Assembly (NCBI GenBank): GCA_002457315.1
Contig: NTKI01000003.1
Coordinates: 1 to 64,000, forward strand
Source: Rhodothermaeota bacterium MED-G19
GTDB lineage: Bacteria; Bacteroidota; Bacteroidia; Cytophagales; MED-G16
Direction of reading: 5' to 3'
Length of the DNA stretch: 64,000 bases
Below are positions 1 to 64,000 of the stretch, piece after piece (within the stretch, counting starts at the first letter, position 1; the number at the start of each line of letters is the position of its first letter). The notes below the pieces were generated by a model that saw only the letters and a program-made list of their open reading frames with translations, was not told the DNA's origin and made no database searches. Made by a program: the position numbers and the translations under genes.

Positions 1-114
1 AGGCATTATGCTGAAGATGCAGGTAAGTCATCAGAAGAAATAAATAAGATTATAGAGCCTGAGATTTCAATGACATTTCTCGCTGAAGGTGTCTTAATAA
101 GAAAGGAACAATAA
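1..114 (+). CDS. C-terminal end of an unidentified protein (partial)
   Basis: Frame 1 is open from the window edge to a TAA at 112-114 and gives 37 residues ending in FLAEGVLIRKEQ. The 5' part lies outside the window. I do not recognise the family. The next recognisable coding sequence (a BspA-type fragment at 116) is in another frame and has no start of its own, so this end sits directly beside gene debris. Confidence 0.4.
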   Translation, partial: RHYAEDAGKSSEEINKIIEPEISMTFLAEGVLIRKEQ

Positions 115-115
115 G

Positions 116-235
116 TTTAATCAGGACCTTAGCAATTGGGACGTTAGTAAAGTAACTAATTGCGATGGTTTTGAGCCTTTTTGGGGGACTCACTGGACTC
201 TTCCTAAACCTAATTTTCCGATTAGTTGTAATTAA
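116..235 (+). pseudogene. Orphan BspA/DUF285 surface-repeat fragment
   Basis: The frame starting at 116 encodes FNQDLSNWDVSKVTNCDGF followed by a short Trp/Pro-rich tail and a stop at 233-235. FNQDLSNWDVSKVT is the hallmark repeat of BspA-like (DUF285) surface proteins of Bacteroidota, which carry many such leucine-rich-like repeats. Only the last repeat and the tail are present. The same frame is closed by stops at 95-100 and there is no start codon or signal peptide. This is best read as the 3' remnant of a large surface protein left after recombination. Confidence 0.65.
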
Positions 236-286
236 TCACAAGTGAGATTTAAGTAGCAAAATATACATTTACGTATATTTGTTTTT

Positions 287-330
287 ATGAAAAAACTATT
301 CTTCTACTATTACTGTTTATTTCACTTGTG
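287..330 (+). pseudogene. Signal-peptide start split from its gene by a 1-nt frame break
   Basis: ATG at 287 followed by two Lys codons starts a typical flavobacterial signal peptide. Read from this ATG the frame ends at a TGA within about 15 codons. Restoring one base near position 298 gives Met-Lys-Lys-Leu-Ile, a poly-Leu core and then LVSFGQ, which joins the open frame that continues to 1368. A near copy at 1416 still has the extra A at the equivalent place (aaactaattc against aaactattc), which supports a one-base deletion here. It may be a real mutation or a sequence error. Confidence 0.6.
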
Positions 331-1368
331 AGTTTTGGTCAGGAAAATATTTATTCTGTTACTTCAGAAGGTGGTTTAAATGTTCGGGACAAACCAGGAA
401 TTGATGGAAATAAAATTGCAACCCTCTTGCTGGATGATTTTGTTATAATAAAACAAAAAACAGACAAGTCTTTAACAATAAATGATTTAAACAAAACAAC
501 CGGAGAAACGAAAGAAATATCAGGACATTGGGTTAAAATTGAAACCTTAAACCCACCTAAATTTAAAGGAAATAAAGTTTTATGGAAAAGCAACTATGAA
601 AATATTAAAGGCTATACTTTTGATGGTTTTTTAAAAAAAATTAACTTAAGAGATACAATTACCTCAACTGAAGTTACAAATAATAATGAGGTGTATTATT
701 ACCAAAAAAGACTATTTACAGGTAAAACTATAACAGTTAACGCTGAATTTCCCACTAATGTTGTTTTTAAAACTTATTTAAATGGTTTAAAGTATAGAGA
801 AACTGAGTATTATCAATATTCGAATAATCCTTGTATAATAGCTGATAATATTTTTTACAAAAATGGGAGTATGATGGCAGCTGGCCTTAATAAAGATTGT
901 GCGATGTGGGATTATACCTATTATTATGAAAATGGTCGAATAAAATCTCAAAACACTGAGGGAGGTGCATATACTGGACGAAGAGAACATACAGAATGGT
1001 ATGATAATGGAAATCTTAAATATGGTTTTGGCAAGAGTAATGCGAGCATTGAAATTATAAGTACTCAACATACGGATGCTTACAAAATAAAATCTTTTGA
1101 TATTAGTCCTGATAATTTAAAAAAATATAACATCACACGGTTTAATACTAAATACCCTTTCGTAGGTGAAAAAAGATGGTTTTATAGAAATGGTAAAAAA
1201 GAAAAAGTCATTAAATTTATTGATGCTCATAGTTTGGAGGAAGATTATGGTGATATGGGCAGTACATTTTTTATTGAAATAGACGGAAAGGCTATTAATT
1301 TAGAAGAACCTCAGATATTAGAATCTGAATGTTGGAATGAAAAAGGAATCAAAGTTATATGTCCTTAA
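328..1368 (+). CDS. SH3b and MORN/YwqK-type repeat protein, 5' end frame-broken
   Basis: The open frame runs 346 codons. Residues about 6-75 (SVTSEGGLNVRDKPGIDGNK onward) look like a bacterial SH3 domain. The second half has repeats of the type Tyr-x-x-Asn-Gly-x-x-Lys (YYENGRIKSQ, WYDNGNLKYG, WFYRNGKKEK), as in YwqK-like or MORN-variant proteins of Bacteroidota. The GTG at 328 is probably not the true start: upstream in this frame there is a hydrophobic stretch, and its ATG at 287 is out of phase by one base. The mature protein would be secreted, since a Gln follows the predicted cleavage site (SFG-Q). Function is unknown; such repeats are common in secreted or envelope proteins. It may be inactive if the frame break is real. 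Confidence 0.55.
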   Translation: MSFGQENIYSVTSEGGLNVRDKPGIDGNKIATLLLDDFVIIKQKTDKSLTINDLNKTTGETKEISGHWVKIETLNPPKFKGNKVLWKSNYENIKGYTFDGFLKKINLRDTITSTEVTNNNEVYYYQKRLFTGKTITVNAEFPTNVVFKTYLNGLKYRETEYYQYSNNPCIIADNIFYKNGSMMAAGLNKDCAMWDYTYYYENGRIKSQNTEGGAYTGRREHTEWYDNGNLKYGFGKSNASIEIISTQHTDAYKIKSFDISPDNLKKYNITRFNTKYPFVGEKRWFYRNGKKEKVIKFIDAHSLEEDYGDMGSTFFIEIDGKAINLEEPQILESECWNEKGIKVICP

Positions 1369-1415
1369 ACCTGATAAAAAAAGAATGAAATGGATTAAAA
1401 GTTTGTTTTAATATT

Positions 1416-1454
1416 ATGAAAAAACTAATTCTACTATTACTGTTTATTTTATGA
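1416..1454 (+). pseudogene. Duplicated signal-peptide stub
   Basis: ATG-Lys-Lys-Leu-Ile followed by a poly-Leu stretch runs 12 codons and stops at TGA 1452-1454. The DNA is nearly the same as the gene start at 287-335: both share tactattactgtttattt followed closely by tgagtttt. No mature protein follows, and the next gene on the opposite strand ends at 1466. It looks like the 5' end of a deleted tandem paralogue. Confidence 0.55.
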
Positions 1455-1465
1455 GTTTTAGATAA

Positions 1466-1843
1466 CTATAATTCTTCAAGTATGCTTTCATCGCAGGCGC
1501 TTCCAGTAGACCTTAAAATAATTGTGTAAGTTGTTTTTTCATTAAAGTTCCTATAAATAGGTATAGGCCCATCTCCTGCTGTAAAAGTCTGTGAAGAGCA
1601 AACATAATCTACTCGAACAGAAGTTTTACCATCATAATCGTATTCATTTATATCATACGTTTTCGTTTCGCCATGTTCAACTGAAATGTCATTTAATAGA
1701 AAAATTTCAGATGTAGCATAGGTAATTATAGTGTTTGGTTTTTCGTTTATTATAGTTAATTGACGTGAATCAACAGAAGATTCCTCAGCTTCACTACAAC
1801 TCATTAATAATGGAATAATTAGAATAAAAAATATGTTTTTCAT
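1466..1843 (-). CDS. Small lipoprotein of unknown function
   Basis: This 125-residue protein starts with a lipoprotein signal peptide whose lipobox LLMSC places the acylated Cys at residue 16. The mature part is rich in Thr, Asp and Tyr and reads like a short beta-sandwich; it has Cys residues near positions 82 and 117 that could pair. I do not recognise a family. It lies between a signal-peptide stub and another secreted orphan protein in a region of gene remnants. Confidence 0.6.
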   Translation of the reverse strand: MKNIFFILIIPLLMSCSEAEESSVDSRQLTIINEKPNTIITYATSEIFLLNDISVEHGETKTYDINEYDYDGKTSVRVDYVCSSQTFTAGDGPIPIYRNFNEKTTYTIILRSTGSACDESILEEL

Positions 1844-1903
1844 AATTCAATCTAATTTTTTTTTATAACAATTCAAAAATTGAGTCGGTTTTGGCTTTGA
1901 TAT

Positions 1904-2350
1904 TTATATCCTAGGTTTTATAGCAACACGTTTGCCTTTACCTAAAACCTCTCCATAAATTGTTGCATTACCTAAATCCTTCAGACATCTTTGAGTAAAT
2001 TCAAGTCTACAATTAGTCCTGTACTCGTTTGAAAAAGAATAATTAGAATTTTTTATATCTCCCATCTCAACATTTGAATCACTAGTTCGGTTTTCACTAT
2101 TACTTTCAGTTGGATCATCTAAAACTACAGTCACCATTTCTTCATCCAACAAAATCATAGCATATTTATTTGCCTTCACATACGATTCTTTGTTATCAGA
2201 TATGTTTTCTAATATCTCGTATCCTGTCATAAAGACTACATTCACATTAAGATGCTGCCTTCCTCCTATCCAAACCTTCTCACACATATAAATTAGTTTT
2301 GCGTTTACATCAAAAGATAAAAGAAATAAAAAAAGAAAAAGCACTCTCAT
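1904..2350 (-). CDS. Small secreted protein of unknown function
   Basis: This 148-residue protein has a clear N-terminal signal peptide (MRVLFLFLFLLSFDVNA, cleavage likely after Ala17). The mature part begins KLIYMCEKVW and has Cys residues near its start and in the segment NCRLEFTQRC, which could form disulfides. The middle is acidic and Ser/Asn-rich. No domain is recognised. It is separated from the lipoprotein gene at 1466-1843 by 60 bases and reads in the same direction. Confidence 0.55.
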   Translation of the reverse strand: MRVLFLFLFLLSFDVNAKLIYMCEKVWIGGRQHLNVNVVFMTGYEILENISDNKESYVKANKYAMILLDEEMVTVVLDDPTESNSENRTSDSNVEMGDIKNSNYSFSNEYRTNCRLEFTQRCLKDLGNATIYGEVLGKGKRVAIKPRI

Positions 2351-2408
2351 AATGTAATCTAAAATTTAAATGAGAAAAATACAAAATGAGATAATGTTTA
2401 CTTATGGA

Positions 2409-2492
2409 TTAGTCGGATTTAGTTAAAATTTTCTCAACATAATCAACAAGAAGCTGATGCCTAGAAAAGGTAAAAATTATTGTTTTGAAATG
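2409..2492 (-). pseudogene. Decayed C-terminus of a paralogue of the 3135-3926 lipoprotein
   Basis: Read on the minus strand, 2459 to 2409 encodes HQLLVDYVEKILTKSD and a stop. The intact lipoprotein at 3135-3926 has HQLYVDYVEKILSIPD near its C-terminus. At the DNA level 2428-2459 and 3184-3215 match at 29 of 32 positions. Upstream of His the similarity is lost and no start is present. This is a remnant, and it occupies part of the gap between the genes ending at 2350 and starting at 2608. The rest of that gap shows nothing I can identify. Confidence 0.7.
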
Positions 2493-2607
2493 GATTTATT
2501 TTATAAAATTTTATTTTGCAATTGAATTTCAAAGACAAATTTTCTTCTAAAAAACTATGATTAATCAAAATATATGGCTAAATTAATTCAAACCAAATTA
2601 AAATTAT

Positions 2608-2823
2608 ATGGATGCAATTATGAAACAAGTAGGTAGCTTCGTAGCCGGAGTAACTAGCTTAGTAGTCTCACTTATTGGATTAAGTGTTGCTGTAGAAGTT
2701 GTTTTTGGGGCAGCGCCTTGGGGAAGTGTTATTGGTAATATTTCTTCTATTGTTGCTGACTTAAACGGTGGAGGTTTTGTTGGACTTCTAGTACTTCTAA
2801 TTTTATGGAGTAGAGTTAAATAA
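2608..2823 (+). CDS. Small two-helix membrane protein A
   Basis: This 71-residue protein consists of a short amphipathic start, a first hydrophobic segment (about residues 10-34), a polar Gly/Asn/Asp loop and a second hydrophobic segment ending in WSRVK. It could start at the ATG at 2608 or at the one at 2620. A strong intrinsic terminator follows 45 bases after the stop, as expected for a separately transcribed, well expressed gene. The second half resembles the next gene: VIGNISS and GLLVLLILWSRVK here match VIANATT and GILAIITLFYLLRKK there. Size, two helices and a basic C-terminus are also seen in holins, but nothing phage-like is nearby. Function is unknown. Confidence 0.6.
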   Translation: MDAIMKQVGSFVAGVTSLVVSLIGLSVAVEVVFGAAPWGSVIGNISSIVADLNGGGFVGLLVLLILWSRVK

Positions 2824-2867
2824 AGACTAACTAACTAACCTAATAAAATTTAATATTTTATAATTTT

Positions 2868-2894
2868 AAAAAGCCGCCTTTGTGCGGCTTTTTA
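2868..2894 (+). terminator. Rho-independent terminator after small membrane protein A
   Basis: The arms aaaaagccgc (2868-2877) and gcggcttttt (2884-2893) pair perfectly over ten bases around a six-base loop, with a GC-rich core and a T-tract. It stands out in an AT-rich intergenic region and ends 22 bases before the next start codon. It separates the two small membrane protein genes. Confidence 0.9.
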
Positions 2895-2915
2895 TATCTT
2901 TATACATTAAGAAAA

Positions 2916-3152
2916 ATGATAAAAAACATAGAAAAAAATATATCTACAGTTTCTGGGCTAATAAACTATCTAACAAGAATCACAATCGCTTTCTTAGCCT
3001 GTGCAATTCTATTTCAGTTAACTACTAACGTCAAATTATTTGACATGGATGTTATTGCTAACGCTACTACACTTTTCAATATGCTTGGTACAAAGGTAAT
3101 TCTAGGTATTTTGGCTATTATTACACTTTTCTATCTACTCAGGAAAAAGTGA
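2916..3152 (+). CDS. Small two-helix membrane protein B
   Basis: I place the start at ATG 2916, because an upstream TTG in the same frame lies within the terminator hairpin. The product has 78 residues: a basic amphipathic N-terminus (MIKNIEKNISTVSGLINYL), a hydrophobic segment, a polar loop with DMDVIANATTLFN, a second hydrophobic segment and a basic end LLRKK. Architecture and several positions match the protein at 2608-2823. Its 3' end overlaps the convergent lipoprotein gene by 18 bases. Function is unknown. Confidence 0.55.
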   Translation: MIKNIEKNISTVSGLINYLTRITIAFLACAILFQLTTNVKLFDMDVIANATTLFNMLGTKVILGILAIITLFYLLRKK

Positions 3153-3926
3153 CTCTATCAGATTTTTATCTGGAATACTCAATATTTTCTCGACATAATC
3201 AACATAAAGCTGATGGCCAAGGGGAAGTTGTTCTCTTATTTCAGATGACGTGCCTAAAGTAAATTCTCCGTTGCCAGTCATGCCCTGTTGCTTATTACCT
3301 GATACAATAAAATAATCCCATTCCGCAAGAATAAGCCAGTACGCATACTCTTGTGTTGTGACATGATCATACCCTTCTTTATCTCCTTTCATTTCATCGT
3401 AAGAAGAAACATCATACACACCCTTATCAATTGCTTCCTGCATTGCTTGTCTAAGTCTTGAAGAAGACTTATTATATCCCCAGTTATTTGGGTAAGCAAG
3501 TTTTAATATTACTGCTGTGACTGTATGTAATAAGTGTTCTATAACTTCATTTATCTGCCTAGGTCCTCCTTTACTCTCTTCCCATATGAAATCTGTGCAA
3601 TTATGTTTATATGGCTTAGGGACATCGGTATTATGTGCGTACTGTTCATTTTTTTCAAATGATGCTTCAAGGCCAACACGTTGGTAGACATGCTCATCCT
3701 TAGAGGTCATCAGATAATGTGAGCGCATAGACTGATCTATCTTTGAATTATCTTCAAACATCGCATCGTATGACTGGGCAACTTTATTTAAAAACTCAAG
3801 ACTCACATCTTCTTTCCCAAATATCCTTAGATTATTAGAATCTACGTGTTGTGTGAAATCTATATTAGCTAAGTCTGAATTAGACCCACAAGAAAAAAAC
3901 AATATAAACAAAAACACTTTTTTCAT
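3135..3926 (-). CDS. Uncharacterised lipoprotein with a Glu-His-x-x-His motif
   Basis: This 263-residue protein starts with a short lipoprotein signal (lipobox FFSC, Cys13). The central part contains CTDFIWEESKGG, then NEVIEHLLHTVT, then an alpha-helical segment rich in Trp and Tyr (QEYAYWLILAEWDYF). The Glu-His-x-x-His cluster could bind a metal but is not a canonical zincin motif. The end HQLYVDYVEKIL recurs as a decayed copy at 2409-2459. The ATG overlaps the stop of the upstream gene by four bases (ATGA), so the two are probably co-transcribed and translationally coupled. No function can be assigned. Confidence 0.6.
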   Translation of the reverse strand: MKKVFLFILFFSCGSNSDLANIDFTQHVDSNNLRIFGKEDVSLEFLNKVAQSYDAMFEDNSKIDQSMRSHYLMTSKDEHVYQRVGLEASFEKNEQYAHNTDVPKPYKHNCTDFIWEESKGGPRQINEVIEHLLHTVTAVILKLAYPNNWGYNKSSSRLRQAMQEAIDKGVYDVSSYDEMKGDKEGYDHVTTQEYAYWLILAEWDYFIVSGNKQQGMTGNGEFTLGTSSEIREQLPLGHQLYVDYVEKILSIPDKNLIESLFPE

Positions 3927-4402
3927 AATTTTAGTTTTGTTTTAGAATTATCAATATTTTTTTCATTTAATTTATGGATCATAATATCCCTCTCAAATCC
4001 TCTCCTTTTTGATGCCACCTTAAATGGTACAGACACACCATATCCAATTGCTCCTACGCTTAGGAAAGCAGCTCCAGCTAATGTTGCGATGCCCGCACCT
4101 AATCCAGTGTCTTGGGAAGGAATTGTTGCTAGAAAAAGCACACCAAAACCGCCAAATATGTATGCTCCAGTCCTAAAAACTGTTCCAAAAACATTATTTA
4201 GTTTACTTCTCTTGTGTACAGACAATATATATCTGAGCTTAAGCTCATCATATTTTACTTTTTTTACATCTAAGCCTAACTGATAGAGTTTAACACTATC
4301 TCTATAAGAAAATTGATGTTTTTTGGGGTAATCATAAATTTGACCACTCAGTGAAAATGATGAGATAAATAATAAGATTATTAATTTAAAAGTTATTCTC
4401 AT
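3923..4402 (-). CDS. Secreted or membrane protein of unknown function
   Basis: I choose ATG 4402, because it begins a proper signal peptide (MRITFKLIILLFISSFSLSG, then Gln); a further upstream start would put 21 charged residues ahead of it. The 159-residue product has a helical, charged region and then two hydrophobic Gly/Ala-rich segments (AYIFGGFGVLFLATI and GIATLAGAAFLSVGAIGYGV) that look like a membrane hairpin. It overlaps the next lipoprotein gene by four bases. No family recognised. Confidence 0.55.
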   Translation of the reverse strand: MRITFKLIILLFISSFSLSGQIYDYPKKHQFSYRDSVKLYQLGLDVKKVKYDELKLRYILSVHKRSKLNNVFGTVFRTGAYIFGGFGVLFLATIPSQDTGLGAGIATLAGAAFLSVGAIGYGVSVPFKVASKRRGFERDIMIHKLNEKNIDNSKTKLKL

Positions 4403-4424
4403 GAATGCAATCTTGAACTTATTT

Positions 4425-4976
4425 TTATAATACGCCTTGATTTTGAGCATCAATTGTAACATCACCTGAATTTTGCTGTAGCTGATTTAGCATCGACATC
4501 ATATCAAAGAAGTCTTGTTCTCTAGCAATTTTTCCATCTTTTATACTTACCAGTGTGGTGCCTGACAAATCTAATTTATTTCCTGATGCTGGTATACCAA
4601 AAAAATCTCCAGTATGAGTACCCTTAAAGTTCCAATACTTTACAATTTTATCTCCTTGGCCAAAGGCATCAACAATTATAAATTCCACATCTGAAAACCC
4701 GAGAAAATAATTTAAATAAAAGTTTTTAACTGCCTCAACACCTACTAAATTTCCTTCTGGAGTTACAATTACTACATCATCTGTGAAATATTTTTCATTT
4801 ACGATAGCTGTATCTCCTTTAAAAAATTCGTCCCACACATATCTATACATTTTAAGATCTTCTTCTATCTGAGCTTGAGCATCAATTACTGCCTTTTGTT
4901 CTGAACTCGGCCCACCACAGCTTAAAACTCCAAAAAGTAGTGAGATTGATAAAATTAATTTTAAAGGATTTTTCAT
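4425..4976 (-). CDS. SnoaL/NTF2-like lipoprotein
   Basis: This 183-residue protein has a lipobox ending at Cys20 (FGVLSC). The mature part has the layout of the SnoaL-like/ester-cyclase NTF2 fold: an N-terminal helix with WDEFFKGD, then FTDDVVIVTPEG, GVEAVKNFYLNYF, a strand with KIVKYWNFKGTHTGDFFGIP, and the closing strands LSGTTLVSIKDGKI and REQDFFDM. The family includes small-molecule isomerases and binding proteins, so no substrate can be given. It reads in the same direction as the two genes after it. Confidence 0.7.
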   Translation of the reverse strand: MKNPLKLILSISLLFGVLSCGGPSSEQKAVIDAQAQIEEDLKMYRYVWDEFFKGDTAIVNEKYFTDDVVIVTPEGNLVGVEAVKNFYLNYFLGFSDVEFIIVDAFGQGDKIVKYWNFKGTHTGDFFGIPASGNKLDLSGTTLVSIKDGKIAREQDFFDMMSMLNQLQQNSGDVTIDAQNQGVL

Positions 4977-5033
4977 GGCACTTTGTTTATTTGATAATTT
5001 CTATTTAGAATATAAAGTTATGAAAAAAAAAAT

Positions 5034-5636
5034 CTATTTATATAAATCTTTATGTATGTCGCCTAAAAGCTTCACAACTTTGGGAAGCAAGAGTTTTTTC
5101 TCATCGTTAACTAAATTATAGTCAGTTAACTTATTTGCTTCATCTGATGAGATCTGATTATTTATAATTTTTTCAATTTCATTTCGAGTTCTGTGGGGAT
5201 CTCTTATTTTAATTCTTTCAATTCGGATGTCTTTGTCGCAGTAAATGTATACGGTCTTATCCAAGTCCTTATAAGAGCTAGACTCAAATAAAAGGGCAGA
5301 TTCTTTAAAAAGAAACTTTTCAATTTTATTTTCTTTTACCCAATTCTTAAAATCATTTATAACTTCTGGGTGTACAATTGAATTAATTTTAGTTTTAGCC
5401 GACTCATCATTAAAAATAAGTTTAGACACATACTTTTTATTAAATTTTGAATCCTGATAAATATCTGACCCAAAACTTTCAATTAATTTATCCTTGATTA
5501 ATTTATTTTCATTAATAATCTCATGAGCTCTCGCATCAGAATCATATACCTTATACCCAAGATGAGATATTATTTGTGACACAGTAGACTTACCAGAACC
5601 TATACCTCCAGTAATTCCAATTAAATAAGGATTCAT
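5034..5636 (-). CDS. coaE: Dephospho-CoA kinase
   Basis: CoaE phosphorylates the ribose 3'-hydroxyl of dephospho-CoA with ATP, the last step of coenzyme A synthesis in the cytoplasm. The N-terminus LIGITGGIGSGKST is the P-loop typical of CoaE, followed by YDSDARAHEI (substrate-site Asp) and later KIRDPHRTRNEI in the lid. Length (200 residues) is normal. It ends a minus-strand cluster and overlaps the upstream ybbR-like gene by four bases (ATGA). Confidence 0.93.
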   Translation of the reverse strand: MNPYLIGITGGIGSGKSTVSQIISHLGYKVYDSDARAHEIINENKLIKDKLIESFGSDIYQDSKFNKKYVSKLIFNDESAKTKINSIVHPEVINDFKNWVKENKIEKFLFKESALLFESSSYKDLDKTVYIYCDKDIRIERIKIRDPHRTRNEIEKIINNQISSDEANKLTDYNLVNDEKKLLLPKVVKLLGDIHKDLYK

Positions 5637-6532
5637 CTATCTAATTTAATTGAATTTGGTGTAAGATCAATTATTTCAATTTTGGAAGTTCCTACTACTT
5701 TAGGGATGACACTACCATTAATTAGCTCGTAAGATAAGTAGAGAGAATCCTCATCACTTAGTTCTAATCCCTTCTCTATTTGATATGTAACTAATACTGT
5801 GGTATCAATATTATATTCATCTTGAGTATATTTTAAATTTAAATTTATCTCATCATTTACAAATTCAGAGACAAGAAAACTCACTCTTATACTATTTGGA
5901 GAAATCTCAGAAAAATCATCAAATGGTTCAATCCGAATATTAGAGTTAAAATCCCTGTTTATATTATTTTCTTTTATCTCAACAAGGTACTCATCTGGCA
6001 AATTATTTATTAATGACTCTGGTCCGTTTATATGAATAGAGTCATCTGAAATTGTAATGTCACTAACCACTTTAAAATTATCTCTTAATTTGATGGTTGA
6101 TTCATCCAGCTTCAGTATTAAACTTTTAGTTTTTTTTAGTTCAATATTGAAAAATACAGAATCTGTAACAACATAATTTAAACCAATCTTTTCTAATGAT
6201 TCTGAAATATTTGGAATCAATGAACTAGAAAGTAAGTACTTAGTCTGCGCAGGATTATTCAATTTATATTCCGCCTCTCTTATATTAATTTTAAGAAGGT
6301 TTCTTAATAAATTCCATCCCGTTCCGTTGATTGAAATCTCTACAAAATCAGGAATAGGCTCTAGTATTACAAGAGACTCAGGATTATCATACTGAAAATT
6401 TATAGGATAAAATATAGTTACATTAGTTCTGTTATTTAATTCATTAAATACCCAGATTAATGAACCCACTAATAAACAGTATAAAAAAATTTTAGGTTGA
6501 GAAATAAGAGATAAAGGATTTTTAATCCTCAT
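5633..6532 (-). CDS. YbbR/CdaR-like domain protein
   Basis: This 299-residue protein has one N-terminal membrane helix (about residues 13-30) and an extracytoplasmic part with YbbR-type repeats, seen as beta-strand units such as DSVFFNIELKKT and DSIHINGPESLI. In Firmicutes the related CdaR binds the c-di-AMP cyclase; in Flavobacteriia the gene usually stands beside coaE, as here, and its role is not established. It starts three bases after the yajC stop and overlaps coaE. Confidence 0.75.
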   Translation of the reverse strand: MRIKNPLSLISQPKIFLYCLLVGSLIWVFNELNNRTNVTIFYPINFQYDNPESLVILEPIPDFVEISINGTGWNLLRNLLKINIREAEYKLNNPAQTKYLLSSSLIPNISESLEKIGLNYVVTDSVFFNIELKKTKSLILKLDESTIKLRDNFKVVSDITISDDSIHINGPESLINNLPDEYLVEIKENNINRDFNSNIRIEPFDDFSEISPNSIRVSFLVSEFVNDEINLNLKYTQDEYNIDTTVLVTYQIEKGLELSDEDSLYLSYELINGSVIPKVVGTSKIEIIDLTPNSIKLDR

Positions 6533-6535
6533 ATT

Positions 6536-6826
6536 TTATTTATTAGATGATGACATTTCAAATGAGATAGAGTTTTTATCAAACTTTACCTTTGTGCCTC
6601 TGTCTATATCAAGAGTCACCGTCTCCTTTTCAATCAAAATAATTTTACCGTGTAAACCTCCTGCAGTTACTACAGTATCTCCTTTCTTAAGATTAGAGAC
6701 AAAATCAGATTGTTTTTTTCTCTTATTTTGTTCAGGTCTTAAAATAAAAAAATAAGCAACTACTACTATAGCAATTGGAAAAAAGAGTTGGGCTAAACCA
6801 GAGCCTAAAGATTGAAGTAAGATCAA
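6536..6826 (-). CDS. yajC: Preprotein translocase subunit YajC
   Basis: YajC is a small inner-membrane protein that associates with SecDF and the SecYEG translocon. The product has 96 residues: one membrane helix (FFPIAIVVVAYFFILRPE), the conserved RPEQNKRKKQ segment, then the cytoplasmic GDTVVTAGGLHGKI motif. Length and motif order are typical. It lies in the nusB-to-coaE cluster, four bases after the DUF1573 gene. Confidence 0.92.
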   Translation of the reverse strand: MILLQSLGSGLAQLFFPIAIVVVAYFFILRPEQNKRKKQSDFVSNLKKGDTVVTAGGLHGKIILIEKETVTLDIDRGTKVKFDKNSISFEMSSSNK

Positions 6827-6830
6827 CTGA

Positions 6831-7301
6831 TTAAGATCTAGGGTTAACCTGTGCTCTTATCAAAAGCTTTTTAACTTTAGATTCAGTGTTTGAAGTTATA
6901 GTAACAACTTTATTCTGCATACCTGGTTTATTACTTGAATCAAATTGTACTTTTATCTCTCCTGATCCTCCAACTGGTATTGGTTGTTTTGGCCACTGAG
7001 GGACAGTACAACCACAAGCTGCTGTTGCTTTTGAAATTACCAAAGGAGCTTCTCCTGTGTTTGTAAATCTAAAAACATGACTTACAATATCTCCATCTCT
7101 AATGTCTCCAAAATTGTATTCTTCTTCTTGAAAAGCAAATTGAGGATATGCTCCAGCAGGAACTAACGAAGTAAGACCACCGCCTTTTCTCATTGAAGCT
7201 ATCTCGGTCTCAAGCTTTGCTACTCTTAACTCTAAATCACTTACTTGTGACCCACAAGAGACAAGTAGTGACATAAAAAAAATAGAAATAATTTTTCTCA
7301 T
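6831..7301 (-). CDS. DUF1573 lipoprotein
   Basis: I choose ATG 7301 because it begins a lipoprotein signal peptide with lipobox LLVSC (Cys16); an earlier start would put 15 charged residues ahead. The 156-residue product has a short coiled-coil segment (LELRVAKLETEI) and then a DUF1573 domain with the signatures FNTGEAPLVI-like FTNTGEAPLVISKA, CGCTVPQWP and GEIKVQFDSSNK. DUF1573 is an immunoglobulin-like domain common in exported proteins of Bacteroidota; its role is unknown. The start lies seven bases after the ytxH-like gene. Confidence 0.8.
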   Translation of the reverse strand: MRKIISIFFMSLLVSCGSQVSDLELRVAKLETEIASMRKGGGLTSLVPAGAYPQFAFQEEEYNFGDIRDGDIVSHVFRFTNTGEAPLVISKATAACGCTVPQWPKQPIPVGGSGEIKVQFDSSNKPGMQNKVVTITSNTESKVKKLLIRAQVNPRS

Positions 7302-7308
7302 AATAATT

Positions 7309-7608
7309 TTAGTTTTCTTTAATTTTTGATAAAATACCATCAACATCTTTTAATAATTTCTCTGCCTTACTTTTAGCGTTATTAACAACTTTTTTACTTT
7401 TTGTTTTTGCTTCAGAGTCTATAGAATCTTTCTCGTCCATAATATCTTCAAGAAGGTCTTCTAATTTTCTTTTATATCTGTTTAATCTGAAATTTAATCT
7501 GTCCCTAGTGTTATTCCCTTTATCTGGAGCAAATAAGATTCCTATTATTCCCCCAACTAAAAGTCCAACAAGTAGACTGATAAATGAATTAGTCGAATTT
7601 TTACTCAT
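7309..7608 (-). CDS. YtxH domain-containing small membrane protein
   Basis: This 99-residue protein has a Gly-rich membrane helix (FISLLVGLLVGGIIGILFAPDKG) typical of the YtxH family, followed by a long Lys/Asp/Glu-rich helix that is probably a coiled coil. The family is associated with envelope stress in several phyla but has no defined biochemical activity. It follows nusB in the same operon. Confidence 0.75.
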   Translation of the reverse strand: MSKNSTNSFISLLVGLLVGGIIGILFAPDKGNNTRDRLNFRLNRYKRKLEDLLEDIMDEKDSIDSEAKTKSKKVVNNAKSKAEKLLKDVDGILSKIKEN

Positions 7609-7614
7609 AACTTT

Positions 7615-8577
7615 TTATTTATTATCAATTAAACCTTTTCCCGATTTAATTATTTTACTTTCTTTATGCAAATTTAATGAAATTACATCTAAAAGACCAT
7701 TTATAAACTTTCCGCTCTTCGGTGAACTATAATTTTTTGCGATATCGATACATTCATTAATCGTCACTTTTACAGGAATATTACTAAAAGATGTCATTTC
7801 CCCAATACCCATTCTGAGTATTGATCTATCCATTAATGTAATCCTTTCCAAGTCCCAGTTTTTAGCATATTTTTTAATATACTTATCATATTCACTGGTA
7901 TTTTGAACAACAATATCAAACAAAGAGCTAGCAAATTTTAGGTCTTCTTTTATGTCTTCAGACAAACTTGCGACAGCAAATGTATTAAAATTTGATGAAT
8001 TCATAGATTTAACTGTCTTTTTTAACATTGACCTTACAATTAAAAAGTCTTCATTCCAAAAAATATTATTTTCTTCAAAGAACCTTTTTACAATTTCATT
8101 TTTTAAAAGAAACTTTAATAACAACTCAGAAAAAAAATTATAATCATCTTCAAAAGAAGGAGACTCAATTAAAATATAATCTTTATAAAAACCCTCCTCT
8201 AATAATAATTTGTACCACACCCTCATGTCCTCATTATCTTTATTCCATTGGTTTTTGTGTTTAATGAGCCCGTCAATTACGACAGTATTTTTCTCAAGGA
8301 AGTTCACTACCCTATTATCTGATAAATTGAATCTAGAATTACTTTTTTTAATTTTTTCACTTTTGGCAATCTCTCTCTTTTCTTCGTTTATTTTTTTAAA
8401 AATTATTGGTATTGATAACAGATCAAAAAAGTTTTTTTCTATGCCTGTAATTGACGTATCTAACTCTTGAGAAATTTTTAATTGAAGTTTATCAACATCA
8501 TCACTTTGTGTAGACTGATGAGAGAAAGAGTATAATAACTGTAAGACTTTAACCCTAAGGGTTCTTCTGTTTATCAT
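7615..8577 (-). CDS. nusB: Transcription antitermination protein NusB, long form
   Basis: NusB binds boxA RNA with NusE and aids rRNA antitermination. The N-terminus MINRRTLRVKVLQLLYSF and the C-terminal part (WDLERITLMDRSILRMGIGE, then VTINECIDIAKNYSSPKSGKFINGLLDVI) are characteristic NusB sequence. At 320 residues it is about twice the usual length because of a long helical insertion in the N-terminal half, as is normal in Flavobacteriia. It heads the cluster to coaE. A TACATTTG at 8604-8611 (minus strand) matches the -7 element of Bacteroidota promoters, but I find no TTG at the right distance. Confidence 0.92.
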   Translation of the reverse strand: MINRRTLRVKVLQLLYSFSHQSTQSDDVDKLQLKISQELDTSITGIEKNFFDLLSIPIIFKKINEEKREIAKSEKIKKSNSRFNLSDNRVVNFLEKNTVVIDGLIKHKNQWNKDNEDMRVWYKLLLEEGFYKDYILIESPSFEDDYNFFSELLLKFLLKNEIVKRFFEENNIFWNEDFLIVRSMLKKTVKSMNSSNFNTFAVASLSEDIKEDLKFASSLFDIVVQNTSEYDKYIKKYAKNWDLERITLMDRSILRMGIGEMTSFSNIPVKVTINECIDIAKNYSSPKSGKFINGLLDVISLNLHKESKIIKSGKGLIDNK

Positions 8578-8612
8578 AAAACTTCAAATTAAAGAACGAA
8601 GTGCAAATGTAA

Positions 8613-9680
8613 TTACTTTTTAGAATTTTCCTTAATTCTATCTTTTGCTAATTGAATTGCTGAGGCATTAGTTGAGAATGAATGTTTAATAGAATGGTCT
8701 AATACATCTAAAACCTTATCATAAATTGATTCCGTCATTTTCATTACTTTTTTCTCATCAATATCATTTATTTGCTCATGATAAACACTAATTATTCCTC
8801 CGGCATTTATTAAAAAATCTGGGATATATAAAATGTTTTTTTCTTTTAAGATCTCTGGGACCAAAGAATCATCACCAAGCTGATTATTAGCAGCACCAGC
8901 TATAATATCACATTTAATCTTTTTTAGAGAATCAACATTTATTGTTCCTCCTAAAGCACATGGAGATATTATATCATAAGTTTTATCATAAATTTCATGT
9001 TCATTAACAATAGTTACATTATCTCCAGAAACATTTTCTATATTTTCTTTATTAATATCAACAACAGACACATCTGCTCCTTCATTTATAAGATGACTAA
9101 CCAGTTTTCTTCCAACATTCCCTACTCCCTGAACTAATACCTTCTTGTTTTTTAAACTATCGTTTCCTGTTATGTGCTTTGTAGCAGACTTTATCCCAAC
9201 ATAAACACCATAGGCAGTTGGAGAAGAGGAATCGCCTAAGCCACCGTGCTCTTTGGGTAATCCCACAACATAATCACTCCTTTCCTTCATCCAAACAATA
9301 TCACTAGTAGACATATTTACATCTTGTGCAGTCCAATATTTTCCATTCAAATCATTAATAAATTCAGCAAACCTCTTAATGAAAGGTTCCGACTTTATTT
9401 TGGGGTCACCAATTATTACAGCTTTCCCTCCACCTGCATTTAGACCAGCAAGGGAAGACTTATAACTCATTGCTTTTGATAAATTTATTACATCTCTAAG
9501 CGCTTCATTATCAGAAGAATAATTCCACATCCTTGTTCCTCCTATTGCAGGACCTAAAACTGTGCTATGAATACCTATTATAGCTTTTAAGCCTAAGGAC
9601 TCATCATTGCAAAATACAAGTTGTTCGTGTTTATCATTTTTAATCTTATCAAAAACTGAAATATTTTGATCTTTACTCAT
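8613..9680 (-). CDS. Leucine dehydrogenase (Glu/Leu/Phe/Val dehydrogenase family)
   Basis: The enzyme oxidatively deaminates branched-chain amino acids to 2-oxo acids with NAD. The N-terminal domain has MSYKSSLAGLNAGGGKAVII with Lys74 and Lys86, spaced as the substrate-binding and catalytic lysines of leucine dehydrogenase. The Rossmann part has VQGVGNVGRKL and later GAANNQL and PDFLINAGGII. Length (355 residues) fits. It is the first gene upstream of nusB on the same strand, 35 bases away. Specificity for leucine rather than valine or phenylalanine is inferred from the subfamily. Confidence 0.85.
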   Translation of the reverse strand: MSKDQNISVFDKIKNDKHEQLVFCNDESLGLKAIIGIHSTVLGPAIGGTRMWNYSSDNEALRDVINLSKAMSYKSSLAGLNAGGGKAVIIGDPKIKSEPFIKRFAEFINDLNGKYWTAQDVNMSTSDIVWMKERSDYVVGLPKEHGGLGDSSSPTAYGVYVGIKSATKHITGNDSLKNKKVLVQGVGNVGRKLVSHLINEGADVSVVDINKENIENVSGDNVTIVNEHEIYDKTYDIISPCALGGTINVDSLKKIKCDIIAGAANNQLGDDSLVPEILKEKNILYIPDFLINAGGIISVYHEQINDIDEKKVMKMTESIYDKVLDVLDHSIKHSFSTNASAIQLAKDRIKENSKK

Positions 9681-9739
9681 AATTATGATATTAAATAATA
9701 GTTTTACAATTAGTTATATCATTAAATTTATAAAAAAAT

Positions 9740-11518
9740 TTGAAAGACCTCTCCTATTTAAATAAATACCTTTTAAAGTATAAATATTATTATACAATTG
9801 GAGTAATATTCATACTTATTTCAACTGTTTTTGCAGTCATTCCAGCAACATTGATAAGAGAAACTTTCAACCTGATAGAAAGTGGGTATTCTCAGTATGA
9901 AAATGGCGAGATATTAATTAAATCAAAAATTCTGAAAGATGTACTTTTTTACTCTTCAGGAATAATTTTAGCTGCAATAGTTAGAGGGTTTTTTATGTAT
10001 ATGATGAGGCAAACCATAATAGTTGCTTCAAGAAGAATCGAATATGATTTAAAAAATGATATTTTTTTTCACTATCAAACTCTTCCTCTAGAATTTTATA
10101 AAAAAAATAATACTGGTGATTTGATGAATAGAATTTCTGAAGATGTCAGTAAAGTAAGAATGTATCTTGGCCCAGCATTAATGTATGGAATGAATGTAAC
10201 TATTCTAATGTTAATAGTAATTCCATTTATGTTTTATATTAATCTAAATTTAGCCTTCTATAGCTTAATCCCCTTACCATTTTTGGTTATCTGTATTTAC
10301 TTAGTACAAAACGTTATTAACAAAAGATCCGAAGAGATCCAAAAATCGCTTTCTAACCTTTCAACATATGTCCAAGAAACTTTTTCAGGAATAAGACTAA
10401 TTAAATCCTTTGTAAGAGAAATAAACTTTTCTAATGTATTCAGTGAAAAGAGTAATGATTATAAAAATAAATCTATTAGTCTTCAATACGTTTTAGCTCT
10501 TTTTTTCCCTGTTATAATGACACTTATAGGGTTAAGTATCATGATTACTGTCTATGTTGGAGCGATAGAGGTTTTCGATGGAAATTTAACTATTGGGAAC
10601 ATAGCTGAATTTCTTATTTATGTTTATCTGTTAACCTGGCCAGTCACTGCTCTAGGGTGGATAACCAGTATTATCCAGAGAGCATCAGCATCTCAGAGAA
10701 GAATCAATGAATTTCTAGACGAGAAGAATACTATAAAATCATCCTCTAATAAAAAACTCGAAATTAAGGGTGCAGTCGAGTTTAAAAATGTTTGTTTTAA
10801 ATATAAGGACACAGGAATTGATGGGATGGATAATATCTCATTTAAGTTAAAGGCTGGGGATTCACTTGGAATAATAGGCTCTACAGGTTCAGGAAAAAGT
10901 ACAATTGCCAATAGTATTCTTAGATTATTTGACATTGATAGTGGTAAAATTCTAATTGATAATGTTAGGATTAGGGATTTAGATATTTCATACTTTAGAA
11001 GACAAGTGGGTTATGTGCCACAAGATGTCTTCTTATTCTCAGATACAATAGAGAACAATATCCTATTTGGTTCTGAGGATAACATTCAAAAAGTAAAAAC
11101 AGCTGCTGAGAACTCCGACTTAATGAGAAATATAGAGTCTTTCCCAAATAAATTCAATACGAAAATTGGTGAGAGAGGTATCACTCTTTCTGGAGGACAA
11201 AAACAAAGAATATCAATTGCAAGAGCAATTATTAAAGAACCTAAACTTTTAATATTAGATGATTGTCTGTCTGCAGTGGACACAAAAACCGAAAATGTTA
11301 TCCTAGAAAATTTAAAAAAGATTATGATAGAGAAGACATCTATTATCATTTCTCACAGGATATCATCTGTTAAGCTTGCAAAAAAAATTATTGTTATTGA
11401 AAACGGTAAAATTATTGAGGAAGGTGACCACAAAACACTTTTAGAGACAAAAGGAAATTATTATAAATTGTATAAACAACAGATTGAGTCCGAAAAGTCT
11501 CAGTATATCAGCTCATAA
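9740..11518 (+). CDS. ABC exporter half-transporter, MdlA-like
   Basis: This 592-residue protein has six predicted membrane helices and a C-terminal nucleotide-binding domain. Walker A is GSTGSGKST (near residue 380), the signature is LSGGQKQR (near 483) and Walker B is LLILDDCLSAVD (near 503). The residue after the Walker B Asp is Asp, not the catalytic Glu, as in MdlA-type subunits of heterodimeric exporters. I use the TTG at 9740, because no ATG occurs before the first helix and KDLSYLNKYLLKYK fits the family start. Its 3' end overlaps the convergent ABC gene by 11 bases. Confidence 0.88.
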   Translation: MKDLSYLNKYLLKYKYYYTIGVIFILISTVFAVIPATLIRETFNLIESGYSQYENGEILIKSKILKDVLFYSSGIILAAIVRGFFMYMMRQTIIVASRRIEYDLKNDIFFHYQTLPLEFYKKNNTGDLMNRISEDVSKVRMYLGPALMYGMNVTILMLIVIPFMFYINLNLAFYSLIPLPFLVICIYLVQNVINKRSEEIQKSLSNLSTYVQETFSGIRLIKSFVREINFSNVFSEKSNDYKNKSISLQYVLALFFPVIMTLIGLSIMITVYVGAIEVFDGNLTIGNIAEFLIYVYLLTWPVTALGWITSIIQRASASQRRINEFLDEKNTIKSSSNKKLEIKGAVEFKNVCFKYKDTGIDGMDNISFKLKAGDSLGIIGSTGSGKSTIANSILRLFDIDSGKILIDNVRIRDLDISYFRRQVGYVPQDVFLFSDTIENNILFGSEDNIQKVKTAAENSDLMRNIESFPNKFNTKIGERGITLSGGQKQRISIARAIIKEPKLLILDDCLSAVDTKTENVILENLKKIMIEKTSIIISHRISSVKLAKKIIVIENGKIIEEGDHKTLLETKGNYYKLYKQQIESEKSQYISS

Positions 11519-13271
11519 TATTTCGATACTGCATCTCATATAATTTTTTATAATAACCTTTTAACTTCAATAATTCCTCATGTCTTCCTATCTCCTTAAT
11601 CTCACCTGATTCAATAACTATGATCTTATCTACTTCTTTTATAGTTGAAAGCCTATGAGCTACAACTATCGAAGTTCTGTTTTTAAGAATCTCTGAAACT
11701 GCTCTTTGAATCATTGCCTCAGATTCAGAATCAACTGAAGAGGTAGCTTCATCTAATAATATAATTTTAGGATCATAAAGCATTATCCTAATACAAGAAA
11801 TTAACTGCCTTTGACCCACTGATAATGATACTCCTCTCTCCTTGACATCAAACAATAATTTATTTGGTAGTTTATCAATAAATTTTTCAGCCCCAACTTT
11901 TTTAATTGCAGACCAGACCTCTTTCTCAGATATGTTATCATTATAAAGGGTTATGTTATTTAGAATTGTATCTGAGAATAAGAAGACATCTTGTGATACT
12001 AACCCAAGATTATCTCTTAAAGATAAAATATTATAGTCTTCAATTTTTTTATTATCTACTAGAATACTTCCCTTCTGAAAATCATAAAATCTGTTTATTA
12101 GATTAATTATTGAAGTTTTGCCAGATCCAGTACTACCTACAAATCCTACAGATTCTCCTTTTTTAATTTTAAATGATATGTTTTTTAAAACATATTCATC
12201 ATCATTATAGGCAAACCATATATTTTTAAACTCAACTTCACCATTAATATTAATATCTTGTATCCTTTCATTTGACTTTATGTCTTCAGTTCTATCTAAA
12301 AGATCAAATATCCTTTTAGAACTTACAACGCCCATTTGGAGAGTATTAAAACGATCAGCAATAGCTCTTATTGGTCTAAAAAATAATTGGAGATACATAA
12401 TAAATGCAATTAGAACACCTAAAGTTACTTCCCCAGCAAAAAGCTGATTTGATCCAAACCATATAAGTAATCCAAGGCCTATTGATGTAAACAATTCCAT
12501 TACGGGGAAATAAACAGAATAGTATAAGACTGCCTTTAGGTTTGAATGAAGGTGGGTGTTGTTAATGTCTTTAAATTTCTTGTATTCTTTATCTTCATTC
12601 CCAAAAATCTGGACAATGTTCATTCCAACGATGTGCTCTTGAACAAAAGAGTTAAGGTTAGCGACTGCGTTTCTTACGTCATTAAAAGATACTTTAACCT
12701 TTTCCTTAAATATATAGGTTGTTAGGAAGAGGAATGGCAAAGTTGCAAGACTTATCAGAGTCAACTTCCAATTTATATAAAACATCAAGAAGACGATCCC
12801 AAAAAGTTGTAAAACATCTCCGATTATAGAAGCAATTCCTTGACCAAAAATATCTGCAATTGTCTCAATATCTGAAACATTTCTAGTTACAATTCTACCA
12901 ATTGGTGTTTTATCAAAAAACTTGAGTCGGAAATTTTGAATATGAGAAAATAATTTTATTCTAATATCCTTTATTATATTTTGACCTAACCAACCAGAAA
13001 GATATGTATGAAAATACATGACCACTGCGTTAAGGATCAATAAAGAGAACAGTAACACTATCATCTTTTTTAATCCAATTAAATCATTTGCCGAGACATA
13101 GTCATCAATTATTATTTGAGTAATGTATGGTCTAATAGGTTGTAAAACAGAAAGACTTAAAGTTAATATTATGAGTATATAAAAAACTTTCATATAAGGC
13201 CCACAAAAAACTAATAGGCGCTTTAAGATTTTTAGATCAAATAAATTACCGCTAATATTTTTATCACTCAT
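11508..13271 (-). CDS. ABC exporter half-transporter, MdlB-like
   Basis: This 587-residue half-transporter has a six-helix domain and a nucleotide-binding domain with Walker A GSTGSGKTS (near residue 379), signature LSVGQRQL (near 480) and Walker B IILLDEATSSVD (near 504). It keeps the catalytic Glu but has LSVGQ instead of LSGGQ, as MdlB does. Combined with the MdlA-like partner this would give one canonical and one degenerate ATP site. The substrate is unknown. The start overlaps the stop of truA by four bases. Confidence 0.88.
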   Translation of the reverse strand: MSDKNISGNLFDLKILKRLLVFCGPYMKVFYILIILTLSLSVLQPIRPYITQIIIDDYVSANDLIGLKKMIVLLFSLLILNAVVMYFHTYLSGWLGQNIIKDIRIKLFSHIQNFRLKFFDKTPIGRIVTRNVSDIETIADIFGQGIASIIGDVLQLFGIVFLMFYINWKLTLISLATLPFLFLTTYIFKEKVKVSFNDVRNAVANLNSFVQEHIVGMNIVQIFGNEDKEYKKFKDINNTHLHSNLKAVLYYSVYFPVMELFTSIGLGLLIWFGSNQLFAGEVTLGVLIAFIMYLQLFFRPIRAIADRFNTLQMGVVSSKRIFDLLDRTEDIKSNERIQDININGEVEFKNIWFAYNDDEYVLKNISFKIKKGESVGFVGSTGSGKTSIINLINRFYDFQKGSILVDNKKIEDYNILSLRDNLGLVSQDVFLFSDTILNNITLYNDNISEKEVWSAIKKVGAEKFIDKLPNKLLFDVKERGVSLSVGQRQLISCIRIMLYDPKIILLDEATSSVDSESEAMIQRAVSEILKNRTSIVVAHRLSTIKEVDKIIVIESGEIKEIGRHEELLKLKGYYKKLYEMQYRNIMS

Positions 13272-14008
13272 ATATAAACATCTGCTTCATATAAAACATT
13301 TTGAAGATATAGGCCATGAGCAGGTGCTGATGGGCCTGCATGTTTTCTATCTTTTTTATTTATTATCTCTTCCAATGAGTCAATTTGAATTTTGTTTTCA
13401 TTGATTTCAAAAAGAGTTCCCATAATAACTCTAACCATTCCCCTTAAAAATCTATTAGAAGTTATCCTAAATAAATAAGAATTATTTTCTTCTTCTAACG
13501 CCGCATAAGATAATGTACAATTATAATTATTTACATCGGTTTTTACTTTTGAAAATGATTGAAGGTCTTTAAAATTTTTAATTATTTCACATGCTTTATT
13601 TAGTAATACTACGTTAATTTCTTTTGGATAAAAAAAAGAAAAGTCAGTAAGAAAAGGAGATTTTTTTGTGTGTATCTTATAAATATATTCTCTTGAAATA
13701 GCATCAAACCTTGCACTAACGTTATCTCTGACTTTATTAATAGAATTGATAGAAATATCACGTGGCAGTAAAGAATTTATCTTATATAAAAAATTATCAC
13801 CTAAATTATCATTATAGTCAAAATGAGCAATTTGAGAGATTGCGTGGACTCCAGTGTCTGTTCTTCCACTCCCCAATGTTTTAATTTCTGATTTTAATAT
13901 CGTAGATAAAGATTTATCAATTACTTCTTGAATTGTTATTGCATTTTCTTGAATTTGCCAGCCATGATAATTTTTTCCAAAATATGATATATCAATAAAA
14001 TATCTCAC
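13268..14008 (-). CDS. truA: tRNA pseudouridine(38-40) synthase TruA
   Basis: TruA converts uridines 38-40 in the anticodon arm to pseudouridine. The catalytic Asp is Asp51 in GSGRTDTGVHA. FDAISREYIYKI and the C-terminal FLRGMVRVIMGTL motif are also typical. Length (246 residues) is normal. The end ASAP-like segment GPSAPAHGLYLQNV matches the family. It reads into the MdlB-like gene with a four-base overlap. Confidence 0.93.
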   Translation of the reverse strand: MRYFIDISYFGKNYHGWQIQENAITIQEVIDKSLSTILKSEIKTLGSGRTDTGVHAISQIAHFDYNDNLGDNFLYKINSLLPRDISINSINKVRDNVSARFDAISREYIYKIHTKKSPFLTDFSFFYPKEINVVLLNKACEIIKNFKDLQSFSKVKTDVNNYNCTLSYAALEEENNSYLFRITSNRFLRGMVRVIMGTLFEINENKIQIDSLEEIINKKDRKHAGPSAPAHGLYLQNVLYEADVYI

Positions 14009-14048
14009 TTTTTAAATCATTTTATTTTTCTTTGTACAAAATACAGTC

Positions 14049-14531
14049 ATGATTCAGAGAATCCAAACAATATTACTTTTCTTATTTATTCTAACATTAA
14101 CATCAACCTTTTTTTTCCCTGTTTGGCAAAAAATAGAGATGAAAGACACTGAATCAGTTGACATAATAGTAACCGGTTATGTTTCAAGTGCTTTATTAGA
14201 TGACGGTAATAAGGGAATAGTATATGATTACTTTTATATAAGTGGGATATTAATTTTATGTTGTTTACTAGCTATTTACTCAATATTTAGTTACAAAAAC
14301 CGACTAACCCAGATTAAAATTGGAACAGCAAATTCAATGTTAACTTCATCTGTTGTTTTCTTTTTTTTATATCAAATTTTTTACCATGAGGTATATCAAA
14401 ATATCAATGATAAAATCAGTTTTCTTATTTCATTTTATTTAATATTTTTGGCAATATTTTTCAATTTTCTAGCTAACAGGTTTATTAGAAAAGATGAGTT
14501 GTTAGTAAGAGAATCGGATAGAATAAGATAA
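14049..14531 (+). CDS. DUF4293 membrane protein
   Basis: This 160-residue protein begins MIQRIQTILLFLFILTLTST, the conserved start of DUF4293 proteins of Bacteroidota, and has four predicted membrane helices. The first loop carries the WQKIEMKDTES region typical of the family. Function is unknown. It is divergent from truA and lies 15 bases before htpG on the same strand. Confidence 0.8.
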   Translation: MIQRIQTILLFLFILTLTSTFFFPVWQKIEMKDTESVDIIVTGYVSSALLDDGNKGIVYDYFYISGILILCCLLAIYSIFSYKNRLTQIKIGTANSMLTSSVVFFFLYQIFYHEVYQNINDKISFLISFYLIFLAIFFNFLANRFIRKDELLVRESDRIR

Positions 14532-14546
14532 AAAAAATTAAAAAAC

Positions 14547-16442
14547 GTGAAAGAAAAAGGTAACATATCAATTAATACTGAGAACATATTTCCAATAATT
14601 AAGAAATTTTTATACTCAGATCAAGACATATTTTTAAGGGAGTTAGTTTCCAATGCAGTAGATGCAACTCAAAAAATTAAAAGCCTATCTCAGATGGGAG
14701 AACTCAAAGAAGAAATAGGTGATCTGAGAATTGAGGTGATTCTTGACAAGAAGAAAAAAACAATTACAATTTCAGATAAAGGGATTGGAATGTCAGCAGA
14801 AGAAATTAAAAAATATATAAATCAAATTGCTTTTTCTGGAGCCACAGAATTTATTGAAAAATATAAAGAAAAAGGAGACTCACAACAGATAATTGGTCAT
14901 TTTGGATTAGGTTTTTATTCAGCATTTATGGTCTCATCTTATGTAGAAATTAAGTCAAAGTCTTATATCAAAAAAAATAAAGCAGCTTATTGGAAGTGTG
15001 ACGGAAACACAGAATTTGAAATTAAAGAGTCTAAGAAAAAAGACAGAGGAACTGAAGTAATCCTCCACATAAATGATGATTCTAAAGAATTTTTAGAAGA
15101 AGCTAAAATCAATGAAATATTAGGCAGGTACTGTAAGTTCTTACCGGTTGAAATAAAATTCGGTCAAAAAGAGGAGTCAGTAGAAGACGGAAAAGACAAA
15201 GAGGGTAAGCCAAAGCATAAGACTGTTAAAACTGACAATATTGTAAATAATCCTAACCCCATTTGGAATAAAAGCCCTAAAGACCTTAAAGATGATGATT
15301 ATAAGGCTTTTTATAAGGAACTTTACCCTTTCTCAGAAGAACCTTTATTCTGGATTCACCTTAATGTCGACTACCCTTTTAATTTAACAGGAATCTTATA
15401 TTTTCCTAAAATTAAAAATGATTTTGAGGTCCAGAAAAATAAAATACAACTGTACTCCAGACAAGTTTTTATTACTGATGAAGTGAAGGATGTTGTCCCA
15501 GAGTTTTTAATGCTTCTGCATGGCATTATTGATTCACCGGACATCCCATTAAATGTATCTAGAAGCTATCTTCAATCAGACGGTAACGTCAAGAAGATAA
15601 ATACATATATAACAAAAAAAGTTGCTGACAAGCTTAACGAATTATTTAAAGATGACAGAAAAGAGTTCGAAAACAAGTGGAAAGACATAAACTTATTCGT
15701 AAAGTATGGGATGATATCTGAAGAAAAATTTTATGAGAAAGTAGAGTCATTGGCTTTATTTGAAAGTGTTGACGGTAAGATGAGAACCACTGAAGAGTAC
15801 AAAAAACACATTGGTAAGACACAGAAGGATAAAGATAAAAACCATATTATTTTATATACATCTGACATCAATAAACAAGATTCATTTATTCAAGATGCTA
15901 AAAACAGAAATCATGATGTTGTAATCTTTAATAATGTTATTGATAGTCACTATATAAATCATCTAGAACAAAAGCTTGATAAAGTACAAATTAAAAGAGT
16001 TGATTCAGATATACTCGATAAACTAATAGACAAGGGGGATAAAAAAGAAACAGTTATCTCAGATAAAGACAAAGAAAAATTAAAGACAATTTTTGACAAG
16101 ATTATTAATAACCAATCTACTGTTGTGACTATTGAGGCATTAAGCCCGAAAGACAATCCGGTTACAATAACGTTACCAGAGTTTTTTAGGAGAATGCAAG
16201 ATATGGCGAAAACAAGTGGTGGCGGAAATCCAATGATGATGGGTGGGCCAGGTGAAATGATAGCTGTTAGCATTAATGGAAATCATAAAACGATAGAAAA
16301 AATTTTAAAGGCAAAAACTTCGAAGACAAAAGAAAAAATGGCGTCTCAACTTTATGATTTAGCTCTTTTATCTCAGAATATGTTAACAGGATCAGAGTTG
16401 ACAAGTTTTGTTAAGAGGAGCCTAGATATTTTAGCTAAATAA
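14547..16442 (+). CDS. htpG: Molecular chaperone HtpG (Hsp90 family)
   Basis: HtpG is the bacterial Hsp90, an ATP-dependent chaperone in the cytoplasm. The N-terminal ATPase shows FLRELVSNAVDA, SDKGIGMS, GHFGLGFYSAFMV and RGTEVILHI. The middle domain has LNVSRSYLQSD. The C-terminal dimerisation region contains a Met/Gly-rich stretch GNPMMMGGPGEM. Length (631 residues) is normal. The start is GTG at 14547, directly before the conserved KGNISINTENIFP. Confidence 0.95.
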   Translation: MKEKGNISINTENIFPIIKKFLYSDQDIFLRELVSNAVDATQKIKSLSQMGELKEEIGDLRIEVILDKKKKTITISDKGIGMSAEEIKKYINQIAFSGATEFIEKYKEKGDSQQIIGHFGLGFYSAFMVSSYVEIKSKSYIKKNKAAYWKCDGNTEFEIKESKKKDRGTEVILHINDDSKEFLEEAKINEILGRYCKFLPVEIKFGQKEESVEDGKDKEGKPKHKTVKTDNIVNNPNPIWNKSPKDLKDDDYKAFYKELYPFSEEPLFWIHLNVDYPFNLTGILYFPKIKNDFEVQKNKIQLYSRQVFITDEVKDVVPEFLMLLHGIIDSPDIPLNVSRSYLQSDGNVKKINTYITKKVADKLNELFKDDRKEFENKWKDINLFVKYGMISEEKFYEKVESLALFESVDGKMRTTEEYKKHIGKTQKDKDKNHIILYTSDINKQDSFIQDAKNRNHDVVIFNNVIDSHYINHLEQKLDKVQIKRVDSDILDKLIDKGDKKETVISDKDKEKLKTIFDKIINNQSTVVTIEALSPKDNPVTITLPEFFRRMQDMAKTSGGGNPMMMGGPGEMIAVSINGNHKTIEKILKAKTSKTKEKMASQLYDLALLSQNMLTGSELTSFVKRSLDILAK

Positions 16443-16471
16443 TTTTTTTGATATAAATTCGTTTTCAAGAT

Positions 16472-17281
16472 ATGAGAAAGATTCTTTACATTTTTATATC
16501 ATTGTTTTTATTGCCTAATCAAAAAATATTTTCACAAGACCTTTTTAGATTAAACGTAGACACAATATCGACTGCCGACCTGTTATTCCTAGAGGATGAA
16601 GACACTTTAATGATAGATGAAAAAAAGAAAAAAAAGCGAAATGTATATTTTGGCATAAAAACTAAAAAAGGATTTATTAGATCATCAAGTGGAAGAAATT
16701 TAATTTATGAAAACTTTCACTATATAAAACAGTCCGAAATAAAAAATGACTATGCTCAAGAGATTTATTTTTATGATAAAAAGAAAAAGAAAATAATAAG
16801 ATCAAAAAGTATTATTGAAGATGCAGTTATGATGCACGGTCCTTATAAAAAAAGATTAGGGGAACAAATTATAGAAGAAGGAATTTTCTATTACGGACTG
16901 AAACACAGCAGATGGGTTCGCCTTAACAGGTCCGATATTTTACAAGACAAAGAAATTTTTTCTCTTGGGTGGTATTACGAGTCAATTAGATCCTTTTGGG
17001 ATAGAGACAAAAAAAATTTGAGAGATATCATTCCTATAAAATTTGGTGAAAAAAACGGAATGTATTATGCTTTTTATGAAAACGGAAATGTTGCTGCTAA
17101 AGGTGAATATAAATTTGATGAACCTGTAGGAGTATGGACCGAATATTATAATTCCGGGAAGAAGAAAAGGGAAATAAAATATGAAGAATCTCCTTTGAAT
17201 TTTAATGAATCATTTATTAGTAAGGAATGGAATATAAGTGGTAAATTGATTTATGATAGAAACTTATTTTTGAAAAAATAA
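16472..17281 (+). CDS. Secreted YwqK/MORN-type repeat protein
   Basis: This 269-residue protein has a signal peptide (MRKILYIFISLFLLPNQKIFS, then Gln) and ends in repeats of the form FYENGNVAAKGEYKFDEPVG and EYYNSGKKKREIKYEE. These are the antitoxin-YwqK or MORN-variant repeats found in many exported proteins of Bacteroidota. The middle is very Lys-rich. No catalytic motif is seen. It stands between htpG and lipB on the same strand. Confidence 0.65.
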   Translation: MRKILYIFISLFLLPNQKIFSQDLFRLNVDTISTADLLFLEDEDTLMIDEKKKKKRNVYFGIKTKKGFIRSSSGRNLIYENFHYIKQSEIKNDYAQEIYFYDKKKKKIIRSKSIIEDAVMMHGPYKKRLGEQIIEEGIFYYGLKHSRWVRLNRSDILQDKEIFSLGWYYESIRSFWDRDKKNLRDIIPIKFGEKNGMYYAFYENGNVAAKGEYKFDEPVGVWTEYYNSGKKKREIKYEESPLNFNESFISKEWNISGKLIYDRNLFLKK

Positions 17282-17303
17282 GCTTTTAAAATTCTTAAAA
17301 GTC

Positions 17304-18011
17304 TTGAACAATTTAATAAACAAAAAAGTTAAAATAATTCAACTCGGTCATATCGAATACCAAGAAGCCTGGGATAAACAAGAAAAAATTTTTAAAAAAA
17401 TTATTAGTACTAAAATCAATAATCGTAAAAATAAAAAAACAGATCAAACAGAAAATTACCTTTTATCATGTTCCCACCCTCACGTGTATACTTTGGGGAG
17501 AAGTGGTGATGAAGAAAATCTATTAATAGATAAAAACTTTATTAAAAAAGAGAACCTAAGTTTTTATAAAATAAATAGAGGTGGAGACATAACATATCAC
17601 GGGCCAGGCCAGATTGTAATCTATCCTATTTTGGACTTAGAAAATTTTTTCACTGATATTCATAAATATTTAAGGTTACTTGAAGAGTCTGTTATTTTAA
17701 CATTGAAAAAATTAAATATTGAATCAGGTAGAGTTGAGGGCTTAACTGGAGTATGGGTAAATCACAATAGCAATACTCCAAAAAAAATATGCGCTATGGG
17801 AGTTAAAAGCAGCAGGTGGGTAACAATGCATGGACTTGCTTTAAATGTTAATACTGATTTAAAATATTTTCAAAATATAATTCCTTGTGGAATACAAGGT
17901 AAAGACGTAACGTCTATAGATAAGGAGATTAAGGATAAAATATCTTTGGAAAAAGTAGAAAAAATTTTAATTAAAAACCTTTCTAAAGTCTTTGAGTTTA
18001 AAATCATATAA
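17304..18011 (+). CDS. lipB: Octanoyltransferase LipB
   Basis: LipB moves octanoate from acyl-carrier protein to lipoyl domains of 2-oxoacid dehydrogenases and GcvH. Visible motifs are GGDITYHGPGQIVIYPI, the catalytic Lys in KKICAMGVKSSRW and the catalytic Cys in IIPCGIQGKDVTS. Length is 235 residues. The start codon is a TTG at 17304; no ATG lies before the conserved QLGHIEYQEAW. rnr starts one base after the stop. Confidence 0.93.
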   Translation: MNNLINKKVKIIQLGHIEYQEAWDKQEKIFKKIISTKINNRKNKKTDQTENYLLSCSHPHVYTLGRSGDEENLLIDKNFIKKENLSFYKINRGGDITYHGPGQIVIYPILDLENFFTDIHKYLRLLEESVILTLKKLNIESGRVEGLTGVWVNHNSNTPKKICAMGVKSSRWVTMHGLALNVNTDLKYFQNIIPCGIQGKDVTSIDKEIKDKISLEKVEKILIKNLSKVFEFKII

Positions 18012-18012
18012 A

Positions 18013-19950
18013 ATGAAATTTAAAAAAAGAAAAAAGAAAAGGAACCAATCAAATCTTAATACACTAAGAGGAGTTGTCGATCATGTTAACAGGAAGTATG
18101 CATTTGTAATTACTGATGAGTTTTCTGAGGATATAAAGGTGAGGAGTAGATCTATGAACGGAGCTATTCATGGTGATAAAGTAGAAATAAAAATATCTAA
18201 TAACCAAAATAGAAAAAGCTTAGAGGGAGAAATAATAAAAGTTCTGGAAAGAAACACCTATGAATTTATTGGCACAGTAGAGGACAGTAAAGGTTTTGCT
18301 TTTTTTATTCCAAAAAACAAAAAAGTATACATAGATTTTTTTGTAAGAAAAAAAAGATCTGAAAAGTTTTCAAAAAACAAAAAATATATTGCTAAAATAG
18401 TAGACTGGGGAAATTCAAATAAAAAACCAGAAGCACAAATTATTAAGTGCATTGGTAATATTGGAGAGAATGAAACAGAAATAAATTCAATAATATATGA
18501 CTTCAATTTGCCATTAAAATTTCCGAAAAACATAATAGAAGAGACTAATAATCTAAGTGAAGACATCCCTGAAAAAGAAATTCTTAAAAGAAAAGACTTA
18601 AGACACCTTGACTCCTTTACAATAGATCCGGATGACGCAAAGGATTTTGATGATGCCCTCTCTATTGAAAAAGATAATGGTCATTATAAAATTGGAATTC
18701 ACATAGCAGATGTGTCACATTTTTTTAATAGCAGATCACAAATAAATAATGAAGCAGAGAAAAGAGCTACATCAGTTTATTTAGTAGATAGGACTATTCC
18801 AATGTTACCTGAAAAATTATCAAATAACTTATGCTCTTTAAAGCCTAATGTCGACAGGCTGACTTTTTCTGTATTAATTAAAATGGATGAAAGATTTAAA
18901 ATTATAAGCTACTGGGTTGGGAGAACTGTCATTCACTCAAAAAAAAGATTTACTTATGATGAAGCTCAATTATCAATTGATAACACGGACGGTCTTTTTC
19001 ATGAAGAACTCAATAATCTAAATGAAATTGCTAAAAATGTTAGAAAAAAAAGATTTGAATCTGGTTCTTTTAACTTTAGGAGCAACGAGGTCAAATTCAA
19101 ACTTGATGAGGATAAAAAGCCAGTAGGTGTATATAAAAAATTGAGAAAGGACACTCACAAATTAGTTGAAGAATATATGCTTCTTGCAAATAAAATTGTA
19201 GCAGAACTAATTATCAATCACGAAAAAAAACAAAGTAAAAGTTTTCCTTTTGTTTATAGAATTCATGAAGACCCAGAGCAACAGAAAATAAGTGAATTAA
19301 AAAATTATATTAAACAGTACGGATACTCCATAAACTCTAATGAAAATAATTTAGCAGTTTCATTAAATAACCTAATGAAAGAGATAAAAGGAAAGCCTGA
19401 AGAATCATCTATTGAAAAATTTGCTATAAGATCTATGTCTAAAGCAAAATACTCAACAAATAAAGAAAAACATTTTGGTCTGTCTTTTAGACATTATACA
19501 CATTTTACTTCTCCAATAAGAAGGTTCCCAGATGTTATGGTCCATCGACTTATAAGTGACTACACAAACGGAAGTAAACCAAAAGATAAAAGATATTATG
19601 ATATAATGTGTAAGCATAGCACTAAGATGGAAATCAATGCAACAAAAGCAGAAAGAGAATCAATAAAATATAAACAAGCAGAGTACATGTCTAATTTTAT
19701 TGGTAAAAGTTTTCAAGCCACAATCTCCGGAATAACTGAATGGGGTATATATGGTGAAATAATTGAGAACCACTGTGAGGGATTAATAAGAATATCAAGC
19801 ATGAAAGATGATAGATATGAATTTGACAATGAAAAAATTAGAATTGTTGGCCGAAATAATAAAAAAATCTTTAGGTTAGGACAAGTTATTAAAGTAAAAG
19901 TAATCGATACTGACATAGAAAAAAGAACCATTGATTTAGTTTTAGTATGA
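18013..19950 (+). CDS. rnr: Ribonuclease R
   Basis: RNase R is a 3'-to-5' exoribonuclease that degrades structured RNA. The RNB domain is marked by TIDPDDAKDFDDALSI with the metal-binding aspartates, and later FTSPIRRFPDVMVHRL. Cold-shock-like domains precede it and an S1 domain (ISGITEWGIYGEI) ends the protein. I choose ATG 18013, which directly follows the lipB stop; an earlier TTG lies inside lipB. At 645 residues it is shorter than the E. coli protein, with reduced flanking tails. The 3' end overlaps the next gene (ATGA). Confidence 0.92.
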   Translation: MKFKKRKKKRNQSNLNTLRGVVDHVNRKYAFVITDEFSEDIKVRSRSMNGAIHGDKVEIKISNNQNRKSLEGEIIKVLERNTYEFIGTVEDSKGFAFFIPKNKKVYIDFFVRKKRSEKFSKNKKYIAKIVDWGNSNKKPEAQIIKCIGNIGENETEINSIIYDFNLPLKFPKNIIEETNNLSEDIPEKEILKRKDLRHLDSFTIDPDDAKDFDDALSIEKDNGHYKIGIHIADVSHFFNSRSQINNEAEKRATSVYLVDRTIPMLPEKLSNNLCSLKPNVDRLTFSVLIKMDERFKIISYWVGRTVIHSKKRFTYDEAQLSIDNTDGLFHEELNNLNEIAKNVRKKRFESGSFNFRSNEVKFKLDEDKKPVGVYKKLRKDTHKLVEEYMLLANKIVAELIINHEKKQSKSFPFVYRIHEDPEQQKISELKNYIKQYGYSINSNENNLAVSLNNLMKEIKGKPEESSIEKFAIRSMSKAKYSTNKEKHFGLSFRHYTHFTSPIRRFPDVMVHRLISDYTNGSKPKDKRYYDIMCKHSTKMEINATKAERESIKYKQAEYMSNFIGKSFQATISGITEWGIYGEIIENHCEGLIRISSMKDDRYEFDNEKIRIVGRNNKKIFRLGQVIKVKVIDTDIEKRTIDLVLV

Positions 19951-20915
19951 CAGACAGTAAAGAATATATCAGGAGGATAAACTCTGAAATAGAAAAAATA
20001 AAAATCTCCGGAGAACCAGATGAATTATATAAACCAATTCAATATATTCTCAATTTAAAAAGCAAAAGAGTTCGTCCAATACTCTCAATGATGGGATATA
20101 GACTTTTTAATAAAAAAATTGAAAAAATATATAAGCCATCAATAGCGATAGAATTCTTTCACAATTTCACACTAATTCATGATGATATTATGGATAATGC
20201 CTCACTGAGGAGAGGAAATGACACTGTCCATAATAAATGGAATAAAAACATAGGTATTTTATCTGGAGATTTACTGATGATATTTGCTTTTAAAATGTTA
20301 GAAGACATAGATAATGGAAATCTTAAAGAAATTCTTAAAAGGTTTAATGATATAGCCATCAAAGTTTGTGAGGGACAACAATATGATTTGAACTTTGAAA
20401 GTGAAAAGGATATCTCTGAAAGTGATTACTTGAATATGATAAAATTAAAAACAGCTGTACTAATCGGCTTTAGCTTAGAATTAGGTGGATTAATTGCAAA
20501 TCAAAAAAAAGAGATTACAAACAAACTTTATAAAGCTGGGGAACTAATGGGGATTGCCTTTCAACTTATGGATGATCACCTAGATGTTTTTGGAAGTGAA
20601 AAATTTGGAAAAAAAATAGGGGGAGATATTGTCTTAAACAAAAAGACCTATTTGATGATTAAATTATTAGAAGAAGCAAGCGAAGATGATTTACATGATA
20701 TTAAAAAATGGGTAAAGACTAAGAACAAGGAAGAAGAAAAAATTAAAATAATTACCAGTCTATTAAAAAAATATGATATTGATTTAAAATCAGAGAAGCT
20801 AACAAATAAATATTTTTCAGAAGGAATGAAGATTTTAAATGATATAAGGTCTGACAAGAATCAAATGAATCATTTAAAAAGCTATTTTGAAAACCTTTTG
20901 GTAAGAAATAATTAA
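19947..20915 (+). CDS. Polyprenyl diphosphate synthase
   Basis: The enzyme condenses isopentenyl diphosphate with allylic diphosphates, most likely to make the side chain of menaquinone. The first Asp-rich motif is [13 protein letters not shown] and the second is [18 protein letters not shown], the KT pair in [16 protein letters not shown], and a typical end are present. Length is 322 residues. Product chain length cannot be read from the sequence. It overlaps rnr by four bases and the convergent rpmA by four. Confidence 0.88.
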
Positions 20916-21169
20916 TTTTCCTGAACTACTGAAACAAAAGATCTGTTGTTTCTTCTTTTCTTAAATTCTACAACACCATCTGATAGAGCAAATAATGTAT
21001 GGTCTTTTCCCATACCAACATTGTTTCCTGCATGGTGCTTGGTCCCTCGCTGCCTCACAATAATATTACCAGCAATTATTTTTTGCCCACCGAAAATTTT
21101 AATACCGAGCCTTTTACTATGTGACTCTCTTCCGTTTTTAGAGCTACCCGCTCCTTTTTTATGTGCCAT
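20912..21169 (-). CDS. rpmA: 50S ribosomal protein L27
   Basis: This 85-residue protein begins [20 protein letters not shown], followed by [20 protein letters not shown] and [17 protein letters not shown], all diagnostic of L27. L27 reaches the peptidyl-transferase centre of the ribosome with its N-terminus. It follows rplU with a three-base gap and is expressed from the same promoter. Confidence 0.97.
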
Positions 21170-21172
21170 AAC

Positions 21173-21481
21173 TTATTTTATATCTTTAATTAATATTTTA
21201 GTCATTAGTTGTCTGTGACCATTTTTCACTTTGTAGCCTTTCCTTCTCTTCTTTTTAAAGACTATAACCTTATCATCTTTAAGTTGAGAAAGAACCTCAC
21301 CTGTAACTTTGGAACCTTTAACTGTTGGCTTACCAAGTTTTATTTTACCCTTATCACTTATCAACAAAACATTGTCAAACTCAACTTTTTTACCAGATTT
21401 GGGTTCAACTTTATCCGTATAGATAAACTTGTTTTTTTCAACTTTAAATTGTTTGCCTGAAATTTCTACAATTGCATACAT
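21173..21481 (-). CDS. rplU: 50S ribosomal protein L21
   Basis: The 102-residue product has MYAIVEISGKQFKVEKNKF, PTVKGSKVTGEVL and KKKRRKGYKVKNGHRQ, the standard signatures of L21, which binds 23S rRNA. It heads the rplU-rpmA operon and has a well matched promoter 25 bases upstream. Confidence 0.97.
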   Translation of the reverse strand: MYAIVEISGKQFKVEKNKFIYTDKVEPKSGKKVEFDNVLLISDKGKIKLGKPTVKGSKVTGEVLSQLKDDKVIVFKKKRRKGYKVKNGHRQLMTKILIKDIK

Positions 21482-21505
21482 CTTCTATTGTTTTTAAAAC
21501 GAGTG

Positions 21506-21535
21506 CAAATTTATGATTTTATATCTATTAATCAA
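21506..21535 (-). promoter_or_regulatory. Promoter of rplU-rpmA
   Basis: On the minus strand a TTG (21535-21533) is followed after 19 bases by TAAATTTG (21513-21506), a full match to the Bacteroidota housekeeping promoter TTG-N19-TAnnTTTG. Transcription would start about 18 bases before the rplU start codon. Confidence 0.75.
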
Positions 21536-21594
21536 ATCAAAAAAATCAAATTAAAAAAAAATTAAAAAAAAATGAAAAACGATTGAAATAAGTT

Positions 21595-21625
21595 TTGATA
21601 TTTTAAAGTCTTTTTATAATATTTG
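21595..21625 (+). promoter_or_regulatory. Candidate promoter of nrdBA
   Basis: TTG at 21595-21597 is followed after 19 bases by TAATATTTG (21617-21625). This is one base longer than the TAnnTTTG consensus. It is the best candidate in the 327-base gap between rplU and nrdB and would give a leader of about 175 bases. Confidence 0.4.
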
Positions 21626-21631
21626 TACAGC

Positions 21632-21808
21632 CTAGATCAAGAACAAATTTTTACTTAAATTTTCTTGATTACAGCTTCCAAACACAAAGATTATAAACCA
21701 CTTAATTGACTAAAGCATTTTAGTCATTATGTTACAATACATTTAATGTAATGACGAGGATATTTTTGTCTTTTTTTTATTGTTTAATAAATAATATTAA
21801 TAAATACA
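21632..21808 (+). promoter_or_regulatory. Structured leader of nrdBA (candidate cis-regulatory RNA)
   Basis: The region between the candidate promoter and nrdB holds four consecutive hairpins. H1 pairs atcaagaa (21636-21643) with ttcttgat (21662-21669). H2 pairs tgactaaa (21707-21714) with tttagtca (21719-21726) around a four-base loop. H3 pairs cattatgtta (21725-21734) with taatgtaatg (21744-21753), ten pairs including two G-U. H4 pairs gacga (21753-21757) with ttgtc (21766-21770) and is followed by eight T. H2/H3 and H3/H4 share bases at their edges, so they compete slightly. The last hairpin with its T-tract resembles a weak terminator. H2 and H3 could also be protein operators at DNA level. 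No NrdR-box consensus or cobalamin riboswitch is seen. Confidence 0.45.
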
Positions 21809-22801
21809 ATGCAAAATAAAGAGCAAAATCTAGAGCCAATACTACAAGAGAACGCTGATAGATTTGTATTATTCCCAATTGAACATGATGATATATGGCA
21901 ATTTTATAAAAAAGCTGAAGCAAGTTTTTGGACTGCTGAAGAAATTGATTTAAGTCAAGATCTTAAAGACTGGGGTGAATTAAATGACGGAGAAAGACAT
22001 TTTATAAAACACGTACTAGCATTTTTTGCAGCAAGTGATGGTATTGTTAACGAAAACCTTGCCGAACACTTTGTTTCTGATGTACAATACACCGAAGCCA
22101 AGTTCTTTTATGGCTTCCAAATCGCTATCGAAAATATTCACTCTGAAACATATTCTCTGCTAATAGATACATATGTTGACGATGCTAAAGAAAAAGATTC
22201 TTTGCTTCACGCCATTGAAACTCTTGACTGTGTTAAGAAAAAAGCAGACTGGGCACTGCGATGGATCGATAATGGCAGCTTTGCAGAAAGACTCATTGCA
22301 TTTGCAGCTGTAGAAGGTATATTCTTTTCTGGAAGTTTTTGTTCAATTTTTTGGCTAAAGAAAAGAGGTTTAATGCCTGGACTTACCTTTTCAAATGAAT
22401 TAATCTCAAGAGACGAAGGACTACATTGTGACTTTGCCTGCCATATATATACGAAACATATTGTAAACGCAATGCCAAAAGAAACTGTTATTGAAATAAT
22501 AAAAGATGCAGTTGATTTAGAGAAGGAGTTTGTTACTGACGCCTTACCAGTAAAGCTAATTGGAATGAACTCTGACTTAATGTGTCAGTATATAGAGTTT
22601 GTTGCAGACAGACTACTAGTTGAACTTGACTGTCCAAGAATATATAATTCTACCAATCCTTTTGATTTTATGGAAATGATCTCTCTACAAGGAAAAACTA
22701 ACTTCTTTGAGAAGAGAGTTGCTGAGTATCAAAAGGCTGGAGTACTTAAAAAAGATGAAGATTCTGATAAACCAAAATTTTCATTGGAAGAAGATTTTTA
22801 A
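21809..22801 (+). CDS. nrdB: Class Ia ribonucleotide reductase beta subunit
   Basis: NrdB holds the di-iron centre and tyrosyl radical that drive reduction of ribonucleotides to deoxyribonucleotides. Metal ligands and the radical residue are visible in [17 protein letters not shown] (Glu108, His111, Tyr115), and further ligands in [10 protein letters not shown]. The segment [14 protein letters not shown] makes it closely similar to eukaryotic-type R2. Length is 330 residues. nrdA follows after 12 bases. The long structured leader ahead of it suggests its own regulation. Confidence 0.95.
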
Positions 22802-22813
22802 AATTAGATTAGA

Positions 22814-25171
22814 ATGTTAGTAATAAAAAGAGACGGAAGAAAAGAATCAGTAAAATTTGATAAAATAACTGCTAGGATAGAAAAGCTAAGTTATGGTTTG
22901 AATGCTGATTATGTAAAAACTATTGAAATAGCAAAAAAAGTTATTGATGGTCTTTATGATGGAGTTTCAACTCAAGAGCTTGATGAGTTAGCTGCTGAGA
23001 CAGCCGCAACACTAACAACAAAGCATCCAGATTTTGCAACATTAGCTGCAAGAATTTCTGTTTCAAACTTACACAAGACAACAAGTAAATCTTTTTCAAG
23101 TACCATGAAAAGACTTTACACATATGTCAACCCAAAAACTGGTGAAAACGCGTCTTTATTATCTAAAGATGTTTATGGGGTAATTAATAAAAATGCAGCA
23201 CTGCTAGATTCATCAATAATTTATGATAGAGATTTTAGTTATGATTATTTTGGTTTCAAAACATTAGAAAAATCATATTTATTAAAACTTGATGGAAAAG
23301 TAGTAGAAAGGCCACAACACATGTTGATGCGAGTAGCTGTTGGTATTCATAAGGATGATATTGATTCTGTTCTTGAAACTTATAAGCTATTATCAGAAAA
23401 ATGGTTTACTCACGCAACACCTACCCTTTTTAATGCAGGCACACCAAAACCGCAACTTTCTTCATGTTTCTTATTAACAATGAAAGAAGATTCTATCGAT
23501 GGAATTTACGATACCCTTAAGCAGTGTGCAAAAATATCACAATCTGCTGGAGGAATTGGATTAAGTGTTCATAATGTAAGAGCAACCGGTTCATATATAA
23601 AGGGGACAAATGGGGTCTCAAATGGTATTATACCAATGTTAAGAAACTTTGATATGACTGCTAGATATGTCGACCAAGGTGGCGGGAAAAGAAAAGGAAG
23701 TTTTGCTATATATATCGAGCCTTGGCACTCTGATATTTTTGAATTTCTTCAGTTAAAGAAAAATCATGGCAAAGAAGAACTTAGAGCTAGAGACTTATTC
23801 TATGCTATGTGGATACCGGATCTATTCATGAAGAGAGTAGAATCAAATGAAGAGTGGTCACTTTTTTCTCCCGATGAGGCAAAGGATCTCCACGAAACAT
23901 ACGGGGAAGAATTCGAAAAATTATATGAAAAATACGAGAAAGAAGGAAAAGCAAGAAAAACCGTGAAAGCACAAGAGCTCTGGTTTGAAATTTTAGAATC
24001 TCAGATTGAAACTGGCAATCCATATATACTTTATAAAGACGCAGCAAATAAAAAATCTAATCAAAAAAATCTTGGAACAATAAAATCTTCAAATCTTTGC
24101 ACCGAAATTATTGAATATACATCACCAGATGAAATTGCAGTTTGTAATTTGGCATCTATAGCTCTTAATAAATTTGTTAAAGATGATTTAACATATGACC
24201 ACGAAAAACTTTATGAGATTACTAAAGTCATAACTAAGAATCTCAATAAAGTTATTGACGTAAATTATTATCCAGTAGAAGAAGCTAAAAACTCAAATCT
24301 AAGACACAGACCTATTGGGATTGGAGTACAAGGTTTAGCAGACACATTCATATTAATGAGGCAAGCTTTTGACTCACCTGAAGCTAAAAAATTAAACACA
24401 GAGATTTTTGAAACAATCTACTTTGCTGCAATGGAATCTTCAATGGAAATTGCACAAAAAAAAGGACCTTATAAAACATATGAGGGCTCTCCTGTTTCAA
24501 AAGGAATATTCCAATTTGATATGTGGGGGATAGCCCCAGACTCAAAAAGATGGGATTGGACAAAACTTAAGAGAGAAGTTAAAAAACATGGTGTCAGAAA
24601 CTCTCTACTTCTAGCTCCGATGCCAACAGCATCTACATCTCAAATATTAGGTAATAATGAATGTTTTGAGCCATATACATCAAACATTTATACTAGAAGG
24701 GTATTATCTGGAGAGTTTATAGTTGTAAATAAACACCTCCTTAAAGACCTGATAAAACTCAAGCTTTGGGATGATTCAATGAAAGACAGATTAATGGAGG
24801 CAAACGGTTCAGTACAGGGAATAAATGAAATACCTGATGATATTAAGCAATTATATAGAACTGTCTGGGAGGTCTCTCAAAAAAGTATTATTGATATGGC
24901 AGCTGATAGAGGAGCATATATTTGTCAAAGTCAAAGTATGAACATACATATGCAGGATGCAAACTTTGGAAAGCTCACTTCTATGCACTTCCATGCTTGG
25001 AAAAAAGGACTGAAAACAGGGTTATACTATTTAAGAACAAAAGCAGCAGCTGACGCAATCAAGTTCACAATTGTTAAAGATGAAAAATCTATGGACAATG
25101 AAGAACAGAAACAAGCAGCTATTCAATGTTCAATTGACAACCAAGATGACTGCGAGATGTGTGGAAGTTAA
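22814..25171 (+). CDS. nrdA: Class Ia ribonucleotide reductase alpha subunit
   Basis: NrdA binds the ribonucleotide substrates and allosteric nucleotides. The N-terminus ([20 protein letters not shown]) is an ATP-cone, so overall activity is probably regulated by ATP and d[12 protein letters not shown] holds an active-site Cys, and [10 protein letters not shown] and [16 protein letters not shown] are typical of the catalytic barrel. The protein ends DDCEMCGS, the C-terminal cysteine pair that is re-reduced by thioredoxin. Length is 785 residues. It forms an operon with nrdB. Confidence 0.96.
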
Positions 25172-25195
25172 AAAACCCTACAATTAATATAAACA

Positions 25196-26203
25196 TCACT
25201 CATATATATTAATTTCATCATTGATTTTATCAGAAGTAAATGTTTTAATGTTTCCGTTTATATCCTTATAAATTAAAAACCCATCAATTTTATCATTTGA
25301 GTTTAAAATGATTTTCGATTTTTCATATCCCAGAACCATGAATGCAGTAGAATAGGCATCAGCTAAAAAACAGCTACTAGAAAAAACCGATGAGCTTATC
25401 ATGTTTGAATATGATGGGTATCCAGAATTAGGATCTATCGTATGAAAGATAATGCTGTCTCCTGAAAAATAATAATTTCTATAATTTCCAGAAGTGGCAA
25501 CTGACATATCCTTCAGTGGAACTGAAGCAATTAATTCATTTTCTGACTCTGATGGTCTATTAATTCCTACTCGCCAATAATTATCTTTTAAATTTTTTCC
25601 CTTAGACCTAACCTCTCCTCCAATTTCAATAAAAAAATTATTAATACCTTTTAGTAATAAATAATCAGAAATAATATCTACAGCATATCCTTTAGCTATA
25701 GAACTAAAATCTAGGTATGTTTCTTTGTGTTTTTTGTAGAGATAATTCTCATCAAATATTAGTTTATCAAAGCCAACAAAGTTTTTTAATTTATTTATTT
25801 GATAACTGGTTGGAAGTTGATTTTTTTTATCAGGCCCAAAACCCCAGGCATTAACTAAGGGGCCAATGGTTGGATCAAATGCTCCACCTGTTATTTCAAA
25901 CACATCTTTACTGTGTTTTAATAAAAAATAAAAATCTGGAGATATCTCTATTTTGCCCTCAGAGCTGTTTATTTGAGATATCTCAGATGTGGAAATATAC
26001 GTTGAAAAAGTATTATTGAAATTTATTAAAATAGAATCAACTTCTTTTTTATAAATAGACTTGGCATCAGATATGTATTTTAAATTGTATGGGATACTTC
26101 CCATTGTAAAACCTGATACTACAATTTCTTTTTTTACTTTTCTCTCAGAAATCAAAAAGACTATTATTAAAACAAAAACCAGAAACATTACAAATCGACG
26201 CAT
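25196..26203 (-). CDS. apbE: FAD:protein FMN transferase (ApbE)
   Basis: ApbE attaches FMN covalently to a Thr or Ser of target proteins such as the Na+-pumping NADH:quinone reductase, using FAD. The 335-residue product has an N-terminal membrane helix, then FTMGSIPYNL, GGAFDPTIGPLVNAWGFG, LDFSSIAKGYAVD, IEIGGEVRSKG, SGNYRNYY, HTIDPNSGYP and the metal-binding SSCFLADAYSTAFMVLG. No lipobox Cys is present, so it is probably anchored by the helix. It is convergent with nrdA and divergent from ruvB. Confidence 0.9.
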   Translation of the reverse strand: MRRFVMFLVFVLIIVFLISERKVKKEIVVSGFTMGSIPYNLKYISDAKSIYKKEVDSILINFNNTFSTYISTSEISQINSSEGKIEISPDFYFLLKHSKDVFEITGGAFDPTIGPLVNAWGFGPDKKNQLPTSYQINKLKNFVGFDKLIFDENYLYKKHKETYLDFSSIAKGYAVDIISDYLLLKGINNFFIEIGGEVRSKGKNLKDNYWRVGINRPSESENELIASVPLKDMSVATSGNYRNYYFSGDSIIFHTIDPNSGYPSYSNMISSSVFSSSCFLADAYSTAFMVLGYEKSKIILNSNDKIDGFLIYKDINGNIKTFTSDKINDEINIYE

Positions 26204-26232
26204 AAAAAATAATTAAATTAGCATTATATAGT

Positions 26233-27261
26233 ATGAGAGAAGATTACTTAAGTTCAGAAAATCATTCAAGCTCTAAAGATAAAGAATTTGAAAATATTTT
26301 AAGACCAAAATCATTCAGTGATTTCCTTGGTCAAGATCAAATTTTGAAAAACATTAAGGTTTTTGTGAAAGCTGCAAAACAAAGATCGGAGCCATTAGAT
26401 CATGTGATTCTTCATGGGCCTCCAGGTTTAGGAAAGACAACATTATCACATATTATCTCAAATGAAATGTCATCATCACTTAAAGTCACTTCAGGTCCTG
26501 TTTTAGAGAAAGCTGGGGATTTAGCAGGCTTACTTACTAATTTAGAAGAAGGAGATGTGTTATTTATAGATGAGATACATAGATTAAATAAAGTTATTGA
26601 AGAGTATTTATATTCAGCAATGGAAGATTTTAAAATAGATTTAATGATAGATTCAGGGCCAAGTGCTAGATCGGTTCAAATTAAATTAAATCCATTTACA
26701 TTAATTGGAGCAACAACCAGATCGGGTTTATTATCATCTCCTCTTAGGTCTAGGTTTTCAATAAATTTCAGGTTAGAGTATTATGATAAAAAAATATTAG
26801 AGAATATTGTTAATAGATCAGCCAAAATATTGGGCATACCTATTGACAAAAAAGCTGCTTCTGAAATATCTAAAAGAAGTAGGGGAACCCCAAGAATCTT
26901 GAATAATCTACTAAGAAGAGTAAGAGACTTTGCTGAGGTAGAAGGAGATGGAAAAATTACTCATAAAATAGCAATGAAAAGTTTAGATGCTTTAAAAATT
27001 GATAAAAAGGGTTTAGACGAAATGGATAATAAAATTATTGAGTCTATTGTAAAAAAATTTAATGGTGGCCCGGTTGGAATAAAAACAATAGCCACATCAT
27101 GTGGGGAGGAGGCAAATACCATCGAAGAAGTTTACGAACCTTTCCTTGTTCAGGAAGGCTATATTAAGAGAACACAAAAAGGAAGAGTTGCTACTAAATC
27201 TAGTTATGATCACCTAGGTATAAATCCTGATGGAGGTTTTCAAAATTCAATTTTTGAGTGA
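26233..27261 (+). CDS. ruvB: Holliday junction branch migration helicase RuvB
   Basis: RuvB is the hexameric AAA+ motor that moves Holliday junctions with RuvA. Walker A is [11 protein letters not shown] (near residue 62), Walker B is LFIDEIHRL, and [16 protein letters not shown] holds sensor 1 and the arginine finger. The C-terminal winged helix ends with [13 protein letters not shown]. Length (342 residues) is normal. queG starts inside its stop codon (GTGA). Confidence 0.95.
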
Positions 27262-28175
27262 AAAAAAGTAAGTCAGACACAATAAAAGAAATATCAAAAA
27301 AACTTGGATTCTCCAGCTGTGGTATTTCTAAGGCAAGGTTTCTAAAGGAAGAGGAAAGAAAATTTGAGGAGTGGTTAAAAAATGGCTACCAGGGCAAGAT
27401 GTCATATCTAGAAAAAAATTTTGACAAAAGATTAGATCCAACAAAATTAGTTCCTGGGGCTAAATCCGTTATTTCATTATCATATAATTATTACCCATCG
27501 ACAAAACTTAGAGAATCAAATAATTTTATTATCTCAAAATATGCATATGGGAAAGATTATCACTATGTAATAAAAAAGAAATTAAAAGAGCTTCTATTAA
27601 AAATAAAAGAAAAATATGGAGATTTTGAAGGCAGAGTTTTTGTAGATTCTGCACCAGTGCATGAACGAGCATGGGCAAAATTGAGTGGACTTGGTTGGAT
27701 AGGAAAAAATTCTCTTTTAATTAATAAAAGAATGGGGAGTTATTTTTTTTTAGCTGAAATAATATGTGACCTGAAATTAGACTATGATAATGAAGTAAGT
27801 GACCATTGTGGTAAGTGTACAAAATGTATTGATGCGTGTCCAACTGATGCAATTAGAGAAGCTCAAGTAATTGATGCAAATAAATGTATATCATACCTTA
27901 CCATCGAAAACAAAGAAAATATTCCCGCTGAATTTAATAAACAATTAAATGATTTTATTTTCGGTTGTGATATATGTCAAGATGTATGTCCCTGGAATAG
28001 ATTTTCACAACCACACAATGAAAAACAATTTAACCCAAAAAGTGAGCTAATAGAATTCACAAAAAAAGACTGGAAGGAGCTTACTAAAGAAACTTTTGAT
28101 ATAATATTTAAAGATTCAGCTGTGAAGAGAGCTAAGTTTAAGGGTATCAAGAGAAATATATTTTCAGCATCTTAA
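27258..28175 (+). CDS. queG: Epoxyqueuosine reductase QueG
   Basis: QueG reduces epoxyqueuosine to queuosine in tRNA with cobalamin and two 4Fe-4S clusters. Cluster ligands are [12 protein letters not shown] (near residue 184) and [10 protein letters not shown] (near 236). [16 protein letters not shown] and [12 protein letters not shown] are typical of the catalytic domain. At 305 residues it lacks the extra C-terminal HEAT-like region of longer homologues. The start is GTG overlapping the ruvB stop. Confidence 0.93.
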
Positions 28176-28234
28176 TTTAACCTTTTTTAATTTTTAATAT
28201 TAAAACTTGATTTGTCATTTTACTAAATTTGAGA

Positions 28235-29698
28235 ATGTTTTTAGGTAAAGTAAGACCCCTTTTTTTGGTTACATGTTTTTTATTAAACACCACTAAATTG
28301 TTTTCTCAGGATATTGATGTAAAAATATCACCAGAAAACTTATCTATAAGTAACACATTACAAATCACCTTAACTATTAAAAACGAACAAATTAAAAGCT
28401 ATGGTCAATTTCCTGAGATAAAGGGATTTAGAAAGTCAAGTATCTCCTCTTCAAGCTCTACAAATTTTATAAATGGCAAGAGGTCAAGTTCACAAAGTAT
28501 CATTCAAAATTATACAGCAACAGAAACAGGAACTTTTTTTATTGACTCTTTTACAATTGAAATTAATGGAAAAAAAGTTAGTGTTAAAGGTAGAAAGTTA
28601 GAAGTAGATGATTCATATAATGAACCAAAACAATCACCCTTCAATAATTTTTTTGATCCCTTCGATGATCCTTTTGATAATTTCTTTGATAGAAACAATG
28701 AAGAATACTATGAAGTAGAAGCAGATGCTTTTCTTAGCTTAAATACAAACAAAAAAAATGTATATGTTGGTGAAGGTTTCAATACCACTCTTTCTTTCTA
28801 TGTAAGTGAAAACAACGTGGCAGATATGAGATTTTATGAACTAGGGAAACAACTTACAGAAATAATTAAAAAAATTAAACCAGCTAATTGTTGGGAAGAA
28901 AATTTTAACATTGAAAATATTAACAGCATGCCTGTAGTTATAAATAATAAAAGATATAATCAGTATAAGATTTTTGAGGCAACATATTATCCACTTAATA
29001 ATGAAACCATTAAATTCCCTAAACTTGAACTAGAATTAATTAAATATAAAATATCAAAACGACCTTCTTTTTTTGGCAGAAATAAAGTTGAAGATTATGA
29101 AAAATTTTATTCTAAACCATTAAATGTATCAGTTAGAAAACTACCCCCTCATCCCCTAAAAGAAACTATTTCTGTTGGGAACTTTATCTTGAAAGAAAAA
29201 GTTAACAGCAATAAGGTTAATACTGGAGATGATTTTACTTACGACTTTGAAATTGTGGGAGAAGGAAATATTTCTGCAATAAGCGAACCAAACATTGAAA
29301 TAAAAGAAATTGATTTTTATCCTCCTAACACACAGCAAAACATAAGAAGAGAAAAAAGTAAAGTTTATGGGTCAAAAAAATTCAGCTATTATGCAATCCC
29401 TAATGAACCAGGTGAATATGACCTGTCAAAAAGTATTGAGTGGATATATTTTGACCCAAAACAAAACAAATACGATACCCTAAGAACAGACATAAATTTA
29501 TTGGTAACCGGAGAGAGTCAAAAATATAATTTTATAAAATCTAAAGACACAAATCCAATCCTTGAAGCAATTAATAAAGAGAGTAATAAACTCATTTCAA
29601 ATAAAAATCAACTTAACATTAATATCATTCTAAATATTATTACTTTAACTTTAATTATTGTATTTAGCTTATTTCTATTAAGGAAAAAATATGAGTAA
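28235..29698 (+). CDS. batD: BatD-family protein
   Basis: I choose ATG 28235, two codons after a possible TTG. The 487-residue product has a signal peptide ending NTTKLFS before Gln-Asp, a long extracytoplasmic part with Ig-like units ([59 protein letters not shown]), and one C-terminal membrane helix followed by a basic tail. This is the layout of BatD (aerotolerance operon, BAM_1 domain). The rest of the bat operon is not in the window. It overlaps aroC by eight bases. Confidence 0.8.
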
Positions 29699-30758
29699 TA
29701 CGTTTGGAAAAATTTATAAGATATCTACTTACGGTGAGTCACATGGGAAAGCCATAGGTGTTATAATAGATGGCTGCCCTTCCGGAATAGAAGTAAATGA
29801 AAAAGATATTCAGAAAGAACTTGACAGAAGGAAGCCTGGTCAATCAAAAATTACTACTCAAAGAAAAGAAGACGACAACATAGAAATTTTATCAGGTATT
29901 TTTAATGGAAAGACTACTGGCTCACCAATAAGTTTGATTATAAAAAATAAAGATCAGAAAAGTAGTGACTATAATCATATTTCCACATCATTTAGACCTT
30001 CGCATGCAGATTTCACGTACCATAAAAAATATAAAAATAGAGATCATAGAGGAGGAGGGAGAAGCTCTGCTAGAGAAACCGCTAATTGGGTAGCTGCAGG
30101 GGCCATTTCAAAAAAAATTCTTCATGATTTAAAAATAAAAATTCATGCCTATGTTTCTAAGGTTGGAAAATTAGAATTAAATAAGACATATAATGAATTG
30201 GATTTTGATAATACTGAAAATAATATCGTAAGATGCCCAGATAATAAATTTGCAGAAAAGTTCATATCTATAATTGATGATGCTAGAAAAAACAGAGATA
30301 CAGTTGGGGGAGTTATTACATGTGTAATCAAAGGTTGCCCAATTGGAATAGGAGAACCAATATTTAGAAAGCTACATGCGGAGTTAGGAATGGCTATGTT
30401 ATCTATAAATGCAGTAAAAGGTTTTGAATATGGAAGCGGATTCAAAGGAGTAGAAATGTTTGGATCTGAACATAATGATGAATTTCAAATAAAAAGTGGT
30501 AAAATAAGTACAAAATCAAATAATTCTGGCGGAATACAAGGAGGAATTAGCAATGGTGAAGACATTTATTTTAATGTTGCCTTTAAACCAGTTTCTACTA
30601 TAATGAAAGATCAAGATAGTATTGATAGCAATAATAAAAATACAATAATTAAAGGTAAAGGGAGACATGACCCATGTGTAGTCCCTAGAGCTGTACCAAT
30701 TGTTGAATCAATGGCTTCAAATGTTTTAGTTGATTTATATTTACAAAGTAAAAAATAA
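29691..30758 (+). CDS. aroC: Chorismate synthase
   Basis: AroC makes chorismate from 5-enolpyruvylshikimate 3-phosphate with reduced FMN, the last step of the shikimate pathway. Signatures are [55 protein letters not shown] and the end [20 protein letters not shown]. Length (355 residues) is normal. It overlaps batD and is followed by a transporter after five bases. Confidence 0.96.
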
Positions 30759-30763
30759 ACTAT

Positions 30764-32053
30764 ATGGCTTTACATTCTAAAATAATTCTGGGTTTAGTTT
30801 TTGGATTGATTCTTGGGATCGTATCTGTATTTATCGGTATAGGTGAATTTATTTCGGATTGGATTATGCCTTTTGGGACAATATTTGTGAAAATGTTGAA
30901 GTTAGTTGCTGTACCACTAATTTTAGTTTCTCTTGTGTCAGGAATATCAAATTTGAGAGATACAACTAAGCTTTCAAGAATTGGAGGAAAGACATTTGGA
31001 ATTTATATTATGACAACAATTTCTGCTATAATCTTAGCTTTAATTCTTGCAAACACCTTACAGCCTGGGGAATATTTTCCAGAAGAAAAAACAATAGAAC
31101 TAAAAGAAAAATATGCCTCAGATGCATCAATGAAAATATCAAGTGCAAAGGGTGTAAAAGAATCTGGACCACTTCAAATGATGATAGATGTCGTTCCAGA
31201 TAATTTTTTTTATTCAGCTAGCAATAACAGGAATATGTTACAAATAATATTTTTTGCTGTATTATTTGGGATAGCTCTTGTGTTATCATCCCCTCAAAAA
31301 ACCGCTCCTATTAAAAAAGCATTTGATGGTTTAAATGAAATAATAATTAAGATTGTTGAGATAATTATGGAATATGCTCCAATTGGTGTTTTTGCTCTTC
31401 TTGCAGGACTAATAGTGGATTTGGCTGGAGATGATCCAAATAATATAATTACTACTTTAACCCCTTTACTTTATTATGCATTAACTGTTATCATTGGCCT
31501 AGCATTCATGGTATTTGTTTTCTATCCAATAATTATTTTTTCATTTACTGGAGTTACGTTTAAAAAGTTTTTAAAAGCAATTTTTCCAGCTCAAATGTTA
31601 GCATTTTCAACTAGTTCTAGTGCCGCTACACTTCCGGTTACAATGAAAAGAGTAGAAAAAAACTTAAATGTTTCTGATGAGGTCACAAGTTTTGTTTGTC
31701 CTCTTGGAGCAACAATTAACATGGACGGAACAAGTATTCATCAGGCAATTTCAGCTGTTTTTATTGCACAAGCTTTTGGTCAAGATTTAACACTTGTTGA
31801 TCAACTAGCAATTGTTCTGACAGCAACACTCTCATCTATTGGTGCTGCTGCTGTTCCGGGAGCGGGACTAATTATGTTAGTTATAGTATTAGGAGCAATT
31901 GGGATTGATCCGCAGGGTCTAGCATTAATTATTGCAATCGATAGACCTCTTGATATGTTGAGAACAGTTGTTAATGTAACCGGTGATGCAACCGTAGCAA
32001 GTGTTGTTGCTTCTAGTGAAGGAGAAAATGTTAAATATAAAGAAAATGAATAA
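30764..32053 (+). CDS. Dicarboxylate/amino acid:cation symporter
   Basis: This 429-residue membrane protein belongs to the DAACS family (GltP/DctA), which imports glutamate, aspartate or C4-dicarboxylates with Na+ or H+. Typical parts are the start MALHSKIILGLVFGLILGI, the Ser-rich hairpin STSSSAATLPVTMKRVEKNL, GATINMDGTSIHQAISAVFI and DRPLDMLRTVVNVTGDATVA. The exact substrate cannot be decided. The nfu gene overlaps its 3' end by eight bases. Confidence 0.9.
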   Translation: MALHSKIILGLVFGLILGIVSVFIGIGEFISDWIMPFGTIFVKMLKLVAVPLILVSLVSGISNLRDTTKLSRIGGKTFGIYIMTTISAIILALILANTLQPGEYFPEEKTIELKEKYASDASMKISSAKGVKESGPLQMMIDVVPDNFFYSASNNRNMLQIIFFAVLFGIALVLSSPQKTAPIKKAFDGLNEIIIKIVEIIMEYAPIGVFALLAGLIVDLAGDDPNNIITTLTPLLYYALTVIIGLAFMVFVFYPIIIFSFTGVTFKKFLKAIFPAQMLAFSTSSSAATLPVTMKRVEKNLNVSDEVTSFVCPLGATINMDGTSIHQAISAVFIAQAFGQDLTLVDQLAIVLTATLSSIGAAAVPGAGLIMLVIVLGAIGIDPQGLALIIAIDRPLDMLRTVVNVTGDATVASVVASSEGENVKYKENE

Positions 32054-32609
32054 CGTAAATATATATTTAGAAGCTAACCCCAATCCTAATTCACTAAAGT
32101 TTGTTACTGATAGAATGCTAGTTGATGAGGGTGTAGTTAAAGACTATCCAGACGCAGAGAGCACCAAAGATTCTCCAATTGCAAAAAAATTATTTTCTTT
32201 TGATTATGTAGATAGGGTTTTTATAATGAGTAATTTCATAACAATAACAAAAAAAAATCAAGTTCACTGGGATAATATCAAGCTTGAATTAAGAAATTTT
32301 ATAAAAAAACATATTGAAGACGGGAATAAAATAGTTGAAATTAAACCTCAAGAAAAAAAGAAGTTATCATCAAATAAAGAAATTGATAAAAAAATAATCA
32401 ACATTTTGGATGAATATATAAAGCCAGCAGTTGAACAAGATGGCGGAGCTATTCAATTTGAGTCTTTTAAAAAAGGAACAGTTAAAGTTTCCCTACAAGG
32501 AGCTTGCAGTGGTTGTCCTTCGTCAATGATTACACTAAAATCAGGTATAGAGAAACTTCTTAAGAGGTTTGTTCCAGAAGTTAAAGAAGTAGTGGCTGAA
32601 GAAGTATAA
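32046..32609 (+). CDS. NifU-family Fe-S scaffold protein (Nfu)
   Basis: I use ATG 32046, since the Nfu_N domain begins right there (NIYLEANPNPNSLKF). The 187-residue protein has Nfu_N followed by a NifU C-terminal domain with VEQDGGAIQFESF and the cluster-binding SLQGACSGCPSSMITLK (Cys-x-x-Cys). It would carry 4Fe-4S clusters to target enzymes; several such clients (queG, the 44471-46539 proteins) are encoded in this window. It is convergent with cysS with a one-base gap. Confidence 0.9.
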   Translation: MNNVNIYLEANPNPNSLKFVTDRMLVDEGVVKDYPDAESTKDSPIAKKLFSFDYVDRVFIMSNFITITKKNQVHWDNIKLELRNFIKKHIEDGNKIVEIKPQEKKKLSSNKEIDKKIINILDEYIKPAVEQDGGAIQFESFKKGTVKVSLQGACSGCPSSMITLKSGIEKLLKRFVPEVKEVVAEEV

Positions 32610-32610
32610 T

Positions 32611-34071
32611 TTAAACTCTAACTGACCATTCAGTTGTGCCATCTGGATTATCTTTCAAGTCAATGCCTTCAGTGTTAAGTTTATCCCTAATTTTATCAGA
32701 TAAAGTATAATCTTTTTGTATTCTAGCATTATCTCTCTTTTCAATTGCATCCTCTATATCTGCAACATCAATGTTCTTATTTTTTAATATTAAAAGATTT
32801 AAATCTAAAATAAAGTCCTTTTTAGGCTCTTGGAATAAACCTAAAAAACCCCCATACATATTAAAAAAATCTAATAAACAAATAGAAAAATATTTTAACT
32901 CTCCTGATGGCTTTTTATTTACAGCTTCAAGATTAAATTTTCTAACCATATCAAAAACTACAGAGAAAAAGCCTGGAGTATTTAAATCATTATTTATAAA
33001 ACCAGAAGCTTTTTTAGAGTAGGATTCAAATTCGTTTTTATATTCTTTGGACTCTTTAACTTCAATCTTTGAGTTAGATAAATTTTCTGCTAAACTCAAG
33101 GCAGAATATATTTTTATAAGATTAATTATAGTTTGATTAATTAATTTTTTATTAAAATTTAATATTGATCTATAGTGTACACTAAGTATCAAAAACTTAA
33201 AAATTTCAGAATTATAGTCATTTATAAAATCTCTTCCTTTTATAATATTTCCTAATGACTTTGACATCTTTTGATTATCAAAATTTATTAGGTTATTATG
33301 AACCCAAAAGTTTGCAAAATTAGTTGAACTTCTGCTTTCAGATTGGGCTATTTCATTTTCATGATGAGGAAATAATAAATCAACTCCTCCTCCGTGAATA
33401 TCAATTTTTGAGCCAAGTAATTTCTTGGACATTGCGGAACACTCAATATGCCAACCAGGCCTTCCTATACCCCAAGGCGAATCCCAGCCTGGATCATCCT
33501 CAGAGGATGGCTTCCAAAGAACAAAGTCAAGAGGGTTTTTTTTATCATCGTTTACTTTTACTCTGTGTCCAGCTAGTAAATCTTCAGTGTTCTTTCCAGA
33601 CAATTTTCCATAATCTCTATGTTTTTCAATTGAAAAAAAAACACTTCCTTTAGATGTATATGCAAACCTTTTATCAATTAATTCCTCTATAAAAGAAATG
33701 ATATCATCAATGTGTTCAGTACATTTAGGTGAAAACGATGGTAAATTAATTTTTAATGATTTATAATCTTTCTCAAATTCTTTAATATATTTTTCAGATA
33801 TTTCTTTGGTAGTCTTGTTTTCTAGTTTTGATTTATTAATGATTTTATCATCTATATCAGTATAGTTATAGATATAGTTTACTTTATAACCTAAATACTC
33901 TAGCCAATTTCTTAAAAAGTTAAAAAAAATAGGTCCTCTAAAATTACCAACATGAAGTAAATCATATACTGTTGGGCCACATACATACATTGAAACTTTT
34001 CCTTTTTCATTTGAAATAAAGGTTTCTTTTTTTGTACCTAAAGAATTAAATAATTTAAGAGAGTCTTTCAT
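32611..34071 (-). CDS. cysS: Cysteinyl-tRNA synthetase
   Basis: CysS charges tRNA-Cys. The HIGH-type motif reads LLHVGN (His40), preceded by the zinc ligand in VCGPTVYD (Cys31). Further zinc ligands occur in GRPGWHIECSAM and HGGGVDLLFPHHENEIAQ, and the second signature is KMSKSLGN (near residue 270). Length is 486 residues. It is divergent from nusA; the region between them carries the nusA promoter and leader. Confidence 0.95.
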   Translation of the reverse strand: MKDSLKLFNSLGTKKETFISNEKGKVSMYVCGPTVYDLLHVGNFRGPIFFNFLRNWLEYLGYKVNYIYNYTDIDDKIINKSKLENKTTKEISEKYIKEFEKDYKSLKINLPSFSPKCTEHIDDIISFIEELIDKRFAYTSKGSVFFSIEKHRDYGKLSGKNTEDLLAGHRVKVNDDKKNPLDFVLWKPSSEDDPGWDSPWGIGRPGWHIECSAMSKKLLGSKIDIHGGGVDLLFPHHENEIAQSESRSSTNFANFWVHNNLINFDNQKMSKSLGNIIKGRDFINDYNSEIFKFLILSVHYRSILNFNKKLINQTIINLIKIYSALSLAENLSNSKIEVKESKEYKNEFESYSKKASGFINNDLNTPGFFSVVFDMVRKFNLEAVNKKPSGELKYFSICLLDFFNMYGGFLGLFQEPKKDFILDLNLLILKNKNIDVADIEDAIEKRDNARIQKDYTLSDKIRDKLNTEGIDLKDNPDGTTEWSVRV

Positions 34072-34102
34072 GTCTATTGTTTTGCTTTTTTTAAGGCAAA
34101 GT

Positions 34103-34132
34103 TTGTCTTCTATTTAAAAAAAGTTAAGTTTG
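34103..34132 (+). promoter_or_regulatory. Promoter of nusA-infB operon
   Basis: TTG at 34103-34105, a 19-base spacer and TAAGTTTG at 34125-34132 match the Bacteroidota housekeeping promoter exactly. Transcription would begin near 34139, giving a leader of about 50 bases before the nusA start at 34189. Confidence 0.75.
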
Positions 34133-34153
34133 CGTACTAATTTAATTGGAAGC

Positions 34154-34178
34154 GGGGACATTTGTCCCCATTTTTTTT
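34154..34178 (+). terminator. Intrinsic terminator in the nusA leader (candidate attenuator)
   Basis: The arms ggggac (34154-34159) and gtcccc (34164-34169) pair perfectly around the loop attt, and after one A come eight T (34171-34178). The hairpin lies after the nusA promoter and ends 10 bases before the start codon. On the plus strand no gene ends upstream, and cysS runs the other way, so it can only act within the nusA transcript. Since NusA itself changes termination at such sites, autoregulation is a natural inference. Confidence 0.8.
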
Positions 34179-34188
34179 GAAAAATATT

Positions 34189-35430
34189 ATGGACACTAAA
34201 GTACTTATACATTCATTTACAGATTTTGCTAAACAAAAGAACGTTGATCGCCCAACTATGATCAGAATTTTACAAGACGTTTTTAGGGCAATGATTAAAA
34301 AGAAATTTGAACAAGATGAAAATTTTGATATTGTTATAAATGCAGACAAAGGCGATCTCGAGATAATGAGATTTAGAGAGATTGTTGATGATAACTCAGA
34401 AGATATTTGGGATTTTGACAAAATCAAGCTTTCTGATGCAAAAGAAATAGAGAAAGATTTTGAGGTAGGTGATGAAGTCATTGAAGAAATAAAAATTGAA
34501 GATTTTGGAAGAAGAGCTGTCATACTAGCTAAGCAGACTTTGATTCAAAGAGTTAAAGATTTAGAAAAAGAGATTATTATCAGTAAATACGACGAGCTTG
34601 TCGGAGAAATAATTACTGGGGAAATATACCAGGTGCTTAGCAGAGAAGTTCTACTTGTTGACGGAGAAGGAAACGAGATTTCACTACCTAGATCTGAACA
34701 AATATATAAAGACAAATATAGAAAAGGAGATACATTAAGGGGTGTTGTTTCCAGTGTAGAAATGTTTAGAGGGAATCCTAAAATAACTTTGTCAAGAACT
34801 AGCCCTTTATTCCTTGAGAAACTATTTGAAAATGAGGTTCCTGAAATAAGCGATGGATTGATCACAATAAAGAAAGTTGTAAGAGAACCTGGAGAAAGAG
34901 CAAAAATTTGTGTTGAATCATATGATGATAGAATTGATCCTGTAGGTGCTTGCGTGGGTATGAACGGCTCTAGAATTCATTCAATCGTCAGAGAGCTACA
35001 AAATGAAAATATAGATGTTATAAACTACACAGATAATCAAGAACTTTATATTTCTAGAGCTCTTAGTCCAGCTAAAATTAGCAGTATGCAAATTGACAAT
35101 GAGGAGAAAACAGTATCAGTCTATTTAAAACCTGATCAAGTTTCTTTAGCTATTGGTAAAGGAGGACAAAACATTAAACTAGCAAGTAAGCTTTTAGAAT
35201 TAGAGATTGATGTTTTTAGAGAACTAGATGAAAGTCAAGAAGAAGATGTAGATCTTGAAGAATTTTCTGATGAAATTGAAGGCTGGATAATTGATGAACT
35301 CAAAAGAATTGGTTTAGATACAGCAAAAGCAGTCTTAAATATTGAAAAAGAAGACCTAATTAAAAGAGCTGATCTTGAGGAGAGTACAATTGACACAGTA
35401 GTAAAAACATTAAAAAAAGAGTTTGAATAA
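34189..35430 (+). CDS. nusA: Transcription termination/antitermination protein NusA
   Basis: NusA binds RNA polymerase and controls pausing, termination and antitermination. I choose ATG 34189; an upstream in-frame start would lie within the terminator hairpin. The 413-residue protein has the N-terminal domain, S1 domain (GEIITGEIYQVLSREVLLVD), KH domains (GACVGMNGSRIHSIVRELQN and SLAIGKGGQNIKLASKL) and an acidic C-terminal tail with a helix-hairpin-helix-like part. rimP, the usual upstream neighbour, is absent. infB follows after three bases. Confidence 0.94.
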   Translation: MDTKVLIHSFTDFAKQKNVDRPTMIRILQDVFRAMIKKKFEQDENFDIVINADKGDLEIMRFREIVDDNSEDIWDFDKIKLSDAKEIEKDFEVGDEVIEEIKIEDFGRRAVILAKQTLIQRVKDLEKEIIISKYDELVGEIITGEIYQVLSREVLLVDGEGNEISLPRSEQIYKDKYRKGDTLRGVVSSVEMFRGNPKITLSRTSPLFLEKLFENEVPEISDGLITIKKVVREPGERAKICVESYDDRIDPVGACVGMNGSRIHSIVRELQNENIDVINYTDNQELYISRALSPAKISSMQIDNEEKTVSVYLKPDQVSLAIGKGGQNIKLASKLLELEIDVFRELDESQEEDVDLEEFSDEIEGWIIDELKRIGLDTAKAVLNIEKEDLIKRADLEESTIDTVVKTLKKEFE

Positions 35431-35433
35431 ATT

Positions 35434-37815
35434 ATGAATGAGTCAAAACAATTAAGGTTAGGGCAAGTTGCTAGAAAACTAAATGTTGGTAGAAATACAA
35501 TAATTAGTTATCTCCATGACAAAGGATATGATGTTGATTCTAATCCAAACACAAAAATTAACCATGACTTATTTAAAATTCTTGAAAATGCTTTTGAAGA
35601 TTCTGCAGTTGAAAAAAAAGTTGCGTCCAATATTAAAATAGGAATAGAAGAAAAAGGTAATTTCATCCAAGAGACAAAAAAAGTAGAAGAGAAAAAAATA
35701 GAAGAAAAAAAAATAGAAGAGAAAAAAGAGACAGGAGGCATTAAAATAATAAAAAAAATCAAGCTGGATAATATCAGTAAAAAAAGAGTTGCCTCATCAG
35801 ATCAATCAAAGAAAAAAAGAAGACCAAGAAAAAGAATTATTTCGAATAAAAATAAACCCAAAATCGGATCTCAAAACCCTCCAGAAAGTAAAGAGGAAAT
35901 TGATAAAAAAAATAAAGAGATTCAAAATAAAATTAAATCAACACTTGCCAAGCTTAGCGGAACAAAAGACTCAGATACCAAGAGATCTAAATATAGAAAA
36001 GAAAAAAGAAGTCAGCATGCAGAAGCTATTGAAGAAGAAAAAATAAAACAAGAAGAAGATTCTAAAACATTAAAAGTTACCGAATATATTTCTGCAAATG
36101 ACTTAGCCAAACTAATGGATGTAACAGTAAATGATGTTATTTCTAAATATCTTGAAATAGGAATGTTTGTCTCTATTAATCAAAGATTAGACGCAGAAAC
36201 AATTAGTATCATTGCTGAAGAATTCGGGTATACGGTAGAGTTTACTACTTCAGATGATGAAGAAATAGTAGTTATAGAAGAAGAAGATAAAGAAGAAGAT
36301 CTATCTCCAAGAGCCCCTATTGTTACAATTATGGGACATGTTGATCACGGGAAAACTTCATTGTTAGATTATATAAGGAAGTCTAGGGTGACAGAAGGAG
36401 AAGCTGGTGGTATAACTCAACACATAGGGGCATATGATGTTGAAACAAAAAGTGGACAAAAAATTGCTTTTCTAGATACTCCAGGTCATGAGGCGTTTAC
36501 AGCAATGAGAGCCAGAGGAGCTAAAATAACTGATATTGTAATTATTGTTATAGCAGCAGACTCAACAGTAATGCCTCAAACAAAAGAAGCTATTAACCAC
36601 AGTAAAGTGGCTGACGTGCCAATCGTTTTTGCTATAAATAAGATTGATACACCAAATGCAAATATCAACAAAGTAAAGGAAGACCTATCTAATAATAATA
36701 TCTTAGTTGAAGACTGGGGTGGAAAATTTCAGTGTCAAGAAGTCTCTGCAAAAACAGGAAAAGGTGTAGAAGAATTATTAGAAAAAGTTTTATTAGAAGC
36801 TGAGCTTCTTGAGTTAAAAGCAAATGAAAATAAAAAAGCAATAGGTACGGTTGTTGAATCAGAACTAGATAAGGGAAGAGGATACTTAACAACAATTATG
36901 GTTCAAGGTGGAACTCTGAATAAGGGAGATATTATTTTAGCTGGAGCTCAACATGGAAAAGTAAAAGCTTTATTTGATCATAGGGGTAAAGAAAAACAGA
37001 GCGTAGGACCAGCTACACCAATACTGATGCTTGGTCTTAATGGTGCGCCCCAAGCAGGAGATAAATTTAATGTCTTTGATACTGATAAAGAAGCAAGAGA
37101 ATTAGCAACTAAAAGAGAACAGCTAATTAGAGAACAAAAATTAAGAACTAAAAAACATGTCACGCTTGATGAAATTGGGAGAAGATTAGCACTAGGTAAT
37201 TTTAAAGAATTAAATATTGTTCTCAAGGGAGATGTGGACGGGTCTATTGAAGCTCTTTCAGATTCAATGGAAAAACTTTCAACAGATGAAATCTCCGTGA
37301 ATATTATTCATAGGGCAGTTGGTCAAATTACTGAATCAGATGTATTACTAGCTTCAGCATCTGACGCTATAATTATAGGTTTTCAAGTCAGACCTTCCGT
37401 TAACGCAAGAACTCTGGCAGAGAAAGAAGGAATAGATATCAGAATGTATTCAATAATTTATGAGGCAATTACCGAGATTAAAAGTGCAATGGAAGGTATG
37501 TTAGAGCCAACAGAAGAAGAGAAAATTACCGGTAATGTTGAGGTAAGAGAAGTATATAAAATATCAAAAATCGGGACTATAGCAGGATGCTATGTGACAA
37601 ATGGTAGTATAATTAGAAAAAACAAGATTAGGTTGATTAGAGATGGAATTGTTATATTCACAGGTAAAATAAAACAATTGAAGAGGTTTAAAGAAGATGC
37701 AAATGAAGTGAAAAACGGATATGAGTGTGGTATTAGCATTGAAGATTATAATGATATAAAAGTTGGAGATACAATAGAATCATTTGAAATAAAAGAGATA
37801 AAAAGAAAACTTTAA
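35434..37815 (+). CDS. infB: Translation initiation factor IF-2
   Basis: IF-2 is the GTPase that brings initiator tRNA to the 30S subunit. The 793-residue protein has an N-terminal IF2_N helix-turn domain ([16 protein letters not shown]), a Lys/Glu-rich linker with three EEKKI-type repeats at residues 84-98 (35683-35727), and a second IF2_N region. The G domain has [15 protein letters not shown] (near residue 302), DTPGHEAF and NKID. Domains II-IV follow with [10 protein letters not shown]. It is translated directly after nusA. Confidence 0.95.
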
Positions 37816-37826
37816 ATTTGAGGATT

Positions 37827-38210
37827 ATGGTAAAGAAAGAGAAAACAAAATACACAGCTTCAGAGTTAGAAAAATTTGAAAAGCTAATTTTGGAAAAAAT
37901 GGAGAGTGCCCAGAAAGAGCTTGACTTTATTAGAGAATCTTTACAAAGGAGCAATTTATCAGGGACTGACTCAACTCAAGGTGCACTTAAAACTCTTGAA
38001 GATGGTGCAGATACAATGGAAAAAGAAAGTTTAAGTCAACTTGCTGGAAGACAGCAAAAGTTTATTACAAACTTAGAAAAAGCTCTAATTAGAATTAAAA
38101 ATGGAACTTACGGTATATGCAAAGACACAGGGAATTTAATTGATAAAAAAAGATTAAGAGCTGTTCCACACGCAACACAATCTATAGAAGCAAAATTAAA
38201 TAGAGGGTAA
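37827..38210 (+). CDS. DksA/TraR-family protein with a reduced zinc finger
   Basis: I choose ATG 37827. The 127-residue protein has the coiled-coil layout of DksA/TraR proteins (ELEKFEKLILEKMESAQKEL ... EKESLSQLAGRQQKFITNLE KALIRI in order) and the segment GTYGICKDTGNLIDKKRLRA, where the family's zinc finger lies. Only one Cys is left, so a four-Cys zinc site cannot form; the fold is probably held by other contacts, as in Cys-poor DksA forms. It would act in the secondary channel of RNA polymerase. It sits 11 bases after infB and two bases before scpB. Confidence 0.82.
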   Translation: MVKKEKTKYTASELEKFEKLILEKMESAQKELDFIRESLQRSNLSGTDSTQGALKTLEDGADTMEKESLSQLAGRQQKFITNLEKALIRIKNGTYGICKDTGNLIDKKRLRAVPHATQSIEAKLNRG

Positions 38211-38212
38211 AA

Positions 38213-38776
38213 TTGAGTTCATTAGAATCAAAGATTGAATCATTAATTTTTTGTTCACCAAAACCTATCAAAGTAAGTGATATAATTAAAACATTTTCAG
38301 AATGTGAAAAAGCAGATTATTCTGAAAAAAAAATTTCAGAGAATATTGAAAGTTTAATTAAAAAATATAAAAATGATAAGTTTTCTTTTGAGATAATAGA
38401 GTCTGGGGGTGGTTTTCAATTTTTAACAAAAAGAGATTATTCTAGATTAAACGAAATATTACTTAAACAACAATCAAGAAGACGTCTTTCTATATCAGCA
38501 CTAGAAACATTATCAATAATAGCATATAAACAACCTGTCACAAAATCAGAAATTGAAAAAATAAGAGGCGTTAACTGCGATTATACTATTCAAAAATTAT
38601 TAGATAAAGAGTTAATAAGAATAGATGGAAAATCAGATAAAGTTGGAAGACCACTTATATACTCAACAAGTGAAAAGTTTATGGATTATTTTGGAATAAA
38701 TAGTCTTGAGCAGTTACCTACAATAAAAGATTTCCAAAAGGAGGAAAATTCTATAGGTGATGAAGAAGAAGCCTGA
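38213..38776 (+). CDS. scpB: Segregation and condensation protein B
   Basis: ScpB is the winged-helix partner of ScpA and SMC in chromosome condensation. The start is a TTG at 38213 (LESKIESLIFCSPKPIKVSD fits the family N-terminus). RRRLSISALETLSIIAYKQP and VTKSEIEKIRGVNCDYTIQK are diagnostic, followed by GRPLIYSTSEKFMDYFGI. Length is 187 residues. Its 3' end overlaps the pseudouridine synthase gene by 17 bases. Confidence 0.93.
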   Translation: MSSLESKIESLIFCSPKPIKVSDIIKTFSECEKADYSEKKISENIESLIKKYKNDKFSFEIIESGGGFQFLTKRDYSRLNEILLKQQSRRRLSISALETLSIIAYKQPVTKSEIEKIRGVNCDYTIQKLLDKELIRIDGKSDKVGRPLIYSTSEKFMDYFGINSLEQLPTIKDFQKEENSIGDEEEA

Positions 38777-39479
38777 TTCACAATCAATCCGTCTAAATAA
38801 ATTTATATCTCTTTCAGGATATTGCACTCGCAGAAATGCAGATGAACTTATAAGTAAGGGAAGGGTCAAAGTAAATGGGACAAAGTGTACCAAACTTGGA
38901 ATAAAAGTTGATATAAACGACATTGTTATAGTAGATAAAAAAGAAATAATTTATGGAGAAAAACTTTATATTTTATTAAATAAGCCTCAAGGGTTTTCAA
39001 CTAATATTAAAGACGAAGGGAAAAGAGTATTTGATTTATTAAAAAAATTTAAAGAAAAGTTATTTTCTTTTGGAGAGTTAGATAAAAAATCTATGGGCCT
39101 TTTATTACTAACAAATGATAATGATTTAATAAAAAAACTAACATCAAAGTCAAGTGCTTTAAAAAATATTTACAGTGTGTGTGTAGATAAGGCAATAAAA
39201 GAAAGTGAAATTAATCTAATTAAATCAGGATTAATTATTGATAACAAAAAAGTCATACCACAAAAAATCATAAAGTTAGAAGAAGAAAATAAAGTCGGAC
39301 TAGAAATAAACTCTGAGGATGATATAGCTATAAAAAAAATATTTGAAAAATTAAATTTTAAAATATCAAAGTTAGATAGAGTTGTCTTTGGACCATTGAC
39401 AAAAAAAGATTTACCAAGAGGGAAATGGAGAAAGCTAAAACATAATGAAGTAAGAAATCTAAAATCTTTTATAAATTAA
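38760..39479 (+). CDS. rRNA pseudouridine synthase, RluB/RsuA family
   Basis: This 239-residue protein has an N-terminal S4 RNA-binding domain (IRLNKFISLSGYCTRRNADE, GRVKVNGTK) and a catalytic domain with LLNKPQGFST and GELDKKSMGLLLLTND, in which the Asp is the catalytic residue. The usual Gly-Arg-Leu-Asp is changed to Gly-Glu-Leu-Asp, but the Asp is kept. ATG 38760 or the GTG three bases before it could be the start. It overlaps scpB and is convergent with the protease gene by four bases. Confidence 0.85.
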   Translation: MKKKPDSQSIRLNKFISLSGYCTRRNADELISKGRVKVNGTKCTKLGIKVDINDIVIVDKKEIIYGEKLYILLNKPQGFSTNIKDEGKRVFDLLKKFKEKLFSFGELDKKSMGLLLLTNDNDLIKKLTSKSSALKNIYSVCVDKAIKESEINLIKSGLIIDNKKVIPQKIIKLEEENKVGLEINSEDDIAIKKIFEKLNFKISKLDRVVFGPLTKKDLPRGKWRKLKHNEVRNLKSFIN

Positions 39480-41878
39480 TTTTCAGTATAATCAGATATC
39501 ATAGATCTAATATATTTGAGGTGACTTACTGAAGAAAAATCATTAGTCTTCTTGATTTTTATTTTAATTTTTTTATCTAAGTTGATAATTTCACCAAGCA
39601 CTATTGATCTAATATCTGATGATTTGAAGTCTATATTTACTCCAAATCTTTTATAATAAGAGGACTGACTCTTATCATTTGTCATTATATCAACCAATAA
39701 GTTAATATATGTTTTTTGTAAGTTTCTTCTATAAACTTTAATGGGGTCGGAACTTAACATGTCTCCCCATAAACTCAAATTAAGATCTTCTATCATGTTA
39801 TTAATTGAGTATGAATTATTTCTATTTATTGCTTCATTCTCTAACATCCTAGCAAGCCTAGAATAATCAAATAGTCTATTTAATGCATAGGTCTGCGCAG
39901 ACCTCACTCTTTCCAAGGCTCCAATGTTTTCTATTTTATATAACACCTCTTGATCAACCAACCAATCTAGGGAAACAAAAACGTGATCATTTAAAAACTT
40001 AACCGCTTTCTTTTGAATACTTTTTGGAACATGCGCATATACATTTCCTTCTTGATCATTGCTTTTTAAGTCTTCATAAATTCCTCCTACATTTGTTGAA
40101 ACATGACCAATATATCTCCTAAATTGAGAGAACACATTTAAATAAAGTTCTTTAAGGTCATCATAGTTTTTCCCTTCTTCATAGGTCCACTCTATCAGAT
40201 TGGGAACTATCCTCTTTAGGTTTAAAATTCCATAATAGCTAGCTTCCATATTATCACTCCCAATTGATTCAGTTTGAGATCTTGGATCTATTCCATTTGA
40301 ATAACCAAACCAATAATCATAATTAGATGATTTGTTTTTTATCCACTCATTAAGAGTTTCTCTTTCAGATTCTTTATCTGCCTTATCAAAATAAGAATAC
40401 CCCCACTTTACAGACCAAATATCATACTCACCCACCATAGGATAAAAGTTTTTCACTCCATCACCTGGCTGAGCAACATAATTAAATCTAGCATAATCCA
40501 TTATTGAAGGAGCTACACCGTGTGAAGATGTAAAAGAGGGAGACCTAAGGCTATCAACAGAATATGCAAAGCTTGATCCCATATTATGGGGTAATCCAAT
40601 AGTATGACCAACTTCATGAGCAGAAACAAATCTTATAAGTTGACCCATTACCTCATCTTCAAATTTAACACCTCTTGACTTTTGATTTACAGCAGAAGTT
40701 TGTATTAAATACCAGTTTCGTAGAAGATTCATTACATTATGGTACCATCCAATATCACTCTCCAAAATTTCACCTGTTCTAGGATCAGCTGTATGGGGTC
40801 CATATGCATTCTGAATGTCAGAAGCATAATATCTTATCACTGAATATCTTACGTCTTCAGGACTCCAATCAGGGTCTTCTTCTTTAGTTGGAGGGTACTT
40901 ACATAAAATAGCATTTTTAAATCCGGCAGCCTCAAACGCAATTTGCCAATCTTCAACTCCCTGTTTTAAATATTTTCTCCATTTTACCGGAGTTGAGGGA
41001 TCAATATAATAAACTATAGGTTTAACTGGCTCAACCAATTCTCCTCTATTATATGCTTCTATATCTTTAGGAATTAATTTCCATCTTCTAATATAGGATG
41101 TTGATTTTGCCTTTTGTTCATCTAAACCGTAATCCGTTTGTGATTGAGAAAAATAACCTACTCTTTTGTCTAAAAATCTAGGTTGCATTTTATTTTCCGG
41201 AAGGATAATCATAGAATTATTTACTTCTAAACTAATAGTTTGAGAGTTTCTTTGAGAAGGAGGTTCAGTAGAGATGTAAGTCAACACATTTCTAACCTCT
41301 ATATTTTTTGGAAAACTTTTAACAGATTCCACAAAAGATCTTTTTTTATCTAAAGACGTAATCTTTAGACTTTTTCTTCTAAACTGAGGGAAACCTAAAG
41401 CTTTAATGTCTGTTGTAAAAAGAGGTGTGACATTAATTAGTATAGAACTATCAGATGGATTGTATGCTTCAATTTCAAATGATGAAAGTATAGGTTCAAA
41501 GTTTGAATTTTTAACAGACTCATAAATAGGAAGTGTGTCATTTGCAATATTTTCGTAACTAACAACTCTAAGTAATATTTTATCATATTTTTTCTGCCAC
41601 CTAAGTACCTGAGAGTTAATTTTTTGACCACCATAACCAATTCCGTTCGATGTTTTAGCAATCCTTGTTACCATCAACATCTCTTTACCAAGTAACGAAC
41701 TCGGTATCTCATAGTACACTTTTTGGTTATTTTGATGAACTTTGAAAAGCCCATCATCAGTTACAAACTCATCGTTAATAATTTCTTCGTAAGACTTCTT
41801 CTTACTTTCTTTTTCATCTTTCTTTTGAGCAGATAATGTTGACGAGATCATTATGAGACTTAGTAATAAATATTTCAT
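39476..41878 (-). CDS. Secreted zinc-dependent metalloprotease (DUF5117/DUF5118 type)
   Basis: I choose ATG 41878, the start of a good signal peptide (MKYLLLSLIMISSTLSA, then Gln); an earlier ATG adds 26 residues ahead of it. The 800-residue protein has the extended metzincin motif SAHEVGHTIGLPHN (zinc ligands His421, His425 and His431, catalytic Glu422) and a downstream Met-turn-like SIMDYARFNYVAQ. DUF5118 and DUF5117 regions precede the catalytic domain, as in a family widespread in Bacteroidota. The substrate is unknown. No T9SS C-terminal sorting domain is evident. Confidence 0.87.
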   Translation of the reverse strand: MKYLLLSLIMISSTLSAQKKDEKESKKKSYEEIINDEFVTDDGLFKVHQNNQKVYYEIPSSLLGKEMLMVTRIAKTSNGIGYGGQKINSQVLRWQKKYDKILLRVVSYENIANDTLPIYESVKNSNFEPILSSFEIEAYNPSDSSILINVTPLFTTDIKALGFPQFRRKSLKITSLDKKRSFVESVKSFPKNIEVRNVLTYISTEPPSQRNSQTISLEVNNSMIILPENKMQPRFLDKRVGYFSQSQTDYGLDEQKAKSTSYIRRWKLIPKDIEAYNRGELVEPVKPIVYYIDPSTPVKWRKYLKQGVEDWQIAFEAAGFKNAILCKYPPTKEEDPDWSPEDVRYSVIRYYASDIQNAYGPHTADPRTGEILESDIGWYHNVMNLLRNWYLIQTSAVNQKSRGVKFEDEVMGQLIRFVSAHEVGHTIGLPHNMGSSFAYSVDSLRSPSFTSSHGVAPSIMDYARFNYVAQPGDGVKNFYPMVGEYDIWSVKWGYSYFDKADKESERETLNEWIKNKSSNYDYWFGYSNGIDPRSQTESIGSDNMEASYYGILNLKRIVPNLIEWTYEEGKNYDDLKELYLNVFSQFRRYIGHVSTNVGGIYEDLKSNDQEGNVYAHVPKSIQKKAVKFLNDHVFVSLDWLVDQEVLYKIENIGALERVRSAQTYALNRLFDYSRLARMLENEAINRNNSYSINNMIEDLNLSLWGDMLSSDPIKVYRRNLQKTYINLLVDIMTNDKSQSSYYKRFGVNIDFKSSDIRSIVLGEIINLDKKIKIKIKKTNDFSSVSHLKYIRSMISDYTEN

Positions 41879-41947
41879 GACATTGGTTAAGTTGATTTTG
41901 TATTTAATAAAAGTATATAAAATAAATTCAAAGGACAAAAGAGTAAG

Positions 41948-42028
41948 GTGAGACATAATGTCTCACAATAGTTATATTATGTCTCACAATAGTTATATTT
42001 ATATAAAATATTAAGTCTCATGGGACAT
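41948..42028 (+). repeat. Palindrome and tandem 21-bp repeats abutting the NagB-fusion start
   Basis: gtgagacataatgtctcac (41948-41966) is a perfect palindrome with nine-base arms and one central base. Its right arm begins two exact tandem copies of a 21-base unit (41958-41978 and 41979-41999; core atgtctcacaatagttat). A third, partial site gtctcatgggac (42015-42026) spans the start codon at 42020. Phased half-sites of this kind usually bind a protein. They could be operators of the downstream gene or recombinase arm sites. Confidence 0.8.
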
Positions 42029-44251
42029 AAAATAAAGATTAACTCTAACCCCTTAAGATCATTTTGCTATTACAACAGCAACGGCAAACGAATAAAAGTA
42101 TATAATGGCAAGCAGTTTAATGAAGATCTATATCCAAACAAAGAAAAAGATCTTATTAAAAGAACAGCTCTACTAAAAAGACTAAAAAACATAATTGACT
42201 TCAATTTAGGAATATCAAAATCAAATAAAAATCAAAGAAGAAGAAGGTCAGACAACCTGTATGACCAGAGTGTTTTTAAGGAAAGAATAGCAATAGAGCT
42301 TTATGAACATCCAAAATTTGGCTCCAACGCAGCGGCAAACGAAATAGCGAATTTGATTAAAGAAAAACAAAAGAATAATAAGAATTGTGTATTAGGTTTA
42401 GCTACAGGATCCTCTCCTATTTCAATTTATGAAGAACTTGTCAGAATGCACAAAGAAGAAAACTTAAGCTTCCATAATGTGATTACATTCAACTTAGATG
42501 AATATCTCCCAATGGATCCAAACTCCATACATAGCTACCATAAATTTATGTTTGAAAACCTTTTTGATCACATAGACATAGACCCGAATAATATTAATAT
42601 TCCAAACGGAAATATTGATTCAGATAAAACTGAAAAACATTGTGTCGAATTTGAAAATAAAATTAAAAAGGAAGGGGGTTTAGACTTTCAACTTCTTGGG
42701 ATTGGCAGAAATGGACACATAGGCTTTAATGAACCCGGATCCATTGAATCCTCAGTAACCAGAAAAGTTAAAATAGAGATAACTACAAGATTTGATGCCG
42801 CAAGTGAATTTGGAGGAATAAATAATGTCCCTAAGGATGCTATTTCTATGGGTATAAGAACCATAATGAGCGCAAAAAGAGTAGTGCTGGTAGCTTGGGG
42901 TGATGGTAAAGCTAAAGTTGTAAAAAAAGCAGTAGAAGAAGAGGAAAACGAATTGGTGCCGGCTTCATTCTTACAAACACATCCTAATTGTCTCTTTGTT
43001 TTAGATAAAGAATCATCATCACAACTTAACAGGATGAACTGTCCATGGGTTTTTACAGATATCACAAAAAAACCATCATCTATACTTAGTTCTACTATTA
43101 TTGGATGGACAGATTTTAATATCAAAAAAGCAGTTATATGGTTAAGTATCAAAAAAAACAAATCCATATTACAGTTAACAGACGAGGACTATCAGGAAAA
43201 TGGAATGGGAGGAATTTTTGAAAAATATGTGTCAGCATATGAGACAAACATTAAAGTTTTCAACATGATTCAAAACACAATCACGGGTTGGCCTGGGGGG
43301 AAACCTAACGCCGATGACGCAGGAAGACCAGAAAGAGCAAAACCTTCAAAAAAAAGAGTTTTAATTTTTTCTCCTCACCCAGATGATGACGTAATATCTA
43401 TGGGAGGAACCTTTGAAAGATTAATTAAACAAGGGCATGAAGTTCATGTGGCGTATAACACATCAGGAAACATAGCAGTAAATGACAATAATGTATTAGA
43501 AATAACTGAACTTATACAGAGACTAGTTACTAGCTTATCCCCTAAAGAACTAAATACACTAATGAGCGATGGAAAAAATAAATTGGGAAAAAACCATATT
43601 ATATGGGCAAGAAACTTCCATAAAAGCATATCTGGCCTATTAATGGAAAAGATTGATGTTGATGGTTTTAAAATCGTAAATCAAGTTAAAGGTATAATTA
43701 GAAAATCTGAAGCGTATCAAGCGTGTCAATATCTTGGTTTAAAAAATGAAGAGAACATACACTATTTAGATATGCCATTTTATCAAACAGGAACCATTAA
43801 AAAGAAAGATATATCAGATGAAGATATAAAGATTGTTCAGAATTTAATTACAAAAATAAAACCACATCAAATATATGCAGCAGGAGATTTAAGTGATCCT
43901 CACGGAACACATAGACTTTGTTTAAGATCAATATATAGAGCAATAGACAATTTAAAATCAAAATTATTTATGAAAGACTGTTATGTGTGGTTATACCGGG
44001 GAGCTTGGAATGAATGGAAAGTGTATGATATTGATATGTCGGTACCACTTAGCCCTGAGCAAGTAATAAAAAAACGAAGAGCTATATTTAAGCATCAATC
44101 ACAGAAAGATGGAATAGTGTTCCCTGGGGAAGATGTAAGGGAATTTTGGCAAAGAGCAGAAGACAGAAATAAGAATACAGCAGAATTTTTTTCTAAACTA
44201 GGGTTTGCAAAATACAGTGCCATGGAAGGATTTAAAAGGTATAGATTTTAA
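42020..44251 (+). CDS. nagB: Glucosamine-6-phosphate deaminase fused to LmbE/PIG-L-type domain
   Basis: NagB converts glucosamine 6-phosphate to fructose 6-phosphate and ammonia. Residues about 88-350 form the deaminase (LGLATGSSPISIYEEL, TFNLDEYLPM, GIGRNGHIGFNEPG). Residues about 445-740 form an LmbE/PIG-L deacetylase-like domain with the zinc motif SPHPDDDVISMGG (His453) and a later DPHGTHR. This fusion is known in Bacteroidota and would link sugar deacetylation and deamination. Unusual is a basic N-terminal extension of about 65 residues (RSFCYYNSNGKRIKVYNGKQ and following), which resembles the arm-type DNA-binding region of phage integrases. No other start codon lies before the deaminase domain. 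Confidence 0.88.
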   Translation: MGHKIKINSNPLRSFCYYNSNGKRIKVYNGKQFNEDLYPNKEKDLIKRTALLKRLKNIIDFNLGISKSNKNQRRRRSDNLYDQSVFKERIAIELYEHPKFGSNAAANEIANLIKEKQKNNKNCVLGLATGSSPISIYEELVRMHKEENLSFHNVITFNLDEYLPMDPNSIHSYHKFMFENLFDHIDIDPNNINIPNGNIDSDKTEKHCVEFENKIKKEGGLDFQLLGIGRNGHIGFNEPGSIESSVTRKVKIEITTRFDAASEFGGINNVPKDAISMGIRTIMSAKRVVLVAWGDGKAKVVKKAVEEEENELVPASFLQTHPNCLFVLDKESSSQLNRMNCPWVFTDITKKPSSILSSTIIGWTDFNIKKAVIWLSIKKNKSILQLTDEDYQENGMGGIFEKYVSAYETNIKVFNMIQNTITGWPGGKPNADDAGRPERAKPSKKRVLIFSPHPDDDVISMGGTFERLIKQGHEVHVAYNTSGNIAVNDNNVLEITELIQRLVTSLSPKELNTLMSDGKNKLGKNHIIWARNFHKSISGLLMEKIDVDGFKIVNQVKGIIRKSEAYQACQYLGLKNEENIHYLDMPFYQTGTIKKKDISDEDIKIVQNLITKIKPHQIYAAGDLSDPHGTHRLCLRSIYRAIDNLKSKLFMKDCYVWLYRGAWNEWKVYDIDMSVPLSPEQVIKKRRAIFKHQSQKDGIVFPGEDVREFWQRAEDRNKNTAEFFSKLGFAKYSAMEGFKRYRF

Positions 44252-44268
44252 AAAGTTTGCAATTATAC

Positions 44269-44300
44269 AAACCCCCACTAAAATGAGTGGGTTTATTTTT
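44269..44300 (+). terminator. Terminator after the NagB fusion
   Basis: cccact (44274-44279) pairs with agtggg (44286-44291) around a six-base loop; three flanking A-T pairs extend it across a two-base bulge, and a T-rich tail follows. It ends nagB transcription and may also act on the tRNA transcript that arrives from the other side. Confidence 0.7.
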
Positions 44301-44319
44301 TTTGAGTGGGTTTATTTTT
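44284..44319 (+). repeat. Direct 17-bp repeat at the 3' edge of tRNA-Phe
   Basis: tgagtgggtttattttt occurs exactly at 44284-44300 and at 44303-44319. The first copy holds the 3' arm and tail of the terminator; the last base of the second copy is the A of the tRNA-encoded CCA. Repeats at a tRNA 3' end can mark past integration, but simple duplication of the terminator arm is equally possible. Confidence 0.7.
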
Positions 44320-44394
44320 GGTGGTGCTGGGTGGACTCGAACCACCGACTCACGGATTTTCAGTCCGATGCTCTACCACCTGAGCTACAGCACC
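44319..44394 (-). tRNA. tRNA-Phe (anticodon GAA)
   Basis: On the minus strand the 76-base gene starts GGTGCTGTAGCTCAG, has anticodon loop CTGAAAA with anticodon GAA, T arm GGTTCGAGTCC and acceptor CAGCACC, followed by discriminator A and an encoded CCA. The seven acceptor pairs are perfect. Confidence 0.97.
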
Positions 44395-44408
44395 TCATGA
44401 AATATTTG

Positions 44409-44438
44409 CAAACCTAATTAAATAAACATTTCTCACAA
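44409..44438 (-). promoter_or_regulatory. Promoter of tRNA-Phe
   Basis: On the minus strand TTG (44438-44436), a 19-base spacer and TAGGTTTG (44416-44409) match the Bacteroidota promoter exactly. It ends 14 bases before the first base of the mature tRNA. Confidence 0.75.
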
Positions 44439-44470
44439 AATTATTATTTTTGAATTTGAACAATTAAAAA

Positions 44471-45772
44471 ATGAACCCTATCCAGCAGTTTTTATTTATT
44501 TTTTTACTAATATTTTTTGGTTATATACTATTAAGGCGAATAACCATAATAAAAAGAAATATTTTATTAGGCGAAAAAAAATATAAGACTTCTGCCAAGA
44601 AAAAAACAAGATTAAAAAATTTAATATTAATTGCATTCGGTCAGTCAAAGATGTTTAAAAAAATATTACCAGCTGTTCTCCACCTAATGATCTACTCTGG
44701 GTTTATTATAATAAATATTGAGATAATAGAAATAATACTTGATGGGATTTTGGGCACTCACAGAATATTTAATGTTTTGGGAATGCCATATTATAATGTT
44801 TTTATATCAGTTATTGAGTTTTTTGTTGTTTTAGTATTAATATCATGTGTTATATTCTTATTCAGAAGAAATTTTATGAAAATCGATAGGCTCAGAAGTC
44901 CTGAATTAAAAGGATGGCCTATTGTAGATGCTAACTTGATTCTGGTATTCGAAATAATTTTAATGCTAGCAATTTTGACAATGAATGCATCAGATCTTAT
45001 CCTTCAAGATCTAGACAGATATAATTCTACAGGCAATTTTTATTTTTCTGGGTTTTTAAAGCCTCTTTTTATAAATTTTTCAGAAATGAGTTTAGTTATT
45101 TTAGAAAGAACATTTTGGTGGGTTCATATAATTGGCATACTTCTTTTTGCTGTTTATGTTACTTACTCCAAACACCTTCATATCTTTCTTGCTTTTCCTA
45201 ATATTTATCATTCAGATGATCAAGAAAAAGGGAAAATGAATAATATGAAATCAATAACAAATGAGATTGAAATGATGATGGGCCTCTCATCAGAAAATGT
45301 AGAAGAACCACCTAAGAGGTTCGGCGCAAAAGATATAACGGATTTATCCTGGAAAAATATTTTAGAAGCTTACTCTTGTTCTGAATGCGGAAGATGTACT
45401 TCTGTGTGTCCCGCAAATATTACTGGCAAAAAACTATCGCCAAGAAAAATAATGATGGACGTAAGAGATCGATCTGAAGAAATTGGGAAAATGAAAGATA
45501 AGGGTCTAAATCATAATGATAAAAGTTTACTTGGTGACTATATAAGCACTGAAGAAATATTTGCATGCACATCTTGTAATGCCTGTGTTGAAGAGTGCCC
45601 TATCAATATAAACCCACTTGACATTATAATAGAATGCAGGAGATATGCAGCATTAGAAGACTCTAATTTACCACCTGAGTGGAATTCAATGATGCAAAAC
45701 ATTGAAACTAATTTTTCACCATGGAAATTTCCGATTGATGATAGGTCTAATTGGTTTAAAAAAGACGTATGA
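44471..45772 (+). CDS. Membrane Fe-S oxidoreductase, heterodisulfide-reductase-like
   Basis: This 433-residue protein has several membrane helices in the first 250 residues, with His residues placed as in haem-b-binding NarI/HdrE-like domains (LPAVLHLMIYSGF; WWVHIIGILLFAVYVTYSKH). A cytoplasmic domain follows with two 4Fe-4S motifs, CSECGRCTSVCP and CTSCNACVEECP. Together with the next gene it resembles an HdrDE or lactate-oxidase-like electron-transfer module of Bacteroidota that connects to the quinone pool. The donor is unknown. The next gene overlaps by four bases. Confidence 0.8.
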   Translation: MNPIQQFLFIFLLIFFGYILLRRITIIKRNILLGEKKYKTSAKKKTRLKNLILIAFGQSKMFKKILPAVLHLMIYSGFIIINIEIIEIILDGILGTHRIFNVLGMPYYNVFISVIEFFVVLVLISCVIFLFRRNFMKIDRLRSPELKGWPIVDANLILVFEIILMLAILTMNASDLILQDLDRYNSTGNFYFSGFLKPLFINFSEMSLVILERTFWWVHIIGILLFAVYVTYSKHLHIFLAFPNIYHSDDQEKGKMNNMKSITNEIEMMMGLSSENVEEPPKRFGAKDITDLSWKNILEAYSCSECGRCTSVCPANITGKKLSPRKIMMDVRDRSEEIGKMKDKGLNHNDKSLLGDYISTEEIFACTSCNACVEECPININPLDIIIECRRYAALEDSNLPPEWNSMMQNIETNFSPWKFPIDDRSNWFKKDV

Positions 45773-46539
45773 AAGTTAAGACTATAAATGAGTTTATTAA
45801 TTCAAATCAGAAACCGGAAATCTTATTTTGGGTTGGGTGTGCTGGATCATATGATGATAGATATAAAAAAGTCACTAAGTCTTTTGTTTCAATATTAAAT
45901 CATTTGCGAATCGATTTTGCTGTTCTAGGAGATGAGGAAGGGTGTACAGGTGACCCTGCAAGAAGAGCCGGAAACGAATATTTATTCCAAATGCAAGCAC
46001 TTAATAATATAACTAATCTAAATAAATACAACATAGAGAAAATTGTAACAATGTGCCCACATTGTTTTAACACATTAAAAAATGAGTACCCAGAGCTCGG
46101 GGGCAAATATGATGTAGTTCACCATACTGAGTTTTTAAACGAACTATTAGAAGAAGGGAGGCTAATATCTGAAAAAACAAATATCAAAATCACCTACCAT
46201 GACTCGTGTTATTTAGGAAGGGGTAATAAAATTTATGAGGCACCAAGGAACCTTATCAACTCTCTTTCCGAAAACCTTCATGAGATGAAAAGAAAAAAAG
46301 AGAATGGATTATGTTGTGGTGCTGGAGGCTCTCAAATTTTTAAGGAATCAGAATCCGGTAACATTGAAATAAATTTAGAAAGGATTAATGACATTCAAGA
46401 GGTTAATCCTGATACTGTGGCTGTTGCCTGCCCTTTTTGTATGACCATGATAAATGATGGGGTAAAAGAAAAGAATCTAGATAAAAAAATTAACGTTAAA
46501 GATATATCTGAGATAATAGAAGAAAACTTAAAAAATTAA
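45769..46539 (+). CDS. CCG-domain Fe-S protein, HdrB/GlpC-like
   Basis: This 256-residue protein has two Cys-rich CCG domains. They are seen in LFWVGCAGSYDDRYKKV with CPHCFNTLKNEYP, and in YHDSCYLGRGNKIYEAPR with NGLCCGAGGS and VAVACPFCMTM. Such proteins partner membrane Fe-S subunits in heterodisulfide-reductase-like complexes. It overlaps the 44471 gene (ATGA) and is followed by a small conserved gene after one base. Confidence 0.85.
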   Translation: MKVKTINEFINSNQKPEILFWVGCAGSYDDRYKKVTKSFVSILNHLRIDFAVLGDEEGCTGDPARRAGNEYLFQMQALNNITNLNKYNIEKIVTMCPHCFNTLKNEYPELGGKYDVVHHTEFLNELLEEGRLISEKTNIKITYHDSCYLGRGNKIYEAPRNLINSLSENLHEMKRKKENGLCCGAGGSQIFKESESGNIEINLERINDIQEVNPDTVAVACPFCMTMINDGVKEKNLDKKINVKDISEIIEENLKN

Positions 46540-46540
46540 A

Positions 46541-47014
46541 ATGTACATTTCTTTTGATAAACTAACTAAAAAGGCAAGGTGTTGGGTCTATATAACTGAA
46601 AAACCTATGCTAACAAATAAGTCTTTAGTGAAAGATCATCTAAAAGATTTATGTGATCAATGGTCCTCACACGGAAAAAATATAAATTCCTCATTTCAAC
46701 TATATAAAGAAAACTTTATAATACTTTTTGCTGATGAAGAAATTAGTGGGTGCTCAATTGATAGTTCAAATAAATTATTAAGAGAAAGTTTAAATCTACT
46801 TAAAATTGACATAAAGCATAATTCCAAAATAGGTATCTTTATTGGAGATAAACTTGAATTTAAAGAGAGATCAACTTTAATTAAATTAATTAGAGATAAA
46901 GAGTTAAATCTGAAAAACAAAATGGTTAACACAACAGTAAAAAATAAAGAAGAGTACGATAAAAATTGGATTTTAGATATAAATAAATCTTGGTTAGTTA
47001 ATTTTATCAAATGA
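46541..47014 (+). CDS. Conserved flavobacterial protein of unknown function
   Basis: This 157-residue cytoplasmic protein (ITEKPM, LCDQWSSHGKNINSSFQLY, FADEEISGCSIDSS) belongs to a family common in Flavobacteriia. Members are often labelled ABC transporter ATPase, but no Walker A or signature motif is present here and the label is unsupported. It is co-transcribed with the two Fe-S genes and overlaps the following OmpA-type gene by four bases. Confidence 0.7.
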   Translation: MYISFDKLTKKARCWVYITEKPMLTNKSLVKDHLKDLCDQWSSHGKNINSSFQLYKENFIILFADEEISGCSIDSSNKLLRESLNLLKIDIKHNSKIGIFIGDKLEFKERSTLIKLIRDKELNLKNKMVNTTVKNKEEYDKNWILDINKSWLVNFIK

Positions 47015-48978
47015 TAAGAGCTAAAAATATATTTTTTGTGTTAGTTATTTTGAGTTTTACCTCTTGTATAACCTCAAAAACTGCTGTAAAAGATTTTAAT
47101 AATGCAGAATATTATGATGCATCATTAAAATTTGAAAAGATAATAAAAGAAGGTGATGCCCAGAACAGTTATTTGTTGGCAGAGTCATTAAGGAAATCTA
47201 ACAGATTATGGCAATCAGAAAAATATTATAAAGATGCTATTACATATGGCATTAGAGATGAGATGGCATATTATTATTTGACTTTATCGTTAAAGGCAAA
47301 TAGTAATTACGATGCTGCTGACTCATTAATTTTACATTATTTATCAAAAGGGAAAGAAGAATCTGTGCTGAGTTTAATGAGAAAAGAATCTATTCATATT
47401 AAAAACTTGAGACTCTACCCCGATACAAGTTATTATGAAGTAAAAAACCTTAAGGCATTAAACACTAATTATGCTGAATATTCTCCTTCATTCTCAAATG
47501 ATAAGTTGTTTTTTGTTTCTAACAGACAATCTGAAAAAATATATAGCGGAACAGGAACCCCATTTACTGATCTTTATGAAATAAAAACTAAAGGCGCTAA
47601 TGTTGATATAAACTCATTAAAAAAATTAGGAGAAAATATTAATAATGAGAAAGTGAATGAGGGATCAATTACTTTTTCTGGAGACGGGATGTATATGATT
47701 TTTGCAAAAGGCAATGACGGAAAAAGTAGTGGAAGAAATAATGTTGACTTATATTATGCTAGATATAGAAGAAGCGGATGGACTAATCCAAGACTGTTAA
47801 ATGTTAATACCACAAGAAGCTGGGACTCAACTCCATTCTTAAGTAAAGATGGGAAAACACTTTATTTTGCATCAAATAGATCAAAAGGGTATGGTGGAAC
47901 AGACATTTATAAGGCTAATGTGAACAGAAGAGGAAGATGGATTAATATTCAAAACCTAGGCCCAGAAATAAACACTCCTGGAAATGAATTGTTTCCATCA
48001 GTAACTGAAGATGGCAGACTGTATTTTTCTTCTGATAATCATGAGGGTTTTGGGGGTCTTGATATTTTTGTGGCATCTAGAAAAGCAGGTAAAATAACAA
48101 TAACAAATCCTGGAAAACCTCTTAACTCACGCGGAGATGATTTTGGAATAAACCCATACAACGCAACAAGAGGGTTTTTTACTTCAAATAGAGATGGTGG
48201 TTCCGGAGACGACGACATATATACATTCGTTAACAACGACCCTAATCTAAAAATTGTAAACTATATATTAAAAGGGACTACATTAACACCTAAAAATGAA
48301 AATAAAGAATTAAATGTTTTGGGAAACAGTAGTGTGAAATTGTTAGATAAAGATGAAAATATCATACAAGAAACATTTACAGACGATAAGGGAAAGTTTG
48401 AGTTCACAGTATACTCTGATGAAGATTATATATTAATAGGAGAAAAAGAAAATTATTTTAGTACAAGAGGTGCCTTTACAACAATTGGAAAAGGAGTAGA
48501 TAGGTCTAAATTAAAAGAATTTATTACTAATGTTGAGTTTGAAAAAAACTTAGTTCTAGACAAAATTGTTGTAAACAAATCAATTGTTTTAGACAATATT
48601 TACTATGATCTAAACAAGGCAGATATAAGGGAGGACGCAGCTATTGAACTAGATAAGCTTGTTGTTATTTTAAATGACAACCCAAATATAACTGTTGAAT
48701 TAAGTTCACATACTGATGACAGGTCGACTGTTGATTACAATCAAGATCTTTCTCAGAGAAGAGCTGAGTCCGCTGTCTCATATATTGTTAGCAGAGGGGT
48801 CAGCGAGAAAAGAATTAACGCAAAGGGTTATGGTGAATCTCAACTTATAATTCCTAATGCTAAGACTGAAGACGAACATCAGATAAACAGGAGAACTGAA
48901 TTTAAGGTTACAAGTTACGAGTTTATCGAAGACCCAGAAAATGGAGATGTTGAAGAAAAGTTTTTTAATAACAATTAG
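47011..48978 (+). CDS. OmpA-family lipoprotein, PorE-like
   Basis: The 655-residue protein starts with a lipoprotein signal (lipobox FTSC). In order it has a TPR-like helical part (about residues 25-120), a PD40-type beta-propeller with repeats such as GKTLYFASNRSKGYGGTDIY and GRLYFSSDNHEGFGGLDIF (about 150-410), a carboxypeptidase-regulatory-like domain (DKGKFEFTVYSDEDYIL) and an OmpA peptidoglycan-binding domain (ELSSHTDDRSTVDYN, SQRRAESAVSYIVSRGV). This is the architecture of PorE, a periplasmic component of the type IX secretion system, but related OmpA proteins share it. Confidence 0.78.
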   Translation: MIRAKNIFFVLVILSFTSCITSKTAVKDFNNAEYYDASLKFEKIIKEGDAQNSYLLAESLRKSNRLWQSEKYYKDAITYGIRDEMAYYYLTLSLKANSNYDAADSLILHYLSKGKEESVLSLMRKESIHIKNLRLYPDTSYYEVKNLKALNTNYAEYSPSFSNDKLFFVSNRQSEKIYSGTGTPFTDLYEIKTKGANVDINSLKKLGENINNEKVNEGSITFSGDGMYMIFAKGNDGKSSGRNNVDLYYARYRRSGWTNPRLLNVNTTRSWDSTPFLSKDGKTLYFASNRSKGYGGTDIYKANVNRRGRWINIQNLGPEINTPGNELFPSVTEDGRLYFSSDNHEGFGGLDIFVASRKAGKITITNPGKPLNSRGDDFGINPYNATRGFFTSNRDGGSGDDDIYTFVNNDPNLKIVNYILKGTTLTPKNENKELNVLGNSSVKLLDKDENIIQETFTDDKGKFEFTVYSDEDYILIGEKENYFSTRGAFTTIGKGVDRSKLKEFITNVEFEKNLVLDKIVVNKSIVLDNIYYDLNKADIREDAAIELDKLVVILNDNPNITVELSSHTDDRSTVDYNQDLSQRRAESAVSYIVSRGVSEKRINAKGYGESQLIIPNAKTEDEHQINRRTEFKVTSYEFIEDPENGDVEEKFFNNN

Positions 48979-48984
48979 AATTAA

Positions 48985-50142
48985 ATGTCTAGAAGATATT
49001 TAGATAGAGGTGTATCTTCAAAAAAAGAAGATGTACACAATGCAATAAAAAATCAAGACAAAGGACTTTTCAAGAATACCTTTTGCAAGGTAACTCCTGA
49101 TATCATATCTGGAAACCCTGAATATTCAAATATAATGCACGCAGATGGCGCTGGAACTAAATCAGCATTAGCTTATTTATATTGGAAAGAAACAGGTGAT
49201 ATAAGTGTGTGGAGAGGGATAGCACAAGATGCATTAATCATGAACATAGATGACCTTTTGTGTGTTGGTGTAACAAATAATATTGTTATGTCATCTACTA
49301 TAGGGAGGAATAAACATTTAATTCCTGGAGAGGTGATTTCTGAAATAATTGATGGAAACATTGAAACTATAGATGTTTTAAATGATTATGGTATAAATAT
49401 TATATCTTCAGGAGGAGAGACAGCAGATGTTGGGGATATAACAAAAACAATATTAGTAGATAGTACGGTATTTGCAAGAGAAAAAAGAAACAAAATAATA
49501 GAATGTAATATTGAGGATGGAGATGTTATTGTAGGATTATGCTCTTATGGAAAAGCAGAATACGAAACGGAATATAATAGTGGAATAGGAAGTAATGGTT
49601 TAACTTCAGCAAGACATGATATCCTTGACAAGATATATGCAAAAAAATACCCTGAAACCTATTCTAATGAGACTAAAAATGATTTAATTTATTGCGGAAA
49701 AAATTTGTTGACAGATAAATGTAAAACAGATAAAAATATAGGAAAATTATTGCTATCTCCTACTAGGACCTACTCTCCTATAATAAAAAAAGTAATTGGG
49801 AACTACTTTAATAAAATATCAGGAATTATTCATTGTACTGGTGGTGGACAAACAAAAATTCTACATTTTGTTAATAATAAAAGGATAATAAAAAATGAGC
49901 TATTTCAAATACCTGAGGTATTTGAAATTATTCATAAAGACACCGACAGCTCACTTAAAGAAATGTATGAGGTGTTTAACATGGGACACCGGATGGAAAT
50001 TTATTGTTCTCAAACAATTGCAAATGATATTATAGATATTTCAAAAGAATTTAATGTAGAAGCAAAAGTTATCGGTTTTGTTGAAAATTCTTCAAAAAAT
50101 GAATTAATAATCGAATCCAAAGAGGGTAATATTGAATATTAA
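48985..50142 (+). CDS. purM: Phosphoribosylformylglycinamidine cyclo-ligase
   Basis: PurM closes the imidazole ring of purines (FGAM to AIR) with ATP. Signatures are MHADGAGTKSALAYLYWKET, IAQDALIMNIDDLLCVGVTN, SSGGETADVGDITKT and the C-terminal HCTGGGQTKI and FNMGHRMEIY. At 385 residues it matches the long Bacteroidota form. It lies six bases after the PorE-like gene. Confidence 0.88.
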   Translation: MSRRYLDRGVSSKKEDVHNAIKNQDKGLFKNTFCKVTPDIISGNPEYSNIMHADGAGTKSALAYLYWKETGDISVWRGIAQDALIMNIDDLLCVGVTNNIVMSSTIGRNKHLIPGEVISEIIDGNIETIDVLNDYGINIISSGGETADVGDITKTILVDSTVFAREKRNKIIECNIEDGDVIVGLCSYGKAEYETEYNSGIGSNGLTSARHDILDKIYAKKYPETYSNETKNDLIYCGKNLLTDKCKTDKNIGKLLLSPTRTYSPIIKKVIGNYFNKISGIIHCTGGGQTKILHFVNNKRIIKNELFQIPEVFEIIHKDTDSSLKEMYEVFNMGHRMEIYCSQTIANDIIDISKEFNVEAKVIGFVENSSKNELIIESKEGNIEY

Positions 50143-50170
50143 ACGTGTAACCGCTTAAGCAAATATATCT

Positions 50171-51871
50171 GTGAAAAACAATTGGAACAAAACAGAATTA
50201 ACTCAAAAATTAAAAAAAATTGCAGGGAGCAGGTATATACTCACGGCTGAATGGAGTAAACAACCTTACTCTAAGGGGTGGCGATTTGGATCAGGAGAAG
50301 CATTTGCTGTAGCTAAACCGGGAAATTTACTTGAAATTTGGAAGATTTTAGAGGTCTGTATTAAAAATGATATAATTGTTATAATGCAAGCCGCAAACAC
50401 AGGTCTAACCGGTGGCTCCACTCCTGATGGTAATGATTATGATCGCCTAATTGTAATAATAAATACTATGCGAATTGACAATATTCAACCCATAAATGAA
50501 GGCAAACAAATTATTGGCTTTTCAGGAAGCACTTTATTTGGACTAGAAAATAAATTAGCTAAATATGGAAGAGAGCCCCATTCAGTAATAGGATCTTCTT
50601 GTATCGGTGCGTCAATTGTTGGAGGTATATGTAATAACTCAGGGGGTGCACTAGTAAAAAGAGGTCCTGCATATACAGAATTATCACTTTATGCTCAAGT
50701 AAATTCAAAGGGCAAACTGTCATTGGTTAATGAACTTGGAATCGAACTTGGAAATACCCCAGAAGAAATTTTAACTAATTTACAGAAACAGAACTATACT
50801 AAAAAGGATATCCAACACCCAAAAAAACTAGCCTCAGATAATAAATACCAGGAAAGAGTAAGAAATATAAATGCAAATACTCCCGCACGATTTAATGCTG
50901 ATGGAAGACGATTATATGGTGCTTCGGGATGTGCAGGTAAAATTGCTGTTTTTGCAGTCCGACTAGACACCTACCCCGCACCCCTCCGTAATAAAGTTTT
51001 TTATGTAGGAACTAATAATCCCAATGTATTAGGTAAAATTCGAAGAGATATCTTATCCAAGTTTCAACACCTTCCGACATCTGGAGAATATCTTCATAGA
51101 GATTGTTATGACGCAACTAAAAAATATTGCAAAGATACTTTTGTTGTGATTGATAAAATGGGACCGAGTTTTATTCCTAAATTGTTTAAACTGAAGCGTA
51201 AAGTAGATCTTTTTGCAGATAAACTTAAATTCCTTCCAAATAAATTTTCAGATAAACTGATGCAGTTTATTAGCAGCTTTTGGCCTAACCACTTACCTAA
51301 AAGAATGGAAGAGTATCGTGAAAAATATGAACACCACTGGATTATTGAAATGTCTGACAAGGGAGTTGATGAAGCAAAAAAATATTTTAATGAATTTTTT
51401 AACAAATATGAAGGAAGCTTTTTTGAATGCACTAAAAAAGAAGGCGAAAAAGCACTTCTACATAGATTTGTAGCTGGAGGTGCAGTTGGTCGTATGCATG
51501 CAATTCATGAAAAAAAGTATGGAGAAATGATGTCTATGGATATTGCCTTCCCTAGAAATGAAAAGGATTGGTTTGAAAAACTATCTCCAGAAATAGACGG
51601 TTTATTAGAAACCAAATTATATTATGGGCACTTATTTTGCCATGTTTTACATCAAAACTATATAGTTAAAAAAGGTGTCAATGCTAAAAAACTAAAGAAA
51701 AAACTATTAAAAACATTTGACAAAAGAGGAGCTGAATATCCAGCAGAACACAATGTTGGGCATGAATATTTTGCTAAACCATCATTGTCTAGCTTTTACA
51801 AAAAATTAGATCCAACTAACGGCTTTAATCCTGGTATAGGACAGACGAGTAAACTTAAATATTGGAAGTAA
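50171..51871 (+). CDS. dld: D-lactate dehydrogenase (quinone), Dld type
   Basis: Dld oxidises D-lactate to pyruvate and feeds electrons to the quinone pool at the membrane. The 566-residue protein has the FAD-binding region (MQAANTGLTGGSTPDGND, GSSCIGASIVGGICNNSGG) and the C-terminal Dld-specific membrane-binding region (RFVAGGAVGRMHAIHEKKYG, HCVLHQ-like LFCHVLHQNYIVKKG, EYPAEHNVGHEYFAKPSL). The start is GTG. About 11 of 23 Arg codons are CGN, whereas neighbouring genes use AGA/AGG almost only, so recent acquisition is likely; this enzyme is best known from Proteobacteria. Confidence 0.92.
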   Translation: MKNNWNKTELTQKLKKIAGSRYILTAEWSKQPYSKGWRFGSGEAFAVAKPGNLLEIWKILEVCIKNDIIVIMQAANTGLTGGSTPDGNDYDRLIVIINTMRIDNIQPINEGKQIIGFSGSTLFGLENKLAKYGREPHSVIGSSCIGASIVGGICNNSGGALVKRGPAYTELSLYAQVNSKGKLSLVNELGIELGNTPEEILTNLQKQNYTKKDIQHPKKLASDNKYQERVRNINANTPARFNADGRRLYGASGCAGKIAVFAVRLDTYPAPLRNKVFYVGTNNPNVLGKIRRDILSKFQHLPTSGEYLHRDCYDATKKYCKDTFVVIDKMGPSFIPKLFKLKRKVDLFADKLKFLPNKFSDKLMQFISSFWPNHLPKRMEEYREKYEHHWIIEMSDKGVDEAKKYFNEFFNKYEGSFFECTKKEGEKALLHRFVAGGAVGRMHAIHEKKYGEMMSMDIAFPRNEKDWFEKLSPEIDGLLETKLYYGHLFCHVLHQNYIVKKGVNAKKLKKKLLKTFDKRGAEYPAEHNVGHEYFAKPSLSSFYKKLDPTNGFNPGIGQTSKLKYWK

Positions 51872-51913
51872 ATTCCGTATTTTAGAATGAATATCATATA
51901 GTTCGTGAAAATT

Positions 51914-51942
51914 TTGATAGTATAATTGTTTTCTTATCTTTG
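51914..51942 (+). promoter_or_regulatory. Promoter of rpsU
   Basis: TTG (51914-51916), an 18-base spacer and TATCTTTG (51935-51942) match the Bacteroidota promoter. It ends 20 bases before the rpsU start codon at 51963. Confidence 0.7.
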
Positions 51943-51962
51943 CCACACAAAAAAATAATGAA

Positions 51963-52154
51963 ATGATTAGAGTTTCAATAAAAGAAAACGAAGATATAAA
52001 TAGGGCTCTTAAAAGGTTTAAAAAAAAATTTGAGAAAGCTCAGGTTATCAAAGACTATAGAAGCAATGCTTTCTATACAAAAAAATCAGTTATGCTCAGA
52101 GAAGAAAAATTACGAGCTAGCTACGTTCAAAAATTAAAGTCCAAAGAATTATAA
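51963..52154 (+). CDS. rpsU: 30S ribosomal protein S21
   Basis: This 63-residue basic protein (MIRVSIKENEDINRALKRFK, then VMLREEKLRASY) is S21 of the Bacteroidota type, a late-assembling protein near the anti-Shine-Dalgarno end of 16S rRNA. It has its own promoter and is followed by xerC, the usual neighbour in Flavobacteriia. Confidence 0.96.
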   Translation: MIRVSIKENEDINRALKRFKKKFEKAQVIKDYRSNAFYTKKSVMLREEKLRASYVQKLKSKEL

Positions 52155-52182
52155 TTTCATTATCTTTCATTAAATATTATTA

Positions 52183-53058
52183 ATGAAAGATGCATTCCTT
52201 AAATATCTATCATTTGAAAAGAGGCTAAGCTCTCATACTATAACCAGTTATAGTAATGACCTTGATCAATTTCTACTTTTCTATAAAAGTTACTCTTTTA
52301 GTGATGACCTAATAAAAGTGGACAAAAGAGCAGTAAGGTCATGGGTTGTTGAACTTTCATTACAGAATTTATCACCAAGATCAATAAACAGAAAACTGGC
52401 AACATTAAAATCTTTTTTTAAATATCTTATTAAAAGAAGTTTAATTGAATCAAATCCAACATCTGGAATCAATTCCCTTAAAACAAATCAAGAAATTCCA
52501 CAATTTATTAAGGAGAAAGACATGATGTTTTTATTTGATAATTTAGAATTAAACCAAGACTTTAAAGGAACCAGAGATCTTCTGATATTAGAATTATTGT
52601 ATGGAACAGGGATTAGAATATCAGAACTTATTAATCTCAGATCATCCTATATTAATTTTACAAAAAAAGAAGTAAAAGTATTAGGAAAAAGAAATAAAGA
52701 AAGAATTATTCCACTACATGATAATGCCATAATTCAAATTAAAAAGTTTATTAAAATAAAAAACGATCTCTCACTAGAGACATCAGAACTAATTTGTACA
52801 GAAAAAGGAAATAAAACATATCCTATGTTAATTTCAAGAGTTGTAAAAAAACACTTGTCTTCATTAATTAATAGCAAAAAGTACAACCCACATTTGTTAA
52901 GACATACATTCGCAACTCATATCCTAAATAAAGGAGGAGACTTAAACTCAATTAAAGATTTATTGGGCCATAAGAGTTTAGCGGCAACACAAATATACAC
53001 TCATAATTCAATTGAAAAACTGAAGGAAACCTATAAAAAATCCCACCCTAGGGCTTGA
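52183..53058 (+). CDS. xerC: Tyrosine recombinase XerC
   Basis: XerC resolves chromosome dimers at dif together with XerD. The N-terminal SAM-like domain (FEKRLSSHTITSYSNDLDQF) is followed by the catalytic residues: Arg145 in YGTGIRISELINL, Lys in LGKRNKERIIPL, HLLRHTFATHIL, LLGHKSLAATQIYTH with the nucleophile Tyr. Length (291 residues) and position after rpsU support a housekeeping Xer protein, not a mobile-element integrase. The hpf/raiA gene that usually follows is missing. It overlaps the convergent hydrolase by 11 bases. Confidence 0.9.
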   Translation: MKDAFLKYLSFEKRLSSHTITSYSNDLDQFLLFYKSYSFSDDLIKVDKRAVRSWVVELSLQNLSPRSINRKLATLKSFFKYLIKRSLIESNPTSGINSLKTNQEIPQFIKEKDMMFLFDNLELNQDFKGTRDLLILELLYGTGIRISELINLRSSYINFTKKEVKVLGKRNKERIIPLHDNAIIQIKKFIKIKNDLSLETSELICTEKGNKTYPMLISRVVKKHLSSLINSKKYNPHLLRHTFATHILNKGGDLNSIKDLLGHKSLAATQIYTHNSIEKLKETYKKSHPRA

Positions 53059-53812
53059 AAAAGCTTTTTATTGAATTAATAAATTCATTAGGCTTTTCTG
53101 CATGAACCCAATGACCTGAATTTGGAATTTCATTTATTTTGTAAAGCAAAAAGCTTTCAGATAACTCCTTGATATCATCCTTAGTAATATAATTTGAGTT
53201 TCCGCCTTTAATAAAAAGGACTTTATTTTTAATAGGTCTATTTAATTTTATTCTTGAAGATATTTTAACTATTGAATTAATTAGTAATTTAACATTAGGC
53301 CTCCAGTCAAAATATTCCCCATTCCTTTTTAAATTTTTAAGAATAAAATTTCTTTCTCCTTCTCTGGGAATAAACTCTTTTGATAGTATAGTTGCTTGAG
53401 CCCTAGAGGTTATTTTTATTGAATTTAATATTTTAATTGTACTAAATACATGACTAAACCTTTCAGGAGAATATTCTTTATTAACTATATCTACAACTAT
53501 CAATTTGTCTAAATTATCAGGATATAAATCAGCATATTTGATCCCCACTTTACCTCCCATCGAATGACCTATAATTGATATATTTCTAAGTGAATTCTTT
53601 TCACAAAATAAGTGTAAATCTTCTGCCATTTTTTGAAATGAAAACTCAGTGGTATGGTAAGATTTGCCGTGGTTTGGCAGGTCTAGTATTATTATTTTAT
53701 AAGTACTAGAAAGAGTTTTTGATACCGAAACCCAATTATCTAAAGAACCCAACAAACCATGTAAAATTACTACGGGTTTTCCTTCACCATAAGATTTAAA
53801 ATTGATTTTCAT
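53048..53812 (-). CDS. Alpha/beta hydrolase, YbfF-like esterase
   Basis: This 254-residue hydrolase has the oxyanion segment VILHGLLGSLDNW, the nucleophile elbow GHSMGGKVGI and the catalytic His in NSGHWVHAEKP. This is typical of YbfF-type esterases. The substrate is unknown. It starts two bases after the pdxJ stop on the same strand. Confidence 0.82.
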   Translation of the reverse strand: MKINFKSYGEGKPVVILHGLLGSLDNWVSVSKTLSSTYKIIILDLPNHGKSYHTTEFSFQKMAEDLHLFCEKNSLRNISIIGHSMGGKVGIKYADLYPDNLDKLIVVDIVNKEYSPERFSHVFSTIKILNSIKITSRAQATILSKEFIPREGERNFILKNLKRNGEYFDWRPNVKLLINSIVKISSRIKLNRPIKNKVLFIKGGNSNYITKDDIKELSESFLLYKINEIPNSGHWVHAEKPNEFINSIKSFFKP

Positions 53813-53814
53813 GT

Positions 53815-54531
53815 TTATTTCAACTGCTCAAGATAACGTTTAATTGTTTTCTCCAAACCATATATTAGAGAATCACATATTAAAGCATGCCCTATCGAAA
53901 CTTCATATAAATTAGGAATTGATCTTTTAAAAAATAGTAAGTTTTCTAAATCTAAATCATGTCCTGCGTTTACTTCAATTCCATTTTTTTGAGCATACTC
54001 AGAGACAGAAATATATTTATCTATTATTTTGTTTTCATTATCACCATATAATCTAGCATAATCACCAGTATACAGCTCTATTCTGTCAACATCGTAATCT
54101 AAAGCAAAATTTATCATTGAGATAGACGGTTCAATAAAAAGAGAAACCTTTGAGCCTAACCTTTTTATTGATAATATTATTGATTTTATATCCATATTTA
54201 AGTCTGATTCCTTCCAACCTCTATTTGATGTTATAACATCGGGAGCATCCGGCACAAGTGTCACTTGTTCTGGCTTTATATCATTAATTATATTTAAAAA
54301 TCTTACATCAGGATACCCTTCTATATTATAATCTGTTTTTACAACTTTTGAAATATCATAAACATCCTGTAATGTAATGTGCCTTTCATCTGTTCTGGGG
54401 TGCACTGTTATACCATCTGCCCCATAAGATTCTATTTTTTTTACTAATTCTATAATATTTGGATTATTGCCACCCCTAGCATTTCTTAAGGTTGCAATTT
54501 TATTCACATTTACGCTTAAACGGGTCTTCAT
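53815..54531 (-). CDS. pdxJ: Pyridoxine 5'-phosphate synthase
   Basis: PdxJ condenses 3-amino-2-oxopropyl phosphate with 1-deoxyxylulose 5-phosphate in vitamin B6 synthesis. Signatures are LSVNVNKIATLRNARGGNNP, GITVHPRTDERHI, VTLVPDAPDVITSNRGW, VNAGHDLDLENL and EVSIGHALICDSL. Length is 238 residues. It is divergent from the yqeY-like gene. Confidence 0.95.
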   Translation of the reverse strand: MKTRLSVNVNKIATLRNARGGNNPNIIELVKKIESYGADGITVHPRTDERHITLQDVYDISKVVKTDYNIEGYPDVRFLNIINDIKPEQVTLVPDAPDVITSNRGWKESDLNMDIKSIILSIKRLGSKVSLFIEPSISMINFALDYDVDRIELYTGDYARLYGDNENKIIDKYISVSEYAQKNGIEVNAGHDLDLENLLFFKRSIPNLYEVSIGHALICDSLIYGLEKTIKRYLEQLK

Positions 54532-54560
54532 TAAATCAGTATTTAATAACTTTGTTAGAA

Positions 54561-54998
54561 ATGAATCTCAAAAATACAATAGATAATCAAATAAAGGAAG
54601 CTATGCTAAGCAAAAGCAAGGATAGATTAATTCCTCTTAGGGCAATTAAAGCTGCAATCCTGTTAGAAGAAAAAAACGGAAAAGCTGATAATATAAATGA
54701 GATACAACTTCTGATGAAACTCATAAAACAACGAAAAGATTCTCTTACCCTTTATAATGAACAAAAAAGGGAAGATCTTGCAAAAAAAGAAGAAAGTGAA
54801 ATATTAATAATTGAGGAGTTCTTACCAAAACAATTAGATGATAATGAGCTATCAAAAGAAATAGATAGTATTATAAGTTTTTCCGAGGCTACTAGCATAA
54901 AAGAAATGGGAAAAGTAATGGGTATAGCAACAAAGAAATTGTCCGGAAAGGCAGATAACTCTAGAATTGCTAAAATCATTAAAGAAAAACTGAGTTGA
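54561..54998 (+). CDS. GatB/YqeY domain protein
   Basis: I choose ATG 54561, because MNLKNTIDNQIKEAMLSKSK is the normal YqeY start and an earlier start would overlap the pdxJ start. The 145-residue protein has RAIKAAILLEEK, KQRKDSLTLYNEQKREDLAK and LPKQL, then the C-terminal SIKEMGKVMGIATKKLSGKA. It resembles the tRNA-binding tail domain of GatB; its own role is unknown. Confidence 0.9.
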   Translation: MNLKNTIDNQIKEAMLSKSKDRLIPLRAIKAAILLEEKNGKADNINEIQLLMKLIKQRKDSLTLYNEQKREDLAKKEESEILIIEEFLPKQLDDNELSKEIDSIISFSEATSIKEMGKVMGIATKKLSGKADNSRIAKIIKEKLS

Positions 54999-55525
54999 AT
55001 TTGATTGATATTTTTTTTGCTTTTTTCCTTATTTACTATTCCTACAAAGGATTTAAAAAAGGTTTCATGATAAGTCTTATAAGCTTTGTGTCAATATTTT
55101 TAAGTATCATAATTTCACTAAACTATTCACATATAATTTCTAACCTATTACTAAGTTTCTTACCTAACTCAGAAAAATTATTATTAGGATTTATATCTAT
55201 AGTAATAACATTTTTTATTTCATCCTTCATTATAAATAAAATATCCAAGGGTTTAAAATATGTTTTAGACATGACTTTGATTGGTCTTGTTGACGATATA
55301 TCTGGGGCGTTTTTTGGTCTTTTGACAACCTCCCTATTCATAAGTTTTATGATAAATATATTACAATACTTTGACGTTACACTATTTGAGGAAGAAATAA
55401 AAAAATCAATAATTAGTTATTATTTATTTGATTTTGCCCCTAATACTTTTGCCTATTTTATTGACTTCTTTCCATCGCTTGAATTTATTGTAGAAGGCAA
55501 TACACATGATAAAACAACAGTATAA
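54995..55525 (+). CDS. CvpA-family membrane protein
   Basis: This 176-residue protein has four membrane helices and the CvpA start IDIFFAFFLIYYSYKGFKKG, followed by a helix with GLVDDISGAFFGLL. The start is probably TTG 54995, overlapping the upstream stop. CvpA is linked to colicin V export and envelope homeostasis elsewhere; the role here is unknown. The next gene starts directly after its stop. Confidence 0.82.
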   Translation: MNLIDIFFAFFLIYYSYKGFKKGFMISLISFVSIFLSIIISLNYSHIISNLLLSFLPNSEKLLLGFISIVITFFISSFIINKISKGLKYVLDMTLIGLVDDISGAFFGLLTTSLFISFMINILQYFDVTLFEEEIKKSIISYYLFDFAPNTFAYFIDFFPSLEFIVEGNTHDKTTV

Positions 55526-56260
55526 ATGATTGAAAAGAAAACGTATATTGAAAAAGGCAAAGGAGAACCTATAATACTTTTACATGGATTATTTGGAGCA
55601 TTAAGCAATTGGGAGAGTGTTGTTTCAACATATTCAAAAACTCATAGAGTAATTATACCAAAAATTCCATTAACTGAAATTAATGTAGAAAAAGCAAATC
55701 TAAGATCATTAACTGAATACGTAAAAAAATTTATTAACAAGATGAAACTCAAAAGGTTCATTCTAATTGGAAATTCATTAGGTGGTCACATAGGTTTAAT
55801 TTATTCTATACTAAATCCAAAAAAAGTCATCAAATTAATTTTAACTGGGAGTTCTGGCTTATATGAGAATTCATTTGGTGGTTCTTTTCCCAAAAGAGGT
55901 GACTATGATTATATAAATGATAGGGTTAATCATACATTTTATAATCCTGATATTCTAACAAAAAAATATATTGATGAAATATTCTCAACTTTAAATGACA
56001 ACGCTAAATGTTTAAACATTATAACCATAGCTAGATCAGCACAAAGAAACAACCTAGCAAAAAAACTTTATAAAATAAAATGTCCAACTTTATTGGTGTG
56101 GGGATTAAATGACACAATAACACCACCTTCTGTAGCACATCAATTCAACAAATTAATACCCAAATCTAAATTGGCATTTATTGATAAATGTTGCCACGCT
56201 CCTATGATGGAAACCCCCTTAAAATTTAACAAAATAATAAAACCTTTTATATATTCATAA
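55526..56260 (+). CDS. Alpha/beta hydrolase
   Basis: This 244-residue hydrolase has HGLFGALSNWESV (oxyanion region), the nucleophile elbow IGNSLGGHIGLIYS, the acid in WGLNDTITPP and the catalytic His in CCHAPMMETP. It is similar in plan to the hydrolase at 53048-53812. The substrate is unknown. It stands between cvpA and nadK with gaps of zero and two bases, in one operon. Confidence 0.82.
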   Translation: MIEKKTYIEKGKGEPIILLHGLFGALSNWESVVSTYSKTHRVIIPKIPLTEINVEKANLRSLTEYVKKFINKMKLKRFILIGNSLGGHIGLIYSILNPKKVIKLILTGSSGLYENSFGGSFPKRGDYDYINDRVNHTFYNPDILTKKYIDEIFSTLNDNAKCLNIITIARSAQRNNLAKKLYKIKCPTLLVWGLNDTITPPSVAHQFNKLIPKSKLAFIDKCCHAPMMETPLKFNKIIKPFIYS

Positions 56261-56262
56261 TT

Positions 56263-57117
56263 ATGAAAATTGGTATTAATGGTATAAAAATTAGAGGTGA
56301 TAAAAAGAAAATATTAAAATCCTTTATTGAGTTTTTAGAAAGCAAAAATTTCACTATTTACTTTTCTTCTGAACTAAGTAAGTGTTTCACAAAATCTGAA
56401 TATAAAACTTATACCTCAAAAAATATCTCAAAATTAGATTTCATAATAAGTTTGGGTGGTGATGGGACCTTACTGAATACAGTAACTCATGTTGGAAAAT
56501 CAAACACTAAGATTTTAGGTGTCAATATAGGTAAACTAGGTTTTTTATCATTTGATGCTCATGATGTTTTTGAAAAAATAATAGATGATATTATCAATGA
56601 AAATTACTCCCTAGAAAAAAGATCACTTGTAACACTAAAAAATCATAATAAAACTATTGAAAAAGATTTTGCATTAAATGAAATTTCTATCATTAAAAAA
56701 GACTCATCTTCAATGATAAAAATTCACTGTTACATTGATAATAAATTTATATGCACATACTGGTCAGATGGATTAATAATTTCAACGCCAACTGGATCTA
56801 CTGGTTATTCTCTTTCATGTGGTGGTCCTATTTTAACTCCTAATAACAAAAACCTTGTAATTACACCAATAAGTCCACATAATTTAGGTCTAAGGAGCAT
56901 AATTATATCTGACGATTCAAAAATTAAATTGAAAGTTGAAAATCAAAAATATAATTTTCTGGTATCCATGGACTCCCGATCATATACATTTAAGGGCAAT
57001 CAGGAATTTACAATTGAAAAGTCAAAGTTTTGTGTAAATCTTATCCACTCTAATGAATTTGATTTTTTTGAGACATTAAGAAAAAAACTTAATTGGGGTT
57101 TTGATCTAAGAAATTAA
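56263..57117 (+). CDS. nadK: NAD kinase
   Basis: NadK phosphorylates NAD to NADP. The active-site motif is LGGDGTLLNTV (GGDG at residues 65-68), and TPTGSTGYSLSCGGPIL is the second family signature. Length (284 residues) is normal. The next genes are the PorG-like protein and uppS, as in most Bacteroidota. Confidence 0.95.
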   Translation: MKIGINGIKIRGDKKKILKSFIEFLESKNFTIYFSSELSKCFTKSEYKTYTSKNISKLDFIISLGGDGTLLNTVTHVGKSNTKILGVNIGKLGFLSFDAHDVFEKIIDDIINENYSLEKRSLVTLKNHNKTIEKDFALNEISIIKKDSSSMIKIHCYIDNKFICTYWSDGLIISTPTGSTGYSLSCGGPILTPNNKNLVITPISPHNLGLRSIIISDDSKIKLKVENQKYNFLVSMDSRSYTFKGNQEFTIEKSKFCVNLIHSNEFDFFETLRKKLNWGFDLRN

Positions 57118-57149
57118 TACAATAATTATAATTCATTCGTTATTAACTC

Positions 57150-57887
57150 ATGAAAAAACAGATTATTAGTTTAATAGTTTTATTTACCATAACCATTAAT
57201 TGTTATTCTCAATTTATTGAGCCAGGTATTAGTGTTGGGTTAAATAGTTATTCTGGTGATTTAAAAAGAGGTTATTCTCCATTTCCTGGAGAGATAGGCT
57301 TTGAGATTTTTAATAGATTTAATATAAGCTCTCACCAAACTTTTAAAATCTCTTATAAAAGAGGGTCTTTAAAGGGTAAAGAACTAATAGATGATGCTTT
57401 ATCTGCAAGTAGAGACATGAGTTTCAAATCTAAAATTTCAGAAATTTCTGGAAAAATTGAATATAATTTTTTAGACTATTTTGATGAAGTAAGTAAGCTA
57501 GATTTTACCCCATATTTATTTTTTGGGATTGGAGCTACTATTTTAAAAAATGTTGAAGAAAGAGAAAATATGTTGGATAGCAAAGAATTATTTATAAATG
57601 TTCCTTTTGGTTTGGGTTTCAAATATCTGATTAACAAACGTTTTTCTTTAGCATTTGAGTTAGAAATAAAAAAAACGTTTAATGATAACTTAGATTATAT
57701 GTCTGGGGCAAATACAAAAAATATAAATAATGTGACTGGGCTAAACTTTAATAATAGTATTAAAAATTTTCAGTATGGAAGCGGAAATGATAATGACTTT
57801 TACTATTTCACAGGGATTAGTATTAGTTACATATTTTATAGAATTCCCTGCCCAAAAAATTCAGCACCTTACAATGGTATCTATTAA
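57150..57887 (+). CDS. DUF6089 outer-membrane protein, PorG-like
   Basis: The 245-residue protein has a signal peptide (MKKQIISLIVLFTITINCYS, then Gln) and beta-strand patterns of a small outer-membrane barrel (PGISVGLNSYSGDLKRGYSP; YLFFGIGATILKNV; FNVPFGLGFK-like INVPFGLGFKYLINKRFSLA). It belongs to DUF6089, the family of PorG, an outer-membrane component of the type IX secretion system in Porphyromonas. Position between nadK and uppS agrees. Confidence 0.8.
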   Translation: MKKQIISLIVLFTITINCYSQFIEPGISVGLNSYSGDLKRGYSPFPGEIGFEIFNRFNISSHQTFKISYKRGSLKGKELIDDALSASRDMSFKSKISEISGKIEYNFLDYFDEVSKLDFTPYLFFGIGATILKNVEERENMLDSKELFINVPFGLGFKYLINKRFSLAFELEIKKTFNDNLDYMSGANTKNINNVTGLNFNNSIKNFQYGSGNDNDFYYFTGISISYIFYRIPCPKNSAPYNGIY

Positions 57888-57893
57888 ATTTGA

Positions 57894-58601
57894 ATGATGA
57901 AAAAAAAAAATAATGTGCCTAGTCATATCGCAATAGTTATGGACGGCAATGGAAGATGGGCAAAAATAAGAGGAAAGTCTAGAATTGAAGGGCATATTAA
58001 AGCAAAAAAAAGCGTAAGAGAATCAATAGAGTTTTGTGTTGAAAATAAAATAGACTATTTAAGTTTATTTGCTTTTTCTACTGAAAACTGGAGTAGACCC
58101 AAACTTGAAGTAAAGGCACTTATGAATCTACTTCATGTGGTCATTAAAGAAGAACTTAATAATCTAATAGAACAAAATATTAAACTAAAAGTAATTGGAG
58201 ATCTAAAGGGTTTACCAAAAAAAACAGAAGAAAGTCTAAAAGTAGCAATATCAAAGACAAAAGAAAACGGTGGATTAACTCTGATATTAGCAATAAACTA
58301 CTCAGGAAAATGGGATATCCTTAATGCAACAAAAAAAATTCTTGAAAATGAAACAAAAGTGGATTTTGCTAATTTTAACGAAAAATATTTTGAAAACCAT
58401 TTAGCAACAAGTAACATTCCGGAACCAGAATTAATGATCAGAACAAGCGGTGAACAAAGAATTAGTAATTTTTATTTATGGCAATCAGCTTATTCAGAAT
58501 TATATTTTACTGACATTTTGTGGCCTGATTTTAGTAAAAAAGAATTAAATAATGCTATTTTCGAGTTTAAAAAAAGAAATAGACGTTTTGGGTCAGTTTA
58601 A
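57894..58601 (+). CDS. uppS: Isoprenyl transferase (undecaprenyl diphosphate synthase)
   Basis: UppS builds the C55 lipid carrier for cell-wall synthesis. The active site is IAIVMDGNGRWAKIRG with catalytic Asp17, and LSLFAFSTENWSRP, LMIRTSGEQRISNFYLWQSA and YSELYFTDILWPDF are typical. Length is 235 residues. Either of the two adjacent ATG codons could be the start. bamA follows after four bases. Confidence 0.95.
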   Translation: MMKKKNNVPSHIAIVMDGNGRWAKIRGKSRIEGHIKAKKSVRESIEFCVENKIDYLSLFAFSTENWSRPKLEVKALMNLLHVVIKEELNNLIEQNIKLKVIGDLKGLPKKTEESLKVAISKTKENGGLTLILAINYSGKWDILNATKKILENETKVDFANFNEKYFENHLATSNIPEPELMIRTSGEQRISNFYLWQSAYSELYFTDILWPDFSKKELNNAIFEFKKRNRRFGSV

Positions 58602-58605
58602 AATA

Positions 58606-61401
58606 ATGAGAAAAATACTATTTTCATTTTTATTCGTATTAGTGTTTGTCTTTGGAGCAAAAGGCCAAATAAGATATGATATAAATAACGAACAGCAAAT
58701 AGCTATTAGTTATACCAACCCTAAAACATACGAAGTTGCCAAAATTGAAATTATCGGAGAAAAATATTTAGATGAAATAGCCCTTAAGTCATTATCGGGA
58801 ATAAAAGTTGGAGATAAAATTTCCATTCCTGGAGAAGCTATTTCTGGAGCAATTAAAAAGCTGTGGAAACAAGGAATTATTGGTGACATCAAAATTTTAG
58901 TTAATAAGATTGAAGATGATAAAATCTTTTTATCTATTGTATTAAAAGAAAGACCTCGATTAAGCACATTTGAGATAAATGGAATTGGAAGAACTCAAAA
59001 GTCAGAATTATCAGAAAAAATTAATTTAATTAGAGGTAGAATAGTAACTGATGCAATAATCAAAAACACACAAAATACTGTCGAAAACTATTTCAAAAAG
59101 AAAGGTTTTTTTAATGTAGATGTCAATATCCAGCAGGAGACAGATAGTGTTGTTGCAAATAGCATCAAACTTGATATCGCCGTCGAAAAAAATAAAAAAG
59201 TAAAAATTAGTAATGTTTCTTTTGATGGAAATTATAATTTTTCAGATGCTAAATTAAAAGGGAAATTAAAAAAATCTGGAGAGAGGGTAAGAATAAATTT
59301 GTTTAAAGAACTTTTTATAAAATCTTTCAGTTTATTAAAACCAAAAAATTTATTTGGTAATAAAAAAGGTATAGATAGATATGAATTAATAAACTTTATT
59401 ACCGATAACACTAAAGTTAATTTTTTAAAATCTAGTAAATTCATTTCATCAGAGTTTGAAAATGACAAGGACAACCTTATTTCTTTCTACCAATCTAAAG
59501 GGTATAGAGATATTAAGATTCTTGGGGAGGGGGTCTCAAGGTATGGGGATTATGTTGATCTAAATCTTACAATTGATCCGGGAAGTCAATATTACTTTAG
59601 AAATATTAACTGGACGGGAAATTATATTTATGAAGAAGATATACTAAATGAGGTTCTAGGAATTTCTAAAGGAGATGTATATGACACAGAAACATTAGAA
59701 AAGAAAATAACATATAACCCTAAAGGTTCTGATGTTTCATCTTTATATCAAGATAACGGATATCTGTTCTCAAATATTCAACCTATAGAAATTGGAATAA
59801 TTGGAGATTCTGTAGATGTAGAAATGAGGATATATGAAGGCGCGCAAGCTACTATAAATAAAATTTTCATAAAAGGTAATGACAGAACAAGTGATCATGT
59901 TATTAGAAGAGAGCTAAGGACTATACCTGGACAAAAATATAATAGATCTGAATTAATTAGAACACAGAGAGAGTTATCACAACTTGGATACTTTGACCCT
60001 GAGAGTATAAATCCTATTCCAATTCCAAACCCCCAAAATGAAACAGTAGATATAACCTGGGAATTGGCTGAAAAACCAAGTGATCAGGTTGAGCTTTCAG
60101 GAGGATGGGGTGGATACTTTGGATTCGTTGGAACAGTGGGTTTAAGTTTTAGTAATTTTTCAGTAAAAAACATTAAAGATTTCAGTAAATGGAGACCATT
60201 ACCAGTTGGTGACGGTCAAAAATTGTCTGTTAGAGTTCAAGCCAACGGAAGACAATATCAAACATATTCATTTACTTTTGCAGAGCCTTGGTTAGGAGGA
60301 AGAAAACCAAATAATTTTAGTATAAATTATAGTTACTCCGTAAACAGAATGCTTGATTTCTTTGGCACAGGAATGGGTGGTTATAACCCTTATGGTGGTT
60401 ACGGTGGATACGGTGGTGGTTACGGTGGTTACGGTGGTTACGGTGGTTACGGTGGTTACGGTGGTTACGGTGGTTACGGTGGTTACGGTGGTTACGGGTA
60501 TAACGGACAGTCTTCAAAAGATAGTGAAATTATTGGTTCAATGAAGGTTCATGCGGTAACAATGGGACTTGGAAGACGAGTAAAGTGGCCAGATGATTTT
60601 TTTGTTATTTCAAACTCTCTTGTTTATTATAACTATGACCTATTTAACTTTGGTCAATCATTAGGTTTTGATACAGGAATTACTAATACTATAGCTTTCA
60701 AAACAAATATTTCGAGGAATAGCGTTGATAATCCAATGTTCCCTCGTAGCGGGTCTATGTTTTCTTTAGATGTTGCAATAACACCCCCTTATTCAAAATG
60801 GAATAACATAAATTATGAAACTGCTGAGCCTCAAGAAATATATAAATGGGCAGAATACCACAAGTGGATGTTCGACTCTAAATTTTATACCAAAATAATT
60901 GGAGACTTAGTTCTAGAATCAAGGGCCCACTTTGGTTATATTGGAGCCTATGGAGATGAAAATAAAATTGGTCCTTTTGAAAGATTTTATCTGGGTGGTG
61001 ATGGGTTATCTGGATCTTACAGCAACTTCTTATTAGGAACAGAAAGAATAGCATTAAGGGGATATGAAAACAACTCACTTGTTCCGCTTGACATTGATAA
61101 AAATATTAGAGGTGGAACAATTTATAATAAATTTGTTTTTGAGTTAAGACACCCTATATCATTAAACCCTAACGCTACAATTTTTGGATTAACATTCATT
61201 GAGGCAGGTAATAATTGGAATTCACAAAAAGATTTTAATCCTTTTGAATTATATAGATCTGCAGGCATTGGAGTTAGAATATTTATGCCAGCCTTCGGCT
61301 TACTTGGAATAGATTGGGGTTATGGTTTTGACAAATTACCAGGCCAACCAAATATATCGGGTCCTCAATTTCACTTTTCAATTGGCCAACAGTTAAGATA
61401 A
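58606..61401 (+). CDS. bamA: Outer membrane protein assembly factor BamA
   Basis: BamA inserts beta-barrel proteins into the outer membrane. I choose ATG 58606, which begins a signal peptide (MRKILFSFLFVLVFVFGAKG, then Gln); a start further upstream lies in uppS. The 931-residue protein has five POTRA domains (for example KIEIIGEKYLDEIALKSLSG and INKIFIKGNDRTSDHVIRRE) and a C-terminal barrel with RGYENNSL. Unusually the barrel carries a Gly-Gly-Tyr repeat at about residues 596-633, with eight exact units at 607-630, probably in a surface loop. It is translationally coupled to the downstream ompH gene (TAATG). Confidence 0.93.
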   Translation: MRKILFSFLFVLVFVFGAKGQIRYDINNEQQIAISYTNPKTYEVAKIEIIGEKYLDEIALKSLSGIKVGDKISIPGEAISGAIKKLWKQGIIGDIKILVNKIEDDKIFLSIVLKERPRLSTFEINGIGRTQKSELSEKINLIRGRIVTDAIIKNTQNTVENYFKKKGFFNVDVNIQQETDSVVANSIKLDIAVEKNKKVKISNVSFDGNYNFSDAKLKGKLKKSGERVRINLFKELFIKSFSLLKPKNLFGNKKGIDRYELINFITDNTKVNFLKSSKFISSEFENDKDNLISFYQSKGYRDIKILGEGVSRYGDYVDLNLTIDPGSQYYFRNINWTGNYIYEEDILNEVLGISKGDVYDTETLEKKITYNPKGSDVSSLYQDNGYLFSNIQPIEIGIIGDSVDVEMRIYEGAQATINKIFIKGNDRTSDHVIRRELRTIPGQKYNRSELIRTQRELSQLGYFDPESINPIPIPNPQNETVDITWELAEKPSDQVELSGGWGGYFGFVGTVGLSFSNFSVKNIKDFSKWRPLPVGDGQKLSVRVQANGRQYQTYSFTFAEPWLGGRKPNNFSINYSYSVNRMLDFFGTGMGGYNPYGGYGGYGGGYGGYGGYGGYGGYGGYGGYGGYGGYGYNGQSSKDSEIIGSMKVHAVTMGLGRRVKWPDDFFVISNSLVYYNYDLFNFGQSLGFDTGITNTIAFKTNISRNSVDNPMFPRSGSMFSLDVAITPPYSKWNNINYETAEPQEIYKWAEYHKWMFDSKFYTKIIGDLVLESRAHFGYIGAYGDENKIGPFERFYLGGDGLSGSYSNFLLGTERIALRGYENNSLVPLDIDKNIRGGTIYNKFVFELRHPISLNPNATIFGLTFIEAGNNWNSQKDFNPFELYRSAGIGVRIFMPAFGLLGIDWGYGFDKLPGQPNISGPQFHFSIGQQLR
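60424..60495 (+). repeat. Tandem 9-bp repeat inside bamA
   Basis: Eight exact copies of ggtggttac follow each other in frame, preceded by degenerate copies from about 60392. They encode Gly-Gly-Tyr. Because the unit is nine bases, slippage would change protein length without breaking the frame. Confidence 0.95.
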
Positions 61402-61919
61402 TGATAAGATTAATTTTGATTTTTTGTTTGATTTTTTGTTTTGAAGGTTATTCTCAAAAATTTGGATATGTAAACTCTGAATTTATATTGAATAGTATGC
61501 CAGAATATAAGGAAGCTTTGTCTGAAATAGATAATTTATCTAAGGCTTGGGAGAAAGAAGTAAGTGACATGTATATTGAAATTGAAAAAAAGGAAATTAT
61601 TTTAAAAAATGAAGAGATTTTATTAACAAAAGAAATGTATGAAGAGAAGAGGTTGCAATTAGACGAAGAATGGAAAGAAATTAAAAACTATCAACAAAAA
61701 GTTTTTGGATTTGAAGGCCTTTACTTTCTTAAAAAAAAGGAGCTTATTCAACCAATACAAGACGTCTTATTTGAGTCTATTGAAAAGGTTGCAAAAAAAA
61801 ACAGGCTCCAAATTATATTTGATAAATCTTCAGAGCCAGTTTTGTTATATACAAACCCTATACATGACTATACCGATTATGTTTTAGAAGATTTAGGAGT
61901 AACTAAAAAAAATAATTAA
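61401..61919 (+). CDS. OmpH/Skp-family periplasmic chaperone (first copy)
   Basis: This 172-residue protein has a signal peptide (MIRLILIFCLIFCFEGYS, then Gln), the OmpH start KFGYVNSEFILNSMPEYKEA, a long charged coiled coil and the end RLQIIFDKSSEPVLLYTNP. Skp-type chaperones hold unfolded outer-membrane proteins for BamA. Its ATG shares a base with the bamA stop codon. Confidence 0.9.
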   Translation: MIRLILIFCLIFCFEGYSQKFGYVNSEFILNSMPEYKEALSEIDNLSKAWEKEVSDMYIEIEKKEIILKNEEILLTKEMYEEKRLQLDEEWKEIKNYQQKVFGFEGLYFLKKKELIQPIQDVLFESIEKVAKKNRLQIIFDKSSEPVLLYTNPIHDYTDYVLEDLGVTKKNN

Positions 61920-61941
61920 TTTTGTAACTAAATTCACAATT

Positions 61942-62472
61942 ATGAAAAAAATAAATTTATTACTTATTGGTCTATTAATCTCAATAGGTGCTATAGGTCA
62001 AGACATAAAAATTGGCTATACAAATGTTGAATATATTCTAAGCTTTCTTCCTGAAACTAAACAGGTTCAAAGTGAAGTCCAAGCTTATGGCACACAATTA
62101 CAGAATCAATTACAGTCAAAGATTACAGATTTCCAAAGTAAGGCAGATGCTTTTCAAAAAACTGCAGCAACAATGACTGATCTTATTAGGGCTGATAAAC
62201 AAGAAGAGCTTCAAAACTTACAAGCTTCAATTCAAAAGTTTCAAACTGAGGCACAAACATCTATTGCTCAAAAAGAGCAAGATTTATTTAAACCTCTATT
62301 TGAAAAAATTAGTAATGCAATTAATGTAGTTTCTGAAAGAGAAAGTTATTCTCATGTTTTTAGTGCTGGGGTCCCAGGTGTGGATGTACTTTTGTATGCC
62401 AGACCAACTGATGATATATCTAATCTTGTGTTAGCTGAATTAGGAATAGATCCTCCAGCAAACAACAATTAA
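61942..62472 (+). CDS. OmpH/Skp-family periplasmic chaperone (second copy)
   Basis: This 176-residue paralogue has a signal peptide (MKKINLLLIGLLISIGAIG, then Gln), IKIGYTNVEYILSFLPETKQ, a Gln-rich coiled coil (QLQNQLQSKITDFQSKADAF) and the family end YSHVFSAGVPGVDVLLYA. Tandem ompH genes after bamA are the rule in Flavobacteriia. The Gln-rich coiled coil differs from the Lys/Glu-rich one of the first copy. Confidence 0.9.
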   Translation: MKKINLLLIGLLISIGAIGQDIKIGYTNVEYILSFLPETKQVQSEVQAYGTQLQNQLQSKITDFQSKADAFQKTAATMTDLIRADKQEELQNLQASIQKFQTEAQTSIAQKEQDLFKPLFEKISNAINVVSERESYSHVFSAGVPGVDVLLYARPTDDISNLVLAELGIDPPANNN

Positions 62473-62476
62473 TATA

Positions 62477-63421
62477 TTATTTTTTTAATCCTATTTCTTT
62501 TAGTCTTTGCTCTAGAAATTCTCCTGCGGTCATATCATCAAAAGACTTTGGGTTTTCTTTGTCAATACAACTATCTAGACAAGTTAAATCCATCTGAGGT
62601 TTAGGGTGCATAAAAAAAGGAATTGAATATCTAGATGTATTTAATTTTTCTTTTGAGGGATTAACAACCCTATGTATTGTAGACATTAGCTTTTTGTTAG
62701 TTAACCTCTCAAGCATATCACCAACATTTATGACAAGCTGATCAGGCTCAGAAATAATGGGTATCCATTTTTTGTCTTTAGTAAGAATTTCTAATCCATC
62801 TGCACTTGCTCCCATTAAAAGGGTAATAAGGTTTATATCTCCATGAGCTGCAGCTCGAACGGCCCCATCCTCAACATCATTTTCATTTAAAGGATAATAG
62901 TGGATTGATCTCATAATACTTTCTCCTCCCTTAACCTTCTCAGTAAAATATTTTCTTTCTAACCCTAAATATATAGCTATGGATTCTAATATTGTCAATC
63001 CTATATTTTCTAATGTTAAATATGCCTCATTACCTATTTTTTCAAAATCATTTACTTCTATTGGCCAGATGTTTTTTGGGTTTGATATAACTGGGTTACC
63101 TATGTGAAAAAATTCTTTAAGATCACCTTTCGAACTCCCTTTAGCGTGTTCCTGTCCTTTAATTACGTATCCTCTTTGACCATAAAGGTCAGGATAATAA
63201 TATTTGATCTTTTTATTGTCATCTAAATCAAAAAAAGATTTTATTGTAGCATATAGGTTTTTAGTCATTTCCTCTGTAAGGCCATGATTTTTAATAATTG
63301 CAAATCCTGTTTGGTTAAATGAGGTTCCAAGACTATTAGAAAACTCTTCAACCAGATTATCCTCTCCGCTATTAAATTTAGAGATGTCAAGTGTTGGTAC
63401 TGTTCTTAAAAAATTACTCAT
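62477..63421 (-). CDS. 2-oxoglutarate/Fe(II) dioxygenase, isopenicillin N synthase-like
   Basis: This 314-residue enzyme has the DIOX_N start (TVPTLDISKFN, GFAIIKNHGL) and the 2OG-Fe(II) oxygenase core: metal ligands in AAHGDINLITLL (His-x-Asp) and STIHRVVNP, and the 2-oxoglutarate-binding Arg in TSRYSIPFFMHP. Bacterial members of this family act on diverse small molecules, so the substrate is unknown. It follows the DUF4399 gene by one base and is convergent with ompH. Confidence 0.85.
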   Translation of the reverse strand: MSNFLRTVPTLDISKFNSGEDNLVEEFSNSLGTSFNQTGFAIIKNHGLTEEMTKNLYATIKSFFDLDDNKKIKYYYPDLYGQRGYVIKGQEHAKGSSKGDLKEFFHIGNPVISNPKNIWPIEVNDFEKIGNEAYLTLENIGLTILESIAIYLGLERKYFTEKVKGGESIMRSIHYYPLNENDVEDGAVRAAAHGDINLITLLMGASADGLEILTKDKKWIPIISEPDQLVINVGDMLERLTNKKLMSTIHRVVNPSKEKLNTSRYSIPFFMHPKPQMDLTCLDSCIDKENPKSFDDMTAGEFLEQRLKEIGLKK

Positions 63422-63422
63422 A

Positions 63423-63857
63423 TCATTCTACATTAATTTCTATATATTCAGACATTAACTCACCATATGAAACATGAACTCCATCAGCAAATTGAAGAGA
63501 AATAATATACTTTCCGGGTTCAAGTTCTATACTAGTATCCGTTTGTCCCAAACCAAAATGGAGGGTGCTGTCGGTGGTGGGGATTACCCCGCCTTCTGGC
63601 CAAAATTTTTGATTGATTAAAATATGATGATGACCATAACCTTCTTTTACAACCCCTGCGGGTTCTATTTGCATCCCTTCAACTCCCATATCTATAAAAA
63701 CTGGACTAGCCACAGAAGATCCATCTTTTGGCCATTTAAAAAAAACTTTCTTAGTGTTTTCAACAACCTCTAAAACCTCTTTACCAGAGCTAATATTCTT
63801 TTTTTTATCTGAACAGGAAAACATCAAAACACATGAAATAATTATTAAAACTCTCAT
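63423..63857 (-). CDS. DUF4399 lipoprotein
   Basis: This 144-residue protein has a lipobox (LMFSC) and the DUF4399 domain, recognisable by FFKWPKDGSSVASPVFIDMG, GYGHHHILI, TLHFGLGQTDTSIEL and LQFADGVHVSYG. The His-rich GYGHHHILI could bind a metal, but no function is established. It lies seven bases after the upstream gene and one base before the dioxygenase. Confidence 0.82.
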   Translation of the reverse strand: MRVLIIISCVLMFSCSDKKKNISSGKEVLEVVENTKKVFFKWPKDGSSVASPVFIDMGVEGMQIEPAGVVKEGYGHHHILINQKFWPEGGVIPTTDSTLHFGLGQTDTSIELEPGKYIISLQFADGVHVSYGELMSEYIEINVE

Positions 63858-63864
63858 CTTATTA

Positions 63865-64000
63865 TCAATTAAAAATTTCTTTTAATACATCAGTTGATTT
63901 AAGCTTGATATTTAATTCAAGGTGGATACTGAAGTATTCTATAATTAAATTTATCACTTTATTTCTTAAAATGTTATTTGAGTTTATATTTCCTTGATAA
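63865..64000 (-). CDS. recO: Probable DNA repair protein RecO, C-terminal end (partial)
   Basis: The minus strand is open from the window edge to TGA at 63867-63865 and gives 44 residues. The end (INLIIEYFSIHL, then LKSTDVLKEIFN) follows the pattern of the Bacteroidota RecO C-terminus (aromatic-aromatic-x-x-His, then Leu-Lys-Ser-x-x-Val-Leu-x-Glu-x-Phe). RecO loads RecA with RecR. The call rests on a short tail only. The DUF4399 gene follows after seven bases. Confidence 0.5.
   Translation of the reverse strand, partial: YQGNINSNNILRNKVINLIIEYFSIHLELNIKLKSTDVLKEIFN

Follow-up and report, generated by a model that had tools for sequence, protein, structure and literature searches.

The sequence and conservation data suggest that a GC-rich hairpin followed by eight T residues, located between the promoter and the start codon of nusA, probably functions as a promoter-proximal attenuator of the nusA-infB operon that is subject to feedback by NusA. 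The anatomy of this leader, its conservation and its terminator-like signature are observed directly in the window, i.e. the whole 64-kb stretch of DNA analyzed here, and in its relatives.

The features of the locus are summarized in Table 1. The initial annotation had described a promoter followed by a six-pair GC hairpin, eight T residues and the nusA ATG, and all of these elements are found in this order. Promoter type and start position were assigned from the sequence on the basis of the known Bacteroidota consensus, which places the predicted transcription start at approximately 34136; a generic sigma-70 scan missed the nusA promoter because it is of the Bacteroidota type. The hairpin begins approximately 18 bases past the predicted start, rather than the roughly 15 bases first estimated, and approximately 19 bases ahead of the nusA ATG (34189-34191). 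A single A at 34170 separates it from the T-tract. Termination here would give an RNA of approximately 40-43 nt, in agreement with the short RNA of about 40 bases anticipated earlier. The ATG had also been chosen correctly as the nusA start codon, given that the protein match begins there; the alternative TTG start in the list of open reading frames, at 34162, falls within the hairpin.

Table 1. Features of the nusA leader and of the surrounding genes (positions in the window)
Feature	Position	Strand	Basis
Promoter, Bacteroidota type, predicted: TTTG (34102-34105), 19-base spacer, TAAGTTTG (34125-34132)	34102-34132	+	sequence
Leader segment from predicted start to hairpin, without competing structure	34136-34153	+	93% family identity; folding
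Terminator hairpin, predicted: GGGGACATTTGTCCCC (GGGGAC-ATTT-GTCCCC), perfect six-pair stem	34154-34169	+	sequence, folding, conservation
T8 tract, predicted transcript-release site	34171-34178	+	no variation among 14 family genomes
nusA, first gene of the operon	34189-35430	+	NusA_N and KH domains (Pfam); protein match 34189-35427
infB (translation initiation factor IF2)	35434-37815	+	Pfam IF-2, IF2_N, GTP_EFTU
Genes after infB: DksA/TraR zinc-finger protein, scpB, S4-domain pseudouridine synthase	37830-39479	+	Pfam
cysS, divergent neighbor, outside the element	32611-34071	-	Pfam tRNA-synt_1e

The usual first gene of the nusA-infB operon is rimP. In the window nusA and infB are followed by the DksA/TraR, scpB and S4-domain genes with close spacing or overlap. 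The plus-strand gene preceding nusA ends at 32609, approximately 1.5 kb upstream of the hairpin, and cysS is transcribed divergently, so that no plus-strand gene ends at the hairpin, as previously noted. Because no such gene ends there and the promoter lies upstream, the predicted terminator would act on its own operon; the earlier proposal that its target is the nusA-infB transcript thus holds, the hairpin lying inside this transcript. Further along the plus strand, at 42020-44251, a glucosamine-6-phosphate isomerase domain is fused with a PIG-L deacetylase domain.

Using a stem of at least six pairs, at least five GC pairs and a T-rich tail as criteria on both strands of the 64 kb, two strong terminator-like sites were found in the window, whereas 20 dinucleotide shuffles gave none. 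The second site, at 2873-2888 (GCCGCC...GCGGC, T5), is preceded by an open reading frame for a hydrophobic 71-residue protein without a Pfam match; reading frame and hairpin together span 2608-2888 on the plus strand. The leader (54 nt) folds at -14.6 kcal/mol compared to a mean of -7.1 for shuffled sequences (z = -3.2), and at only -0.3 kcal/mol when the core hairpin is forbidden, on which ground it is predicted to contain no antiterminator. A covariance model of the hairpin (R1) matched many terminator-like sites in each genome and is therefore too general to serve as a specific detector of the leader. The hairpin is consistent with being built like the usual terminators of the phylum. The possibility that the palindrome is a repeated operator was considered and rejected, as the genome holds only one copy, that of the leader, when up to two mismatches are allowed.

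The leader is strongly conserved in the family, as analyzed in the 14 family genomes with a nusA match. The relatives that have names are MAGs of marine Cytophagales carrying the label Marinoscillum or Flammeovirgaceae. All 14 genomes have promoter, hairpin and T8, with TTTG and TAA[AG]TTTG kept throughout. The joint conservation which the initial annotation had named as a check is thus found, and neither of the outcomes it had listed against its reading is seen: none of these close relatives lacks the hairpin, and the predicted promoter is ahead of it in every one. Mean pairwise identity is 98.9% over hairpin and T-tract and 93% in the segment before the hairpin, as compared to 83.5% in the first 40 bases of nusA and 55% in the intergenic DNA upstream of the promoter. 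Only a single loop base varies in the hairpin; as all family genomes share one stem sequence, covariation within the family is uninformative.

In other families of the order and the class the same arrangement is found ahead of rimP-nusA in most sampled genomes. A typical leader outside the family consists of TAnnTTTG, approximately 10-30 bases, a hairpin of the form (G)AGGGGAC...GTCCCCT(C) and a T-rich tail. At the loosest threshold promoter, hairpin and T-tract were detected in this order upstream of nusA in 79 of 107 non-family loci, whereas reversed sequences gave 1 of 107 and shuffles 0.19%. With the strictest threshold the arrangement was detected in 59/107 loci and in none of the controls. 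Many loci missed by the scan do carry the leader, their promoter being degenerate or their loop longer. Of 80 genomes in another set, made up of named species and MAGs, 79 have the arrangement, and in the remaining one the contig ends prematurely. Of 147 loci outside the family, 104 have TAnnTTTG ahead of the leader hairpin, and among these 104 leaders 85 have GGGG..CCCC and 50 exactly GGGGAC..GTCCCC. In relatives the next ATG follows the last stem C at a median distance of 19 bases, with a range of 7 to about 150. The T-tract, a full T8 in the family, is often interrupted in relatives, as in TTTGTTTT or TTCATTATT.

As loops vary in length, the covariation analysis was restricted to 26 leaders whose loop has 5 bases: pairing holds in 96.6% of pair cells, and changes on both sides are seen at 7 of 9 stem pairs, which exceeds all 500 shuffles. 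This supports selection on pairing but does not prove it because the sequences were selected for having a hairpin. Outside the class, a strict scan detected no such leader in 14 of 18 sampled loci. In a minority of the sampled genomes from other classes of the same phylum (loci L149, L150, L147 and L140), G-rich hairpins with T-tails lie upstream of nusA; they could be of the same kind or 3' terminators of the preceding genes.

What happens to the leader in lineages in which rimP is lacking or has moved can be read as a natural test of which gene product of the operon it serves. The RimP_N profile gave no match in 15 family genomes, most of which are incomplete; the same search was positive in 10 of 14 control genomes. 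In a further set, rimP was not found in G016, G064, G151, G115, G174, G165, G208, G035 and G128, and it was present in 11 others. Among the rimP-less genomes examined, the leader lies directly before nusA in G016, G064, G151, G174, G165 and G208. In G035, which belongs to a small-genome lineage (family f21, locus L092), neither rimP nor a recognizable leader before nusA was detected. In the three genomes in which rimP is located elsewhere (G116, G130 and G090), the leader is found on nusA in 3/3 and on rimP in 1/3: G116 and G130 have it on nusA and not on rimP, and in G090 both genes have nearly identical leaders, that of nusA with one stem mismatch. The two G090 genes are on different contigs (rimP, L126; nusA, L071). 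Their leaders read GGGAACTGAAAAGTACCC and GGGAACTGAGAAGTCCCC, with TTTTTTATTG after either one, and could suggest that the split of the operon was accompanied by a duplication of the leader. Altogether, among nusA loci outside the family that are not preceded by rimP, 9 of 11 have the leader, three of the nine as judged by eye; these counts are of genomes or loci rather than of independent rimP losses.

Because the leader is kept on nusA where rimP is missing or has moved, these patterns point to nusA, not rimP, as the probable partner of the leader. IF2 stays a candidate for the sensed product because infB travels with nusA. A more far-reaching idea is that across Bacteroidia the leader terminator serves a feedback tied to nusA and does not depend on rimP, the strongly conserved G4(AC)/(GT)C4 stem sequence being recognized directly by NusA and not only folded; we advance this tentatively and regard it as possible but on the whole doubtful.

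Transcription from the promoter, termination at the hairpin and a response to NusA are proposed by analogy with the relatives and with published work on other bacteria. We suggest that RNA polymerase would start at around position 34136 and reach the intrinsic terminator after approximately 40 bases, where some polymerases would stop and others would read on into nusA and infB. NusA riding on RNA polymerase would increase the fraction that stops, and in that way plentiful NusA would throttle the operon and scarce NusA would open it. With only the short segment between predicted start and hairpin available, no aptamer or leader peptide is expected to fit, and as an antiterminator is also lacking from the predicted fold, control would be exerted via a factor on the polymerase or on the hairpin itself.

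Alternatively, the terminator could stop a constant share of polymerases and thereby set the level of operon expression without responding to any factor. The strong stem, the full T8 and the lack of an antiterminator are in line with a fixed attenuator of this type. However, a weaker promoter could achieve the same effect, the stem sequence and not just its pairing is conserved (the GGGG..CCCC leaders described above), and the corresponding leader in Bacillus subtilis is reported to be NusA-dependent (PMC12288461); we therefore consider this explanation unlikely. Among terminators of B. subtilis, NusA dependence tends to go with a weak hairpin or an interrupted U-tract (PMC8060035), and the terminator in the window, with the strong stem and uninterrupted T-tract of the family, might work without NusA.

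Still less likely, in our estimation, is an attenuator that senses IF2, NusG or a protein binding the GGGGAC/GTCCCC stem instead of NusA. The conserved stem sequence suggests specific recognition, as also argued in PMC2965389, and infB remains in the operon; but RimP is an improbable candidate, given that the leader is retained where rimP is absent, and among the operon products NusA is the one with a known action on terminators, for which feedback has also been published elsewhere. That the hairpin is no terminator but stabilizes the 5' end of the mRNA or controls translation is highly improbable. Its position approximately 19 bases ahead of the start codon, matched by the median of 19 in relatives, would suit such a function, but the distance to the ATG varies widely among relatives and T8 is invariant in the family. 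Moreover, in the 104 leaders the frequency of T runs from 0.92 to 0.60 across the nine bases past the last stem C and is 0.25 by the eleventh base; a T enrichment limited to nine bases after the stem is the signature predicted for an intrinsic terminator and is unexpected for a stabilizing or translational hairpin. Finally, an ordinary 3' or insulating terminator against upstream transcription has a negligible chance of being correct even though the element is terminator-shaped and the preceding plus-strand gene lies 1.5 kb upstream, as no gene ends here, promoter and hairpin are conserved jointly and the nusA promoter is upstream of the hairpin, so that the insulated gene would itself be silenced. 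In total, we favor the NusA-responsive attenuator.

Attenuators of this kind have been described before. The rimP-leader, which Naville and Gautheret (2010, PMC2965389) called the most ubiquitous attenuator, is a short GGGc...gCCC hairpin with a T-stretch in the 5' UTR of rimP-nusA-infB without a visible antiterminator, and NusA was proposed as its regulator in many bacteria. The element in the window similarly lies in a nusA-infB leader (a rimP-nusA leader in most relatives), has a G-rich 5' arm and a C-rich 3' arm followed by a T-stretch, and is predicted to lack an antiterminator. It differs in that nusA is the first gene, since rimP was not found, in the particular arms GGGGAC/GTCCCC and in the position of the hairpin relative to the predicted start. 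Apart from the absent rimP, the predicted element thus agrees with the published description on each testable point. Bacteroidetes do not appear by name in the main text of that paper. In B. subtilis, NusA is autoregulated through NusA-stimulated termination in its own leader (PMC12288461), and an intrinsic terminator in the leader limits transcription into the operon, as predicted here; NusA dependence is reported there and is predicted here, and the B. subtilis rimP leader is approximately 180 nt long (PMC2965389) as compared to approximately 53 nt in the window. Nearly the same geometry is found in Streptococcus agalactiae, in which an intrinsic terminator ahead of rimP-nusA ends transcripts of gbs0413-gbs0418 at 31 nt from their start and feedback by NusA was proposed, with a parallel to Escherichia coli (PMC4448216); this leader is from a Firmicute, rimP is present and the short RNA was seen by RNA-seq.

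Closest in phylum and operon position is a structured 5' element before rimP in Flavobacterium psychrophilum transcripts, presented as being without an Rfam hit and as conserved in other genera of Flavobacteriaceae (PMC9723704); we liken it to the leader in the window by its description, and the passages of that report describing the element propose no mechanism. The Rfam family RF01770 (rimP) has the same operon and position and a longer model of 102 positions; none of 39 genomes of the order scored above its curated cut-off, it did not match the leader in the window even at E up to 10, and an Rfam search with this leader matched no family. On the evidence of these comparisons, the predicted leader terminator of the nusA operon is of a known kind, a Bacteroidota form of the published rimP-leader attenuator, and what is new is how widely it occurs in Bacteroidia and that it sits on nusA where rimP is gone. 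The published attenuator is thereby extended to a class for which descriptions of it are scarce and transcription attenuation has received little study.
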